Source: Pseudoxanthomonas koreensis (lineage in GTDB: Bacteria; Pseudomonadota; Gammaproteobacteria; Xanthomonadales; Xanthomonadaceae). From it: a stretch of 64,000 nucleotides of DNA. A model generated the notes under the pieces. That model ran no database searches. It was not told the origin of the DNA and saw nothing but the letters and a program-made list of their open reading frames with translations. The translations under genes were made by a program, and so were the position numbers. The stretch's first letter is position 1; the number at the start of each line of letters is the position of its first letter. The DNA lies in contig NZ_PDWM01000004.1 of the NCBI RefSeq assembly GCF_010093225.1, positions 1 through 64,000 on the forward strand, written 5' to 3'. Positions 1-64,000 of this stretch are shown here, in pieces.

Positions 1-18
1 CCGGCGGGGGCCGCCGCA

Positions 19-110
19 CCTTGGGTATATGGCCCACCCTTCGGGACGACATCCTGTCTTTACGAAGGGCCGTGGCACATCCATGTGCCACTTGGGCCAT
101 ATACCCAAGG
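19..110. repeat. Nested palindromic element 1
   Basis: Perfect 18-base outer arms at 19-36 and 93-110 (CCTTGGGTATATGGCCCA and its complement) enclose a 7-base pair CCCTTCG/CGAAGGG (37-43, 63-69) and an inner hairpin TGGCACAT-CC-ATGTGCCA at 73-90. The inner hairpin sits beside the right arm. Read on the minus strand, the layout (arm, CATGGATG hairpin, spacer, arm) equals that of the element at 192-290. This suggests two members of one structured repeat family facing each other. No open frame here looks like a protein. Confidence 0.75.
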
Positions 111-137
111 TACGGCGTCCTTCGCGATCTTTTGGGG

Positions 138-167
138 CGTGGCTTCTATTGGTCGAACGAAGCCACG
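138..167. repeat. Simple hairpin between the nested palindromes
   Basis: Perfect 9-base arms CGTGGCTTC (138-146) and GAAGCCACG (159-167) with a 12-base loop lie between the two larger nested elements. No T-run follows on either strand, so it is unlikely to be an intrinsic terminator. It is probably part of the same repeat cluster. Confidence 0.5.
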
Positions 168-191
168 AACTCAACGCCGCGAGAGGACGTC

Positions 192-290
192 GTTCTGCCG
201 CATTGGGGGTCGAGCGGCACATGGATGTGCCGCGCTCGCGAACTGAGGCAGGGACGCCGACGTGAGCGACGACCCCCAGTGCGGCAGAAC
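192..290. repeat. Nested palindromic element 2
   Basis: Outer arms of 21 bases at 192-212 and 270-290 pair with one mismatch (start GTTCTGCCGCA, end GCGGCAGAAC). The inner hairpin GCGGCACAT-GG-ATGTGCCGC at 214-233 abuts the left arm. The GCACATGGATGTGC core is shared with element 1, while the outer arms differ in sequence. Arm pairing is conserved but arm sequence is not, as expected for a folded repeat. Confidence 0.75.
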
Positions 291-312
291 GGCGGCCCCC
301 ACCGGAGCCGGG

Positions 313-351
313 GCTCCTGCTCCTGCTTCCGCGCTCCTGCCCCTGCTTCGC
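313..351. repeat. Short direct duplication, CTCCTG-rich
   Basis: Two near-identical 19-20 base units in tandem (GCTCCTGCTCCTGCTTCCGC at 313-332, then GCTCCTGCCCCTGCTTCGC). It lies between the palindromes and the receptor terminator. No function is visible. With the palindromes it accounts for the gene-free first 434 bases. Confidence 0.5.
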
Positions 352-381
352 TCCTGGATCGTGCAGAGTCCAGCCAAGCCT

Positions 382-413
382 AAAAGAAACGGGGGCCGCC
401 GAAGCAGCCCCCG
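382..413 (-). terminator. Rho-independent terminator of the TonB-dependent receptor gene
   Basis: On the minus strand a stem CGGGGGC/GCCCCCG (390-396 with 407-413) follows the receptor stop codon by about 20 bases. It is followed by a T-rich run (TTTCTTTT in the transcript sense). Confidence 0.8.
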
Positions 414-434
414 CGTCATAGATTTCCGGTCCGC

Positions 435-3083
435 TCAGTAGCGGGCGCGGAACGTCACCCCGTACATCCGCGGCGCGCCGAGGAACGCGTTGTAGGTGTT
501 GGCCGGGTCGTTGGGCACCGAGCTGGCGACCTGCAGCGGGCCGTCGAAGCCCACCTGCACGTAGTCGGTGTCGAACAGGTTGGTGCTCCACAGCTCCACC
601 ATCCAGCGCTGGTCGCGCGAGCCGAAGCCGATGCGGGCATTGGCCACGGTGAACGCGTCCTGCATCTTCTCCGGGTCCAGGTCCGAGCCGGTGTTGTACT
701 CGGACATGTACTTGGCGCCCACGTTGAAGCGGCCGACCAGGTTGCTGCCGAAATCCCATTCGTAGGTCACCGCGGCCGAGCCGGACCACTTCGGCGCGAA
801 GCTCATCTGCGCCCCCGGCAGCTTGTACAGCGCGCCGGTGGGCTCGATGAAGTCCGAGCCGGGGATGTTGCTGCCGTAGCGGGTATCGGCGTACATCAGG
901 CCGCCCTGCAGCATCAGCCCGTCCATCGCCTGCCACATGAACTCGGTGTCCACGCCCTTGGACACCACCTCGGGGATCGAGCGCACCACGAAGCTGGTGC
1001 CGAGGAAGCTGTTGAGCTGGAAGTCGGTGTACTCCTGGTAGAACAGCGCTGCGTTGAACAGCAGGTTGCCGTCGGCCCAGGTGGTCTTGGCGCCGAGCTC
1101 GTAGCTGTCGACGAACTCGCCCGGGAACGAGGTGTCGTCGGCCGGGACGATGCCCGGCGCGCCGGCGGAGGTGCCGTCGGCCGACTGCACGCGGTCCAGG
1201 TTGAAGCCGCCACCCTTGTAGCCGCGCGCGTAGGACGCGTAGCCCATCACCTCGTCGTTCCAGCGGTAGGCGGCCTTGAGCGTGCCGGACCATTCCTTCT
1301 CGTCGTTCTCCTGCGACACCACGCGCCCGTTGTGTAGCACGTTGGTCCACGGCAGGCACATGCGGCCGACCAGCGCCGGCACCGCCGTGGGCAGCAGCTG
1401 GGCCATGATCGCCGCCTGGGTCGCCGGCGGCAGCGAGCCGAAGCCGTTGATGCGCTGGGCCAGGGCCGCGCCCACGCGTGCGGTCGGGTTGGCCAGGGTG
1501 GCCGCGCAGCCGGCGCTGCCGTTGGGGTTGCTGTAGACCGAATCGAGGGTCTTCTTCTCGTGGGTGTAGCGCAGGCCCAGGGTCAGGTCCAGCGCGTCGG
1601 TCGCGTGCCAGGTGTTGTTGGTGAACAGCGCCGTGCTCTTCGCGTTCTGCTGGTGGTGGTCCAGCGCGCCGAGGCCGGCGAAGTTGGTGCCGAACGGACG
1701 GCCGCTCACCTGCGACATCAGCAGCGCCGGGTTGGCGGTGTTGACGGTCAGGCCCAGCGGCGCCAGCGCGGCGGCCATCTGCCCCAGCAGCTGCGAGCCG
1801 ACCAGGGTGGACAGGTAGGGCTCGTAGCCGGCGCCGACGCGGTAGCTCTCGGTGCGGTCCAGGTCCTCGTCCGAATAGAACGCGCCGACCATCCAGTCGA
1901 CCCGGTCGGTGGAGCCGGTCAGGCGCAGTTCCTGGCTGAAGGTCTCGAAGCCGGTGAACGACTCGTTCGCGTCGGCGTTGCGGTAGATCAGGTCGGCGGT
2001 GCTGAAGTCGTAGTCCAGGCCGTTGATCGCCTCCCACTGGCGCCAGGCGGTGATCGAGGTCAGGGTGGCATCGCCCAGCGCGCCGGTATCCCAGTCGACC
2101 TGCAGCGCGACGCCCTTGTCCTTGATGTCCTGGGTGGTGGCGCGGTTGCTGTAGGCCTGGCGGTCGAACGGGTCGTCGCCCGGCGCGGCGATCGCCTTGC
2201 CGCCGCCGGCCACGCCGTTGATGATCGCCGAGGTGGCGCCGACCGTGGTCTGCACCGCGGTGCAGCAGTTCTCTTCGCGGCTGGTGTAGTCGGTGCTGAC
2301 CAGGATGTCGAGCGTGTCGGTCGGCTCGAACAGCAGCTTGGCGCGCACGGTGTGGAAGTTCTGGTCGTAGTCGTCGGTCTCGCGGCGCGGGCCGTTGCCG
2401 GTTTCCACGTCCATCCAGCCGTCGCGCGAGCGCTTGGCCGCGTAGACGTTGAACGCGGCCGTGTCGCTGAACGCGTCGTTGTAGCTGCCGGCCACGCCCC
2501 AGGCGCCGCCGTCGCCGAGGGTGAGCTCGCCCTCCGCGCTCTGGGTGTAGCTGGGGTTGCGGGTGACCACGTTGATCACGCCGGCCGAGGTGTTCTTGCC
2601 GAACACCGTGCCCTGCGGGCCCTTGAGCACCTCGATCCGCTCGAGCTGGCCCAGGTCGCCGAAGCCGACGCTGTTGCGCGGCCGGTACACGCCGTCGATG
2701 ACCACGCCCACCGACGACTCCAGGCCGACGTTGTCGCCGACCGTGCCGATGCCGCGGATGCGCGCGGTGGTGATGGCTTCACTCTGGGTGCTGGTCACGG
2801 TCATGCCCGGAACCAGGATCTGCAGGTCCTTGATGTCGCGCACGCCGGTGTCCTGCAGCAGCTGCTCGGAAATGGCCGTGACCGAGATCGGCACGTCCTG
2901 CAGCGCTTCCTCGCGCTTCTGCGCGGTCACGGTCAGGCCGGCCAGGGTGGTCGGCTCCTCCTTCTCCGCGGCGGGCTGCGCCGCGGCCTCCTGTGCATGC
3001 GCCGAAGGAGCGGCGGCCATGCACGAGAGCGCGGCGACCACCGCGATCGCCAGTCCAGTGTGCTTCAAGGTTGCGCAGGCCAT
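435..3083 (-). CDS. TonB-dependent outer-membrane receptor
   Basis: An 882-residue outer-membrane active transporter powered by TonB-ExbBD; the substrate cannot be named. A Sec signal peptide (about residues 1-30, ending AHA-Q) precedes a TonB box-like LTVTAQKR near residue 50, then a plug domain starting at QDVPISVTAISEQLL with the conserved IRGIGT and EVLKGPQGTVFGKN motifs. A C-terminal 22-strand barrel ends in GVTFRARY with a terminal aromatic residue, the outer-membrane assembly signal. The length is typical of the family. The ATG at 3083 has a strong AGGGAG ribosome site. A terminator follows, so it is probably transcribed alone. A 13-base palindrome 72 bases upstream suggests a repressor, perhaps LacI-type, which would fit a sugar receptor; that is inference. 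The CDF exporter upstream on the same strand need not be functionally linked. Confidence 0.93.
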   Translation of the reverse strand: MACATLKHTGLAIAVVAALSCMAAAPSAHAQEAAAQPAAEKEEPTTLAGLTVTAQKREEALQDVPISVTAISEQLLQDTGVRDIKDLQILVPGMTVTSTQSEAITTARIRGIGTVGDNVGLESSVGVVIDGVYRPRNSVGFGDLGQLERIEVLKGPQGTVFGKNTSAGVINVVTRNPSYTQSAEGELTLGDGGAWGVAGSYNDAFSDTAAFNVYAAKRSRDGWMDVETGNGPRRETDDYDQNFHTVRAKLLFEPTDTLDILVSTDYTSREENCCTAVQTTVGATSAIINGVAGGGKAIAAPGDDPFDRQAYSNRATTQDIKDKGVALQVDWDTGALGDATLTSITAWRQWEAINGLDYDFSTADLIYRNADANESFTGFETFSQELRLTGSTDRVDWMVGAFYSDEDLDRTESYRVGAGYEPYLSTLVGSQLLGQMAAALAPLGLTVNTANPALLMSQVSGRPFGTNFAGLGALDHHQQNAKSTALFTNNTWHATDALDLTLGLRYTHEKKTLDSVYSNPNGSAGCAATLANPTARVGAALAQRINGFGSLPPATQAAIMAQLLPTAVPALVGRMCLPWTNVLHNGRVVSQENDEKEWSGTLKAAYRWNDEVMGYASYARGYKGGGFNLDRVQSADGTSAGAPGIVPADDTSFPGEFVDSYELGAKTTWADGNLLFNAALFYQEYTDFQLNSFLGTSFVVRSIPEVVSKGVDTEFMWQAMDGLMLQGGLMYADTRYGSNIPGSDFIEPTGALYKLPGAQMSFAPKWSGSAAVTYEWDFGSNLVGRFNVGAKYMSEYNTGSDLDPEKMQDAFTVANARIGFGSRDQRWMVELWSTNLFDTDYVQVGFDGPLQVASSVPNDPANTYNAFLGAPRMYGVTFRARY

Positions 3084-3154
3084 GACTCCCTCCCCAGGTG
3101 ATTTGATGGCGGACGTTCTTGTTTTTGCTGTGCTGCCGGTACTCGAAAAGGCGG

Positions 3155-3167
3155 TGGAACGGTTCCA
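3155..3167 (-). promoter_or_regulatory. Palindromic operator candidate upstream of the TonB-dependent receptor
   Basis: TGGAAC-G-GTTCCA is a perfect 13-base palindrome in an A+T-richer stretch (about 3110-3240), 72 bases upstream of the receptor ATG. The shape resembles operators of LacI-family sugar regulators, which control several TonB-dependent receptors in xanthomonads. No regulator gene lies in the window. Confidence 0.4.
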
Positions 3168-3288
3168 TTCGGGGCAGTATCCCCACCCGAAAGTTAAACC
3201 GGCTTCACAAATACCGCATTTTGCGCTGCGGCGATACGCCCGGGGTCATTTAAGGATGGAGTGCCGGAAAGGGGTCTCCCCCCTCCCC

Positions 3289-4302
3289 TCACCCGTGGCC
3301 AGGACCGCAATCGCCACCCTCGCAGGGGTCCTCGCCCGCCACCTCCATCTGCAGGGTCACGTGCACGATGCGGTGGCGCTGGTCCAGCATGTGCTCGAGT
3401 TCGCGGCGCACGGCCGGCCCTTCCGTCCCGTCGGCCATGACCACGTGCGCGGTCAGCGCCGGGGTGCGCGACGCCAGCGCCCACACATGCAGGTCGTGCA
3501 CGCCGACCACCTGCGGATGCGCGCCCAGGTCGGCGCGCACCGCGGCCAGGTCCACGCCCTGCGGCACGCCCTCCATCAGCACGTTCAGGGCCTCGCGTAC
3601 CAGCACCCAGGTGCGTGGCAGCACCCACAGGCCGATCAGCACCGCCAGCAACGGGTCGACCCACAGCCAGCCGGTGAAGCGGATCAGCAACGCCGCCACG
3701 ATCACCGCCAGCGAGCCGAGCATGTCGCTCCACACTTCCAGGTAGGCGCCCTTGACGTTCAGGCTCTGCCCGCTGCCCGCATGCAGCAGGCGCATCGCCA
3801 CGAGATTGCACGCGAGCCCGACGACGGCCACCGCCAGCATGCCCAGGCTCGCCACCGGCAAGGGGGTACGGAAGCGCTGCCAGGCTTCCCAGAGGATCCA
3901 GCCGGCCAGCGCGAACAGCAGCGCGCCGTTGACCAGCGCGCCCAGCGCCTCGAAACGGACATAGCCGTAGGTCCGCTTCGCATCGGCCGGCAGGCGCGCC
4001 AGGCGCACGGCGACCAGGGCGATCGCCAGGGCCAGGGTGTCGGTGGCCATGTGCGCGGCATCGGACAGCAGCGCCAGGCTGTTGGTCAGCCAGGCTCCGA
4101 CCACCTCGGCCACCAGTACCGTCGCGGTCAGTCCCAGCGCCCACCACAGCGGCTTTTCGAAGCGGATCTCCGACGGCACGTGGGTGTGCCCGCCGGGACC
4201 GTGGTGGTGGCCGATGTGACCGTGTGCATGCCCGTGCGCATGCCCGGGCGAGCTGGCAGGGTGGTGGTGGTGGTCGGCGATGTCGCGGGGATCGTGGGCC
4301 AT
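3289..4302 (-). CDS. Cation diffusion facilitator (CzcD/ZitB-type metal exporter)
   Basis: A 337-residue inner-membrane metal/proton antiporter, probably exporting Zn, Co or Cd. A histidine-rich N-terminus (residues 11-41, repeated HGHAHGH and HHH) leads into six membrane segments and a cytoplasmic ferredoxin-like domain. Transport-site motifs are SDAAHMATD in segment 2 (H84, D88) and EVWSDMLGS in segment 5 (E189, D193). The usual histidine of segment 5 is replaced by Glu. The C-terminus carries a CEGGDCGPGHG tail that could also bind metal. The ATG at 4302 is the first in frame and leads straight into the His-rich stretch. It shares the strand of the receptor and dipeptidase with gaps of 205 and 94 bases. 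Family assignment is firm; the metal is not. Confidence 0.9.
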   Translation of the reverse strand: MAHDPRDIADHHHHPASSPGHAHGHAHGHIGHHHGPGGHTHVPSEIRFEKPLWWALGLTATVLVAEVVGAWLTNSLALLSDAAHMATDTLALAIALVAVRLARLPADAKRTYGYVRFEALGALVNGALLFALAGWILWEAWQRFRTPLPVASLGMLAVAVVGLACNLVAMRLLHAGSGQSLNVKGAYLEVWSDMLGSLAVIVAALLIRFTGWLWVDPLLAVLIGLWVLPRTWVLVREALNVLMEGVPQGVDLAAVRADLGAHPQVVGVHDLHVWALASRTPALTAHVVMADGTEGPAVRRELEHMLDQRHRIVHVTLQMEVAGEDPCEGGDCGPGHG

Positions 4303-4396
4303 GGCCGCTACTATCGCGCCGGGCCCGCGGGGAAACTATTACATCCCGACCCTGCGACTGGCGCGGTCGTGCGCGCCGCGCAACGGCGCCGCACGC

Positions 4397-5602
4397 TCAT
4401 TCCCTGGCCTCCGCGGCGCCGGCCTCCACCGCCGACCACACCCGCAGCAGGTTGCCGCCGAGGATCTTCGCCAGGTCCTGGTCGCTGTAACCGCGCGCCT
4501 GCAGCGCCGCGACCAGGTTGGGATAGTCGGCGACGCTGCGCAGGCCGTCGGGGAGGTTGCCGGACACGCCGTCGAAGTCCGAGCCCAGGCCGATGTGGTC
4601 GATGCCGATCAGCTTCACCCCGTAGTCGACCTGCTCGACCACCGCATCGATCGCGGTGGGCCGCGGCGGATGCGTGCGCTCCCATTCGGCCTCGAACGCG
4701 GCCCGGTCCTCCTCCGGACGGCCGGCGGCGCGGGCGGCGGCGTTGCGTTCGTCCAGCGCGGCGCGGGCCTGGAAATAGGCCTGGGTGTCGGCGGCCATCT
4801 GCGGATTGACGAAGGCGCTGCCGAAGGTGACCTGGACCACGCCGCCGCGCGCCGCGATCTCCCTGGCCAGGTCGTCGTCCACGTTGCGCTCGAAGCCCGG
4901 GGTGAAATGGCGGAAACCGGAATGGCTGGCGATCACCGGTACCCGGCTCAGCTCGATCGCCTGGCGCGCCGCGTCGTCGGACAGGTGCGACACGTCGACC
5001 ATGATCCCGAGCCGGTTCATTTCCTCCACCACCTTGCGGCCGAACGGGCTCAGTCCGTTCCACTGGCGCTCGAGGCCGTAGGAGGAATCGCTGATGCGGT
5101 TGCTCTCGCTGTGGGCCAGGGTGATGTAGCGCACGCCGCGCGCGTGGAAGCGCGCCAGCTCGGCCAGGTCGTCGCCGATCGGTGCGCCGTTCTCCATGCC
5201 CAGTGCCAGTAGCACGTGGCCATCGGCCCGCAGGCGCTCGACGTCGCGCGGCGAAACCAGCTTGGCGAAGCGGTCCGGGTGGCGGCCGACCATCGCCTCG
5301 ACCGCGTCGATCTGCTTGTGGGCGATTTCGCGCGCGGTGCCGGCCCGGTCCTGCCCGGGCGAGGTGTAGATCGACATGAACGCCACGTCCAGCCCGCCCT
5401 CGCGCGCACGCGGGTAGTCGAACTCGCGGTCGGGCGTGAGCTCGCCCAGGTCCCTCCATCCGTCCAGCAGCTCGCCGGGTGCATCGATGTGCGTGTCGAC
5501 CACCACCACGTCGCGGGCCAGCTGGCGCGGATCGGTGGCACCGGCGGCAAGCACGTGGCCGGTGGCGAGCAACAGCAGGAAGGCGGAATGGCGGATGGGC
5601 AT
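4397..5602 (-). CDS. Membrane dipeptidase family (peptidase M19)
   Basis: A 401-residue zinc dipeptidase related to renal dipeptidase, cleaving Xaa-Yaa dipeptides and often tolerant of D-amino acids. An N-terminal signal peptide (ending about residue 20, VLAAG) indicates periplasmic location. Metal-site motifs are in order: THID (H38, D40), GMENG with its Glu near 136, VDVSH, IASHSG, and DHIGLGSDFDG close to the C-terminus. The length fits the family. It could recycle peptidoglycan or dietary dipeptides; the context does not decide. Confidence 0.9.
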   Translation of the reverse strand: MPIRHSAFLLLLATGHVLAAGATDPRQLARDVVVVDTHIDAPGELLDGWRDLGELTPDREFDYPRAREGGLDVAFMSIYTSPGQDRAGTAREIAHKQIDAVEAMVGRHPDRFAKLVSPRDVERLRADGHVLLALGMENGAPIGDDLAELARFHARGVRYITLAHSESNRISDSSYGLERQWNGLSPFGRKVVEEMNRLGIMVDVSHLSDDAARQAIELSRVPVIASHSGFRHFTPGFERNVDDDLAREIAARGGVVQVTFGSAFVNPQMAADTQAYFQARAALDERNAAARAAGRPEEDRAAFEAEWERTHPPRPTAIDAVVEQVDYGVKLIGIDHIGLGSDFDGVSGNLPDGLRSVADYPNLVAALQARGYSDQDLAKILGGNLLRVWSAVEAGAAEARE

Positions 5603-5680
5603 GGGCGCTCCGGCGCGGTTCGGGATCCGTCGATCGTACGGCCCGGCGGAGGCAGGTCAACAGGCCGGGGCCGGATCGGC

Positions 5681-6592
5681 CTACTTCACCGGACGCCTGT
5701 AGATCTCCGACAACGACTTCCTGTATTCGGCGATCGGGGGCAGGCCCATGGACGCCCGGCGATCATCCAGTCCGTCCGGGTCGGCGGTCGGCTGCATCGA
5801 CATGCTGCCGTCTTCGTTGAAGGTGAACTGGGTTCCGTAGACCTGCGGCTTTCCCTGCTGGCGCAGGACGCGGTCGGTGAGCAGGGCCAGGTCGCCCGGT
5901 TCCGCCTCCTTCCGCTCCACCGCCGCCTCCAGTTCGACCAGCACCTGTTCCTGGAACGCCTGGTCGAAGCTGGCGTGCTGCGCGATCAGGAACGCCGCCT
6001 GTGCCCCGTCATGGCCCACGGTCGCCAGGGTCGGCCAGCCCTTTTCCGCGACGACACCCTTCAGCCAGGCCGCGTTGTCCCGGTCCACGGCGGCCGTCTG
6101 CTCCCAGGCCCTGGCATCGCCACCTTCGTCGATGGCCTGCTGTCGCACGGCCTGGTCCTTCGCGCCCCGGGCAACCAGCTCATCGCGCAGGGGCTGGTCG
6201 ATCTTCGCCTGCCGGTCGGCTTCCAGCTTCGCGGCTTCGGCCAGGGCAGGCGCCCACCCGGCCGACGCGCGCAACCGGTTGAGTCCGGGACGGTCCTTGG
6301 ACTTCAGCTCGGCCAGGTCGATCCGCCCGTTGGGCAATTCCCTGCGCACGTATGCGAACGCTTCATCGATGCGCCCGGCGGCGGCAAGGCACTCGACGTA
6401 GAACAGGTCGACACCCTGCGGCAGAACCGGTACCTGGCCCTGCATGGCGGTGAGCGTGTCGGCGCACTTGGCGTAATCCCCTGCCTGATACGCTTCCAGC
6501 GCAGCGTCCACGGTCGCGGAAGCGGCTAGGGCATGGAACGGCGCGAGGACCGCCAGGGCCACGGCGGCAACGTTCGCGAAGTGGGTCTTCAT
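5681..6592 (-). CDS. Exported DUF6624 family protein
   Basis: A protein of unknown function. The start chosen is the ATG at 6592, giving a signal peptide (MKTHFANVAAVALAVL, cleaved near HALA) and an AGGGAG ribosome site 10 bases upstream; a longer in-frame start 18 codons earlier would bury the signal. The N-terminal half resembles a helical repeat region. The C-terminal 130 residues match the DUF6624 pattern: EKGWPTLATVGHDG, an AAFLIAQHA helix, LLTDRVLRQQGKPQVYGTQF and PDGLDDRRASMGLPP. No catalytic role is established for the family. It ends near the M19 gene on the same strand and starts opposite mutS. Confidence 0.75.
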   Translation of the reverse strand: MKTHFANVAAVALAVLAPFHALAASATVDAALEAYQAGDYAKCADTLTAMQGQVPVLPQGVDLFYVECLAAAGRIDEAFAYVRRELPNGRIDLAELKSKDRPGLNRLRASAGWAPALAEAAKLEADRQAKIDQPLRDELVARGAKDQAVRQQAIDEGGDARAWEQTAAVDRDNAAWLKGVVAEKGWPTLATVGHDGAQAAFLIAQHASFDQAFQEQVLVELEAAVERKEAEPGDLALLTDRVLRQQGKPQVYGTQFTFNEDGSMSMQPTADPDGLDDRRASMGLPPIAEYRKSLSEIYRRPVK

Positions 6593-6794
6593 GATCGGCA
6601 ACGCTCCCTGTCGGCTCGACCGGGGGATGTCCCCGTGCATAACCACAGCCTACTCCCGGACCGGGCAACTTCCCCCGGGTCATCCGATAATCTCTCCATC
6701 GTCGGCGTGCGCGCCCGCGGTGCACCCCGGACAAAACGACAATCGCGAACGGCCGGCACAAGGGCGGCCACTGATGAAGCGGCCCTGATAACAG

Positions 6795-9421
<2,627 letters not shown>

Positions 9422-9425
<4 letters not shown>

Positions 9426-9447
9426 AGCCGGGCTCGCCCGGCTGCAC
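9422..9447 (+). repeat. REP/SMAG-like palindrome overlapping the mutS stop
   Basis: GTAG followed by AGCCGGGC-TC-GCCCGGCT (arms 9426-9433 and 9436-9443). The GTAG head supplies the mutS TAG stop. The same GTAG-stem design recurs at 40526, 45329 and, inverted, at 39157. Confidence 0.75.
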
Positions 9448-9502
9448 TGCGCTACATTGACCCTCCCACAGGCCCCATCCTCGCCCCCCGAAGGAGTGCC
9501 GT

Positions 9503-10135
9503 ATGAGCAACACCCTGACCGACCAGCTGTTCTCCCAGTTGTCCGGCGCACCGCTGCAGCAGATCTCGCAGCAGCTCGGCGTGGGCCAGGCCCAGCCCGC
9601 CGGCGCCATCGGTGCGGCACTGCCGCTGCTGCTCGGCGCGATGGGCCGCAACGCCAGCCAGCCGCAGGGCGCCGAAGCCCTGTTCGGCGCGCTGCAGAAC
9701 GATTTCGCCGGCGGCCCGGATCTTGGCGGCCTGCTCGGCGCGGTGCTGGGCGGAACCCAGAGCCGGCAGACCAACGGCGCCGGCATCCTCGGCCACGTGC
9801 TCGGCGGCCAGCAGCCGCGCGCCGAAGCCGCGCTGGGCCAGGCCACGGGCCTGGGCGGCGACAAGGCCGGGCAACTGCTGAAGATCCTCGCCCCGATCGT
9901 GCTCGCGTTCCTGGCCAAACAGATGTTCCAGGGCCAGGGCAACGCCGCCGGCGCCAGTCCCGATGCCAGCCTGCTCGGTTCGATCCTGGACCAGGAGCAG
10001 CAGCAGGTCCGCCAGCAGGGTGGCCTGGGTGGCGGCCTGCTCGGCGCGGTGCTCGATCAGGACGGCGATGGCCAGCTCGGCATCGGCGATCTGCTGAAGA
10101 TCGGTGGCGGCCTGTTCGGCGGCGGCCGCACCTGA
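9503..10135 (+). CDS. DUF937 family protein
   Basis: A 210-residue protein of unknown function, Gly/Ala/Leu/Gln-rich, without signal peptide. The N-terminus (LTDQLFSQLSG, QISQQLG, LPLLLGAMGRNA) matches DUF937, a family of helical repeats sometimes linked to stress or cell-envelope genes. A central hydrophobic LKILAPIVLAFLAKQMF could be a membrane or packing helix. Near the C-terminus DQDGDGQLGIGDLLK resembles a single EF-hand or dockerin-like calcium loop, followed by GGGLFGGG. The ATG has an AAGGAG ribosome site. It is downstream of mutS but separated by a REP palindrome, so cotranscription is uncertain. Confidence 0.75.
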   Translation: MSNTLTDQLFSQLSGAPLQQISQQLGVGQAQPAGAIGAALPLLLGAMGRNASQPQGAEALFGALQNDFAGGPDLGGLLGAVLGGTQSRQTNGAGILGHVLGGQQPRAEAALGQATGLGGDKAGQLLKILAPIVLAFLAKQMFQGQGNAAGASPDASLLGSILDQEQQQVRQQGGLGGGLLGAVLDQDGDGQLGIGDLLKIGGGLFGGGRT

Positions 10136-10216
10136 GCTGTTCCCGGCGGCAGCCGGCGATGCCCTGGCTTGCCTTTCGCCATCGGCCCGGCCGATGATCG
10201 TGCGGCCGTCAAATCA

Positions 10217-10253
10217 ATAGTCTGAACCTATACATCAGTTTCTTTTATTCGAT
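10217..10253 (+). promoter_or_regulatory. Probable OxyR site and A+T-rich promoter of the catalase gene
   Basis: Within an A+T-rich island (about 10208-10265) stands ATAG-N7-CTAT (10217-10231), the exact OxyR half-operator. Spaced by a further 18 bases is CGAT (10250-10253), a 3 of 4 match to the fourth OxyR contact; the third (10239-10242, TTTC) is absent. It lies about 85 bases before the catalase ATG. OxyR control of catalase is well known, so location and motif agree. Confidence 0.5.
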
Positions 10254-10315
10254 TTAATCAATCGTCTGCCGGCCGATATGCTGACCCGGCCATCACATGC
10301 GCAGGAGCGCCAGCC

Positions 10316-11824
10316 ATGAGCACGCCATCCGACAAGAAGTGCCCGGTCACCCACCTGACCACCCAGTTCGGCGCCCCGGTGCCGGACAACCAGAACAGCT
10401 TCACCGCCGGCCCGCGCGGCCCGCTGCTGTCGCAGGACGTGTGGCTCAACGAGAAGCTGGCCAACTTCGTGCGCGAGGTGATCCCGGAGCGGCGCATGCA
10501 CGCCAAGGGCTCGGGCGCCTTCGGTACCTTCACGGTGACGAACGACATCACGAAGTACACCCGCGCGGCGATCTTCTCCCAGGTCGGCAAGAAGACCGAG
10601 ATGTTCGCGCGCTTCACCACCGTGGCCGGCGAGCGCGGCGCGGCCGACGCCGAGCGCGACATCCGCGGCTTCGCGCTGAAGTTCTACACCGAGGAAGGCA
10701 ACTGGGACATGGTGGGCAACAACACCCCCGTGTTCTTCATCCGTGATCCGCGCAAGTTCCCGGACCTCAACAAGGCGGTCAAGCGCGACCCGCACACCAA
10801 CATGCGTTCGGCCACCAACAACTGGGACTGGTGGACCCTGCTGCCCGAGGCGCTGCACCAGGTCACGATCGTGATGAGCGATCGCGGCATCCCGGCCAGC
10901 TACCGCCACATGCACGGCTTCGGCTCGCATACCTACAGCTTCTGGAACGAGAAGGGCGAGCGCTACTGGGTCAAGTTCCACTTCCGCACCCAGCAGGGCA
11001 TCAAGAACCTGACCGATGCCGAAGCGGCCGAGGCCGTCGGCAACGACCGTGAAACCCACCAGCGCGACCTGTTCGAGGCGATCGAGCGCGGCGATTTCCC
11101 GAAGTGGAAGATGTACATCCAGGTGATGCCGGAGACCGACGCGGAGAAGGTGCCCTACCACCCGTTCGACCTGACCAAGGTGTGGCCGAAGGGCGACTAT
11201 CCGCTGATCGAAGTCGGCGAGTTCGAGCTCAACCGCAACCCGGAGAACTTCTTCGCCGACGTCGAGCAGAGCGCGTTCGCGCCGGGCAACCTGGTCCCGG
11301 GCATCGCGCCGTCGCCGGACAAGATGCTGCAGGCGCGCCTGTTCAACTACGCCGATGCGCAGCGCTACCGCCTGGGCGTGAACTACCACCAGATCCCGGT
11401 CAACGCCGCGCGCTGCCCGGTCAACAGCAACCACCGCGACGGCTACGGGCGCATGGACGGCAACTACGGCCGCCTGCCGCACTACGAGCCCAACAGCTTC
11501 AACCAGTGGCAGGAGCAGCCGCAGTTCCGCGAGCCGCCGCTGAAGATCAACGGCAATGCCGACTGGTGGGATTTCCGCGACAACGACTCCAACTACTACA
11601 AGCAGCCAGGCGACCTGTTCCGGCTGATGAAGCCCGAACAGCAGCAGGCGCTGTTCGACAACACCGCCCGCGCGATGGGCGATGCACCGGACTTCATCAA
11701 GCGCCGCCACGTGGAGAACTGCACCAAGGCCGATCCGGCCTACGGCGCCGGCGTGGAGGCGGCGCTGCGCAAGCTAGGCGCGTTTGCTGCGGAGCAGTCG
11801 CCGAACAGCCTGGGCAAGGAGTAA
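10316..11824 (+). CDS. Monofunctional heme catalase (small-subunit type)
   Basis: Disproportionates hydrogen peroxide in the cytoplasm as a heme tetramer. At 502 residues it belongs to the small-subunit catalases. Catalytic His is in [12 protein letters not shown] (near residue 63) with the Asn of [12 protein letters not shown]. The active-site signature [15 protein letters not shown] and the proximal heme-Tyr motif [14 protein letters not shown] are intact. The N-terminus has no signal peptide. A likely OxyR site precedes it and a strong terminator follows, so it is monocistronic. The ankyrin-repeat partner that sits next to catalase in some pseudomonads is not present. Confidence 0.95.
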
Positions 11825-11832
11825 GCGCCGTT

Positions 11833-11859
11833 CTCCGGCCCGGGGTTTCCGGGCCGGAG
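11833..11859. repeat. Perfect 11-base stem after the catalase gene
   Basis: CTCCGGCCCGG (11833-11843) pairs with CCGGGCCGGAG (11849-11859). There is no T-run, so it may stabilise the 3' end or assist the terminator that follows 20 bases later. Confidence 0.5.
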
Positions 11860-11878
11860 GATCGGCGGTGTTCAAACG

Positions 11879-11908
11879 ACGGCCGCCTGTGATGGGCGGC
11901 CGTTTTTT
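11879..11908 (+). terminator. Rho-independent terminator of the catalase gene
   Basis: Stem ACGGCCGCC (11879-11887) with GGCGGCCGT (11895-11903), followed immediately by a T-run. It stands five bases before the end of the convergent hslR gene. Confidence 0.9.
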
Positions 11909-11913
11909 CTGCC

Positions 11914-12321
11914 TCAGCTGGCGTCGATGTCGCCGAGGGCCTGGATCAGGCGGCGGGCGCGCTTGTCGGGGCGGTGTTCCGGCGGGCGGTAGCCGTCGCG
12001 CATCGCCGCGCGCTGCAGGCGCTGATCCTCGCGGCGCGCCTTCGACGCCTCCGTTTCCCGGTACAGCGCCTGCGCCACCGGCGCCGGGCCGCGCGTATCG
12101 CTGAGCCCGAGCACGACCAGCTCGTATGTTTCCCCGCCGCGCACCACGCTCAGCGCATCGCCGCCGCGGATCGAGCGCGAGGCCTTGGCGCGCTGGCCAC
12201 CAACCTCGACCTTGCCGGTGTCCACCGCCTGCCGCGCCAGGCTGCGGGTGCGGAAGAAGCGCGCGGCCCACAGCCACACGTCGAGGCGGACGGAATCCTG
12301 CGAAGGGTTGGAATCGTGCAT
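11914..12321 (-). CDS. Ribosome-associated heat shock protein Hsp15 (S4 domain)
   Basis: A 135-residue RNA-binding protein of the HslR family, which binds stalled 50S subunits carrying nascent chains. An S4 domain spans residues 10-75 (VRLDVWLWAARFFRTRSLARQAVDTGKVEVGGQ begins it, with the alpha-L RNA-binding pattern). The C-terminal tail is strongly basic (KARREDQRLQR, RPDKRARR). Length agrees with E. coli Hsp15. It is convergent with the catalase gene and separated from rplS by a terminator, so probably expressed alone. Confidence 0.9.
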   Translation of the reverse strand: MHDSNPSQDSVRLDVWLWAARFFRTRSLARQAVDTGKVEVGGQRAKASRSIRGGDALSVVRGGETYELVVLGLSDTRGPAPVAQALYRETEASKARREDQRLQRAAMRDGYRPPEHRPDKRARRLIQALGDIDAS

Positions 12322-12399
12322 CAGCGCCTGCCCGGGGTCGTCCCGGTTACATGCGGCATCGCCCGCAGCGGTTCAAGCCCCGCGCCGGCATCAACGCAA

Positions 12400-12421
12400 A
12401 CGGCCGCCCTGCGGCGGCCGT
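12400..12421 (-). terminator. Rho-independent terminator after rplS
   Basis: Arms ACGGCCGCC (12400-12408) and GGCGGCCGT (12413-12421) lie 28 bases past the rplS stop on the minus strand, followed by TTTG. It closes the rpsP-rimM-trmD-rplS operon. Confidence 0.7.
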
Positions 12422-12448
12422 TGCGATGACACCAGGGATGCGCGGCGA

Positions 12449-12844
12449 TCAGCCGGCGGCCTTCTCGGCCTTGGCCTTGGCCACGGCGGCCAGGTCTTCC
12501 TTGATGCGGGCGGCCTTGCCTTCCAGGCCACGCAGGTAGTACAGCTTGCCGGCGCGGACGCGACCGATGCGCTTCACTTCGACCGAGTCGATGGTGGCGC
12601 TGTGGGTCTGGAACACGCGCTCGACGCCGTAGCCGTGCGAGATCTTGCGCACGGTGAACGAAGAGTTCAGGCCGGCGTTCTTGGTGCCGATGACCACGCC
12701 TTCATAGGCCTGGACGCGCTCGCGGTTGCCTTCCTTGACCTTGACGTTCACCACGACGGTGTCGCCTTGGCTGAACTTCGGCAGTTCGCGGGTGATCTGG
12801 GCGGATTCGAATTCCGCGACGATGGACTTGTTCAGCTTGCTCAT
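12449..12844 (-). CDS. 50S ribosomal protein L19
   Basis: A 131-residue ribosomal protein at the interface of the 30S and 50S subunits. It begins [16 protein letters not shown] and has the conserved [23 protein letters not shown] core and [17 protein letters not shown]. An Ala/Lys-rich tail (KAKAEKAAG) extends slightly past the E. coli protein. It is the last gene of the rpsP-rimM-trmD-rplS operon, 228 bases after trmD; the gap is longer than usual and holds no other gene. Confidence 0.98.
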
Positions 12845-13072
12845 GGTGACCGACTCTGGGTTCGGGTGGGCGTGTCGTATCCGACAACTCGGAATGACGC
12901 AGTCGCAGGATTACGCTGCGCGTCTTGTTGTTCTGGGTCCTGCCGCCGGAGCCCGGCCGGGCGCTCGGCCCACAGGAACCCGGCATTGTAGCCGCTCCGC
13001 CGGGGCCGTGGCTACCTGCCCCCCTCTCGGCCCTCCGGGCGCCCATCCGGGGCATCCACGGGGCCACGGGCC

Positions 13073-13825
13073 TCAGGGGCTGCCCGGCTCGCCGCGCTCG
13101 CGGCGCCAGGCGTCGAGCAGGGCCTGGTCGGCCTTGGACAGGGTCCGGCCCTGCAGCAGGTCCGGGCGCCGTTCCCAGGTCCGGCCCAGGGCCTGCTGCC
13201 GGCGCCAGCGGGCGATGGCCGCGTGGTTGCCCGAGCGCAGCACTTCCGGGACCGTGCCGTACGCGTGCTCGACCGGGTGGCTGTAGTGCGGGCAGTCCAG
13301 CAGGCCGTCTTCGAAGCTGTCCTGCTCGGCCGAGCCGGCGTCGTTCAGGGCGCCGTCCTGGAGCCGCGCCACCGCATCGACCACCACCGCCGCGGCCAGC
13401 TCGCCGCCGGACAGGACGTAGTCGCCGATGGAAACCTCCTCGTCCACCTCGGCCTGCACCAGGCGCTCGTCCACGCCTTCGTAGCGCCCGCACAGCAGGG
13501 CCAGGCGCGGCAGCGCGGCCAGTCCGCGGACCCGGGCCTGGTCCAGCGGACGGCCCTGCGGACTCAGGTAGACCACGTGCGGCGGCACCGGGTCGGCCGC
13601 GCGCATCGCCTGCAGGCAGCGGCGCAGCGGCTCGACCAGCATCACCATGCCGGGGCCGCCGCCGAAGGTGCGGTCGTCGACCTTGCGGTAGTTGCCCTCG
13701 GCGTGGTCGCGCGGGTTCCAGCCATGCAGCGACAGCAGGCCGCGCTCGCGCGCACGCCCGGTCACGCCGAAACCGGCGCACTGGTCGACGAACTCTGGAA
13801 ACAGGCTGACGATGTCGATGCGCAT
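13073..13825 (-). CDS. tRNA (guanine-N1)-methyltransferase TrmD
   Basis: Methylates G37 next to the anticodon in tRNAs reading CNN codons, using SAM and preventing +1 frameshifts. At 250 residues it is full length. The SPOUT trefoil-knot motifs are visible: [12 protein letters not shown] at the start, [31 protein letters not shown] and [14 protein letters not shown]. The catalytic Asp-containing segment and the C-terminal tRNA-binding domain ([21 protein letters not shown]) are intact. The start is the ATG at 13825. It follows rimM in the operon, but the spacer holds a dispersed repeat. Confidence 0.98.
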
Positions 13826-13847
13826 GGGTGGTCCGTCGCTGTTACGC

Positions 13848-13942
13848 CGCCATCCCCGCGGATATGCGGGTTTCGGCAGCCGGAAGACTGGTGCCGCCGG
13901 CCGCCAGAGTCGCTGGATCCCCGCCTGCGCGGCGATGACGCA
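13848..13942. repeat. Dispersed DPRLRGDD-type repeat in the trmD-rimM spacer
   Basis: The stretch ATCCCCGC-CTGC-GCGGCGAT (13917-13936, one mismatch) plus flank reads as [10 protein letters not shown] on the plus strand, a hallmark of a short intergenic repeat common in Proteobacteria. A second decayed stem (CCCGC/GCGGG) lies at about 13851-13869. The pair occupies most of the 135-base gap inside the ribosomal operon. Confidence 0.55.
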
Positions 13943-13960
13943 AGGGCGGCGGCGATCCGC

Positions 13961-14491
13961 TCAGAACTCCGGATCCCAGTCCACGGTGATGGTGCCGCTG
14001 TCGAAATCCACCGCGGTCACGTAGTCGGGCTGCACGAACGGCAGCATCCGCTCGCGCTCGCCGCGCACCACCATCACGTCGTTGGCGCCGGTGGACAGCA
14101 GGTGCGAGACCTCGCCCAGCGCCACGCCCTCGACGGTGACCACGCGCAGGCCTTCCAGGTCGACCCAGTAGTACTCGCCGGGCGCCGGCGGCGGCAGCGC
14201 CTCGCGCGGGACCCAGACCTCGGTGCCGCGCAGGGCCTCGGCGGCATCGCGGTCGTCGATCCCGGGAAGGGTGGCGACCACGCCCTTGCCGGCGTCGCGG
14301 CCGCGGGCGCCGGTCAGTTCGCGCTGGGCGCCACTGGCCGTGCGCAGGATCCACGGCTGGTAGCGGAAGATCTGCGCGCGCGGCTCGGTCCAGGACTCGA
14401 GCTTGACGTCGCCACGCACGCCGAAGGCGCCCGTCACCCGGCCCAGCAGAACCAGCTTCTGCGGTGGAGTGGGACGCCCTGCGTCGTTCAT
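13961..14491 (-). CDS. Ribosome maturation factor RimM
   Basis: Assists late 30S assembly by binding S19. The start chosen is the ATG at 14491, beginning [19 protein letters not shown] and giving 176 residues. The open frame extends further upstream without a stop, but that part overlaps rpsP and the pabC-like gene and is not RimM. The N-terminal domain has [17 protein letters not shown]; the PRC-barrel C-terminal domain has [33 protein letters not shown] and [10 protein letters not shown]. It sits between rpsP and trmD as in most proteobacteria. Confidence 0.96.
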
Positions 14492-14532
14492 GTCGGGGGC
14501 GGCCACCGGGAATGCCCCGGCGGCCTGCCGGC

Positions 14533-14790
14533 TCAGGCGGCCGCCTGGGCCTTGGCCGCTTCCTTGTACAGGCTGCGGACCTTGTCGGTCAGCTGGGCGC
14601 CATTGCCGACCCAGTGGTCGACGCGGGCGATGTCCAGCACCACGCGCGGCTCGGCGCCGGCGGCGACCGGATTGTAGTAACCGACGCGCTCGATGTTGCG
14701 GCCGTCGCGGGCGCTGCGCGAGTCGGTGACGATGATGTGGTAGAAGGGACGCTTCTTCGCGCCGCCGCGGGTGAGACGGATCTTGACCAT
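14533..14790 (-). CDS. 30S ribosomal protein S16
   Basis: An 85-residue ribosomal protein needed for 30S assembly. The start is the ATG at 14790 ([19 protein letters not shown]); the frame is open further upstream, but this start matches S16 exactly. [14 protein letters not shown] and the [14 protein letters not shown] tail are conserved. It is the first gene of the rpsP-rimM-trmD-rplS operon. A TAGAAT -10 element 48 bases upstream is the likely promoter. Confidence 0.97.
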
Positions 14791-14837
14791 GGTGTCTTCG
14801 TGTTGCCCAGTCGCCAGGATGGCGAGGTAAGCCGGCA

Positions 14838-14843
14838 ATTCTA
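14838..14843 (-). promoter_or_regulatory. Candidate -10 element of the rpsP operon
   Basis: TAGAAT on the minus strand, 48 bases before the rpsP ATG. No good -35 is seen at the proper distance, so the assignment rests on position and the hexamer alone. Confidence 0.35.
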
Positions 14844-14923
14844 GCCGATCGGGCTGGTCGGGGGAACCTGTGCCCGCGGCGCCGGGGTTCCGGCGCTGAA
14901 CGGCCCCTGACGCCCCCGTCCTC

Positions 14924-14954
14924 AGCCCCCTGAAGTGGGCTCCTACAGGGGCTG
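14924..14954 (-). repeat. REP-like unit overlapping the stop of the pabC-like gene
   Basis: On the minus strand the unit reads CCCTGTAGGAGCCCACTTC and then a G-run, the same unit as both arms at 55131-55157 and 55236-55262. Its GTAG supplies the TAG stop of the aminotransferase class IV gene (14943-14945). Confidence 0.75.
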
Positions 14955-15764
14955 CCAAGGGGGCTGGGCGGCTGCGGCCGCGAGCAGGTCCAGCAGTTCC
15001 GGCGCCGCGGCATATTCCACCGCATCGATCGCGGCGATCGGCTGCACCCCATTGGCATTGGCCGCGAAGGCGGCGCGGAAGGACGCGGCCTCGGCCAGCG
15101 CCACCGGGCGCACGGCCTGGGCCACGCCGATCGCATCCAGGCCGGCCTGCAGCAGGCGCTCGGTGGTCCCGCGCAGCGCGGGTGCCTGCGGCCAGACCAC
15201 GCCGGCGCCATCCCAGAAGCCGATGTTCCACACCGTGCCTTCGACCACGCGCGCGCCCTCGCCCTCGCCGTCCACGAACAGCGCGTCGTCCCACCCGGCC
15301 AGCAGCGCCTGCCGGCGGTGGTGGTGCAAGGGGAAGGTGCCGGTGTGCTTGAGGTGCGGCACCGGTCGCAGGAACCGGCAGCTGCGCACGCGCAGCGCAC
15401 GCAGCGGCGACGGCGACGACGCGGCCGCGGTCACCAGCACGTCCACTGCCACCTCGCGCGCCGGCTGGCGATGGTCGAACCCGCGCGCGAACAGCACCAC
15501 CCGCATCGCGCAATCACGACCGGCCGCTTCGGCGGCCTGGCGCATCCAGCCGCGCACCGCCGCCTCGTCCAGTGCGGCGCCGAACAGCTCGGCGTTGCCT
15601 TGGCGCAGGCGTTCGAAATGCAGGTCCAGGCCCTGCGCGGCGCCGTCGCGCACGCGCAGCGCGGTGAAGTGGCCGTAGTTGGATTGCGCCAGCGCGCGCA
15701 GCGCCGCCGGCTCGGCGTCGGCGGGCGCGCCGTTGAGCAGGGCCACCGGCAGGCTCGCGCTCAC
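14943..15764 (-). CDS. Aminotransferase class IV, aminodeoxychorismate lyase-like
   Basis: A PLP enzyme of fold type IV. The best guess is 4-amino-4-deoxychorismate lyase (folate pathway), but branched-chain or D-amino acid aminotransferases share the fold. The start is set at the GTG of 15764, 13 bases after ffh ends; an upstream ATG at 15815 would overlap ffh. The frame gives 273 residues. Visible motifs are LLNG near the start, [11 protein letters not shown], the probable Schiff-base Lys in [12 protein letters not shown], and [11 protein letters not shown] with the cofactor-contacting Glu. Near the C-terminus [15 protein letters not shown] matches the substrate/cofactor loop. The stop codon comes from a REP-like repeat. 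It is probably cotranscribed with ffh. Confidence 0.7.
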
Positions 15765-15777
15765 GGCCCGGTGCCGC

Positions 15778-17163
15778 TCAGCGGAACGGCAGGCCGCCGC
15801 GGCCGCCCATGCCACCGCCGCCCATCATCCCCTGCAGGCCGCGCATCATTCCCTTCATGCCGCCGCGGCCCAGCTTGCCCATCATCTTTTCCATCTGCTG
15901 GTACTGCTTGAGCAGCTTGTTGACGTCGGCCGGGGTGGTGCCGGAGCCGCGGGCGATGCGCGCGCGGCGCGAGCCGTTGAGCAGGTCCGGGTTGCGCCGT
16001 TCCTTGGGCGTCATCGAACCGATGATCGCCATCATCCGCGGCACTTCGCGGCTCTGCGAGACCTGCGCCTTCAGGTGCTCGGGCACCTGGCCCAGGCCGG
16101 GCAGCTTGTCCATCAGGCCGGCAATACCGCCCATGTTCTGCATCTGCTCGAGCTGGTCGCGCATGTCGTTGAGGTCGAACTTCTTGCCCTTGGCGACCTT
16201 GGCGGCGAGCTTGGCGGCCTTCTCCTGGTCCACGTTCTGCTCGACCTGCTCGACCAGCGACAGCACGTCGCCCATGTCGAGGATGCGCGCGGCGACGCGG
16301 TCGGGGTGGAACACGTCCAGGCCGTCGAGCTTCTCGCCGGTACCGGTGAACTTGACCGGCTTGCCGGTGATGTAGCGCACGCTCAACGCCGCACCGCCGC
16401 GCGCGTCGCCGTCGGTCTTGGTCAGGACCACGCCGGTCAGCGGCAGCGCCTCGGCAAAAGCCTTGGCGGTGTTGGCCGCGTCCTGGCCAGTCATCGCGTC
16501 GACCACGAACAGGGTTTCGGTCGGGCTCACCGCCGCGTGCAGGGCCTTGATCTCGGCCATCATCGCCGCGTCGATGGCCAGGCGGCCGGCGGTATCGACG
16601 ATCAGCACGTCGGCGAAGGACTTGCGCGCGTCGGCAATCGCGGCGCGGACGATGTCCTCCGGCTTCTGCCCGGCGTCGGAGGGGAAGAACAGCACGCCGG
16701 CCTGTTCGGCCAGGGTCTTGAGCTGCTCGATCGCGGCCGGACGGTAGACGTCGGCGCTGACCACCATCACCTTCTTCTTGCGCTTTTCCTTCAGGTGCTT
16801 GGCCAGCTTGCCCACGGTGGTGGTCTTGCCGGCGCCCTGCAGGCCGGCCATCAGGATGATGGCGGGGGCCGGGACATTGAGGTTCAGGTCGTTGGCCTGC
16901 GAACCCATCACCGCGGTCAGCTCGTCGCGCACGACCTTGATCAGGGCCTGGCCGGGGGTGAGCGAGCGCAGCACTTCCTGGCCAACCGCGCGCACCTTGA
17001 TCCGCTGCACCAGGGCCTGGACCACCGGCAGGGCGACGTCGGCCTCCAGCAGTGCGATGCGCACCTCGCGCACGGCCTCGCTGATGTTGGACTCGGTCAG
17101 CCGGCCACGGCCGCGCAGGCGCTCCATGGTGCCGGACAGGCGCTGGGTCAGGGATTCGAACAT
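15778..17163 (-). CDS. Signal recognition particle protein Ffh
   Basis: The GTPase of the signal recognition particle; it binds signal sequences and 4.5S RNA and docks with FtsY. The start is the ATG at 17163 (MFESLTQRLSGTMERL), 461 residues; a longer frame upstream is non-homologous. The N domain (1-85) is followed by the G domain with GLQGAGKTTTVGKLA, DVYRPAAIEQL, DTAGRL and TKTDGDARGGAAL. The M domain has GSRRARIARGSGT and a Met/Gly-rich end (GGGGMGGRGG). It is divergent from ypjD, as in E. coli, with a large inverted repeat between them. Confidence 0.97.
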   Translation of the reverse strand: MFESLTQRLSGTMERLRGRGRLTESNISEAVREVRIALLEADVALPVVQALVQRIKVRAVGQEVLRSLTPGQALIKVVRDELTAVMGSQANDLNLNVPAPAIILMAGLQGAGKTTTVGKLAKHLKEKRKKKVMVVSADVYRPAAIEQLKTLAEQAGVLFFPSDAGQKPEDIVRAAIADARKSFADVLIVDTAGRLAIDAAMMAEIKALHAAVSPTETLFVVDAMTGQDAANTAKAFAEALPLTGVVLTKTDGDARGGAALSVRYITGKPVKFTGTGEKLDGLDVFHPDRVAARILDMGDVLSLVEQVEQNVDQEKAAKLAAKVAKGKKFDLNDMRDQLEQMQNMGGIAGLMDKLPGLGQVPEHLKAQVSQSREVPRMMAIIGSMTPKERRNPDLLNGSRRARIARGSGTTPADVNKLLKQYQQMEKMMGKLGRGGMKGMMRGLQGMMGGGGMGGRGGLPFR

Positions 17164-17194
17164 GGACGGACCGGGAGACGGGAAGCGGCCGCCG

Positions 17195-17200
17195 ATTATA
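17195..17200 (-). promoter_or_regulatory. Candidate -10 element of ffh
   Basis: A perfect TATAAT on the minus strand, 32 bases before the ffh ATG. No good -35 is seen 16-18 bases away. Confidence 0.4.
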
Positions 17201-17228
17201 GCCGCCCCCCGCATCCGTCCCCCTGCGG

Positions 17229-17310
17229 GCGTAAAGAGGACGCGTAAGGGGACGGAGGCCCCCGCTTTCGGGGGCTTAATTCCCTCCGTCCCCTTTACGC
17301 TCCTTTACGC
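17229..17310. repeat. Nested inverted repeat between ffh and ypjD
   Basis: Outer arms GCGTAAAG/CTTTACGC (17229-17236, 17303-17310) flank second arms of 17-18 bases (17242-17258 with 17283-17300, core GGGGACGGAGG), which differ by one base. An inner stem CCCCCG/CGGGGG fills the centre. The GGGGACGGAGG-with-TTAATT signature resembles REP-type repeats mobilised by IS200-like transposases. It could also act as a bidirectional structure in the divergent promoter region. Confidence 0.7.
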
Positions 17311-17340
17311 TGACTCTGCCGCTTATGCGAAACTCATCCG

Positions 17341-18132
17341 ATGACAATTATTCTCATCGCCGTTCTCGCCTATCTGGTCGCGACTGCGCTGCTGCTGCGC
17401 TCGGTGTCGCGCGACCGGCCGGACGGCGGCGCGGGCTGGTTCTGGGTGGCGCTGGCAGCGGTGCTCCTGCATGCCGGCTACCACGCGCAGGTTGCCTGGC
17501 GCACCGCCGGCGGCGCGGACCTGCACTTCTATTCGGCGCTGTCGCTGGTCGGGCTGGGCATGGCAGCGATGACGGTGCTGGTCGGTCTGCGCGGGCGTAC
17601 CGCGGCGGTGGGCGTGGTGGTGTTCCCGCTGGCCTCCACCCTGCTGCTGGTCTACCACGGCCACGGCCATGCACCCTCGCCCGCGCTGGACTGGCGCCTG
17701 CAGTTGCATGCCTGGCTGGCGCTGCTGGCCTACGCCACCCTGGCCATCGCCGCGCTGCTGGCGGGCATGCTCTGGCTGCAGGAGCGCGCGTTGCGCCGGC
17801 GCGAATTCCACGCCTGGCTGCGCGCACTGCCGCCGCTGACCCAGCTGGAAACCGTGCTGTTCCGCACGATCACCGTCGGCTTCGCCCTGCTGACCCTGAC
17901 CCTGCTCACCGGCGTGCTGTTCGTCGAGGACCTGTTCTCGCAGCACCTGGTGCACAAGACCGTGCTCAGCGTGCTGTCGTGGCTGGTGTTCGGCGGCCTG
18001 CTGCTGGGCCGCTGGCGCTACGGCTGGCGCGGCGCGCGCGCCGTGCACTGGACCCTGACCGCGATGGCGCTGCTGCTGCTGGCGTTCTTCGGCAGCAAGT
18101 TCGTGCTGGAGCAGGTGCTGCAGCGCAGTTGA
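17341..18132 (+). CDS. CcsA/YpjD-family inner membrane protein (cytochrome c assembly)
   Basis: A 263-residue protein with about eight membrane helices, related to CcsA/ResC heme-handling proteins and to E. coli YpjD, whose gene also diverges from ffh. Conserved histidines are in LLHAGYHAQ, LLVYHGHGHA, LQLHAWLALLAY and the C-terminal VHKTVLSVLSW, WRGARAVHW region typical of the family. Family members position heme for cytochrome c maturation; the exact role of YpjD is not known. The ATG at 17341 is the first in frame after the inverted repeat. Confidence 0.85.
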   Translation: MTIILIAVLAYLVATALLLRSVSRDRPDGGAGWFWVALAAVLLHAGYHAQVAWRTAGGADLHFYSALSLVGLGMAAMTVLVGLRGRTAAVGVVVFPLASTLLLVYHGHGHAPSPALDWRLQLHAWLALLAYATLAIAALLAGMLWLQERALRRREFHAWLRALPPLTQLETVLFRTITVGFALLTLTLLTGVLFVEDLFSQHLVHKTVLSVLSWLVFGGLLLGRWRYGWRGARAVHWTLTAMALLLLAFFGSKFVLEQVLQRS

Positions 18133-18152
18133 AGCCCCGCTCTACGGGGGAG
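18133..18152 (-). repeat. Truncated REP-like unit after ypjD
   Basis: Minus-strand CCCGTAGAGCGGGGC resembles the GTAGAGCGGGGC unit at 40526, but the second arm is lost. It lies between the ypjD stop and the radA end. Confidence 0.4.
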
Positions 18153-18168
18153 CAGCGCGGCGGCGGGC

Positions 18169-19566
18169 TTACGCCTGTTCCAGCGCGTCGGACAGCCGCT
18201 CCACCGCGATCACTTCCATGTCCTTGTAGCGGGCGGTCTTGGGCACGTTGGCCTTCGGCACGATCGCGCGGCGGAAGCCGTGCGTGGCCGCCTCGCGCAA
18301 CCGCTCCTCGCCGTTGGGTACCGGCCGGATCTCGCCGGACAGGCCGACTTCGCCGAAAGCCACGGTCTTGTCGGCCAATGGCCGGTCGCGCAGCGAGGAC
18401 AGCACCGCCAGCAGCACCGGCAGGTCGGCCGCGGTTTCCTGCACGCGGATGCCGCCCACCACATTCACGAACACGTCCTGGTCGCCGACCACCACCCCGC
18501 CGTGCCGGTGCAGCACCGCCAGCAGCATCGCCAGCCGGTTCTGCTCCAGGCCCACCGCCACGCGGCGCGGGTTGGACAGCGGCGAGGCATCGACCAGCGC
18601 CTGCACTTCCACCAGCAACGGGCGGGTACCTTCGCGGGTGACCATCACGCAGCTGCCCGGCTGCTGCGAACTGCCGGAGAGGAAGATCGCCGACGGATTC
18701 GGCACTTCCTTCAGCCCCTTGTCGCCCATCGCGAACACGCCCAGCTCGTTGACCGCGCCAAAGCGGTTCTTGAACGCGCGCAGCACGCGGAAGCGCGAAC
18801 CGGATTCGCCCTCGAAGTACAGCACCGCATCGACCATGTGCTCGAGCACGCGCGGGCCGGCGATGCCACCCTCCTTGGTCACGTGGCCGACCAGGAACAC
18901 CGCGGTGCCGGTCTCCTTGGCGTAGCGCACCAGCCGCGCCGCGCTCTCGCGCACCTGGCTGACCGAACCGGGCGCGGCGGTGAGCGATTCGGTCCACAGG
19001 GTCTGCACCGAGTCGGCGACGATCAGCTTCGGCTGCGCTTGCGCGGCGTGCTGCAGGATCGATTCGATCCCGGTCTCGGCCAGGCCCTGCAGGTTGTCCA
19101 GCGGCAGGTCCAGGCGCACCGCGCGGCCGGCGACCTGGGCCAGCGATTCCTCGCCGGTGACGTACAGCGCCGGCAGCTGCCCGGCCATCTTCGCCAGCGC
19201 CTGCAGCAGCAGGGTCGACTTGCCGATGCCCGGGTCGCCGCCGACCAGCACCACCGCGCCCTCGACCAGGCCGCCACCGAGCACCCGGTCCAGTTCGCCG
19301 ATGCCGGTGGATACGCGCACCTCGGCGGCCTGGCTGACGTCCTTGAGCGCGGTGACCTTGGGCGGGTCGACCTTGCCGGCCCAGCCCGAGCGCCGCGCCA
19401 CCGCAGGCCCCGCGCCGGCGCCGGAGGCCGGCTCGAGCACGATCTGCGACAACGTGTTCCAGGCCCCGCACTCGCCGCACTGGCCCTGCCACTTGCTGTA
19501 TTCGGCGCCGCAGTCGCCGCAGACGAAGGCGATGCGGGCGCTGGACTTGCTGGAGGGCTTGGCCAC
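18169..19566 (-). CDS. DNA repair protein RadA
   Basis: A RecA-related branch-migration ATPase acting in recombination repair. The start is the GTG at 19566 (MAKPSSKSSARIAFVCGDC after initiation), giving 465 residues; an earlier in-frame start would run through the tRNA gene. The N-terminal C4 zinc finger uses C16, C19, C30 and C33 (VCGDCGAEY, GQCGECGAWN). The ATPase domain has Walker A GDPGIGKSTLLLQA and the RadA-specific KNRFGAVNELGVF. The C-terminal Lon-like domain is complete. It is convergent with ypjD. A hairpin separates it from the upstream tRNA gene. Confidence 0.95.
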   Translation of the reverse strand: MAKPSSKSSARIAFVCGDCGAEYSKWQGQCGECGAWNTLSQIVLEPASGAGAGPAVARRSGWAGKVDPPKVTALKDVSQAAEVRVSTGIGELDRVLGGGLVEGAVVLVGGDPGIGKSTLLLQALAKMAGQLPALYVTGEESLAQVAGRAVRLDLPLDNLQGLAETGIESILQHAAQAQPKLIVADSVQTLWTESLTAAPGSVSQVRESAARLVRYAKETGTAVFLVGHVTKEGGIAGPRVLEHMVDAVLYFEGESGSRFRVLRAFKNRFGAVNELGVFAMGDKGLKEVPNPSAIFLSGSSQQPGSCVMVTREGTRPLLVEVQALVDASPLSNPRRVAVGLEQNRLAMLLAVLHRHGGVVVGDQDVFVNVVGGIRVQETAADLPVLLAVLSSLRDRPLADKTVAFGEVGLSGEIRPVPNGEERLREAATHGFRRAIVPKANVPKTARYKDMEVIAVERLSDALEQA

Positions 19567-19646
19567 GGCGTGTGAAGTGGTGGGAACGGGAGGCCAATGT
19601 AGCCGCGCCCGGTCTCCGCTGGCGAGACGCGATGCCGTGAACGACA

Positions 19647-19668
19647 AGGCCCCGCCGGAGCGGGGCCT
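19647..19668 (-). terminator. Hairpin downstream of tRNA-Thr
   Basis: AGGCCCCGC (19647-19655) pairs with GCGGGGCCT (19660-19668). It lies just past the 3' end of the minus-strand tRNA and before the radA start. The T-run is weak, so it may be a processing or termination hairpin. Confidence 0.6.
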
Positions 19669-19677
19669 GTCGGAGTC

Positions 19678-19753
19678 TGGTGCCGGAAACAGGAGTCGAA
19701 CCTGCGACCTACGCATTACGAATGCGCCGCTCTACCAACTGAGCTATTCCGGC
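19678..19753 (-). tRNA. tRNA-Thr (anticodon CGU)
   Basis: A 76-nucleotide cloverleaf on the minus strand with acceptor GCCGGAA/TTCCGGC, D-arm TAGCTCAGTTGGTAGAGC, anticodon loop TTCGTAA between GCGCA/TGCGT arms, T-arm GGTTCGACTCC and encoded CCA. Anticodon CGT reads ACG. It lies upstream of radA on the same strand. Confidence 0.97.
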
Positions 19754-19894
19754 GATGTCCCGGCCGCGCAGGCGCGACCGGGGGCGGAATTCTAACGGTT
19801 CGACGCCGGGCAGGCCAGCACGGCAACCATCGCGCAGACAGGGCCTCCACTCCGTGGTGTTAACTTGGCACCCTGCCCACGCCTCCCCCACCGC

Positions 19895-22252
19895 ATGCCT
19901 CTGCGCTCCCCGTCCCGCCTTGCCGTCGTCCTGGTCCTGTTCGCCGCCCTGCTGGCTGCCTGGCCGGCGCTGGCACAGGCGCCGGCACCGTCACCGGCAC
20001 CGGACAAGGTCCGCCAGCAGCTGGAGCGGATCGGCGCGCAGCTGGACGGGCAGCAGGACGCCGCCGCGCTGCAGTCCTCGCGCGAAGCGACCCTGAAGAT
20101 CCAGGCCCAGCTCGAGAAGTCCGTCGCCGAACTCACCCCGCAGCTGGAAAGGCTGGACGCGCGCCTGGCCGAGCTGGGCGACAGCCCCGCCGCGAAGGGC
20201 CAGGAAGCACCCGAGGTCACGCGCGAACGCCGCGACCTGCAGCAGCAGCGCAACGACATCGACGCCACGCTGCGCCAGGCCAGGCTGGCGCAGGTGGAAA
20301 GCGGACAGCTGCTGGACCGGATCGCCGCCGCGCGCCAGGACACCTTCCACCGGACCCTGTCCGAACGCACCACCCCGCCGTGGAGCCCGCGCTTCTGGCG
20401 CGACCTGGCGGCGAACCGGGACCGCGATTCGGTGCGCCTGCGCGGGCTGTGGCAGGACACGCGCGACGCGGTCACCGAGCGCTGGCAAGCCGCTCCGCTG
20501 CGCTCGGCGATCTACCTGGCGCTGGCGCTGCTGGTGGCGGTCTTCGTCGGCTGGTTCGGTGCGCGCAGCGTGCCGAAGCTGGTCGGCCGCCACATCCCGC
20601 CGGGGCGGCTGCGCCGCTCGGCGCCGGCGGTGGCGCGGGTGCTGCTGTCCACGCTGGCGGCGATCTGGATCGCCGGCCTGGTGCACGCGGCGCTGTTGCC
20701 GGCCAACCCGCCGGCGGCGGTCGACCAGTTGGCCAGCCTTGCCGGCGGCCTGCTGGTGTTCGGCACCTTCATCACCACCCTGGGCGCGGTGCTGCTGGCC
20801 GTGCGCCACCCGTCGTGGCGACTGCCGGCGATCTCCGACGCCGGCGCGCGCGCGCTGCGCCCGCTGCCGCTGGCCGCGGCACTGGCGATCGTGACGGCCA
20901 CCCTGCCGCAGCAGGTCGGTGCACTGGTCAACGCCAGCCTGCCGCTGGTGGTGGCGCTGACCGCCCTGGCCGCGCTGGTCTCCACCGCGGTGGTGCTGTG
21001 GACGCTGCTGCGCGTGCGCCGGCTGCAGGCCAAGACCTCGCAGGCGGAAGCCGAAGCCGCCGCGGCCGGCACCGGCACGGCTCCGGGCAAGCCGCATTTC
21101 AAGCCATGGATGAACATCGCCACCAGCATCGGCTGGGTCGCCGTGTCGCTCTGCCTGCTCGGGCTGCTGACCGGGCACGTGGCGCTGTCGGGCTTCATCG
21201 CCATGCAGGTGCTGTGGACCGGCGTGGTCGTCGCCACGCTGTACCTGGGCATGCGTTTCGTCGACGACCTGGTCTGCGCGGTGCTGGGCGCCGGCGGCGT
21301 GGCCGGGCGCCGGATCAATGGCCGCTTCGGCCTTGACCCGCTCCATGTCGAACGGCTGGCCGTGGTGCTCTCGGCGGTGCTGCGCACGCTGCTCGCGCTG
21401 GTGGGACTGATCGCCCTGGCCATGCCCTACGGTGCCAGCGGCGAAGACCTCGTCGACCAGGCCACGGGCCTGGCCCACGACGGCATCACCATCGGCCAGC
21501 TGGTGCTCAGCCCGGCCAGCCTGGTCCGCGCGATCGCGGTGTTCCTGCTGGCCAGCGGCGTGTTCCACCTGCTCAAGCGCTGGCTGGCGCGTCGCTACCT
21601 GCCGACCACGCGCATGGACGAAGGCATGCGCGCCTCGGTGGTCACCCTGTTCGGCTATGCCGGCGTGGTCGCCGCGATCGCGATGGCGCTGGCCGCGATC
21701 GGCGTCGGCCTGGAGCGGATCGCGTGGATCGCCAGCGCGCTGTCGGTCGGTATCGGTTTTGGCCTGCAGGCGATCGTGCAGAACTTCATCTCCGGCCTGA
21801 TCCTGCTCGCGGAGCGGCCGGTGAAGGTCGGCGACTGGGTGGTGGTCGGCGATGCCGAGGGCGACATCCGCCGGATCAACGTGCGCGCCACCGAGATCCA
21901 GACCGGCGACCGCACCACGGTGCTGGTGCCCAACTCCGAACTGATCACCAAGACGGTGCGCAACCGCACCTTCTCCAATGCCGAGGGCCTGGTGAAGATC
22001 GTGCTGCCGATGCCGATCGCCACCGATTCGGACCTGGTCCGCGAGCTGCTGCTGGAAGCGTTCCACGCGCATCCGGGGATCCTGGAGGCGCCGGCGCCGT
22101 CGGTACTGATCGACGGCATCTCCGACAAGGGCCAGGTGCTGTTCAGCGCGACCGGCTTCGTCTCCACGCCACGGCAGGCGGCAACCACGCGCAGCGCCCT
22201 GCTGTTCGAGATCCTGCGCCGGCTGCGGCAGCTGGACATCCGGATGGTCTGA
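19895..22252 (+). CDS. MscS-family mechanosensitive channel with DUF3772 domain
   Basis: A large inner-membrane small-conductance mechanosensitive channel that would release osmolytes on hypo-osmotic shock. The start is set at the ATG of 19895 (MPLRSPSRLAVVLVLFAALL), followed by a signal peptide ending AQA; 785 residues. A periplasmic coiled region follows (QLEKSVAELTPQLERLDARL, RRDLQQQRNDIDATLRQ) with a DUF3772-like part. About ten membrane helices come next, then the MscS core with the pore-lining GFGLQAIVQNFISGLILL and the beta-domain (VGDWVVVGDAEGDIRRINVRATEI, VLVPNSELI). It ends three bases before the convergent ispH. Confidence 0.9.
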   Translation: MPLRSPSRLAVVLVLFAALLAAWPALAQAPAPSPAPDKVRQQLERIGAQLDGQQDAAALQSSREATLKIQAQLEKSVAELTPQLERLDARLAELGDSPAAKGQEAPEVTRERRDLQQQRNDIDATLRQARLAQVESGQLLDRIAAARQDTFHRTLSERTTPPWSPRFWRDLAANRDRDSVRLRGLWQDTRDAVTERWQAAPLRSAIYLALALLVAVFVGWFGARSVPKLVGRHIPPGRLRRSAPAVARVLLSTLAAIWIAGLVHAALLPANPPAAVDQLASLAGGLLVFGTFITTLGAVLLAVRHPSWRLPAISDAGARALRPLPLAAALAIVTATLPQQVGALVNASLPLVVALTALAALVSTAVVLWTLLRVRRLQAKTSQAEAEAAAAGTGTAPGKPHFKPWMNIATSIGWVAVSLCLLGLLTGHVALSGFIAMQVLWTGVVVATLYLGMRFVDDLVCAVLGAGGVAGRRINGRFGLDPLHVERLAVVLSAVLRTLLALVGLIALAMPYGASGEDLVDQATGLAHDGITIGQLVLSPASLVRAIAVFLLASGVFHLLKRWLARRYLPTTRMDEGMRASVVTLFGYAGVVAAIAMALAAIGVGLERIAWIASALSVGIGFGLQAIVQNFISGLILLAERPVKVGDWVVVGDAEGDIRRINVRATEIQTGDRTTVLVPNSELITKTVRNRTFSNAEGLVKIVLPMPIATDSDLVRELLLEAFHAHPGILEAPAPSVLIDGISDKGQVLFSATGFVSTPRQAATTRSALLFEILRRLRQLDIRMV

Positions 22253-22254
22253 AC

Positions 22255-23205
22255 TCAACCCACCAGACGCAGGCGCAGTTCCTTCGGCAGGGCGAAGACC
22301 ATGCTTTCCGGTTCGCCGTCCAGTTCGCTGACGCCGGCGGCGCCCAGTTCGCGCAGGCGCGCGATCACGCCGTCGACCAGCACCTGAGGCGCCGAGGCGC
22401 CGGCGGTGAGGCCGATGTGGCGCTTGCCGCGCACCCATTCCGGGTCGATCTCGTGGGCGCCGTCGATCAGGTACGACTCCACGCCCTCGCGCCGCGCCAG
22501 TTCGGCCAGGCGGTTGGAATTGGAGCTGTTGGGCGAACCGACCACCAGCACCAGGTCGCAGCGGCCGGCCAGTTCGCGCACCGCGTCCTGGCGGTTCTGG
22601 GTGGCGTAGCAGATGTCGTCGTGGCGCGGCCCCTGGATCGCCGGGAACCGGGCCTGCAGCGCCTCGATGATGCCGCGGGTGTCGTCCACCGACAGCGTGG
22701 TCTGGGTGGTGTAGGCCAGGTTCTGCGGCTGGCCTACCTGCAGGGTGGCGACGCCATCGATGTCCTCGACCAGGTGGATGCTGCCCGTCGCACCCTCGCG
22801 GGCCCACTGGCCCATGGTGCCTTCGACCTCCGGGTGGCCGGCATGCCCGATCAGGACCACGTCGCGGCCGGCGCGGCAATGGCGCGAGACCTCCAGGTGG
22901 ACCTTGGTCACCAGCGGACAGGTCGCGTCGAATACCTTCAACCCGCGCCGCTCGGCTTCCTCGCGCACCGCGCGCGACACGCCGTGGGCGCTGAAGATCA
23001 CCGTGGAATCGTCCGGCACCTCGTCCAGCTCCTCGACGAACACCGCGCCGCGCGCCTTGAGGTCGTCGACCACGAAGCGGTTGTGCACCACCTCGTGGCG
23101 CACGTAGATCGGTGCGCCGAGGGTCTCGATCGCGCGCTTGACGATCTCGATCGCGCGGTCGACGCCGGCGCAGAAACCGCGGGGATTGGCGAGGATGACG
23201 TCCAT
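22255..23205 (-). CDS. 4-hydroxy-3-methylbut-2-enyl diphosphate reductase IspH
   Basis: The last enzyme of the MEP isoprenoid pathway, a 4Fe-4S protein making IPP and DMAPP. At 316 residues it is full length. Cluster cysteines lie in [21 protein letters not shown] and [10 protein letters not shown]. Substrate-binding His residues are in VRHEVVHN and [14 protein letters not shown]; the catalytic Glu is in that last motif. [13 protein letters not shown] is the family signature. It lies at the end of the ribF-ileS-lspA cluster on the same strand, 62 bases after lspA; the fkpB gene usual between them in E. coli is absent. Confidence 0.97.
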
Positions 23206-23267
23206 GGATGAAGTCTACCGGAGAGACATGCCCGTGGAGGCTGAACGCGCGGAACGAAGTCGGCGGT

Positions 23268-23783
23268 CTATTCTTCCGCCGGCCCCTTGTTTTTCCGCTT
23301 ACCGTCGAACACGCCGAACAGCGCGATCCCTACCGCCCCGCCCACGATCGCCGCGTCCGCCAGGTTGAACGCCGGCCAGTAATGCCCCCGCCAGTACCAC
23401 TGGATGAAATCCACCACGTGGCCGTGGACCAGCCTGTCGATCACGTTGCCCAGCGCGCCGCCGATCACCAGCGCGTACGGCATCGCCTGGCGCCAGTCGC
23501 CGCGCGGGGTGCGCCACAGCCACCAGCCCAGCAGGCCGCAGATGGCGAACGCCAGCGCGGTGAAGAACAGCGCCTGCCAGCCGCCGGCATCGGCCAGGAA
23601 ACTGAAGGCCGCGCCGGTGTTGTAGGTGCGGTACCAGTTCCAGAACCCGTCGACCACCGGCACGGCGGTGAACTCGGGCAGGCTGGACAGCACCCACGCC
23701 TTGCTCCACTGGTCCAGCACGATGACCGCCACCGACAGCAGCAGCCAGGCCATCGCGTTGGGACGGGGACGGGTTGTCGCCAT
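23268..23783 (-). CDS. Lipoprotein signal peptidase LspA
   Basis: Cleaves the signal peptide of diacylglyceryl-modified prolipoproteins in the inner membrane. The start is the ATG at 23783 ([16 protein letters not shown]), just after the ileS stop, giving 171 residues; an earlier GTG at 23795 would overlap ileS. Four membrane helices are visible. The catalytic Asp residues are in [13 protein letters not shown] and [11 protein letters not shown]. The C-terminus is basic (GKRKNKG). It is part of the ribF-ileS-lspA-ispH cluster. Confidence 0.96.
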
Positions 23784-23785
23784 AC

Positions 23786-26632
23786 TCAGAACCACCTGCG
23801 CTCCTCACCCGGGCCTTCGACGTTGGACACGCAGCGGCCGCACAGCTCCGGATGCGTCGCGTCGCTGCCGACGTCGGCGCGGTGGTGCCAGCAGCGCACG
23901 CACTTGGCCCGGGTCGTCGGCTGCGCGCTGACGAAGATGTCCTCGGTCTGCGCCGGCACCACCGTCACGTCGCCGCTGATGAACAGGAAGCGCAGCTCAT
24001 CGGCCAGCGGCTGCAGGTGCGCGGCGGTGTCGGCGCCGGCGGTCAAGGTGATCTCCGCTTCCAGCGCCGCACCGATCTGGCCGCTGGCGCGCAGCGGCTC
24101 GAGCACCTTGGCGACCTGTTCGCGCAGCGCCAGCAGGCGCTCGAAGTCGGCCGCGTCCAGCTCGGCGCCTTCCGGCAGCGGTGCCAGGCCGTCGTACCAG
24201 GTCGCGAACAGGACGTTGCCCGCGCGCTCGCCGTCGCCGGTGGCCCGCGGCAGGTAGCCCCACAGCTCGTCGGCGGTGAAGCTGAGCACCGGCGCGATCC
24301 AGCGCACGAAGGCTTCGGCGATGCGGTACATCGCGCCCTGCGCGCTGCGCCGGCCGCGCGAATCCTCGCCCATCGTGTACAGGCGGTCCTTGGTCACGTC
24401 CAGGTACAGCGATCCCAGATCCACGCTGCAGAAGTTCAGCAGCGCCTGCACGATGGCGGCGAAGTCGTAGCGCTCGTAGGCGTCCTTGATCTTCTCCTGC
24501 ACCTCGAAGGCGCGGTGCACGATCCAGCGGTCCAGCGCGACCATCGCGTCGAGCGGGAGCAGGTCGCGCGCCGGATCGAAACCGTCGAGGTTGGCCAGCA
24601 GGAAGCGCGCGGTGTTGCGCAGCCGCCGGTAGGCATCGGCATTGCGCTTGAGGATCTCCTGCGACAGCGACATCTCGTTGCTGTAGTCGGCCGAGGCGAT
24701 CCACAGGCGCAGGATGTCCGCGCCCAGGGTCTTCATGATGTCCTGCGGCTCGATGCCGTTGCCGAGCGACTTGGACATCTTGCGGCCGTGCTCGTCCACG
24801 GTGAAGCCGTGGGTCAGGCACTGCCGGTACGGGGCGGCCCTGTCGATGGCGATGCCGGTGAGCAGCGAGGACTGGAACCAGCCGCGGTGCTGGTCGCTGC
24901 CTTCCAGGTACAGGTCGGCCGGCTTGCCCAGGCCGCGCTCCAGCAGCACGCCCTCGTGGGTCACGCCCGAGTCGAACCAGACGTCGAGGATGTCGGTGAT
25001 CTTCTCGTAGTCGGCCGCCTCGGCACCGAGCAGTTCCGCCGCATCGAGGGTGTACCAGACGTCGACGCCATCCTGCTCCACCCGGTCGGCGACCTGGCGC
25101 ATCAGTTCGCTGCTGCGCGGATGCGGCTCGCCGGTCTCGCGGTGCACGAACAGCGCGATCGGCACGCCCCAGGTGCGCTGGCGCGAGATCGTCCAGTCCG
25201 GGCGTCCTTCGATCATGCCGGCGATGCGCGCCTGGCCCCACTCCGGATACCACTTCACCGTCTCGATCGCGGCCAGCGCGTCGGCGCGCAGGTTGGCCTG
25301 CTCCATCGAGATGAACCACTGCGGCGTGGCCCGGAACGCGATCGGGGTCTTGTGCCGCCAGCAGTGCGGGTAGCTGTGTTCCATCTTCGTCGCCGCCAGC
25401 AGCGCACCGCTGCCGCGCAGCAGCTCGACGATGGCGTCGTTGGCCTTCCAGATGTGCTGGCCAGCCAGTTCGACGCCGTGCGCGGCGGGCGTGGACGGCA
25501 GGTACACGCCGCGCCCGTCGACCGGGTTGAGCTGGGCCGCGGTGTACCTGTCGATCAGCCCGTAGGCCTTGCCGACCACGTAGTCGTCCTGGCCGTGGCC
25601 GGGCGCGGTGTGCACCGCGCCGGTGCCGTCCTCGGCCGAAACGTGGTCGCCGAGGATCGCCGGGATGTCGCGTCCGTCGTAGAACGGATGGGCGAACAGC
25701 AGGTGTTCCAGCGCCGCGCCCTGCACACGTCCGTGCACGGTCACGCCGGCCACGCCGTAGCGCTGCAGCGCGCGTTCGGCCAGCGCGTCGGCCAGCACCA
25801 GCCAGCGGCGGCGTCCGTCGTGCGCAGGGCCTTCGACCAGCGCGTATTCCAGGTCCGGACCCAGCGACACCGCCAGCGAGGCCGGCAGCGTCCACGGTGT
25901 GGTGGTCCAGATCGGGATCGCGACCTCCACGTCCGCCGGCACGTCCACGCCGAACGCCTTGCCCACCGCCTGCGCGTCGCGCGCGGCGTAGGCCACGTCC
26001 ACCGCCGGCGAGACCTTGTCCTGGTACTCGATCTCCGCCTCGGCCAGCGCCGAGCCGCAGTCGAAGCACCAGTGCACGGGCTTCACGCCACGGCTGACGT
26101 GGCCGTTGTCGTAGATCTTGGCCAGCGCGCGGATCTCGTTGGCCTCGAAATGGAAGTCCAGGGTCCGGTACGGGTTCTCCCAGTCACCGATCACGCCCAG
26201 GCGCTTGAAGTCCTTGCGCTGGATCTCGATCTGCGACTGCGCGTACTCGCGGCACTTCTGCCGGAACTCGGTCGCGTCGAGCTTGACCCCGACCTTGCCG
26301 AACTTCTTCTCGATCGCGATCTCGATCGGCAGGCCGTGGCAGTCCCAGCCCGGGATGTACGGCGCGTCGTAGCCGGCCAGGTACTTGGACTTGACGATGA
26401 TGTCCTTGAGGATCTTGTTGACCGCGTGCCCCAGGTGGATCGCACCGTTGGCGTACGGCGGGCCGTCGTGCAGCACGAACAGCGGCCGTCCCTTGGCATT
26501 GGCGCGCAGCTGCGCGTACAGGTGCTCCGCCTCCCAGCGCGCCAGGGTGTCGGGCTCGCGCTTCGGCAGGTCGCCCCGCATCGGGAAATCGGTGGCGGGC
26601 AGGCGCAGGGTGGCTTTGTAGTCTCGGGTCAC
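23786..26632 (-). CDS. Isoleucyl-tRNA synthetase
   Basis: Charges tRNA-Ile and edits mischarged valine. The start is the GTG at 26632 ([19 protein letters not shown] follows); its GTGA overlaps the ribF stop, which supports the choice. The 948 residues contain the class I signature [16 protein letters not shown] (HIGH motif) and KMSKSLGNG. The editing domain has [15 protein letters not shown]-terminal zinc ribbon has [12 protein letters not shown] and CGRCV. It is translationally coupled to ribF and directly followed by lspA. Confidence 0.98.
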
Positions 26633-27588
26633 GGATCTACCATTGCGGTTTCTTGCGAGGGACTCGCGTTCAATATCCGACGGGCCCCGTCCGCGTCGCG
26701 ATGCATCTGCGCGGTCAGTGCCGGAAGGTCTGGGAACTTCTCTTCGTCGCGCAGCCTGGCGACGAACTCGACTTCGATATGGCGCCCGTACAGGTCGCCG
26801 TCGAAGTCGAACAGGTGCGCTTCCAGCAGCGGCTCCACGCCATCGACCGTGGGCCGGGTGCCGAAGCTGGACACCGACGGCCACGGCTGCGCGCCGATGC
26901 CGTGCACGCGGGTGGCGTAGATGCCCGACAGCGCCGGTGTCTTCGGGAAGCGCAGGTTGGCGGTGGGATAGCCCAGGGTGCGGCCGAGCTGGCGCCCGCG
27001 CACCACCCGCCCGCCGATCGTGTACGGCCGCCCGAGCAGTGCCGCCGCCTGCACGAAATCGCCGGCGCGCAGCGCCTCGCGGATCCGCGTGCTCGACACC
27101 CGTTCGCCGCCCACGTGCACCGGCTCGATCTCGCCGGCGGCGAAACCCAGTTCCTCGCCCATCGCCTGCAGCAGGGCCAGGTCGCCGCCGCGGCGGTTGC
27201 CGAAGCGGAACTCCGGCCCGATCCAGACTTCGCGCGCACCCAGCCGCCCGGCCCGCACGCGGCGGGCGAAATCCCGCGCCCGCACCGCCGCCAGCGCCGC
27301 GCCGAAGCGCAGCAGGCCGAGCTGGTCCAGGCCGAGCCCGAACAGGCCTTCGATGCGGTCGCGCGGCAGGGTCAGCCGCGGCGGCGGGTTGCCGCGGGCG
27401 AAGAACTCGCGCGGCAGCGGCTCGAAGCTCAACGCCACCGCGGGCAGCCCGAGCGCCTGCGCGCGCGCCACCGCGTGGCGCACCAGCGCCCGGTGGCCCA
27501 GGTGGAGGCCGTCGAAGGCGCCGATGCAGACCACGCTGCCGCGCGGGCACAACGACCCGCCATCGACGTCACGGAACAGCCTGCTCAT
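26629..27588 (-). CDS. Bifunctional riboflavin kinase/FAD synthetase RibF
   Basis: Makes FMN from riboflavin and FAD from FMN. At 319 residues it is full length. The N-terminal nucleotidyltransferase domain has [14 protein letters not shown], the [10 protein letters not shown] loop and SSTRIREAL. The C-terminal kinase domain has [11 protein letters not shown] (the PTAN motif), [10 protein letters not shown] and the E-containing [14 protein letters not shown]. The TGA stop overlaps the ileS GTG by two bases. It lies between murJ and ileS, as in other gammaproteobacteria. Confidence 0.96.
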
Positions 27589-27716
27589 CTACTCGTCTGG
27601 TGCTCGCCGGAACGCCCCGCGGCGCCCCGTGGCGCCGGCCCGGGGCCGAACGCGGAAGTATAGCCGGCGCACCCGCCCGCCGGCGCCGCCTCGGCTTCAC
27701 CGTCGCCGGCCGACGC

Positions 27717-29276
27717 TCAGTGCCGCAGGTCGCGCGGACGCAGGCCCAGCGCCAGCAGCACCAGGCCGTAGCTCGCCGCCCCCAGCGCGATCACCAGCAG
27801 CAGCCAGGCCACCCGCAGCGAAGCACCACCGATCCCGGTCCACTCGCCGATCCATCCGCGCGCGGCCAGCACCACCGCGGCCATCGCCACGCAGGCCGCC
27901 AGCAGCCGCAGTGCGAACCGGCCCCAGCCCGGCTGCGGCCGGTACAGCCCGGACCTGCGCAGCACCCGCCACAGCAGCGCGGCGTTGACCATGCCGGCCA
28001 GCGCCGTGGCCAGGGCGATGCCGGCATGGCCGCCCTCCACGTCGCCTCGCCACAGCGGGGTCACGATCGCCACGGTCAGGGCGACGTTGGCGGCCACCGT
28101 CCAGATCGCCGCGCGCATCGGCGTACGCGTGTCCTGGCGGGAGAAGAAGGCCGGTGCCAGCACCTTGCTCAGCATGAAGGCCGGCACGCCCAGGCTCATC
28201 GCCGACAGGCTCATCGCCGCCATCCGCGTGTCGAAGGCGCTGAACTGGCCGTAGTTGTAGACCGTGGCGGTGATCGGTTCGGCCAGCAGCAGCAGGCCCA
28301 GGCCCGCCGGCACGCCGGCCAGCAGGGCCATGCGCAGGCCCCAGTCCAGCGAAGCGTTGTAGCCCTCGGCATCGGCGGCCGCATGCCGGCGCGACAGGTG
28401 CGGCAGGATCACCGTGCCCAGCGCCACGCCGAACAGGCCCAGCGGGAACTCGATCAGGCGGTCCGAGTAGTACAGCCAGTCGACGCTGCCGGCCGCCAGC
28501 AGCGAGGCGAACGCGGTGCCGACGATCAGGTTGATCTGCGCCACCGAGGAGGAGAATAGGGTCGGCAGCATCAGCCGGGCGACCTTGCGCACTTCGGCGT
28601 GGTTGAAGCCCGGGCGCAGCCGCGGCCGCAGCCCCAGCCGCCCGAGCGCGCCCCACAGCAGCACCAGCTGCAGCACCCCGGCCACCAGCACGCCCCAGGC
28701 CAGGCCCTGCGGCGGCACGTCGAAGCGCGGCGCCAGCCACAGCATCGCCGCGATCATGGTCAGGTTGTGCAGCACCGGGGTGAACGCCGGCAACGCGAAG
28801 CGGCCGTGGCTGTTGAGGATCGATGCGGCCAGCGACATCATCGAAATGAACAGCAGGTACGGGAAGGTGACCCGCAGCATCTGCGCGGTCTGCGCCAGCA
28901 GCTCCGGCTCCCCTGCCCAGCCCGGCGCGAACAGGCGCGCGACCAGCGGCGCGGCGAGCATGCCGAGCGCGCAGACCACCAGCACCACCGCGCACAGCGC
29001 GCCGGCCATGTGGTCGATGAACGACTTCAACGCGGCCTTGTCGCCGCGCTCCTTGATCTCGTTGAGCACCGGCACGAAGGCCATCGCCATCGAGCCCTCG
29101 GCGAACACCCGGCGCAGGAAGTTGGGCACCCGGTAGGCGACGATGAACGCACTCATCGCCCCGCCGGTGCCGAACAGGGTGGCCTGGAGCATGTCGCGGG
29201 CGAAGCCGGCCAGGCGCGAGAGCAGGGTCATCGCGCTGAACACGGCGGTGGAACGCAGCAGCCGCGGGCCGCTCAT
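27717..29276 (-). CDS. Lipid II flippase MurJ
   Basis: Flips the peptidoglycan precursor lipid II across the inner membrane. The start is the ATG at 29276 (MSGPRLLRSTAVFSAMTLLSR), giving 519 residues; the frame continues upstream into the rpsT promoter, but that part is not MurJ. About 14 membrane helices belong to the MOP superfamily. Essential-residue regions include SRLAGFARDM, the YRVPNFLRRVFAEGSM segment, and SSSVAQINLIVG. It diverges from rpsT and is followed by ribF after 128 bases. Confidence 0.95.
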   Translation of the reverse strand: MSGPRLLRSTAVFSAMTLLSRLAGFARDMLQATLFGTGGAMSAFIVAYRVPNFLRRVFAEGSMAMAFVPVLNEIKERGDKAALKSFIDHMAGALCAVVLVVCALGMLAAPLVARLFAPGWAGEPELLAQTAQMLRVTFPYLLFISMMSLAASILNSHGRFALPAFTPVLHNLTMIAAMLWLAPRFDVPPQGLAWGVLVAGVLQLVLLWGALGRLGLRPRLRPGFNHAEVRKVARLMLPTLFSSSVAQINLIVGTAFASLLAAGSVDWLYYSDRLIEFPLGLFGVALGTVILPHLSRRHAAADAEGYNASLDWGLRMALLAGVPAGLGLLLLAEPITATVYNYGQFSAFDTRMAAMSLSAMSLGVPAFMLSKVLAPAFFSRQDTRTPMRAAIWTVAANVALTVAIVTPLWRGDVEGGHAGIALATALAGMVNAALLWRVLRRSGLYRPQPGWGRFALRLLAACVAMAAVVLAARGWIGEWTGIGGASLRVAWLLLVIALGAASYGLVLLALGLRPRDLRH

Positions 29277-29306
29277 CGGCCGGTCCCCGCCGCGTTCAGG
29301 GGGTAG

Positions 29307-29335
29307 TTGACCCAAGTCGTTGAATCCGCCATAAT
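29307..29335 (+). promoter_or_regulatory. Sigma-70 promoter of rpsT
   Basis: TTGACC (29307-29312), a 17-base spacer, then CATAAT (29330-29335). It lies 61 bases before the rpsT start and inside the divergent murJ-rpsT gap. Confidence 0.75.
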
Positions 29336-29395
29336 TTCGCGTTCGCTGTACCCCACCATACCGTTTCCGCACCCGTTTTCCAGGAATCCACTGCC

Positions 29396-29665
29396 GTGGC
29401 CAACATCAAGTCCGCCAAAAAGCGCGCCAAGCAGACCGTCGTGCGCAATGCCCGCAACGCTGCCCAGCGTTCGCAGCTCCGTACCGCCGTCAAGAAGGTC
29501 CTCAAGGCGCTGGACGCCAACGACGCCCCCGGCGCCGAGGCTGCCTTCGCCACCGCCCAGCCGATCCTGGATCGCTTCAGCGCCCGTGGCCTGATCCACA
29601 AGAACAAGGCCGCCCGCCACAAGGCCCGCCTGAACGCCCGCATCAAGGCGATCAAGGCCGCCTGA
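29396..29665 (+). CDS. 30S ribosomal protein S20
   Basis: An 89-residue ribosomal protein that binds 16S rRNA. It starts with GTG at 29396 ([13 protein letters not shown] after initiation); rpsT often has a weak start codon because S20 controls its own translation. RNAARNQRSQ-like and [17 protein letters not shown] segments match the family. A strong promoter precedes it and a terminator follows, so it is a single-gene unit. Confidence 0.98.
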
Positions 29666-29726
29666 TCCCGGCATCCCGGCGCGCGGCACGGCCGCCGCGC
29701 CGGCACGCTGCCAGGCACGCACAACG

Positions 29727-29753
29727 AAAAACCCGGCTCCGGCCGGGTTTTTT
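29727..29753 (+). terminator. Rho-independent terminator of rpsT
   Basis: AAAAACCCGGC-TCCG-GCCGGGTTTTT with a six-T run. The A-tract and T-run make it work on both strands, so it may also stop transcripts of the convergent obgE. Confidence 0.93.
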
Positions 29754-29771
29754 GCCGTCTGCCGCACGGGC

Positions 29772-31287
<1,516 letters not shown>

Positions 31288-31299
31288 GACTGCTTCTCC

Positions 31300-31617
31300 T
31301 TACTTGTTGCCACCGGCAATGCCGGTGATCTCGATTTCGGTGTAGTACTGGCGGTGGCCCTGCCGCTTCATGTGGTGCTTGCGGCGGCGGAACTTGATGA
31401 TGCGGACCTTGTCGGCGCGGCCATGGGCCACGACCTTGGCGGTCACGCTGGCGCCCTGGAGCGCGTCACCGACCTTGATCCCGTCGCTGTCACCCAGCAG
31501 CAGGACGTTGTCGAACTTGATCTCGCTGCCGGCATCGGCCTCGAGCTTCTCGACGCGGAGCGTTTCGCCCTGCGCCACGCGGTATTGCTTACCGCCGGTT
31601 ACCAGTACTGCGTACAT
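31300..31617 (-). CDS. 50S ribosomal protein L21
   Basis: A 105-residue ribosomal protein that binds 23S r[21 protein letters not shown] at the start, [21 protein letters not shown] and the C-terminal [13 protein letters not shown] are conserved. It is the first gene of rplU-rpmA-obgE and has a clear promoter upstream. Confidence 0.98.
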
Positions 31618-31682
31618 GTCTAGCCTCTTGGTTCTGTAGTTATTCTTGGTATCTGCCGCCGTCGAGGGCGGACAGAAGCGGG

Positions 31683-31712
31683 ATTATAGAGAATTCAGTC
31701 GGTTACGCGCAA
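31683..31712 (-). promoter_or_regulatory. Sigma-70 promoter of rplU-rpmA-obgE
   Basis: On the minus strand TTGCGC (31707-31712), an 18-base spacer and TATAAT (31683-31688), 66 bases before the rplU ATG. Confidence 0.8.
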
Positions 31713-32018
31713 CCGCCGCCCACTCCGCCCGCCGGGCCGTTCAGCCACTGCCCCCCTGGGGCCTCGCGGGGGGTGCGGCGGCGGCCTTCAGGCCCGGCTA
31801 CCCGCGGAAACGGCCGCCCGCCGCCGCCGCAGTGCCCGCCCGGGGCGAGTGCCCCGGGCGCCCGCCGGGAGGCCACCTGACCGGCGGCCAACGGCGGGCG
31901 CGGCGCGGCCCGCCGCCGCTGGCAATACGGCGCATTGCCCCCAAATCGGGAGGCCGGTAGGCTGATCGATTGGTCGTCCCCGGCCTCCCCCACAGCCCAC
32001 CAACGGACCCCCTGCCCG
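31713..32018. other. Very G+C-rich gap between rplU promoter and uvrA
   Basis: About 300 bases, distinctly richer in G+C than the flanking genes, with many short self-complementary runs (for example around 31847-31860, GGGGC..GCCCC). No open frame on either strand has a recognisable domain or ribosome site. No LexA box was seen ahead of uvrA. It probably carries the uvrA promoter and leader only. Confidence 0.5.
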
Positions 32019-34939
<2,921 letters not shown>

Positions 34940-34943
<4 letters not shown>

Positions 34944-35362
34944 GCGACACCCCCGCGCAGGCCTCGCCGAAGCAGCTGGCCCGGATCCCGATGAGCGTGC
35001 GCTGGCGCGACATGGACGCGATGGGCCACGTCAACAACGCCAAGTACGTCTCCTACCTTGAGGAGGCGCGCGTGCGCTGGATGCTGGGCGTGCCCGGCGC
35101 GACGATGACCGGCCGCATCGCCCCGGTCGTCGCCGCGACCAACGTCAACTACCGCGCGCCGATCGTGTGGCCGAACGACATCGTGGTGGAACTGTTCGTC
35201 GAGCGGCTGGGCAACAGCAGCGTGACCATCGGCCACCGCATCGTCGACCAGAAGGACGAGAGCGTGCTGTATTCGGACGGGAACGTGGTCGTGGTCTGGA
35301 TGGATACGCAGACCGGCCGGAGTGCGCCACTGCCCGAGGCGATCCGCGCCGCGTCAAGCTGA
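34940..35362 (+). CDS. Acyl-CoA thioesterase, 4-hydroxybenzoyl-CoA thioesterase (hotdog) family
   Basis: A 140-residue hotdog-fold thioesterase that would hydrolyse acyl-CoA. The ATG at 34940 overlaps the uvrA stop (ATGA), so translation is coupled. The active-site motif [27 protein letters not shown] has the catalytic Asp of the D-x-x-G-H-V-N-N pattern. [23 protein letters not shown] and the [14 protein letters not shown] strand complete the fold. The substrate is unknown, and the link to uvrA is probably only positional. Its last nine bases overlap the convergent universal stress gene. Confidence 0.85.
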
Positions 35363-36259
35363 GCGCACCCGCGGATCCGGCACCACCAGCGTGTCCACCG
35401 GCGACTCCTCGAGCACCCTCCGGGCGACGCTGCCGAGCATCACCCCGGACAACGCGCTGCGGCCATGCGTGCCGACCACCGCCAGGTCGACCGGGAACTG
35501 CCCGGCATAGAGCCGCAGCAGCGTCGCCGGATCGCTCCGCTCCACCACCAGGCTGACGCTGCCCGCACCGCTCGCCGGACGGCAGCGTTCGACGAAGGCA
35601 CGACCCTCGGCCATGGCCTCGTCGCGCACGCGGGCGATGGTCTCGTCGCGCGCGGTGTCGAGCAGGCCCACCATCGGCACCTCGAAGCCATGCAGCACGC
35701 TGGTCGCCGCATCCGGGAACAGCGACGTCGCCGCCTGGAACGCGCGTTCGGCCGATGCGGACCAGTCGCTGGCCACCACCATGCGCCGGTACGGCGCATG
35801 CGCGCGGTTGCGCACGACCAGCACCGGCACCGGCGATCGCCGCGCCAACCGGTCCACCGTCGAGCCCAGCACCATCCGGCCCAGCGCCTCGTGGCGCGCC
35901 ACGCCGGTGACGACCAGGCCACAGCCCTCCTCGGCCGCCACCTGCAGCAGGCACTCGGCGGGCTGGCCACGCTCGACCCGCAGCGATACCTGCACGCCCC
36001 GCGCGGAAACATCCTCGAGCAATCGCCGCTCGGCCGCATGCGCCGGGTCCTCGGCGCGGTACCAGCCGGGCGGATCGCGCAACAGCATCGCGCGCTCCTC
36101 CTCGGCCGTATGTTCGACCACCGTGGCCACCACCAGCCGCGCATCCCAGTCGCGCGCCAGGCGGATCGCCCGGTCCAGCGCGCGGTCGCTGCGCGGACCC
36201 AGGTCGCTGGCCAGCAGGATGGCGCGCGGTTTGCCGCCCGTGTCCTCGTTCGTGTTCAT
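35354..36259 (-). CDS. Double-domain universal stress protein (UspA family)
   Basis: A 301-residue protein with two tandem Usp domains. The ATG at 36259 overlaps the ATPase TGA (ATGA), so the pair is translationally coupled. The frame is open upstream, but only this start begins with a Usp fold (AILLASDLGPRSDRALDRA). Domain 1 ends with VVTGVARHEALGRMVLGSTVDRLARRSPVPVLVV, domain 2 with VVGTHGRSALSGVMLGSVARRVLEESPVDTLVV, both with the G-x2-G-x9-G-S/T nucleotide-binding pattern. Coupling to an ion pump suggests the stress protein senses or tunes ion transport; that is inference. Confidence 0.88.
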   Translation of the reverse strand: MNTNEDTGGKPRAILLASDLGPRSDRALDRAIRLARDWDARLVVATVVEHTAEEERAMLLRDPPGWYRAEDPAHAAERRLLEDVSARGVQVSLRVERGQPAECLLQVAAEEGCGLVVTGVARHEALGRMVLGSTVDRLARRSPVPVLVVRNRAHAPYRRMVVASDWSASAERAFQAATSLFPDAATSVLHGFEVPMVGLLDTARDETIARVRDEAMAEGRAFVERCRPASGAGSVSLVVERSDPATLLRLYAGQFPVDLAVVGTHGRSALSGVMLGSVARRVLEESPVDTLVVPDPRVRSA

Positions 36260-39000
36260 TCCCGCCTCCTCCCGTCCAAGCCGCCCCCCAGTTCCTCGAA
36301 CCAGCGCAGCCGGCGCAACAGCGCCTTCTCCGTCTCCAGCACCAGCATAAGCGCCACCCCGACCAGGATCGCCAGCAGCCCGTCCTGCCAGGCCACCGGC
36401 CGCGTGTCGAACAGGCGCTGCATGAACGGCGCATAGGTGAAGGCCAGCTGCGCCAGCACCACCGCGCCGACCGCCCACAGTACCGCCGGCGTGCCGCGCG
36501 CGCCGCGCCAGGTGAAGGAGGTCATGTGCAGGTAGCGCACGCTGAACAGGTAGAAGATCTCCATCACGCAGATGGTGTTCACCACCAGGGTGCGCGCGGT
36601 GGCCACGTCCTGGCCGCGATGCATGGCCCAGGCGAAGACGCCCAGCGCGCCCGCGGTGAACAGCACCGACACCAGCAGGATGCGCCAGAGCATGAATGGC
36701 GATACCAGGGTCGCATCCACGCGCCGCGGTGCACGCCGCATCACCCCCGGCTCGGGCGGCTCGAACGCCAGCACCAGGCCCAGGGTGATGGTCAGGACCA
36801 TGTTGATCCAGAGGATCTGCACCGGCGTCATCGGCAGGGTCAGGCCGAGGAACAGCGCGACCACGATCGCCAGGACCTCGCCGCCATTGGTCGGCAACGT
36901 CCACGCCACCACCTTGCGGATGTTGTCGTAGACCGTACGCCCTTCGTTCACCGCGGCCACGATCGAGGCGAAGTTGTCGTCGGACAGCACGATTTCCGCG
37001 GCCTCCTTGGCCGCCTCGGTGCCCTTGCGTCCCATCGCGATGCCGACGTTTGCCTGCTTCAGCGAGGGCGCGTCGTTGACCCCGTCGCCGGTCATCGCCA
37101 CTACCGCGCCGCGCGACTGCAGCGCGCGCACCACCCGCAGCTTGTGCTCGGGGCTGGCGCGTGCAAAAACGTCGGCCTGCAGTGCCAGGGTCGGCAACTC
37201 GGCGTCGTCGACCGCATCCAGGGCGCGGCCCTCCACCACCATCGGCGCATCGGCAAGCCCCAGCTGGCGCGCGATCGCCGCGGCGGTGGCGGCGTGGTCG
37301 CCGGTGATCATCTTCACCGCGATGCCCGCGTCGCGGCAATCGGCCACCGCGGCCATCGCCTCGTCGCGCGGCGGATCGATGAAGCCGATGACGCCGAGGA
37401 ACAGCAGCCCGGACACGTCGGCCTGGCGCAACGGCGCCGGCGCCTGCGCGAAATGGCGCATGGCGAAGCCGAGCACGCGCTCGCCGCGCGAGGCGGCCGC
37501 GGCGATGGCCGCTTCCCAGAACGCCGGGTCCAGCGGCTCGGCCACGCCGGACGCGCCGAGTTGCCGCGACGACAGCGCCAGCAACTGCTCGGGCGCGCCC
37601 TTGACGTACAGCTCGATGGCCTCGCCCGCGCCCCGGTGCAGGGTGGCCATGTAGCGGTAGCTGGCGTCGAACGGGATCGCGTCCAGGCGCGGGCGGTCGG
37701 ACGCGGCAACCGCCGTCTCGAAGCCCGCCTTCGCCGCCAGCGCCAGCAGCGCGCCTTCCATCGGATCGCCATCCACGCGCCAGTGGCCGCCGCTCTGGCG
37801 CAGCTCGGCGTCGTTGCAGAGCAGCCCGCACAGCAGCAGCCGGCGCATGCCGGCGTCGGGCTCGGTGCCCTGCTGCATGCCCAGCTCGCCCGTGGGGTCG
37901 TAGCCGCCGCCGCTGGCGGTCGCCGCGGCGGTGGCGGTGACGACATGGCGCGCGGTCATCTCGTTGCGGGTCAGGGTGCCGGTCTTGTCCGAACAGATCA
38001 CCGAGGTGGCGCCCAGCGTCTCCACCGCCGGCAGCCGGCGCACGATGGCGTGGCGCGCGGCCATGCGCCGCACGCCGATCGCCAGGGTGATGGTGATCAC
38101 CGCCGGCAGGCCTTCCGGGACCACGCCCACCGCCAGGGCGACCACCACCATCAGCGCGTCCAGCCAGGCGAAACCGCGCGCCAGCACCGCAAACACGAAC
38201 AGTGCCGCGGCGGCGGCGATGGCCAGTGCGGTGAAGCGGCGGCCGAAGCGGTCGATCTGGCGCAGCAGCGGCGTGGCCAGCGCATCGACCGAGCCGATCA
38301 GTGTGTTGATCCGGCCGATCTCGGTGCCCGTGCCTGTAGCCACCACCAGTCCCAGGGCCTGGCCCGCGGCGACCAGGGTGCCCGAATAGGCCATGCCGGT
38401 GCGGTCGCCGAGCGGCGCATCGGCGGCCACGGCGGCGACGCCCTTCTCCGCCGCGACCGATTCGCCGGTCAACGCGGCCTCGTCGAGCAGCAGGCCGCGC
38501 GCCCGCAGCAGGCGCAGGTCGGCCGGCACGCGGTCGCCGGCCTCGAGCAGGACGATGTCGCCGGGCACCAGTCGGGCCACGTCGACCACCCGCCGGGCGT
38601 TCCCGCGCAGCACGCGCGCGGTCGGCGCGAGCATCGCCTGCAGCGCCGCCAGCGCCTGCTCGGCCTTGCCTTCCTGGACGAAGCCGACCACTGCGTTGAC
38701 CAGCACCACGGCGGCGATCACCGCCGCGTCGATGCGATGGCCCAGCAGCGCGGCCACAACGGCGGCGGAGAGCAGGAACAGGATCAGCGCGTTGTTGAAC
38801 TGCCCGAGGAAGCGCCGCAGCGGCGAACGCACCGGCGGCGGCGGCAACGCATTGGGGCCGAAGACGGCGAGGCGGTTGCCGGCATCGGCATCGGACAACC
38901 CTTCCGGCGTGGACTGCAGCCGGTCCAGGGCCGAGTCGGCCGGGAGCGCATGCCAGGCGGTCGCCGCGTCGACCGGCGACGGTGGGGGCGCGACGGACAT
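36256..39000 (-). CDS. P-type cation-transporting ATPase (P2 type, CtpF/PacL-like)
   Basis: A 914-residue inner-membrane pump. Domains in order: an N-terminal cation-ATPase domain (ATAWHALPADSALDRLQST), the actuator loop with LTGES, phosphorylation motif SDKTGTLTRNE, nucleotide-binding KGAPE and the hinge TGDGVNDAPSLKQANVG, then six C-terminal helices. Transport-site helices are VGVVPEGLPAVITITLAIG (M4) and TLPTNGGEVLAIVVAL (M5, Asn and Glu kept). M6 reads WINMVLTITLGLVLAFEPPEPG and lacks the Asp typical of SERCA, so the ion (Ca2+ or other) is not certain. It overlaps the universal stress gene by four bases. Confidence 0.9.
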   Translation of the reverse strand: MSVAPPPSPVDAATAWHALPADSALDRLQSTPEGLSDADAGNRLAVFGPNALPPPPVRSPLRRFLGQFNNALILFLLSAAVVAALLGHRIDAAVIAAVVLVNAVVGFVQEGKAEQALAALQAMLAPTARVLRGNARRVVDVARLVPGDIVLLEAGDRVPADLRLLRARGLLLDEAALTGESVAAEKGVAAVAADAPLGDRTGMAYSGTLVAAGQALGLVVATGTGTEIGRINTLIGSVDALATPLLRQIDRFGRRFTALAIAAAAALFVFAVLARGFAWLDALMVVVALAVGVVPEGLPAVITITLAIGVRRMAARHAIVRRLPAVETLGATSVICSDKTGTLTRNEMTARHVVTATAAATASGGGYDPTGELGMQQGTEPDAGMRRLLLCGLLCNDAELRQSGGHWRVDGDPMEGALLALAAKAGFETAVAASDRPRLDAIPFDASYRYMATLHRGAGEAIELYVKGAPEQLLALSSRQLGASGVAEPLDPAFWEAAIAAAASRGERVLGFAMRHFAQAPAPLRQADVSGLLFLGVIGFIDPPRDEAMAAVADCRDAGIAVKMITGDHAATAAAIARQLGLADAPMVVEGRALDAVDDAELPTLALQADVFARASPEHKLRVVRALQSRGAVVAMTGDGVNDAPSLKQANVGIAMGRKGTEAAKEAAEIVLSDDNFASIVAAVNEGRTVYDNIRKVVAWTLPTNGGEVLAIVVALFLGLTLPMTPVQILWINMVLTITLGLVLAFEPPEPGVMRRAPRRVDATLVSPFMLWRILLVSVLFTAGALGVFAWAMHRGQDVATARTLVVNTICVMEIFYLFSVRYLHMTSFTWRGARGTPAVLWAVGAVVLAQLAFTYAPFMQRLFDTRPVAWQDGLLAILVGVALMLVLETEKALLRRLRWFEELGGGLDGRRRE

Positions 39001-39113
39001 GGGGCGGGCAACTCCTCGCGGCGTCGTTGCCCGGCAACCATACCGTCAAAGGGCGGCGGCTGGCTTGCGCTGGATCAAGAGGCTCGAGCTGCGCGCCATT
39101 GCGTGGCAGGGGG

Positions 39114-39202
39114 AGCAAGCCCGGCTCGATGTTGCGTTGGGGACCCTTGCGTGGGCAGCCGGGCAAGCCCGGCTCTACGTAAAGCGGGGGCTTGCCCCGC
39201 TG
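39114..39202. repeat. Cluster of REP/SMAG-like units between the ATPase and the copper chaperone
   Basis: A partial unit (GCAAGCCCGGCTC at about 39115), an inverted full unit AGCCGGGC-AA-GCCCGGCT plus CTAC (39157-39178, that is GTAG on the minus strand), and a third stem AAGCGGGGG-CTTG-CCCCGCT (39183-39202). They fill most of the 210-base gap. Confidence 0.7.
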
Positions 39203-39210
39203 CGCCTCCG

Positions 39211-39708
39211 TTACTCGCCGCCGGTCCGCTGCGGAGCCTGCCCGGCGACCACCAGGATGGCATCGACCTCGTGTCCACCCTCCAGCACCAGCACCAGTGG
39301 CACGCGTTCGCCATTGGCGAGCGCGGCATCGGGCTGCATCAGCATCAGGTGCAGGCCGCCGGGCTGCAGCAGTGCCTCGCCCGCGGGCGCGACCACCAGC
39401 CGCTCCAGTTCGCGCATGCGGCTGACGCCGTCGACCACACGCGTCTCGTGCAGCGACACCTCGCCGAAGCGCGCGCTGCGCGCCGCCACCACCACCTGGA
39501 CTTCGCTGCAGCGGTTGGCGATGCGACCGAAGCCGGCGAGCATGGGACGCGGCGCCGGCGGCAGGCGGATCCAGCCATCCTCGACGGACAGGCAGGCCGC
39601 GGCTTTCGCGGCAGGCGGCGCCACCGGGCCGGCGGCGGTCGCGCGCGGCGCCGGCAGGAGCACGGCGGCCAGCAGCACGGAAACGGAGAAGATCGGAAGC
39701 GTGCGCAT
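39211..39708 (-). CDS. Periplasmic copper chaperone PCu(A)C family
   Basis: A 165-residue exported protein of the PCu(A)C (DUF461) family, which carries Cu(I) in the periplasm, typically towards cytochrome oxidase. A signal peptide (about 1-25, ATA-A) precedes a cupredoxin-like domain. The copper motif H-x10-M-x21-H-x-M is recognisable: HETRVVDGVSRM and later GLHLMLM. GWIRLPPAPRPMLAGFGRI is the usual opening strand. It stands alone between REP units and a divergent crotonase gene. Another metal-binding locus lies at 53073, but no direct link is visible. Confidence 0.85.
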   Translation of the reverse strand: MRTLPIFSVSVLLAAVLLPAPRATAAGPVAPPAAKAAACLSVEDGWIRLPPAPRPMLAGFGRIANRCSEVQVVVAARSARFGEVSLHETRVVDGVSRMRELERLVVAPAGEALLQPGGLHLMLMQPDAALANGERVPLVLVLEGGHEVDAILVVAGQAPQRTGGE

Positions 39709-39752
39709 GCGCCTATGATACCGGCACGCCCGATCGCCCGGATGGACCGTCC

Positions 39753-40529
39753 ATGACCAGCCACGTGCAGACCTTCGACCACGGCCGCATCCGCGAACTG
39801 CGGCTGGCGCGGCCGCCGGTCAACGCACTGGATCCTGCGCTGTGCCGCGCGCTGATCGCCGCGCTGGACGCGGCCGTGGCCGGCGATGCCGATGCGGTGG
39901 TGCTGTCGGGCTCGCCGGGGATCTTTTCCGCCGGCCTGGACGTGCCGCACCTGATGTCGCTGGGCGAGGACCGGCACGCGCTACGCGCGGCGTGGGGCAC
40001 GTTCTTCGGCGCGGCGCGCGCGCTGGCCGGGCTGCGCATCCCGGTGGTGGCCGCTATCACCGGCCACGCCCCGGCCGGCGGCTGCGTGCTGTCGCTGTGC
40101 TGCGACTACCGGGTGATGGCGCGCTCGCAGGATCCGCAGAAGCCCTATGCGATCGGCATGAACGAGACCCAGGTCGGCCTGGCCGTGCCGGACGGCGCGC
40201 AGCAGCTGATGCGGCGCGTGGTCGGCCGCCACCGCGCCGAGCGGCTGCTGGTCGCCGGCAGCATGGTCCCGGCCGAGGAGGCGCTGCGGATCGGCCTGGT
40301 CGACGAACTGGCCGAAATCGAGCACGTGCTGCCGCGCGCGATCGCCTGGCTGGAAAGCCTGCTGCGGCTGCCGCGCTCGCCGATGCTGCAGACCCGCGCG
40401 CTGGCCCGCGCCGACCTGGTCCAGGCGCTGGACCCGGAGCACCTGCACCTGGACCGCTTCGCCGACGACTGGTACGACCCGGACACGCAGGCCGGCCTGC
40501 GCGCGCTGCTGGCCAGGCTGGGCAAGTAG
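39753..40529 (+). CDS. Enoyl-CoA hydratase/isomerase family (crotonase)
   Basis: A 258-residue crotonase-fold protein. The oxyanion-hole segments are SGIFSAGLDVPHLM and ITGHAPAGGCVLSLCCDYRVM. The catalytic Glu of the second motif in hydratases is not obvious: the region reads NETQVGLAVPDG. This may make it an isomerase or another CoA-dependent enzyme. The ATG at 39753 has no close neighbour on its strand. The stop TAG is part of a GTAG repeat head. Confidence 0.75.
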   Translation: MTSHVQTFDHGRIRELRLARPPVNALDPALCRALIAALDAAVAGDADAVVLSGSPGIFSAGLDVPHLMSLGEDRHALRAAWGTFFGAARALAGLRIPVVAAITGHAPAGGCVLSLCCDYRVMARSQDPQKPYAIGMNETQVGLAVPDGAQQLMRRVVGRHRAERLLVAGSMVPAEEALRIGLVDELAEIEHVLPRAIAWLESLLRLPRSPMLQTRALARADLVQALDPEHLHLDRFADDWYDPDTQAGLRALLARLGK

Positions 40530-40551
40530 AGCGGGGCTTGCCCCGCTCTAC
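40526..40551 (+). repeat. Complete GTAG-headed palindrome at the crotonase stop
   Basis: GTAGAGCGGGGC-TT-GCCCCGCTCTAC is a perfect 26-base palindrome with both ends GTAG/CTAC. The left GTAG supplies the crotonase TAG stop. It may also serve as a weak terminator. Confidence 0.8.
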
Positions 40552-40591
40552 GGAAGCGGCGGCGTCGGGTGGGGCGTTATGTCCGCAGGGA

Positions 40592-41458
40592 TTATGCGGC
40601 GCCGGTGGCCACCGGCCGCGACGGATCCGAGATCCAGCCGCTCCAGGAGCCGGCATACACCTTCGCGCCGGGCAGGCCGGCGTGTTCCATCGCCAGCAGC
40701 AGGTGGCAGGCGGTGACGCCCGAGCCGCACATCAGCACCGTGTCCTGTGGCACGCGGCCATGCAGCAGCGGCTGCAGTTCGCCGCGCAGTTCCTCCGCCG
40801 GGCGGAAGCGGCCCTCGCGCAGGTTCAGCGCGAACGGACGGTTGAGCGCACCGGGCACGTGTCCCGCGACCGGATCGATCGGCTCCACTTCGCCGCGGTA
40901 GCGTTCGGCTCCGCGCGCGTCGAGCAGCCAGCCTGGCGCTTGGCCGAGACGCGCGGCGACGTCGGCCGCATCGGCGATCCGCGAACGGTCGAAGCCCGAG
41001 GACGGCCAGGCCGGCAGCGGCACGGGCGACGCGGCCTCCGCCGTTTCCGGCAGGCCTGCCGTGCGCCACGCGGCGAGCCCACCATCGAGCACCGCGACGC
41101 GCTGGTGACCGAGCAGCTTCAACAGCCACCATGCGCGCGCGGCGGCCATGCTGCCGTCGCCGGCGTCGTACACCACCACCTGGTGCGCCGGGCCGATGCC
41201 CCACTCGCCGACGCGATGGGCGAACGCCGCGGCATCGGGCAGCGGATGCCGGCCCTGGCCCCGGGCCGCGTGGTCGGACAGGTCACGGTCCAGGTCGGCG
41301 TGCACCGCGCCGGGCAGGTGCGAGGCCGCATGCGCGGCGCGGCCGGCGGACGGGTCGCCGAGCACGGCGCGTGCGTCGAGCAGGCGCAGGGCCGGCTCGC
41401 CCAGCGCCGCGGCCAGGTCTTCCACGGAAACCAGGGGGGTCCAGCTGCCGATGCTCAT
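40592..41458 (-). CDS. Sulfurtransferase, two rhodanese domains (SseA-like)
   Basis: A 288-residue thiosulfate or 3-mercaptopyruvate sulfurtransferase. The ATG at 41458 overlaps the upstream NUDIX stop (ATGA). The N-terminal rhodanese domain (LLDARAVLGDP, HLPGAVHADLDRD, VVVYDAGDGSMAAARAWW) is inactive, with Asp in place of Cys. The C-terminal domain has GHVPGALNRPF and the active loop MCGSGVTACHLLLAM. CGSGVT is the loop of mercaptopyruvate sulfurtransferases rather than of thiosulfate-preferring rhodanese. Translation is coupled with the NUDIX gene. Confidence 0.9.
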   Translation of the reverse strand: MSIGSWTPLVSVEDLAAALGEPALRLLDARAVLGDPSAGRAAHAASHLPGAVHADLDRDLSDHAARGQGRHPLPDAAAFAHRVGEWGIGPAHQVVVYDAGDGSMAAARAWWLLKLLGHQRVAVLDGGLAAWRTAGLPETAEAASPVPLPAWPSSGFDRSRIADAADVAARLGQAPGWLLDARGAERYRGEVEPIDPVAGHVPGALNRPFALNLREGRFRPAEELRGELQPLLHGRVPQDTVLMCGSGVTACHLLLAMEHAGLPGAKVYAGSWSGWISDPSRPVATGAA

Positions 41459-42303
41459 GCGCCCTCCTCGAGCCTGCGCCGAAGGTTGTACAGGATCGCC
41501 GCGGTCGCGCCCCAGATGCGCTGCCCCGGCCAGTCGTATTCGAGCACGCTGCGCGGGCGGCCGCGGAATTCCATCTCGACCTTGCGCAGGTGTGCGGCCG
41601 ACATCAGGTACTCGAACGGTACTTCGAAGACCTCGGCCACCTCGCCCGGATGCGGCTGCGGCACGTAGTCCGGATCGATCGCCGCCACCACTGGGGTGAC
41701 GCGGAAGCCACTGACGGTGAGGAACGGATCGAGGTAACCCAGCGGCGCCACCTGGCGTTCGCCCAGCGCGATCTCCTCGTGGCTCTCGCGCAACGCGGCG
41801 CCGAGCACGCCGGCGTCGTCGGCCTCCACCCGGCCGCCGGGGAAGCTGACCTGCCCGCCATGGTGGCGCAGCGCGTCGGTGCGGCGGGTCAGCAGCACCT
41901 GGGTGCCGGTGCCAGCGCGCGGCACCAGCCCGACCAGCACCGCGGCCTCGGCCAGGCGTGCGGTCGCCGGCAGCAGGTCGTCCAGTTCGGAACGGTTCCA
42001 GCCTTCGCCGGCCGGTGGTTGGCGCAACGGATAGAGCACGCCGCGCAGGCGCTCGCGCTCGCCCAGCCGTTCGAGGAAGGCGAAGCGCTCGCGCCCGCGT
42101 TTGGCCAGCACGCCCTCCATCATCTGCCTGCGCCCGTCTTCGCCCAGCCCCGCCCAGCCGGCGATCTCCGCGCGCGTGCGCAGGCAGCCCGTGCACAGGC
42201 CATCTCCGGGCTCGATCCGGCACACGCGGATGCACGGGCTCGACGCGGCGCCGGTGGCAGCATCGATGGCGGCATAAGCGGACGGGAAGCGGAGCGGCAG
42301 CAC
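41455..42303 (-). CDS. DUF1289-NUDIX fusion, CoA pyrophosphatase-like
   Basis: A 282-residue two-domain protein. Residues about 20-65 are a DUF1289 domain with its four cysteines (SPCIRVCRIEPGDGLCTGCLRTRAEIAGWAGL), a small putative metal-binding module. Residues about 110-275 form a NUDIX hydrolase of the CoA pyrophosphatase (NudL/YeaB) type: SFPGGRVEADDAGVLGAALRESHEEI holds the Nudix Glu residues, and DPFLTVSGFRVTPVVAAI is family-specific. It would split CoA to phosphopantetheine and 3',5'-ADP. The start is GTG at 42303; no ribosome site is convincing. In other genera the two domains are often separate neighbouring genes. Confidence 0.85.
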   Translation of the reverse strand: MLPLRFPSAYAAIDAATGAASSPCIRVCRIEPGDGLCTGCLRTRAEIAGWAGLGEDGRRQMMEGVLAKRGRERFAFLERLGERERLRGVLYPLRQPPAGEGWNRSELDDLLPATARLAEAAVLVGLVPRAGTGTQVLLTRRTDALRHHGGQVSFPGGRVEADDAGVLGAALRESHEEIALGERQVAPLGYLDPFLTVSGFRVTPVVAAIDPDYVPQPHPGEVAEVFEVPFEYLMSAAHLRKVEMEFRGRPRSVLEYDWPGQRIWGATAAILYNLRRRLEEGA

Positions 42304-42356
42304 GATGGTTCAGGCATGGGATGGAGCGTAGCGCGATGTGCGCGCCGCAGAAACGC

Positions 42357-42381
42357 CTGCGCCGGCACGAGGCCGGCGCAG
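42357..42381 (-). terminator. Terminator after the FKBP gene
   Basis: CTGCGCCGGC-ACGAG-GCCGGCGCAG, 24 bases past the FKBP stop on the minus strand, followed by GCGTTTCT. Confidence 0.65.
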
Positions 42382-42404
42382 CAGCGGAAAACTGGCGGGG
42401 ACGG

Positions 42405-43106
42405 TTACTTGACCGAGGCCAGCTTGATCTCGAACCCCACCGCCACGTTCGGCGGGAAACCGGTGCGCGGGTCGGCGCCGTAGGCCTTCTCCGACGGCAG
42501 CGCCACTTCCCACTTCGAGCCGGCCGGCATCTGCAGCAGCACTTCGCGCATGGCGGCCATCTCGACTTCGCTGAGCTTGATCGAGGGGATCTGCTGGGCC
42601 GGGCGCGCCTGCTCCGGACGCTGGCCGAACGGGAACGGGCCGGCGACTTCCAGCGCGACGGTGCTGGCCTGGGTCGGCTTGGCGCCCTTGCCGGCCTCGA
42701 TCACGCGGTACTGCACGCCGCTGGGCAGGGTCTGCACGCCGGCCTTGGCCTTGTTCTGCGCCAGGAACTGGTCGGACTTGGCCTTGTTCTCGGCGGCGAC
42801 CTTGTCGAACTGGGCCTTGGCCTGCTGGGCACGGGCCTGCTCGCGCTTCTGGAAGGCTTCCAGCGCCGGCTTCAGCTGCTCGGCGGTGAGCGCCGGCTGC
42901 TTCTTGGCCATCGCGTCCTGCAGGCCCTTGACGACGGAGTTGACGTCGACCTGTTCGCCACGCTCGGCCAGCTCGGCCAGGTTGTTGCCGTAGTCATAGC
43001 CGAAGTAGTAGCTCAGCTTGCCCTTCTCGGACGTGACGTCCTGGGCGAAAGCGTTGCCGGCCAGTGCCAGGGCGGCGACGGCGACGGCGATCGGGCGAAA
43101 CTTCAT
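42405..43106 (-). CDS. Exported FKBP-type peptidyl-prolyl isomerase (Mip/FkpA-like), divergent catalytic domain
   Basis: A 233-residue periplasmic protein. A signal peptide (MKFRPIAVAVAALALAGNAFA) is followed by the N-terminal helical dimerisation domain of FkpA/Mip (KLSYYFGYDYGNNLA, VVKGLQDAMAKKQPALTAEQL, a long Gln/Ala/Lys helix). The C-terminal FKBP domain begins at LPSGVQYRVIEAGKG but lacks the VHYxGxLxDGxxFDSS active-site stretch; instead it reads VALEVAGPFPFGQRPEQARP. The late SEKAYG and PPNVAVGFEIKL elements remain. It may act as a chaperone with little isomerase activity; that is inference. Confidence 0.8.
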   Translation of the reverse strand: MKFRPIAVAVAALALAGNAFAQDVTSEKGKLSYYFGYDYGNNLAELAERGEQVDVNSVVKGLQDAMAKKQPALTAEQLKPALEAFQKREQARAQQAKAQFDKVAAENKAKSDQFLAQNKAKAGVQTLPSGVQYRVIEAGKGAKPTQASTVALEVAGPFPFGQRPEQARPAQQIPSIKLSEVEMAAMREVLLQMPAGSKWEVALPSEKAYGADPRTGFPPNVAVGFEIKLASVK

Positions 43107-43277
43107 CTGGGTCGTTCTCCGGGAAGGTGGTGGCGCCGGGCGGGAGTTCCGGCCGTAGCGGACGCGCTAGGATAGCCGCCGCACCGGCGGCCCGCCAGCG
43201 CGGATCGGGGGCTCTGACTGGCCTTCAGGGCCGGAAGTTCCCGCCGCCGCCTTCACATTCCCGACCAGGAGCCCGAC

Positions 43278-44060
43278 ATGACGGCCAGCCCCGTCCTCAG
43301 CCGCGATGCCGATGGCGTCCGCACCCTCACCGTCGACCGGCCCGACAAGCTGAACGCGCTGGACCGCAACACCCTGCAGGCCCTGGACCAGGCCTTCGCG
43401 GCGGCCGCGGCCGACCCGGCCGTGCGCGTGGTGGTGCTCACCGGCAGCGGCGCCAAGGCCTTCGTCGCCGGCGCCGACATCGCCGAGATGAACACGCTGA
43501 CGGCGATCGAGGCGCGTGAGTTCTCCCTGCTCGGCCAGGGCCTGATGCGCCGGATCGAGCGCATGCCCAAGCCCGTGATCGCCATGGTGAACGGCTACGC
43601 ACTGGGCGGCGGCCTGGAACTGGCGATGGCCTGCCACCTGCGCATCGCCGCCGACAGCGCCCGGCTCGGCCAACCGGAGGTGAACCTGGGCCTGGTCCCG
43701 GGCTTCGGCGGCACCCAGCGCCTGCTGCGCCTGGCCGGCCGTGCCGCGGCGCTGGAACTGTGCCTGGGCGGGGCGCCGGTGGACGCTGCCCGCGCGCTGC
43801 AACTGGGACTGGTGAACCGCGTGGTGCCGGTGGCGGAGCTGGAGGCGGAAACGATGAAGCTGGCCGCGCAGCTGGCCAACGCGGCGCCGCTGGCGCTGCG
43901 CGGCGTACTCGACGCGGTGGTGCTGGGCGGCGAATGCGGGATGGAGGAAGGCCTGCAGTTCGAGACCGCGCAGTTCGCCCTGCTGTTCGCGAGCGAGGAC
44001 ATGCGCGAGGGCACCGCCGCCTTCCTCGGCAAGCGCAAGCCGCAGTTCCGCAACCGCTGA
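43278..44060 (+). CDS. Enoyl-CoA hydratase
   Basis: A 260-residue crotonase with both catalytic motifs intact: oxyanion hole KAFVAGADIAEM and NGYALGGGLELAMACHLRIA, with catalytic Glu residues in GGGLE and GQPEVNLGLVPGFGGTQRL. It would hydrate trans-2-enoyl-CoA in fatty-acid beta-oxidation or short-chain acid metabolism. The ATG follows a CAGGAG ribosome site. The start is divergent from the FKBP gene. The downstream hypothetical gene begins 28 bases later. Confidence 0.88.
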   Translation: MTASPVLSRDADGVRTLTVDRPDKLNALDRNTLQALDQAFAAAAADPAVRVVVLTGSGAKAFVAGADIAEMNTLTAIEAREFSLLGQGLMRRIERMPKPVIAMVNGYALGGGLELAMACHLRIAADSARLGQPEVNLGLVPGFGGTQRLLRLAGRAAALELCLGGAPVDAARALQLGLVNRVVPVAELEAETMKLAAQLANAAPLALRGVLDAVVLGGECGMEEGLQFETAQFALLFASEDMREGTAAFLGKRKPQFRNR

Positions 44061-44088
44061 CCTGCCCTTGCATCCGCCGGTAGCGACG

Positions 44089-44562
44089 ATGACGCGCACG
44101 CCCGACTCCAGCGCCGCCGATGCCGGCCTGCAGGCACGGCTGCTGGCGCTGCTGGGCGATGGCGACGTCGATGCCGCTCTGCAGGCGGGGCTGATGGAGT
44201 ACCCGGTTTCGGCGGCGGCGGCTGACGCGCCGATCCGCGCCGCGCAGGAGCGCCTGCGCACCGCCTGGGACGCGCGCGCGCGCCATCGCGCACGCGACGC
44301 GCGGTTGGCGCGGCAGGCGGCGGAACTCAAAGAGCGCCGGGCCGCGCCCCTGGCTTCCGCCGCTGACGTGCCGGCCGCGTCCGCGACGCCTGCGACCGCG
44401 CCGGCATCCGGCGCTGATGCACCTGCATCGTCTGTGTCGCCTGCATCGTCCATGTCGCCCATGTCGCCTGCGACTCCGGCACGAGCACCGGCGCTGCCAG
44501 CCGCCGCCGCGGCCGCCCTCGCCCGCGCGCGCGCCAGGGCCGCGGGGAAGCCACGGGAATGA
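44089..44562 (+). CDS. Uncharacterised protein coupled to nth
   Basis: I do not recognise a family. The start chosen is the ATG at 44089 (MTRTPDSSAADAGLQ), 157 residues; a TTG seven codons earlier is also in frame. Residues 1-80 look helical and charged (RAAQERLRTAWDARARHRARDARLARQAAELKERR split over this part). Residues about 90-140 are low-complexity Ala/Ser/Pro, with a nucleotide repeat of TCGCC(C/T)-type units at 44427-44476. The end is Ala/Arg-rich (ALARARARAAGK). Its TGA overlaps the nth ATG (ATGA), so both are made together. No signal peptide. Confidence 0.6.
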   Translation: MTRTPDSSAADAGLQARLLALLGDGDVDAALQAGLMEYPVSAAAADAPIRAAQERLRTAWDARARHRARDARLARQAAELKERRAAPLASAADVPAASATPATAPASGADAPASSVSPASSMSPMSPATPARAPALPAAAAAALARARARAAGKPRE

Positions 44563-45332
44563 GTCCTCCACGCCCGTCGAAAGTGGCGAAGAAAGCCGCA
44601 GCGGCAAAGCCGGTCGCGAAGAAACGCGCGCCGCAATCCAACAAGGCCGCAGCCCCGCCCCCGCCTTCGCCGGTCCTGCGCCAGGGCCGGCCAATGCCCC
44701 GCGCCGACGTGCAGGAAATGTTCACCCGCCTGCGCGAGCTCGATCCACATCCGACCACCGAACTCGAGTACTCGAGCCCGTTCGAGCTGCTGGTCGCGGT
44801 GATCCTCTCGGCGCAGGCCACCGATGTCGGCGTGAACAAGGCCACCCGGCGGCTGTACCCGCTCGCCAACACCGCGCAGGCGATCCTCGACCTGGGCGAG
44901 GAAGGGCTGAAGAAACACATCTCCACCATCGGCCTGTTCAACGCCAAGGCGAAGAACGTGATCGCCACCTGCCGGATCCTGGTCGAACAGCATGCCGGCG
45001 AGGTCCCGCGCGAACGCGCCGCACTGGAAGCGCTGCCGGGCGTCGGCCGCAAGACCGCCAACGTGGTCCTCAACACCGCCTTCGGCGAGCCGACCATGGC
45101 GGTGGACACCCACATCTTCCGCGTCGCCAACCGCACCGGGCTGGCACCGGGCAAGGACGTGCGCGCGGTCGAGGAAGGCCTGCTGCGACGCGTGCCGGCG
45201 GAGTTCCTGCACGACGCCCACCACTGGCTGATCCTGCACGGCCGCTACGTCTGCAAGGCGCGCCGGCCCGATTGCCCGCAATGCGTTATCCGCGACCTGT
45301 GCCGCTACCCGGCCAAGACGCCGCCACAGTAG
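44559..45332 (+). CDS. Endonuclease III (Nth) with basic N-terminal extension
   Basis: Removes oxidised pyrimidines and cuts the abasic site. At 257 residues it is about 45 longer than E. coli Nth; the extra N-terminus is Lys/Ala/Pro-rich (KVAKKAAAAKPVAKKRAP) and could bind DNA. The core has the helix-hairpin-helix LPGVGRKTANVVLNTAFG with the catalytic Lys, and VDTHIFRVANR with the catalytic Asp. The 4Fe-4S motif is C-x6-C-x2-C-x5-C (CKARRPDCPQCVIRDLC). The ATG overlaps the upstream stop. The TAG stop belongs to a GTAG repeat. Confidence 0.95.
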   Translation: MSPPRPSKVAKKAAAAKPVAKKRAPQSNKAAAPPPPSPVLRQGRPMPRADVQEMFTRLRELDPHPTTELEYSSPFELLVAVILSAQATDVGVNKATRRLYPLANTAQAILDLGEEGLKKHISTIGLFNAKAKNVIATCRILVEQHAGEVPRERAALEALPGVGRKTANVVLNTAFGEPTMAVDTHIFRVANRTGLAPGKDVRAVEEGLLRRVPAEFLHDAHHWLILHGRYVCKARRPDCPQCVIRDLCRYPAKTPPQ

Positions 45333-45351
45333 CGCCGGGCTCGCCGGCTGC
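45329..45351 (+). repeat. REP-like unit at the nth stop
   Basis: GTAGCGCCGGGCTCGCCGGCTGC, a slightly decayed version of the 9422 unit (one base shorter arm). GTAG holds the nth TAG. Confidence 0.6.
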
Positions 45352-45383
45352 CCCACCCTCGCCGGGCCGGCACCCGGCACCGG

Positions 45384-45414
45384 AAAAGACGACGCCCCGC
45401 GGTGTGGGGCGTCG
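45384..45414 (-). terminator. Terminator after the phosphate porin gene
   Basis: CGACGCCCC (45390-45398) and GGGGCGTCG (45406-45414), followed by TCTTTT in the minus-strand sense, 20 bases past the porin stop. Confidence 0.85.
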
Positions 45415-45434
45415 GTTCGGTTGCTGCAGGCGGC

Positions 45435-46733
45435 TTACCAGGAGAACTGCGTACGCAGCGCGTACTGGCCGGTCTCGTCGCCGTTGACCTCGTTCTCGCC
45501 CTGCGTGTAGTTGAACATGAAGCGCAGGTTCGGGTTGACGTAGTAGTTCACGCCCAGGATCACGCTGGTCGCCTCGCGGTTGGCGATGTCCTTGTTCTCG
45601 ATGGTGTCGTAGCGGGCAGTCAGCTCCCACAGGCCCTTGCCCGCGACCTTCGGCGCGGCGAACACGCCGGTGCCCGACTTGTACGCCTTGTGCCCGCCGT
45701 TGAGCAGCCAGCTGCCCTGCAGGTACCAGGTGGTCACGTCCTGGTCGCTGCCCAGCGGCTGGCCGAAGGTCGCGTTGACGTACTCGCCCTGGAAGAACAG
45801 CGGGCCGAACGAGCCGGCAGCTTCCAGTCCGTACGAGGTGACCTGGTTGCGACTGGCGCCGGTGGTGGTGGCGATGGCCTGCGCCGGGCCGCGGCGGCCG
45901 GCGTAGGTGGCGGTGGCGGTCAGGTCGGACGAACCCTGGTTGGCGTTCTCCTGGCTGGCCCAGCCGCCGAAATGCAGGGTGTTGTTGTCGTTGTTGATGG
46001 GCGCGTACGTCACGCGGCCGGCCGCGCCCATGCCCTCGTTGCGGCTGCCCGAGGCGCCGCGCAGGTTGAACACGGTGAAGCCGGCGGTGTAGTTGGCACC
46101 GGCGCGCTGGTAGCCCACGCCCTGCTGGAACTGGCGGCCGCTGAACAGGCCGGTGGCCGAGGCGAACGGACGCTCCATCATCAGGATCTCGTTGGAGCTG
46201 GTCAGCTCCTCCATCGAGCGGTACGGCTTGAAGTGGCCGATGGTGGCCTTGCCGCCCCACAGCGCGTGGGCGATGTAGGCGTCACGCAGGCCGTCCAGGT
46301 TGGTGCCGGCGGCGAAGTCCTGCTCGAGCTTGTAGTCCCAGCCCAGCGCCTTGCCGGCCAGGGTCAGGCGCGCGCGGCGGAACTCGCTGGTGCCGGTGGT
46401 GGCGGCGATATCGCGGTCGAAGGCATAGGCGTCGAAGTGGATGCGGCCACCAAGCGAGGCCTCGAACTTCTTGTCCGGCGAGGTGACCTTGATCCCGCCC
46501 TTGGTCTCGACCTTGGGCGTGGTCGCGGCGATGTTCTCGATGCTCTGCTGGGTGCCGACGTTGATGTCCGACTGCGCGTCGGTGCGCGTCTCCAGCTCGG
46601 TCACCTTGGCCTGCAGCGCGGCCAGCTGCGCCTTCAGCTCGGCCAGTTCGGCGCTGTTGTCGGCGGCGGCGGCGTCGAAGGTCGCGGTGCCAAGGGCCGC
46701 GGCCAGCGCGACGGCGAGGAGGGAATAACGCAT
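45435..46733 (-). CDS. Phosphate-selective porin (OprP/OprO family)
   Basis: A 432-residue outer-membrane porin for phosphate or polyphosphate. The start is the ATG at 46733 (MRYSLLAVALAAALGTATF) with a GGAG site; a longer frame upstream is not part of the gene. A signal peptide (ending AAA-D) precedes a coiled-coil (LAELKAQLAALQAKVTELE), then the barrel beginning KGGIKVTSPDKKFEASLGGRIHFD and ending QYALRTQFSW with a terminal aromatic residue. Lys/Arg-rich strands typical of OprP are seen (FRRARLTLAGKALGWDYKLEQDF). Divergent Pho boxes link it to the pst genes. Confidence 0.9.
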   Translation of the reverse strand: MRYSLLAVALAAALGTATFDAAAADNSAELAELKAQLAALQAKVTELETRTDAQSDINVGTQQSIENIAATTPKVETKGGIKVTSPDKKFEASLGGRIHFDAYAFDRDIAATTGTSEFRRARLTLAGKALGWDYKLEQDFAAGTNLDGLRDAYIAHALWGGKATIGHFKPYRSMEELTSSNEILMMERPFASATGLFSGRQFQQGVGYQRAGANYTAGFTVFNLRGASGSRNEGMGAAGRVTYAPINNDNNTLHFGGWASQENANQGSSDLTATATYAGRRGPAQAIATTTGASRNQVTSYGLEAAGSFGPLFFQGEYVNATFGQPLGSDQDVTTWYLQGSWLLNGGHKAYKSGTGVFAAPKVAGKGLWELTARYDTIENKDIANREATSVILGVNYYVNPNLRFMFNYTQGENEVNGDETGQYALRTQFSW

Positions 46734-46832
46734 GGAGGACTCCGTTGAGTGGTTGGTAGCCAGGTGGCGGATGCGCCTCCCGATGTGGAAGGTGAAGCAC
46801 CCGTTAAACGCCGCGCAGCTTGCTACCCCGGT

Positions 46833-46861
46833 CTGACAGAAGCGCGACCGCCACATGACAG
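46833..46861 (-). promoter_or_regulatory. Pho-box half-sites for the porin gene
   Basis: On the minus strand CTGTCAT (46855-46861) and CTGTCAG (46833-46839) lie 22 bases apart, two helical turns, with a weak middle site CGGTCGC (46844-46850). They match the PhoB repeat CTGTCAT on 11-base periodicity and lie about 100 bases before the porin start. Confidence 0.6.
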
Positions 46862-46886
46862 GACGATGAAGGAGGTCCGCCGCGCC

Positions 46887-46926
46887 CCGTCATGCCCCTG
46901 TCACATGCGCTACGCGCTGTTGTCAT
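46887..46926 (+). promoter_or_regulatory. Pho box of the first pstS
   Basis: CCGTCAT-GCCC-CTGTCAC (46887-46904), two seven-base repeats with a four-base spacer, each one mismatch from consensus. A third half-site TTGTCAT (46920-46926) is 22 bases after the second. The array is about 87 bases before the pstS GTG. Confidence 0.7.
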
Positions 46927-47012
46927 CGACCCGTTATGGAATGGCGGCCGATGGAAGCGGGTGCTGCCCGCGTCCCGCCACCACCCTTCCACCGCTTAAC
47001 GGAGCCTTTCCC

Positions 47013-48035
47013 GTGAACTCCAGGTTCAAGTTCCGCCTTGCCGCCGCGCTGATCGCGGTGTCCTCCTCGATTTCCCTCGCCCACGCCAACGACGTGACCG
47101 GCGCCGGCGCCTCCTTCATCTATCCGGTGATGTCCAAGTGGTCGGCCGACTACAAGGGCGCGACCGGCAAGCAGGTCAACTACCAGTCGATCGGTTCCGG
47201 CGGCGGCATCGCCCAGATCAAGGCGGCCACGGTGGACTTCGGTTCCTCCGACGCCCCGCTCAAGCCGGAAGAGCTTGCCAAGTACGGCCTGGCGCAGTTC
47301 CCCTCGGTGATCGGCGGCGTGGTGCCGATCGTCAACGTCGCCGGCATCGCCCCCGGCGCGCTCAAGCTCGACGGCCCGACCCTGGCCAACATCTTCCTGG
47401 GCAAGATCAGCAAGTGGAACGACCCGGCGATCGCCGCGCTGAACCCGGGCCTGGCGCTGCCGGACCAGAAGATCACCGTCGTGCACCGCTCCGACGGCTC
47501 GGGCACCACCTTCAACTTCGTCAACTACCTGTCCAAGGTCAGCCCGGAGTGGAAGCAGAAGGTCGGCGAAGGCACCTCGGTGCAGTGGCCGGCCGGCATC
47601 GGCGGCAAGGGCAACGAGGGCGTGACCGCCTACGTCAAGCAGATCAAGGGCGGCATCGGCTACGTCGAGCTTTCCTACGCCCTGCAGAACAAACTGTCCC
47701 ACGCCGCGCTGAAGAACGCCGCCGGCAAGTTCGTGCAGCCCAGCGAGGAATCCTTCGCCGCTGCCGCCGCCAGCGCCGACTGGGCCAAGTCCAAGGACTT
47801 CTTCCTGGTGATGACCAATGCGCCGGGCGAGGCCTCCTGGCCGATCACCGCGACCAACTTCATCCTGATGTACAAGCAGCCGAAGAACGTGGCCGGCGCG
47901 AAGAACGCCCGCGACTACTTCAAGTGGGTCTACGCCAACGGCGACGCCCAGGCCCGCCAGCTGGACTACGTGCCGCTGCCGGACGCCCTGGTCAAGCAGA
48001 TCGAGGCCTACTGGGCGCAGAACCTGAAGTTCTGA
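47013..48035 (+). CDS. Phosphate ABC transporter periplasmic binding protein PstS (soluble copy)
   Basis: Binds phosphate in the periplasm for PstCAB. The start is GTG at 47013 with GGAG eight bases upstream; 340 residues. The signal peptide (FKFRLAAALIAVSSSISLAHA) has no lipobox Cys, so the mature protein is soluble. The mature part begins NDVTGAGASFIYPVMSKW; phosphate-contact motifs GAGASF, SIGSGGGIAQI, VDFGSSDAPL and HRSDGSGTTFNFVNYLS are intact. It is preceded by a Pho box and followed by a strong hairpin, then a second pstS. Confidence 0.95.
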   Translation: MNSRFKFRLAAALIAVSSSISLAHANDVTGAGASFIYPVMSKWSADYKGATGKQVNYQSIGSGGGIAQIKAATVDFGSSDAPLKPEELAKYGLAQFPSVIGGVVPIVNVAGIAPGALKLDGPTLANIFLGKISKWNDPAIAALNPGLALPDQKITVVHRSDGSGTTFNFVNYLSKVSPEWKQKVGEGTSVQWPAGIGGKGNEGVTAYVKQIKGGIGYVELSYALQNKLSHAALKNAAGKFVQPSEESFAAAAASADWAKSKDFFLVMTNAPGEASWPITATNFILMYKQPKNVAGAKNARDYFKWVYANGDAQARQLDYVPLPDALVKQIEAYWAQNLKF

Positions 48036-48066
48036 GCGACGGGACTCTCTCCCCCCGTCTGTTCAG

Positions 48067-48099
48067 TGGAGCGCGGACCCCTGGTCCGCGCTCCATTTT
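48067..48099 (+). terminator. Hairpin between the two pstS genes
   Basis: A perfect 13-base stem TGGAGCGCGGACC/GGTCCGCGCTCCA with a short loop and TTTTC. It probably terminates or attenuates the first pstS transcript. Confidence 0.85.
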
Positions 48100-48141
48100 C
48101 TGTTTCCGGAGCGCACCCGGCGCGGCAATCCAGCGGGGCCG

Positions 48142-48170
48142 GCGTCATACGCCTGTCACAAAAACATCAT
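48142..48170 (+). promoter_or_regulatory. Pho box of the second pstS
   Basis: GCGTCAT-ACGC-CTGTCAC (48142-48159), then ACATCAT (48164-48170), three half-sites on an exact 11-base period. It lies 49 bases before the second pstS ATG, so this gene has its own PhoB-dependent promoter. Confidence 0.75.
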
Positions 48171-48218
48171 TTCATGTAGCGACCCGCCGGCACCCCCGGC
48201 CCGACGCAGCTGAGAGCC

Positions 48219-49313
48219 ATGAACCCCTCCCCGGTCCGCCTCCTCGCCCTGTCCCTCGCCGCCACCGTGGTCCTCGCGGCCTGCAAGCCTGCCGGCGACG
48301 CCAACACCAGCGCCACCCCCACGACTGCCCAGGGCGAAGCCGCCCCCGCCACCGGCGAGCAGGTCGCCGCGCAGATCTCCGGCGCCGGCGCCTCCTTCAT
48401 CTTCCCGCTGGTGTCGAAGTGGTCGGCCGACTACAACGCCGCCACCGGCAACAAGGTCAACTACCAGTCGATCGGTTCGGGCGGCGGCATCGCCCAGATC
48501 AAGGCCGGCACGGTCGATTTCGGCTCTACCGACAAGCCGCTGCCCAGCGACGAGCTGGCCGCCGCAGGCCTGGGCCAGTTCCCGTCCGCGATCGGCGGCG
48601 TGGTGCCGGTGTTCAACCTTGATGGCGTGGAGCCGGGCGCGCTGCGCCTGACCGGCCCGCTGCTGGCCGACATCTTCCTCGGCAAGGTCGGCAAGTGGAA
48701 CGATCCGGCGATCGCCGCGGCCAACCCGGGCGTAACGCTGCCGGACGAGAAGATCACCATCGTCCACCGCTCCGACGGCTCGGGCACCACCTTCAACTTC
48801 AGCAACTACCTGTCCAAGGTCAGCCCGGAGTGGAAGGACAAGGTCGGCGAAGGCACCTCGCTGCAGTGGCCGTCCGGCGTGGGCGGCAAGGGCAACGAGG
48901 GCGTGGCCGCCTACGTCAAGCAGATCAAGGGCGGCATCGGCTACGTGGAGCTGGCCTACGCGCTGCAGAACGCGATGCCCTATGCCTCGATGCGCAACGC
49001 TGCCGGGCAGTGGGTGAAGCCGGACGCGGCCAGCTTCGCCGCCGCCGCGGCCAGCGCCGACTGGGCCAATGCCAGCGACTTCAACCTGGTGATCACCGAC
49101 GCGCCCGGCGCGCAGGCCTGGCCGATCACCGCGACCAACTTCATGCTGATGCACAAGCATCCGCAGGACCCGGCGCGCAGCCAGGCCGCGCTGGAGTTCT
49201 TCAAGTGGGCCTTCGAGCAGGGCCAGCCGCAGGCCGAGGAGCTGCACTACGTGCCGCTGCCGCCGGAGCTGGTGCAGCAGATCGAGGCGTACTGGGCGGC
49301 CGAGTTCAAGTGA
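48219..49313 (+). CDS. PstS paralogue, lipoprotein form
   Basis: A second phosphate-binding protein, 364 residues. The signal ends in a lipobox (VVLAAC, Cys at 22), so it is membrane-anchored, followed by a flexible Ala/Thr/Gly linker (about 25-52). The domain, from ISGAGASFIFPLVSKW, is very similar to the first PstS: SIGSGGGIAQI, VDFGSTDKPL, HRSDGSGTTFNFSNYLS. Tandem duplication is the simple explanation. It has its own Pho box and is followed by a hairpin before pstC. Confidence 0.93.
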   Translation: MNPSPVRLLALSLAATVVLAACKPAGDANTSATPTTAQGEAAPATGEQVAAQISGAGASFIFPLVSKWSADYNAATGNKVNYQSIGSGGGIAQIKAGTVDFGSTDKPLPSDELAAAGLGQFPSAIGGVVPVFNLDGVEPGALRLTGPLLADIFLGKVGKWNDPAIAAANPGVTLPDEKITIVHRSDGSGTTFNFSNYLSKVSPEWKDKVGEGTSLQWPSGVGGKGNEGVAAYVKQIKGGIGYVELAYALQNAMPYASMRNAAGQWVKPDAASFAAAAASADWANASDFNLVITDAPGAQAWPITATNFMLMHKHPQDPARSQAALEFFKWAFEQGQPQAEELHYVPLPPELVQQIEAYWAAEFK

Positions 49314-49321
49314 TGCAGCGG

Positions 49322-49345
49322 TGCGGGCGCCACGCGCCCGCATTT
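49322..49345 (+). terminator. Attenuator-like hairpin between the second pstS and pstC
   Basis: TGCGGGCGC-CAC-GCGCCCGCA followed by TTT. It would reduce read-through into pstC, so more binding protein than transporter is made. Confidence 0.6.
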
Positions 49346-49377
49346 GCCGCTGCGCCATCCCCCACTGGATTCCCGCG

Positions 49378-50352
49378 ATGAATACCACCACCACCGTGCA
49401 CGCACTGCCCGCCCCCGGCGGCCACGACCTGCGCGACGCGCGCAACGACCGCCTGTTCCGCTACGCGCTGGTCGCCTGCGTGGCCTTCGTCCTGGTCGCC
49501 CTGGCCGGCGCGGCGCTGTCCATGCTTTGGGGCGGCCGCGAGGCGCTGCAGAGCCAGGGCCTGGACTTCTTCCTTTCGGCCGAATGGAACCCGGTGGAGA
49601 ACAGGTTCGGCGCGCTGGCGCCGATCTACGGCACCCTGGTCACCGCGCTGATCGCGATGCTGATCGCGGTGCCGGTGAGCTTCGGCATCGCCTTCTTCCT
49701 CACCGAGGTGGCGCCGCGCTGGCTGCGCGGGCCGGTCGGCACCGCCATCGAGCTGCTCGCCGGCATCCCCTCGATCATCTACGGCATGTGGGGCCTGTTC
49801 GTGCTGGTGCCGGTGATGACCGAGCACGTGACCCCGTTCCTCAACGACACGCTCGGCGAATGGCCGGTGATCGGCCCGCTGTTCCAGGGCCCGCCGCTGG
49901 GCATCGGCATGCTCACGGCCGGCTTCGTGCTGTCGATCATGGTCATCCCCTTCATCTCCTCGGTGATGCGCGAGGTGTTCCTGACCGTGCCGACCCGGCT
50001 GAAGGAATCGGCCTACGCGCTGGGCTCGACCCGCTGGGAAGTGAGCTGGGACATCGTCCTGCCCTACACCCGCTCGGCAGTGATCGGCGGCATCTTCCTC
50101 GGCCTGGGCCGCGCCCTGGGCGAGACCATGGCGGTGGCCTTCGTGATCGGCAACTCGGTGCGGCTGACGCCGTCGCTGCTGGAGCCGGGCACCACCATCG
50201 CCGCGCTGATCGCCAACGACTTCGGCGAGGCCACCGAGACCTACCGCTCGGCGCTGCTGCTGCTGGGCTTCGTGCTGTTCATCGTCACCTTCGTGGTGCT
50301 CGCCATCGCCCGCTTCATGCTGATGCGGCTGTCGCGCAAGGAGGGCAACTGA
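49378..50352 (+). CDS. Phosphate ABC transporter permease PstC
   Basis: An inner-membrane subunit. The start is the ATG at 49378 (MNTTTTVHALPAPGG), 324 residues; an upstream frame is non-homologous. Six membrane helices and a periplasmic loop (FFLSAEWNPVENRFGALAPIYGTLV) are typical. The coupling helix EAA-type motif is ESAYALGSTRWEVSWDIVLP, and GRALGETMAVAFVIGN is family-specific. Its TGA overlaps the pstA ATG (TGATG). Confidence 0.96.
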   Translation: MNTTTTVHALPAPGGHDLRDARNDRLFRYALVACVAFVLVALAGAALSMLWGGREALQSQGLDFFLSAEWNPVENRFGALAPIYGTLVTALIAMLIAVPVSFGIAFFLTEVAPRWLRGPVGTAIELLAGIPSIIYGMWGLFVLVPVMTEHVTPFLNDTLGEWPVIGPLFQGPPLGIGMLTAGFVLSIMVIPFISSVMREVFLTVPTRLKESAYALGSTRWEVSWDIVLPYTRSAVIGGIFLGLGRALGETMAVAFVIGNSVRLTPSLLEPGTTIAALIANDFGEATETYRSALLLLGFVLFIVTFVVLAIARFMLMRLSRKEGN

Positions 50353-51212
50353 TGGCCGCCGCCGACCGCCTCTACACCCGTCGCAGGGTCACCAACGCGG
50401 TGGCCGTGCTGCTGGCCTGCATCACCGCCCTGTTCGGCCTGTTCTTCCTCGGCTGGATCCTGTGGACCCTGGTCGCCAAGGGCGTGTCCGGCATCAACCC
50501 GGACCTGTTCACCCGGATGACCCCGCCGCCGATGGAAGAAGGCGGCCTGGCCAACGCCTTCTTCGGCAGCATGGTGATGTGCCTGATGGCGATCGCCATC
50601 GGCACCCCGCTGGGAGTCGCCGCCGGCACCTGGCTGGCCGAGTACGGCAATGCGCGCAAGGCCGGCACCGTGGTGCGCTTCGTCAACGACATCCTGCTGT
50701 CGGCGCCGTCGATCGTGCTGGGCCTGTTCGTCTACACCCTGTACGTGATGCAGACCGGCGGCAACTTCTCGGCCTTCGCCGGCGCCCTGGCCCTGGCCTT
50801 CATCGTCCTGCCGGTGGTGGTGCGCACCACCGACGAGATGCTGCGCCTGGTCCCGGTGCAGATGCGCGAGGCCGCGCTGTCGCTGGGCATCCCGCAGTGG
50901 AAGGTGACCGTGCAGGTGCTGTACCGCAGCGCCAGCGCCGGCATCGTCACCGGCGTGCTGCTGTCGCTGGCGCGCATCTCCGGCGAGACCGCGCCGCTGC
51001 TGTTCACCGCGTTCGGCAACCAGTACTGGAACGCCAACATCTTCCAGCCGATGGCCTCGGTGCCGGTGGTGATGTACCAGTTCGCCGGCAGCCCGTACGA
51101 GTCCTGGCAGGTGCTGGCCTGGGCCGGCGCCCTGGTGCTGACCGTGTTCGTGCTGCTGGTGAGCCTGGCCGCGCGCGCCCTGCTCCTGCGCAACAAGATC
51201 TCCCATGACTGA
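50352..51212 (+). CDS. Phosphate ABC transporter permease PstA
   Basis: An inner-membrane partner of PstC, 286 residues, with six membrane helices. The start overlaps the pstC stop. The coupling motif is [22 protein letters not shown]-like and [18 protein letters not shown] is conserved. The periplasmic loop ([23 protein letters not shown]) matches PstA. The last eight bases overlap the pstB start. Confidence 0.95.
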
Positions 51213-52068
51213 CTTTTCCCGGAACCTGGCCATGAACGAGCTCCACTCCGCAGCCACGCCCATGCAGCGCATCGCCGTGCCGGCGGCGCCGGCCGCGGCC
51301 ACCGCCGCCCAGGCGCCGGTCAAGCTGTCCGCGCGCGGCCTGGATTTCTACTACGACCGGTTCCACGCGCTGAAGAACATCAGCCTGGACATCCCCGAGA
51401 GGCAGGTCACCGCGCTGATCGGCCCGTCCGGTTGCGGCAAGTCGACCCTGTTGCGCGTGTTCAACCGCATCTACGCGCTGTACCCGAAGCTGGAGGCCCG
51501 CGGCGAAGTGCTGCTGGACGGCGAGGACATCCTCTCGCCGAAGTACCCGATGAACCGCCTGCGCAGCAAGGTCGGCATGGTGTTCCAGAAGCCGGTGCCG
51601 TTCCCGATGACGATCTTCGAGAACGTGGCCTACGGCATCCGCCACCACGAGAAGCTGTCCAGGGCCGAGATGGACGTGCGGGTGGAGCAGGCGCTGCGCC
51701 AGGCCGCGCTGTGGGACGAGGTCAAGGACAAGCTCGGGCAGTCCGCGCTGGGCCTGTCCGGCGGCCAGCAGCAGCGCCTGTGCATCGCCCGCGCCGTGGC
51801 CCTGCGCCCGGACGTGCTGCTGCTGGACGAGCCGACCTCGGCGCTGGACCCGATCTCCACCAGCCGCATCGAGCAACTGGTGGAGGAACTGAAGAAGGAC
51901 TACACCATCGCCATCGTCACCCACAACATGCAGCAGGCCGCGCGCGTGTCCGACTACACCGCGTTCATGTACCTGGGCGACCTGGTCGAGCACGACCGCA
52001 CCCAGGTCATCTTCTCCAGCCCCTCGAAGCAGCAGACCGAGGACTACATCACCGGGAGGTTCGGGTGA
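51205..52068 (+). CDS. Phosphate ABC transporter ATPase PstB
   Basis: A cytoplasmic ATPase of the phosphate importer, 287 residues. The first ATG (51205) overlaps pstA; the ATG at 51232 is an alternative and the first 40 residues are not conserved. Walker A is [17 protein letters not shown]-loop [20 protein letters not shown], signature [14 protein letters not shown], Walker [14 protein letters not shown] and the His switch [15 protein letters not shown]. It is followed by phoU after 132 bases of repeats. Confidence 0.96.
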
Positions 52069-52069
52069 G

Positions 52070-52130
52070 GCAGGCTGCTTGCGCGGCACTGCCGCGCAGC
52101 CTGCCGAACGCCCGGCCATGGATGGCCGGG
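52070..52130. repeat. Two hairpins between pstB and phoU
   Basis: The first is a bulged stem GCAGGCT..GCGCGGC / GCCGCGC-AGCCTGC (52070-52104). The second is CCCGGCCATGGATGGCCGGG (52111-52130), whose CAT-GG-ATG centre equals the inner hairpins at 73-90 and 214-233. They may separate phoU expression from pstB. Confidence 0.6.
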
Positions 52131-52200
52131 CCGGGCTCTCCGGAGCCAGCGCCGTGACGCCAGGGACGGCCACCACTCGCATCACTATTCGGGAACCGCA

Positions 52201-52908
52201 ATGACCACCCAACACGGACACATCGTCAAGAGCTACGACGAAGAGCAGCGCCAGCTGGTCGAGGAGATCGTGCACATGGGCCAGACCGCGGTGGCGCAGC
52301 TGGAAGCGGCGCTGGACGTGGTCGAGCGCCGCGACGACAACGCCGCGCGCCGGATCGTGGCCAACGACGAATCGATCGACGAGGCCGAGCGCCGGATCAG
52401 CCACGACGTGATGCTGCTGGCGTTGCGCGGGCCGATGGCGCGCGACCTGCGCGAAATCCTGGCCGGGCTGCGCATCCCGGCCGACATCGAACGCATCGGC
52501 GACTACGCCGCCAACGTCGCCAAGCGCTCGATCGCGCTCAATGCCGCGCCGCCGATGCCGCACGTTTCCGGCCTGCGCGCCCTGGGGCTGCTCGCCGCCG
52601 GCCAGGTCCGCCAGGCCCTGCGCGCCTACAGCGACGGCGATGGCGAGCTGGCCCTGCAGGTGCGCGAGAACGATGCCCGGCTTGACCAGCAGCACACCGC
52701 GCTGTTCCGCGAGCTGTTGACCTACATGATGGAAGACCCGCGCAACATCACCCCGTGCACGCACCTGCTGTTCATGGCCAAGAACCTGGAGCGGATCGGC
52801 GACCACGCCACCAACATCGCCGAGAACGTCTGGTTCCTGCTGCACGGCGACCAGGCGCTGCCACCGCGCGACAAGCGCGACGAGACCAGCACCACCAGCG
52901 TGACCTGA
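52201..52908 (+). CDS. Phosphate signalling regulator PhoU
   Basis: A 235-residue negative regulator linking Pst transport to the PhoR-PhoB pathway. Two three-helix bundles carry the metal-binding E/D-x-x-x-D motifs: RIGDYAANVAKRS in the first repeat and RIGDHATNIAENVWFLLHG in the second. The order pstSCAB-phoU is standard. PhoB and PhoR are not in the window. Confidence 0.95.
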   Translation: MTTQHGHIVKSYDEEQRQLVEEIVHMGQTAVAQLEAALDVVERRDDNAARRIVANDESIDEAERRISHDVMLLALRGPMARDLREILAGLRIPADIERIGDYAANVAKRSIALNAAPPMPHVSGLRALGLLAAGQVRQALRAYSDGDGELALQVRENDARLDQQHTALFRELLTYMMEDPRNITPCTHLLFMAKNLERIGDHATNIAENVWFLLHGDQALPPRDKRDETSTTSVT

Positions 52909-53072
52909 AGCGGGGCGGCGACGCCCGCCGCCGACGGCACGGCGGCGCCCCGTACGGGGCCCGCCGTCGCCCTTCCACGCAGCGATAACGAGCCCCGGAG
53001 CGGGCGGCGTTAGACTGGCGTCCCCACGACGGCCGGCGCGCCGCTTCGCGCCCCCATTCCGGAGCAATCGCC

Positions 53073-54386
53073 ATGTCCAAGCAGAAACCCGCCGCCATCG
53101 CACTCGGCACCGCCCTGGCAGGCCTGGCCCTGGGCGGCGGCGCGTTCGCCATGGAGCCGCTGGCCCAGGGCTACATGCTCGCCGCCGGCGAAGCCGCCAA
53201 GGCCCAGGAGGGCAAGTGCGGCGAAGGCAAGTGCGGCATCGAGAAGGTCGATACCGACAAGGACGGGCGCATCTCGCAGGCCGAGTTCGCCGCCGCCCAT
53301 CCCGACAAGGCCGACCAGTTCGCGAAGATCGACGCCAACGCCGACGGCTTCATCGACGAGGCCGAGCGCAAGGCGCACCACGCGGCCAAGGGCAGCGAGG
53401 GCAAGTGCGGCGAGCAGACCGGCAAGGCCAGCGAGGGCAAGTGCGGGGAAGGCAAGTGCGGCGAGGGCAAGTGCGGCGGGACGGTGGGAATTTTCCCGGT
53501 TGGAGTTTCTCACCGACTGCCGATGACTTTGCCTGACGCCAGCGCCGGACTGGGACTGCGGCGCGCGATGCTCGACGAGCTGCGCGCCGCGCCCGCCGGT
53601 GCCTTCGATTTCCTCGAATGCGCGCCGGACAACTGGATCGGCGTGGGCGGGCGGCTGGGCGAGGCACTGGACGACCTGTCGGCGCGGCATCCACTGACCT
53701 GCCACGGCCTGTCGCTCTCGCTCGGCGGCCCCGCGCCGCTGGACGAGGTGTTCCTGGCCAAGACCCGCCGCTTCCTCGACCGCCACCGGGTGTCGCTGTA
53801 CAGCGAGCACCTGAGCGCCTGCAGCGACGCGACAGGCCACCTGTACGACCTGATGCCGGTGCCGTTCACCGAAGCGGCCGTGCGCCACGTCGCCACGCGC
53901 ATCGGCCGGGTGCAGGACCTGCTCGGCCGCCGCATCGCGGTGGAGAACGTCTCCTACTACGCCGCCCTGCCGGTGGCGCCTGCGCAGGCGCTGGAGGAGG
54001 CGGACTTCGTCAACGCGGTGCTGGCCGAGGCCGACTGTGACCTGCTGCTGGACGTGAACAACGTCTACGTCAACGCGGTCAACCACGGCTACGACGCGCG
54101 CGTCTTCCTGGCGCGGATGCCGTGCGCGCGCATCGCCTCGTACCATATCGCCGGCCACTACGACGAAGCCGACGACCTGAAGGTCGACACCCACGGCGCG
54201 CCGGTGAAGGACGCCGTCTGGAGCCTGCTCGCCGAGGCCTACCGCCTGCACGGCGTTCGCCCCACCCTGCTCGAGCGCGACTTCAATCTGCCGCCTCTTC
54301 CGGTGCTGCTGGACGAGGTCGAGCGCATCCGCCAGCTGCAGCGCGAGGCCGCCGGCGTGGCGCCGGCGGGCGTGGCCCATGCCTGA
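53073..54386 (+). CDS. Fused RiPP metallophore precursor (HvfA/bufferin-like) and DUF692 MNIO modifying enzyme
   Basis: One 437-residue frame that joins what are normally two genes. Residues 1-26 are a Sec signal (ending AFA). Residues 46-135 carry six EGKCG motifs (Cys 49, 54, 112, 124, 129, 134, the only cysteines in this part) and two canonical EF-hand loops (D60-E71 and D87-E98) between the motif clusters. From Met151 (ATG 53523) a full DUF692 multinuclear iron oxidase follows, with conserved H211, E245/H246, E291, D327/N330, H358/H362, D372/H374 and E401 in [13 protein letters not shown] and LLERD contexts. In HvfA of Haemophilus, EGKCG cysteines are turned into oxazolone-thioamide groups by such an enzyme; here enzyme and substrate would be one chain. 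GGAG stands eight bases before the ATG. An indel-created fusion or a sequencing error cannot be excluded. Confidence 0.8.
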
Positions 54387-55134
54387 GCCGGCGGACCCGC
54401 CGGCGGCGTTCGCCGCGCCCCTGCGCGATCCGCAGGGGCATCCGGCGCCGCCGGGCATCGAGCCACGGCGGATGGCGGTGTACCGCGAGCTGTTCTTCAA
54501 CAACATCACCGGCCTGCTCGGTGGCAATTTCCCGGTGATCCGCCGGACCCTGGGTGAGGACGCCTGGCGGGCGCTGGTGCGGCGCTTCTACGCCGGGCAC
54601 GCGGCACGCACGCCGCTGTTCCCGGAACTGGCGCGCGAGTTCATCCGCTTCCTGGAAGCCTGCGGCGACGACGCCGGGCCGCCCTGGCTGCTGGAGCTGG
54701 CGCACTACGAGTGGATCGAACTGGCGGTGCAGGTCGACGACAGCCCGTTGCCAGCGCACGATCCCGGCGGCGACCTGCTCGAAGGCGTGCCGGTGGTGTC
54801 GCCCTGGATCCGCGCCCTGGCCTACCGCTGGCCCGTCCACACGATCGGGCCGCAGCACCGGCCCGATGAAGCGCCGGCGACACCGACCCTGCTGCTGGTC
54901 CGCCGCGACCACGATGGCCAGGCCCGTTTCGCGGCGATCTCGCCATTGGTCTACCGGCTGCTGGAGCTGCTGGGCGAAGGCGGGCGCAGCGGCCGCGCGC
55001 ACCTGGCCGCACTGGCGGAGGAAGCGGGCGTGCCGGCCGACACCGGCTTCATCGACCAGGGCGCGGCGATGCTAGAACGCATGCGCGGCGAAGCCACCCT
55101 CCTCGGCACCCTCCCCCGCAGCAGCCCCCTGTAG
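54379..55134 (+). CDS. DUF2063 partner protein of the MNIO enzyme (HvfC/BufC family)
   Basis: A 251-residue protein that in known loci binds the precursor leader and the DUF692 enzyme and is required for modification. The N-terminal DUF2063 domain reads [49 protein letters not shown]; residues 130-251 form the second winged-helix-like part ([16 protein letters not shown]). The ATG overlaps the fusion gene by eight bases. The stop TAG belongs to a GTAG repeat. The DoxX-type membrane gene that follows in many such loci is absent. Confidence 0.85.
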
Positions 55135-55262
55135 GAGCCCACTTCAGGGGGCGACCCGATGCGGCCGGGATACGCGGTGTCCAACGCGCAGCCTCCGGAG
55201 CGGCCGCGTGCAACACCGCTGCGTCCGCCCCCGTCGGGTCGCCCCCTGAAGTGGGCTCCTAC
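55131..55262. repeat. REP pair (BIME-like) after the RiPP locus
   Basis: Perfect 27-base arms at 55131-55157 and 55236-55262, each the GTAGGAGCCCACTTC unit followed by a G-run and GACCC, in inverted orientation around a 78-base centre. The left GTAG provides the stop codon of the DUF2063 gene. The unit recurs once at 14924-14954. Confidence 0.9.
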
Positions 55263-55313
55263 AAAAGGCATCGCGGCGGGCGGCCGGGCCGGCCGCTCTG
55301 CTAACCTTTCCGC

Positions 55314-55973
55314 ATGAGCGAAACCGACCTGGAAACTCCTGCCGAGATCGAGGCGCCGACCGGCCCGCCGGGCGCGATGGCGCGCCGTTTCCGTGGTTTC
55401 CTGCCGGTGGTGGTGGACGTGGAGACCGGCGGCTTCGACTGGAACCGGCACGCGCTGCTGGAAATGGCCGCGGTGCCGATCGAGCTGGACGAACAGGGCC
55501 TGTTCGTTCCCGGCAAGACCGCCAGCGCGCATTTCATCCCCGCGCCGGGCACCGAGATCGACCCCAAATCGCTGGAAGTCACCGGCATCGTCCTGGACCA
55601 CCCGTTCCGCCTGGCCAAGCCCGAACGCGACGGCCTGGGCTACGTGTTCAACCACGTGCGCGCCGCGGTGCGCCGGCACGGCTGCCAGCGCGCGATCCTG
55701 GTCGGGCACAACGCCCACTTCGACCTGAACTTCGTCAACGCCGCGGTCGCGCGCAGCGGGCACAAGCGCAACCCGTTCCATCCCTTCAGCGTGTTCGACA
55801 CGGTGACCCTGGCCGGAATCGCCTACGGCCAGACCGTGCTGGCGCGCGCGATGCAGGCCGCCGGCTTCGACTGGAACGCGGACGACGCGCACTCGGCGGT
55901 GTACGACGCCGAGCAGACCGCGAAGCTGTTCTGCCGCATCGCCAACGCCTGGCCGTCGCCGCTGCCGGGCTAG
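55314..55973 (+). CDS. Ribonuclease T
   Basis: A 219-residue DEDD-family 3'-5' exonuclease trimming tRNA and other stable RNA ends. Exo[19 protein letters not shown], Exo[17 protein letters not shown] and Exo[17 protein letters not shown] hold the four acidic residues and the catalytic His. The length matches E. coli RNase T. It overlaps the convergent rlmB end by four bases. Confidence 0.95.
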
Positions 55974-56716
55974 CCGCGCTGCCGCACCGCCTCGAACAGG
56001 CACACGCCGGCGGCCACCGAGACGTTGAGACTCTCGATCTCGCCCGGCATCGGGATCCGCACCAGGCCGTCGCAGTGCTCGCGGGTGAGCCGGCGCAGGC
56101 CTTCGGCCTCGCCGCCCAGCACCAGCGCGACATTGCCCTTGAGGTCCAGCGAATACAGGTCCGGCTCGGCCTCGCCGGCCAGGCCGTAGATCCACACGCC
56201 CAGCTTCTGCAGCTCGCGCAGCGTGCGCGAGAGGTTGGTCACCGACACCACCGGCAGGCGGTCGGCGGCGCCGGCCGAGGTCTTGCGCACGGTGGCGTTC
56301 ACCGGCGCCGACTTGTCCTTGGGGATCACCACCGCGGTGGCGCCGGCCGCCGCCGCGCTGCGCAGGCAGGCGCCGAGGTTGTGCGGGTCCTGCACGCCGT
56401 CGAGCACCAGCAGCAGCGCCCGGCCTTCGGCCGCTTCGACCAGGCCAGCCAGCTCGTGCTCGTCCCAGGTCTTCGCCGCGGCGTAGCGCGCGGCCACGCC
56501 CTGGTGGCGGACGTTGCCGCCGATCCCGTCCAGCGCCTGGGTGGCGACCCTGCGCACCTCGATCCCGCGGCGCCGCGCCTGCTCCTCGATCTCGACCAGG
56601 CGCGGGTTGCGCCCACCGGACTCGACCAGCACCTCACGCACGTGTTCGGCGTCGTGCTCGACGGCCGAAGCCACGGCGTTGACGCCGACGATCCACTGGT
56701 TCTGCTTGCTGCTCAT
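55970..56716 (-). CDS. 23S rRNA (Gm2251) 2'-O-methyltransferase RlmB
   Basis: A 248-residue SpoU-family methyltransferase acting on the 23S P-loop. The N-terminal substrate-binding domain ([21 protein letters not shown]) precedes the SPOUT domain with motif 1 [21 protein letters not shown], motif 2 [12 protein letters not shown] and motif 3 [22 protein letters not shown]. It follows rnr by 86 bases on the same strand, the usual rnr-rlmB pairing. Confidence 0.95.
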
Positions 56717-56802
56717 GCTGCGCGTGCCGCCGGGGGAAGGCCGGCATTATCGCACCGGCCGCGCATCCCGACGCTACGGCCGCAGAACCGGACGCCCCGC
56801 GC

Positions 56803-59280
56803 TCAGTATTTCTGCTTGGCCCGCTTCGCCGGCTGGCCGCGGGGTGGCAGCGGCGGCAGCCCGCCACCGTCCTTTTCCTTGTCCTCGACCAGGCGGAAAT
56901 CGATCTTTCGGTCCTCCATGCTCGCCTTGAGCACGATGATCCGGACCCGGTCGCCAAGCCGGAACTGCATCCCACGGCGCTCGCCCGACAGCGTCTTGCG
57001 CACCGCGTCGAAGTGGTAATAGTCGTGCGGCAGCTGGGTCACGTGGACCAGGCCGTTGACCTTGGACTGGTCCAGCTCGACGAACAGGCCAAAGCTGGTC
57101 ACCCCGCTGATCACCCCGTCGAACTGCCCGCCGACGTGCTTTTCCATCCACGCGGCGCGGTAGCGCTCGTCGACCTCGCGCTCGGCCTCGTCGGCGCGGC
57201 GCTCGCGCTCGGAGCACTGCAGCGCCAGCGCGGCCATGTCGCGCGCCGAATAGCGGAACGCCTCCGGCTTCTGCTTCGACAGGCCGTGCTTGATCGCGCG
57301 GTGGACCAGCAGGTCCGGGTAGCGGCGGATCGGCGAGGTGAAGTGGGCATACGCCTCCAGCGCCAGGCCGAAGTGGCCGGCGTTGTCCGGCGAATACACC
57401 GCCAGGCTCTGGCTGCGCAGCAGCACCGACTCGAGCAGGGTCGCGTCGGCGCGGTCACGGACCTTCTTCAGCAACCGGGTGAAATCGCCCGGGGTGACCT
57501 TGCTCCACGCCGGCATCGACAGCTTGAATTCCTTGAGGAACTCGAGCAGGTCGGCGTACTTGGCCTCCGGCGGCTTCTCGTGGATGCGGTACGGCGCCGG
57601 GATGTGCGCCTTCAGCAGGAACCGCGCCGCCTCGACGTTGGCCGCGATCATGCATTCCTCGATCAGCTTGTGCGCGTCGTTGCGCAGCAGCATCCCGGCC
57701 TGGGTGACCTCGCCACGGTTGTCCAGGACGAAGCGCACCTCGGAGGATTCGAATTCGATCGCACCGCGCCGCGCGCGCGCCTTGGCCAGCACCTGGTAGA
57801 GCTGGTGCAGCCGCTGCACGTGCGGCAGCAGCGCGCCGACCTGCGCCTGGGCCTCGGCGTCGTCCTCGCCCACCGCCTTCCACACCTGGGTGTAGGTCAG
57901 GCGCGCGTGCGAGTTCATCACCGCCTCGTAGAACTTCGAGCGGGTCACCTCGCCGTCGTGGTCCACCTGCATGTCGCAGACGAAGCACATGCGGTCGACC
58001 TTCGGGTTCAGCGAGCAGATGCCGTTGGACAGGGTCTCCGGCAGCATCGGCACCACGAAGCCGGGGAAGTACACCGAAGTGGCGCGCTTCTGCGCCTCCT
58101 CATCCAGCGGCGCGCCGGGGCGCACGTAGTGGGAGACGTCGGCGATGGCCACGACCAGGCGGAAGCCGGCCTTGTTGACCTCGCAGTACACCGCGTCGTC
58201 GAAGTCCTTGGCGTCCTCTCCGTCGATCGTCACCAGCGGGGTGGCGCGCAGGTCGACGCGGTCGCCGATCATGTCCGGCTCGACCGTGAGCGGCACCGCG
58301 GTGGCCTCGTCCAGCACCTGCGGCGGGAATTCGTGCGGCAGGTCGTGGCCGTGGATCGCCGCCTCGACCACCAGCGAAGGAGTGAGGCTGTCGCCCAGCA
58401 CCGCCACCACCTTGCCGATCGGCGGGCGCCGCGCATCCGGCGCCTGGACCAGTTCGCACACCACCAGTTGGCCTTCGCGCGCGCCGCCGGTGCCGTCCGG
58501 CGGCACCTGCACGTTGCGCTGCATGCGGCGGTCGTCGGGGACCACGAAGCTGATCCCGGCCTCGCTGCCGAAGCGGCCGATCAGGCGCGAGACGCGGCGC
58601 TCAAGCACGCGGGCGATGCTGCCCTCGCGGCGGCCGCGGCGGTCGATGCCGGTGACGTTGGCCAGCGCGCGGTCGCCGTGCATGACCTTGCGCATCTCGT
58701 ACGGCGGCAGGAACAGGTCGTCGCCGCCACCGGCGTCCGGGCGCAGGAAGCCGAAGCCTTCCGGGTTGGCGATCACCGTGCCGGCGATCAGGTCGGTGGC
58801 CTCGACCGGGGCGAAGCCGCCGCGCCGGTTCTGGATCAGCTGGCCGTCGCGGACCATCGCGCCCAGGCGCTTGCCGAGGGCATCGAAGCGATCGGCCTCG
58901 GTGAGGCCGAGCAGCCGCGCCAGGTCCTCGGCCGTCTGCGGGCCTTCGGCCTGGTCGAGCGTGGCCAGGATGGCCTCGCGGCTGGCGATGGGATTGGCGT
59001 AGCGGTCGGCTTCGCGCGCAGCGTGCGGGTCGTGGAAGCGGCCGCGCGGCTGCGACGGTGCGCGTGGCGGTGGCGCGGTCTTCGCCGTGCGTCCGGAGCC
59101 CGCGCCAGGCGGCGGTTCCGGCATCCACGGGGGCAGCTTTGGCGCCGCCTGGCGCTTGCCCGCCGCCTTGCCGGCCTTCGCTGCACCCTTGCCTGCGCCC
59201 TTGCCCGTGCCCGTGGCGCCGGCGCCCTTGCGGCCGGAGCCGCCCGCGGCCTTCCCGCCGCGATTGCCGTTGTTCTTCAT
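56803..59280 (-). CDS. Ribonuclease R
   Basis: An 825-residue 3'-5' exoribonuclease for structured RNA. Residues 1-75 are a Lys/Gly/Ala-rich extension, followed by a helix-turn-helix segment, cold-shock domains, the RNB catalytic domain (TIDGEDAKDFDDAVYCE holds the catalytic Asp cluster; CSLNPKVDRMCFV) and an S1 domain near residues 720-800 (VGGQFDGVISGVTSFGLFVEL). The end is basic. The start ATG at 59280 is the first in frame. It is transcribed with rlmB. Confidence 0.96.
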   Translation of the reverse strand: MKNNGNRGGKAAGGSGRKGAGATGTGKGAGKGAAKAGKAAGKRQAAPKLPPWMPEPPPGAGSGRTAKTAPPPRAPSQPRGRFHDPHAAREADRYANPIASREAILATLDQAEGPQTAEDLARLLGLTEADRFDALGKRLGAMVRDGQLIQNRRGGFAPVEATDLIAGTVIANPEGFGFLRPDAGGGDDLFLPPYEMRKVMHGDRALANVTGIDRRGRREGSIARVLERRVSRLIGRFGSEAGISFVVPDDRRMQRNVQVPPDGTGGAREGQLVVCELVQAPDARRPPIGKVVAVLGDSLTPSLVVEAAIHGHDLPHEFPPQVLDEATAVPLTVEPDMIGDRVDLRATPLVTIDGEDAKDFDDAVYCEVNKAGFRLVVAIADVSHYVRPGAPLDEEAQKRATSVYFPGFVVPMLPETLSNGICSLNPKVDRMCFVCDMQVDHDGEVTRSKFYEAVMNSHARLTYTQVWKAVGEDDAEAQAQVGALLPHVQRLHQLYQVLAKARARRGAIEFESSEVRFVLDNRGEVTQAGMLLRNDAHKLIEECMIAANVEAARFLLKAHIPAPYRIHEKPPEAKYADLLEFLKEFKLSMPAWSKVTPGDFTRLLKKVRDRADATLLESVLLRSQSLAVYSPDNAGHFGLALEAYAHFTSPIRRYPDLLVHRAIKHGLSKQKPEAFRYSARDMAALALQCSERERRADEAEREVDERYRAAWMEKHVGGQFDGVISGVTSFGLFVELDQSKVNGLVHVTQLPHDYYHFDAVRKTLSGERRGMQFRLGDRVRIIVLKASMEDRKIDFRLVEDKEKDGGGLPPLPPRGQPAKRAKQKY

Positions 59281-59332
59281 GCCACGATCCTACACCCCCG
59301 CTCCGCCTCCGCCGCGCGCAGCCGCCGAGGCG

Positions 59333-59361
59333 TTGACAAGATTTCGCCGACCCCCCAGAAT
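59333..59361 (+). promoter_or_regulatory. Promoter of tRNA-Leu
   Basis: TTGACA (59333-59338), 17-base spacer, CAGAAT (59356-59361). It is 15 bases before the tRNA, a normal distance. Confidence 0.75.
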
Positions 59362-59375
59362 GCGCGGCCTCACCT

Positions 59376-59460
<85 letters not shown>

Positions 59461-59505
59461 AGACAGAGTTCCGGAACGTCCCGAGGGACAGCACGGAACA
59501 GCAGG

Positions 59506-59529
59506 AACCCCGCTCCGGCGGGGTTTTTT
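59506..59529 (+). terminator. Terminator of tRNA-Leu
   Basis: AACCCCGC-TCCG-GCGGGGTT followed by a T-run, 45 bases past the tRNA 3' end. Confidence 0.9.
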
Positions 59530-59625
59530 CGTTTCCGGGACCGGCATTCCCGCGCCAGCGGCGCCACGGCGACCGCCACGGCCGGCTACGATGTCCGGTT
59601 CCAGCCCCGTGTCCCGCGACCACGC

Positions 59626-61446
59626 ATGGATCCACAGCAGATCGTCTTCCTCCTCATCCTGGGCACCGCGCTGGCGCTGTTCGTCAGCGGCCGCCTGCGC
59701 GTGGACGTGGTGGCGATGCTGACCCTGCTGGCGCTGGCGCTCACCGGCATCCTCGATGCGAAGCAGGCGCTGGCCGGCTTCTCCAGCGAGCCGGCGATCA
59801 TCGTGGCGGCGGTGTTCGTGCTCTCGGCCGGGCTGTCGGCGACCGGGATCAACGACCGCATCGGCGCCGCGATCGGCCGCGCCGCCGGCGGCAGCGAGTG
59901 GCGCACCATCGCGGTGGTGATGCCGGCCACCGCGCTGCTGGCCGCGTTCTCGCACCACGTGATGGTCACCGCGATGATGCTGCCGATCCTGATGCGGCTG
60001 GCACGCGAGCAGAAGCTGGCCGCCTCGCGGCTGCTGATGCCGATGTCGCTGGCCGCCTCGCTCGGCACCACCCTGACCCTGTTCAGCGCGCCGGCCTTCC
60101 TGCTCGCCGGCGACCTGCTCAAGCGCGCCGACGGCTCCGGCCTGGGCATCTTCGCCATCACCCCGATCGGCCTCGTGCTGGTGCTGCTGGGCACGGCCTA
60201 CATGCTGCTGGGCCGCTGGCTGCTGCCGCGGCGCATGGGCGAAGCCACCCCGTCCGACCCACTGCGCCTGGACCGCTACTACACCGAACTGCTGGTCGAG
60301 CCGGGTTCGCCGTGGATCGGCCGCACCCGCGAAGCGTTCGAGACGACCTTCGCCGGGCGCCTGCAGGTGGTGGACTGGCTGCGCCACGGCGTGCGCCGCC
60401 AGCGCCAGGAAGCCGGCAGCCCGCTGGAAGACGGCGACGTGCTGCTGGTGCGCGCCTCGCCCGACGGCATCGCCTCGATCAGCGGCGAACCCGGGCTGGC
60501 CCTGTACGCGGTGGCCAAGTACGGCGACAAGCCCAGCGACGACCGCCGCACCGAAGTGCTCGGCGAGGAACAGCTGGTGCAGGCGGTGGTCGCGCCGAAC
60601 TCCGAATTCATCGGCCGCAGCGTGGCCGACATCGACTTCCTGCGCACACTGGGCGTGGTCGTGGTCGGCCTGTGGCGGCGCGAGGGCTGGCTGCACGGCG
60701 AACTTTCCGGTGTGCGCCTGGCCGAAGGCGACCTGCTGGTGCTGTGGGGCCGGCAGCTGGACTTCGCGCCGCTGGCCACGCACCACGGCTTCCTGATGCT
60801 GCTGCCGTTCGAAGGCGAGCAGAAGCCGCGCCGGCGCGCGCCGGTGGCGCTGGCGATCATGGCCGCCACCGTGGCCGCCGCCGCCACCGGGCTGCTGCCG
60901 CCGCAGATCGCCTTCCTCGCCGGCGCGGTGGCGATGGTCCTGAGCCGCTGCGTGCCGATCGAGCGCGCCTACCAGCAGATCGACGTGCGCATCTTCGTGA
61001 TGATCGCCGGCGTGATCCCGCTGGGCATCGCCATGGAACAGACCGGCACGGCGAAGCTGGTGGCCGACCTGCTGCAGGGGCACGCGGCCGGGTGGCCGGT
61101 GTTCGTGCTGCTGCTGGTGATGTTCGGCGCCGCCGCGCTGCTGACCCAGGTCCTGTCCGACGCGGCCACCACCGTGCTGCTGGCGCCGATCGCCCTGGCC
61201 CTGGCGCAGGGCCTGGGCCTGCCGCCGACCCCGTTCGTGGTCTGCACCGCGATGGGCGCGGTGGCCTCGTTCCTGACCCCGATCGGCCACCACGGCAACC
61301 TGCTGATCCTGGACCCGGGGCAGTACACCTTCGGCGACTTCCTGCGCGTGGGCGTGCCGCTGACCACCGCCATCGCCCTGGCCACGGCCTGGATGGCGCG
61401 CTGGCTGTGGCTGGGCGGCCCGCTGCTGCCGGGCGCGGCCGGCTGA
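59626..61446 (+). CDS. SLC13/DASS-like permease with central TrkA-C domains
   Basis: A 606-residue inner-membrane anion transporter, similar to sulfate/dicarboxylate symporters. The start is the ATG at 59626 ([19 protein letters not shown]); an earlier frame runs through the tRNA. An N-terminal set of helices ([41 protein letters not shown]) is split from the C-terminal set ([34 protein letters not shown]) by two RCK_C/TrkA-C domains (about 210-395). The substrate is not evident. parC follows after 71 bases. Confidence 0.85.
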
Positions 61447-61517
61447 GAGCGGCGGGCGGCAAGGCGGACGGGCAGGACGGGTAGAATCGACGCCCTGTCC
61501 CGCCGCTTCGCCCTGCA

Positions 61518-63764
61518 ATGACCGAAACCATCCGCCCCACCTTCCACGGCTTCGAACAGATCCCGCTGCGCGAGTACGCCGAACGCGCCTACCTGGACTA
61601 TTCGATGTACGTGGTCCTGGACCGCGCCCTGCCCTTCGTCGGCGACGGGCTCAAGCCGGTGCAGCGGCGCATCATCTATTCGATGAGCGAACTGGGACTC
61701 AACGCCGCGGCCAAGCCGAAGAAGTCCGCGCGCACCGTCGGCGACGTGATCGGCAAGTACCACCCGCACGGCGACTCGGCCTGCTACGAAGCGCTGGTGC
61801 TGATGGCCCAGCCGTTTTCCTACCGCTACCCGCTGATCGAAGGCCAGGGCAACTTCGGCTCCACCGAGGACCCCAAGTCGTTCGCGGCGATGCGCTACAC
61901 CGAATCCAAGCTGACCCCGATCGCCGAGGTGCTGCTGGGCGAGCTGGGCCAGGGTACGGTGGACTGGGTGCCGAACTTCGACGGCACCCTGGAGGAGCCG
62001 AGCTGGATGCCGGCGCGGCTGCCGCACCTGCTGCTCAACGGCACCACCGGCATTGCAGTCGGCATGGCCACCGACGTGCCGCCGCACAACCTCAACGAAG
62101 TGGTCAGCGCCTGCGTGCGCCTGCTCGACGACCCCGACGCCAGCGTCGCCGACCTGTGCGAACACGTGCGCGGCCCGGACTACCCGACCAGCGCCGAGAT
62201 CATCACCCCGGCCGCCGACCTGCGCGCGATGTACGAGAGCGGCAACGGCAGCGTGCGCGCCCGCGCCACCTGGACCAAGGAAGCCAGCGGCAACTTCGTG
62301 GTCACCGCCCTGCCCTACCAGGTCTCGCCATCGAAGGTGATCGAGCAGATCGCCGCGCAGATGCGCGCCAAGAAGCTGCCGTGGCTGGAGGACATCCGCG
62401 ACGAGTCCGACCACGCCAACCCGGTGCGGGTGGTGCTGGTGCCGCGCTCCAACCGGGTCGACGCCGGGCAGCTGATGGGCCACCTGTTCGCCACCACCGA
62501 CCTGGAGCGCAGCTACCGGGTCAACCTCAACGTGATCGGGCTGGACGGCAAGCCGGCGGTCAAGAACCTGCGCACGCTGCTGGACGAATGGCTGGCCTTC
62601 CGCACCGACACCGTGGTGCGCCGGCTCAAGCACCGCCAGGAACGCGTCGAGCGCCGCCTGCACCTGCTGCAAGGCCTGCTGGTGGCGTTCCTCAACCTGG
62701 ACGAGGTGATCCGGATCATCCGCACCGAGGACGAGCCGAAGGCGGCGCTGATCGCGCGCTTCGGGCTGTCCGAGGAACAGGCCGACTACATCCTCGAGAC
62801 GAAGCTGAAGCAGCTCGCCCGCCTGGAGGAGATGAAGATCCGCGGCGAGCAGGACGAACTGGCGAAGGAGCTGGAGCGCATCGTCGCCCTCCTCGACAGC
62901 AAGGCGAAGCTGAAGAAGCTGGTCAAGGACGAACTGCTGGCCGACGCGAAGAAGTTCGGCGACGGGCGTCGTTCGCCGCTGGTGCAGCGCGACGCGGCCC
63001 AGGCGATCGACGAGACCGAGCTGGTGCCGAGCGAGCCGATGACCGTGGTGCTGTCGGAGAAGGGCTGGATCCGCGCGGCCAAGGGCCACGACGTCGATGC
63101 GGCCGGGCTGTCGTACCGCGAAGGCGATTCGCTGCTGGCCGCGGTGAAGAGCCGCAGCACCCAGCAGGTGGCCTTCCTCGACTCGCAGGGCCGCAGCTAT
63201 TCCACCGCGGTGCACACCCTGCCCTCGGCGCGCGGCAACGGCGAACCGCTCACCGGCCGCTTCTCGCCGGCCGCCGGTGCCGGCTTCCAGGCCATGGCCA
63301 GCGGCGACAACGACACCCGCTTCGTGCTCGCGTCCTCGCACGGCTACGGCTTCGTGACCCGCTTCGAGAACCTCACCGGCCGCAACAAGGCTGGCAAGGC
63401 CATGCTCAACCTCACCCCGAACGCGAAGGTGCTGCAGCCGGCCGCGGTGGCCAGCATGGAGCGCGACCGGATCGTGGCGGTGACCAGCGCCGGCCACCTG
63501 CTGGCGATCCCCGCCGGCGAGCTGCCGGAGCTGGACAAGGGCAAGGGCAACAAGCTGATCGACATCCCCAAGGCCAAGCTCGGCACCGAGCGCGTGGTCG
63601 CGGTGGCCGCGGTGGCGCCGGGCCAGACCCTGCAGGTGCGCAGCGGGCAGCGGACGATGTCGCTCTCGTTCAAGGACCTGGACGAATACCTGGGCACGCG
63701 CGCGACGCGTGGCGGGCTGCTGCCGCGGGGATGGCAGAAGGTGGACGGCCTGGCCGTCGACTGA
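61518..63764 (+). CDS. DNA topoisomerase IV subunit A (ParC)
   Basis: Decatenates daughter chromosomes with ParE. At 748 residues it is complete. The catalytic Tyr is in [10 protein letters not shown]. The quinolone-resistance region reads [16 protein letters not shown], with the wild-type Ser and Glu of E. coli ParC 80 and 84. The C-terminal beta-pinwheel blades start about residue 500 ([18 protein letters not shown]). parE is not next to it. tpm follows 14 bases after the stop. Confidence 0.97.
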
Positions 63765-63778
63765 CGCGAGGAACCGCG

Positions 63779-64000
63779 ATGGAATCCGATTTCTGGTTGC
63801 AGCGCTGGAACGAGGGCCGCATCGGCTTCCACCTCGACCAGGTGATGCCGCTGCTGCGGAAGCACTGGGCCAGCCTCGGCGTGCCCGCCGGCGGCCGCGT
63901 GTTCGTGCCGCTGGCCGGCAAGACCCTGGACATGCACTGGCTGGCGGCGCAGGGGCACGAAGTGCTGGGCGCGGAGTTGTCGCCGCTGGCGGTGCAGGCG
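63779..64000 (+). CDS. Thiopurine S-methyltransferase (partial, cut by the window end)
   Basis: The first 74 residues are present: [18 protein letters not shown] is the family opening, [17 protein letters not shown] is the SAM-binding motif I, and [16 protein letters not shown] follows. Bacterial Tpm proteins methylate selenium and tellurium compounds as well as thiopurines. The ATG has a GAGGAA site and follows parC by 14 bases, so the two may be cotranscribed. Confidence 0.93.

What the first reader, a model, noticed from the sequence alone, without database searches (positions are those of the whole stretch)
53073..54386. Metallophore RiPP precursor and its DUF692 MNIO enzyme encoded as a single polypeptide
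One uninterrupted frame holds a Sec signal, six EGKCG motifs and a complete 287-residue DUF692 enzyme. In HvfABC and bufferin loci these are separate genes: the precursor is exported after the cytoplasmic enzyme modifies its cysteines. A fused product raises a real topology problem, since an N-terminal signal would carry the enzyme towards the periplasm. It may be cleaved, act in cis before export, or be made also from the internal ATG at 53523.
Basis: partly seen in the sequence, partly recalled or inferred. Interest (0 to 1): 0.92.

Follow-up and report, generated by a model that had tools for sequence, protein, structure and literature searches.

The report
Stop codon lost between two genes
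In one bacterium the genes for a copper-binding peptide and for the enzyme that modifies it run together into a single reading frame, most likely because one base of a stop codon changed; the relatives examined keep the two genes apart, so this looks like a local accident rather than a new kind of protein.

Summary
The frame is real as assembled: 53073-54386 (+), 437 codons, no internal stop. Residues 1-136 are an HvfA-type precursor (signal-like N-terminus, EF-hand, six EGKCG); 151-437 are a complete HvfB-family MNIO; hvfC follows. The fusion is not a conserved architecture: of 125 distinct loci held, 124 have a stop after the precursor and only this one does not, including 15 of 15 comparable genus relatives. 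Capped scans of 395 family, 398 order and 369 class genomes (overlapping sets) showed no other confirmed fusion. The junction explains itself. Relatives typically end KCGG-x-x-stop; here it reads KCGG-T-V-GGA, one base from TGA (53487). The following 12 codons look like old spacer (GC3 5/12 against 93% in flanking coding sequence), ending at the ancestral ATG, 53523. In 3 of 15 genus relatives, losing one stop would give the same fusion. I read it as an ordinary hvfABC operon with a stop-loss: a real mutation (most likely) or a one-base miscall. The domains show no decay. A functional self-modifying fusion is not excluded, but nothing found favours it.

The parts
53073..54386 (+). The merged open frame, 437 codons plus stop
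53073..53480 (+). HvfA-type precursor part (residues 1-136): signal-like N-terminus, two EGKCG, EF-hand region, four EGKCG
   Evidence: NF050137 and EF-hand_5 above their cut-offs; signal by eye; aligned with genus precursors
53208..53237 (+). EGKCG motifs 1 and 2 (residues 46-55)
   Evidence: sequence
53397..53477 (+). EGKCG motifs 3 to 6 (residues 109-113 and 121-135)
   Evidence: sequence
53487..53489 (+). GGA codon in the place where relatives have the precursor stop; one base from TGA
53487..53522 (+). 12 codons of probable former stop and spacer, GC3 5/12
53523..54386 (+). HvfB-family MNIO part (residues 151-437) with its ancestral ATG
   Evidence: PF05114, NF003818; start aligns with relatives
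54379..55134 (+). hvfC, DUF2063/RRE partner gene, overlapping the end of the merged frame by 8 bases
   Evidence: NF050145 284.6 bits against 142

Best explanation
An ordinary hvfABC-type operon (EGKCG copper-binding RiPP precursor, MNIO, DUF2063 partner) in a Pseudoxanthomonas-like bacterium, in which the precursor's stop (probably TGA) has become GGA by one base change, so that translation runs in frame through a short former spacer into hvfB. SHOWN: intact domains, one frame, non-coding character of the linker, a stop present in every other locus compared. INFERRED: ribosomes starting at 53073 make a 437-residue HvfA-HvfB protein, and little free HvfB is made, because the ancestral ATG has no well-spaced Shine-Dalgarno and lies inside a translated frame. 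INFERRED: the fusion keeps the signal/leader segment that HvfBC recognises, so with HvfC it may modify its own or a neighbour's cysteines in the cytoplasm; Sec export of a folded metalloenzyme is unlikely, so mature periplasmic peptide would appear only after proteolysis. The likely net effect is reduced metallophore output in this strain, through a recent change that has not yet led to decay.
For: In 158 loci with an MNIO (125 distinct), only L001, this window, has precursor and MNIO in one uninterrupted frame. Of 114 relatives tabulated the stop is TGA in 80, TAA in 31, TAG in 3, usually two or three codons after the last KCG; here KCG-G-T-V is followed by GGA. The 12 codons from 53487 have GC3 5/12 against 128/136 and 266/287 on either side; binomial p 4e-6; 0 of 401 flanking windows as low. 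M151 aligns with relatives' starts. MNIO deviates at 0 of 81 near-constant columns. In the genus, 5 of 15 operons have both genes in one frame and 3 of 15 have a single stop between them (14, G016). Only one PF05114 gene in the genome.
Against: No reads, so a miscall is open. The closest relatives held are only about 80-83% identical in the MNIO, so neither the ancestral stop codon nor the age of the change can be read directly. Linker DNA does not align convincingly with most relatives' spacers (best z 2.8 for L011 among genus members). Pairwise MNIO dN/dS is slightly higher for this genome (0.32-0.37) than among four relatives (0.16-0.31), which could mean slight relaxation. Reduced output is not tested at all.
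Confidence: 0.62

Rival explanations
1. A one-base consensus error: the true base at 53487 is T, hvfA ends KCGGTV-TGA, and a 33-base spacer separates two ordinary genes. The fusion is then not real.
For: One substitution gives an end like those of relatives (tails GSV, GAV, GMV; TGA in 80 of 114) and a spacer length within their range (quartiles 20.5, 52.5, 72.5). Draft assembly of 93 contigs. Both domains look fully maintained.
Against: The genome is rated 99.95% complete with 0.17 contamination, and consensus substitution errors are rare in general (recalled). No sign of local misassembly was seen, but none could be looked for.
Confidence: 0.22
2. A selected, functional self-modifying protein: the MNIO part modifies the attached EGKCG array in cis with HvfC, and the modified peptide is released by proteolysis in the linker or works in the cytoplasm.
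For: Both domains intact. HvfBC uses the signal segment as leader, and an artificial HvfB-HvfC fusion is active (PMC13419390 passages). FonB Arg15/Arg16 near its N-terminus lie next to the substrate in a model (PMC12668002 section 13), so an N-terminal array could plausibly reach the active site (inference). Borosins show that precursor-enzyme fusion can work (PMC8429565 passages).
Against: No second lineage with the fusion among 124 other distinct loci or in the listed rows. Linker has the composition of spacer. A catalytic enzyme would be made one-to-one with its substrate and carry an export signal.
Confidence: 0.12
3. Recoding or internal initiation still yields separate proteins, for example a -1 frameshift at TTTCCCG in the linker that ends the precursor at 53534, or strong initiation at 53523.
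For: The frame reached by a -1 shift has a stop at 53534-53536, just inside hvfB; TTTCCCG lies in the register of a slippery heptamer (read).
Against: By my own estimate such a heptamer turns up by chance in about 1 of 20 linkers of this length; the resulting tail is unlike those tabulated; the best SD-like motif is about 16 bases from ATG 53523, against about 7 for hvfA.
Confidence: 0.04

Closest known systems
hvfABC (oxazolin) operon of Haemophilus influenzae and related EGKCG clusters such as fon (PMC13419390, PMC12668002; passages and single sections seen)
   Same: EGKCG precursor with N-terminal signal, HvfB-family MNIO and HvfC-family partner, in the order A-B-C
   Different: There precursor and enzyme are separate genes; here they share one frame. 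An EF-hand region lies between the EGKCG groups here.
Buf_EGKCG/oxazolin and Buf_EGKCG with EF-hand precursors (PMC12452194, section 15 and passages seen)
   Same: EGKCG motifs; EF-hand in the precursor
   Different: The paper's EF-hand type has two EF-hands after a short EGKCG part; here EGKCG lies on both sides. The fusions in the passages seen join precursors to MerC, cytochrome/FGE or EF-hand, and an MNIO to nitroreductase, none a precursor to its MNIO.
Borosins, types I-III (PMC8429565, passages seen)
   Same: RiPP core and modifying enzyme in one polypeptide
   Different: A methyltransferase with the core at the C-terminus, found in many fungi; here an oxidase with the precursor at the N-terminus, seen once.
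Engineered HvfB-HvfC fusion (PMC13419390, passages seen)
   Same: A fusion of Hvf proteins that stays active
   Different: Artificial, and joins enzyme to partner, not precursor to enzyme.

Membership tests
HvfB family MNIO | NF003818 above its curated cut-off | tested here: met
   415.4 bits against 360
HvfB family MNIO | Conserved residues kept | tested here: met
   0 of 81 near-constant columns changed; metal ligands were not named one by one
Bufferin maturase BufB | NF050167 above its cut-off | tested here: not met
   262 bits against 310
EGKCG/oxazolin-type precursor | NF050137 domain above its cut-off | tested here: met
   37.4 bits against 19.5
HvfA equivalog | NF050188 above its cut-off | tested here: not met
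   24.2 bits against 95
hvfABC-type operon | HvfC-family partner gene next to hvfB | tested here: met
   NF050145 284.6 bits against 142 at 54379-55134
hvfABC-type operon | Precursor and MNIO as separate genes | tested here: not met
   one frame here; separate in the other 124 distinct loci
hvfABC-type operon | Sec signal on the precursor | tested here: inconclusive
   looks like one by eye; no predictor run
hvfABC-type operon | DoxX-like HvfX gene | not tested
   the gene after hvfC is an RNase_T-family exonuclease; DoxX was not searched for in the genome
hvfABC-type operon | 5-thiooxazole on the cysteines, copper binding | not testable with these tools
   needs mass spectrometry
Conserved precursor-enzyme fusion (borosin-like architecture) | Fusion present in more than one lineage | tested here: not met
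   1 of 125 distinct loci; none further confirmed within their thresholds and capped lists

The most novel reading that the evidence does not exclude
A natural self-modifying RiPP protein: a signal-bearing EGKCG precursor fused to its own MNIO, oxidising its cysteines in cis, or between molecules, together with HvfC before the peptide is released. It would be the first natural precursor-MNIO fusion among the genomes and papers searched here.
Probability: 0.12. Interest if true: 0.75.

Novelty: new variant of a known kind. Interest (0 to 1): 0.3.

Why it matters
If real and translated, it is a natural experiment on where and when HvfBC acts: it separates modification (possible in the cytoplasm, in cis) from export of the mature peptide (blocked, or dependent on cleavage). 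If it is a miscall, it is a caution about single-codon 'fusion proteins' in compact RiPP operons: in 3 of 15 genus relatives one stop-codon change would give the same picture.

Tried and rejected
Deletion of a palindromic spacer element as the cause. Five genus relatives carry variants of a CCCGCACATCCATGTGCGGG hairpin in the spacer and the palindrome is dispersed in these genomes. But the tree (support 55) puts this genome beside relatives with 23-base spacers (L008, L013), so no deletion is needed; I dropped the claim.

Apparent further fusions (long matches without stops) in G066, G114, G039, G056, G258, G060, G074 and G724: rejected. The precursors there have their own stops and lie in another frame; the long matches are out-of-frame readings of EGKCG repeats or reach only the last precursor residues. 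G004 and G030 likewise (L009, L025).

L134, where one script found no stop: it had taken a chance SCG behind the true stop; recount.

dN/dS as a test for decay: indecisive. For the precursor the pairs with this genome give 0.22-0.30 and the pairs among four relatives 0.12-0.29; for the MNIO 0.32-0.37 against 0.16-0.31.

Similarity of the linker to relatives' spacers: weak; best z 2.8 (L011) in the genus and 3.6 (L024) overall, most near 0.

No structure prediction was run: the fold of the family is solved (3bww and others) and a model would not tell whether cis modification occurs.

Papers: searches gave no paper that, in the listings or passages seen, describes a natural precursor-MNIO fusion. 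I saw passages or single sections of seven papers, no whole text.

Full report
OBSERVATION. One open frame runs from ATG 53073 to TGA 54386, 437 aa, no internal stop. Residues 1-136 are an EGKCG-type RiPP precursor: signal-like N-terminus (by eye), two EGKCG, an EF-hand region, four EGKCG; NF050137 scores 37.4 bits against 19.5 and EF-hand_5 31.9 against 25.9. The stricter HvfA model NF050188 stays below its cut-off (24.2 of 95). Residues 151-437 are a full MNIO: PF05114 329 bits, NF003818 'HvfB family' 415.4 against 360; the bufferin model NF050167 stays below its cut-off (262 of 310). hvfC follows at 54379 (NF050145, 284.6 against 142), phoU lies upstream (TIGR02135), and an RNase_T-family exonuclease comes after hvfC. 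The genome (3.05 Mb, 93 contigs, 99.95% complete) has no other PF05114 gene.

RELATIVES. The genus is Pseudoxanthomonas-like: contigs of genus members have the lengths of named records, e.g. 3,541,173 bases, CP060419.1, Pseudoxanthomonas sp. NC8. Of 17 genus genomes, this one included, 15 have a match at E<=1e-60; G008 has none, and G016 falls short because its locus is cut by a contig end. Counting G016, 15 genus relatives can be compared and all 15 have a stop after the precursor. Over everything fetched, 158 of 159 loci hold an MNIO, falling into 125 distinct ones by a 180-base tag; 124 have a stop after the precursor and only this window does not; none was dropped. Two genus members (G006, G016) have no spacer at all: the precursor stop lies in the start region of hvfB, out of frame. 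The junction is labile in this clade.

WIDER SCANS. Family: 395 genomes, 248 with a match at E<=1e-100 (match list cut). Order: 398 genomes, 46 at E<=1e-128. Class: 369 genomes, 39 at E<=1e-105. The sets overlap. In the listed rows, matches that cover much of both parts carry at least one stop, apart from this genome and a few that I fetched and found to be separate genes. Fusions below these thresholds or in unlisted rows would be missed. On plasmids, 0 of 351 matched records had a place covering 80% of the query.

JUNCTION. Of 114 relatives tabulated, the precursor stop is TGA in 80, TAA in 31 and TAG in 3, most often shortly after the last KCG (tails such as GAA, GMA, GSA, GSV, GMV, GAV). 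This window reads KCG-G-T-V-GGA: GGA at 53487-53489 stands where the stop would be, one base from TGA. The following codons run to ATG 53523, which aligns with the hvfB start of relatives. The 12 codons 53487-53522 have GC3 5/12, against 128/136 in the precursor and 266/287 in the MNIO; binomial p 4e-6; 0 of 401 flanking 12-codon windows are as low. This fits former spacer, not an evolved linker. A one-base indel is a poorer account: the other frames stop only at 53524 and 53534. That the ancestral stop was TGA, and that one substitution did it, is inferred; the nearest relatives held are about 80-83% identical in the MNIO.

HOW SURPRISING. In the genus, 5 of 15 operons have precursor and MNIO in the same frame and 3 of 15 have just one stop between them (14, G016; one of the three, L005, has a damaged MNIO end). 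The same change there would give the same picture. The larger set (73 of 114 in one frame) is biased, since same-frame pairs score higher in the searches.

STATE OF THE GENE. The MNIO deviates at 0 of 81 columns constant in at least 98% of the others, and at 0 of 140 within the genus. Its terminal branch (0.197) is within the range of the other genus loci in the tree (0.03-0.27). Pairwise dN/dS is slightly higher than among four relatives. There is no sign of decay: the change is recent, tolerated or not real.

MECHANISM (mostly inferred). PMC13419390 (passages and introduction) reports that HvfBC prefers full-length HvfA, that the Sec signal acts like a leader, that HvfC is required, that an artificial HvfB-HvfC fusion is active, and that the product once called oxazolone-thioamide is now assigned as 5-thiooxazole. 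On that basis an HvfA-HvfB protein could be modified with HvfC in the cytoplasm, in cis or between molecules. PMC12668002 section 13 places substrate beside Arg15/Arg16 of FonB, so reach from an N-terminal array is plausible; their equivalence to R163/R164 here is my inference. Release of mature peptide would need proteolysis, and Sec export of a folded iron enzyme is unlikely (general knowledge). Free HvfB from 53523 is probably minor: the best SD-like motif is about 16 bases upstream, against about 7 for hvfA; but several genus relatives also lack a good SD there. I expect reduced metallophore output.

VERDICT. Real frame, correctly described. Most likely a one-base stop-loss in an ordinary hvfABC operon (0.62), then a miscall (0.22), then a selected self-modifying fusion (0.12), then recoding (0.04). 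No paper in the listings or passages describes a natural precursor-MNIO fusion; precursor-enzyme fusion as a principle is known from borosins (PMC8429565, passages).

Noticed in passing
L006, L009, L010, L011, L012 (hvfA-hvfB spacer); also elsewhere in the genus genomes: The spacer holds variants of a palindrome CCGCACATCCATGTGCGG. With up to 2 mismatches it occurs in 17 of 17 genus genomes (21 matches on both strands in this genome, six places exact; reversed control 0), so it looks like a dispersed palindromic repeat.
   Followed up: partly
L014 (G006) and L156 (G016): The precursor stop lies in the start region of hvfB, out of frame, with no spacer and no obvious ATG for hvfB.
   Followed up: partly
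L006 (G001): Two precursor genes in tandem upstream of hvfB.
   Followed up: no
   Followed up: no
53208-53477 and precursors of genus relatives: An EF-hand region lies between two groups of EGKCG motifs; the EF-hand precursor type described in PMC12452194 section 15 has its EF-hands after the EGKCG part.
   Followed up: no
55131-55270: Inverted repeat after hvfC: TAGGAGCCCACTTCAGGGGGCGACCC and near its reverse complement about 100 bases on (read).
   Followed up: no
46749-48035 and 48219-49313: Two neighbouring genes for similar phosphate-binding-type proteins (both PF12849) ahead of the transporter genes and phoU.
   Followed up: no
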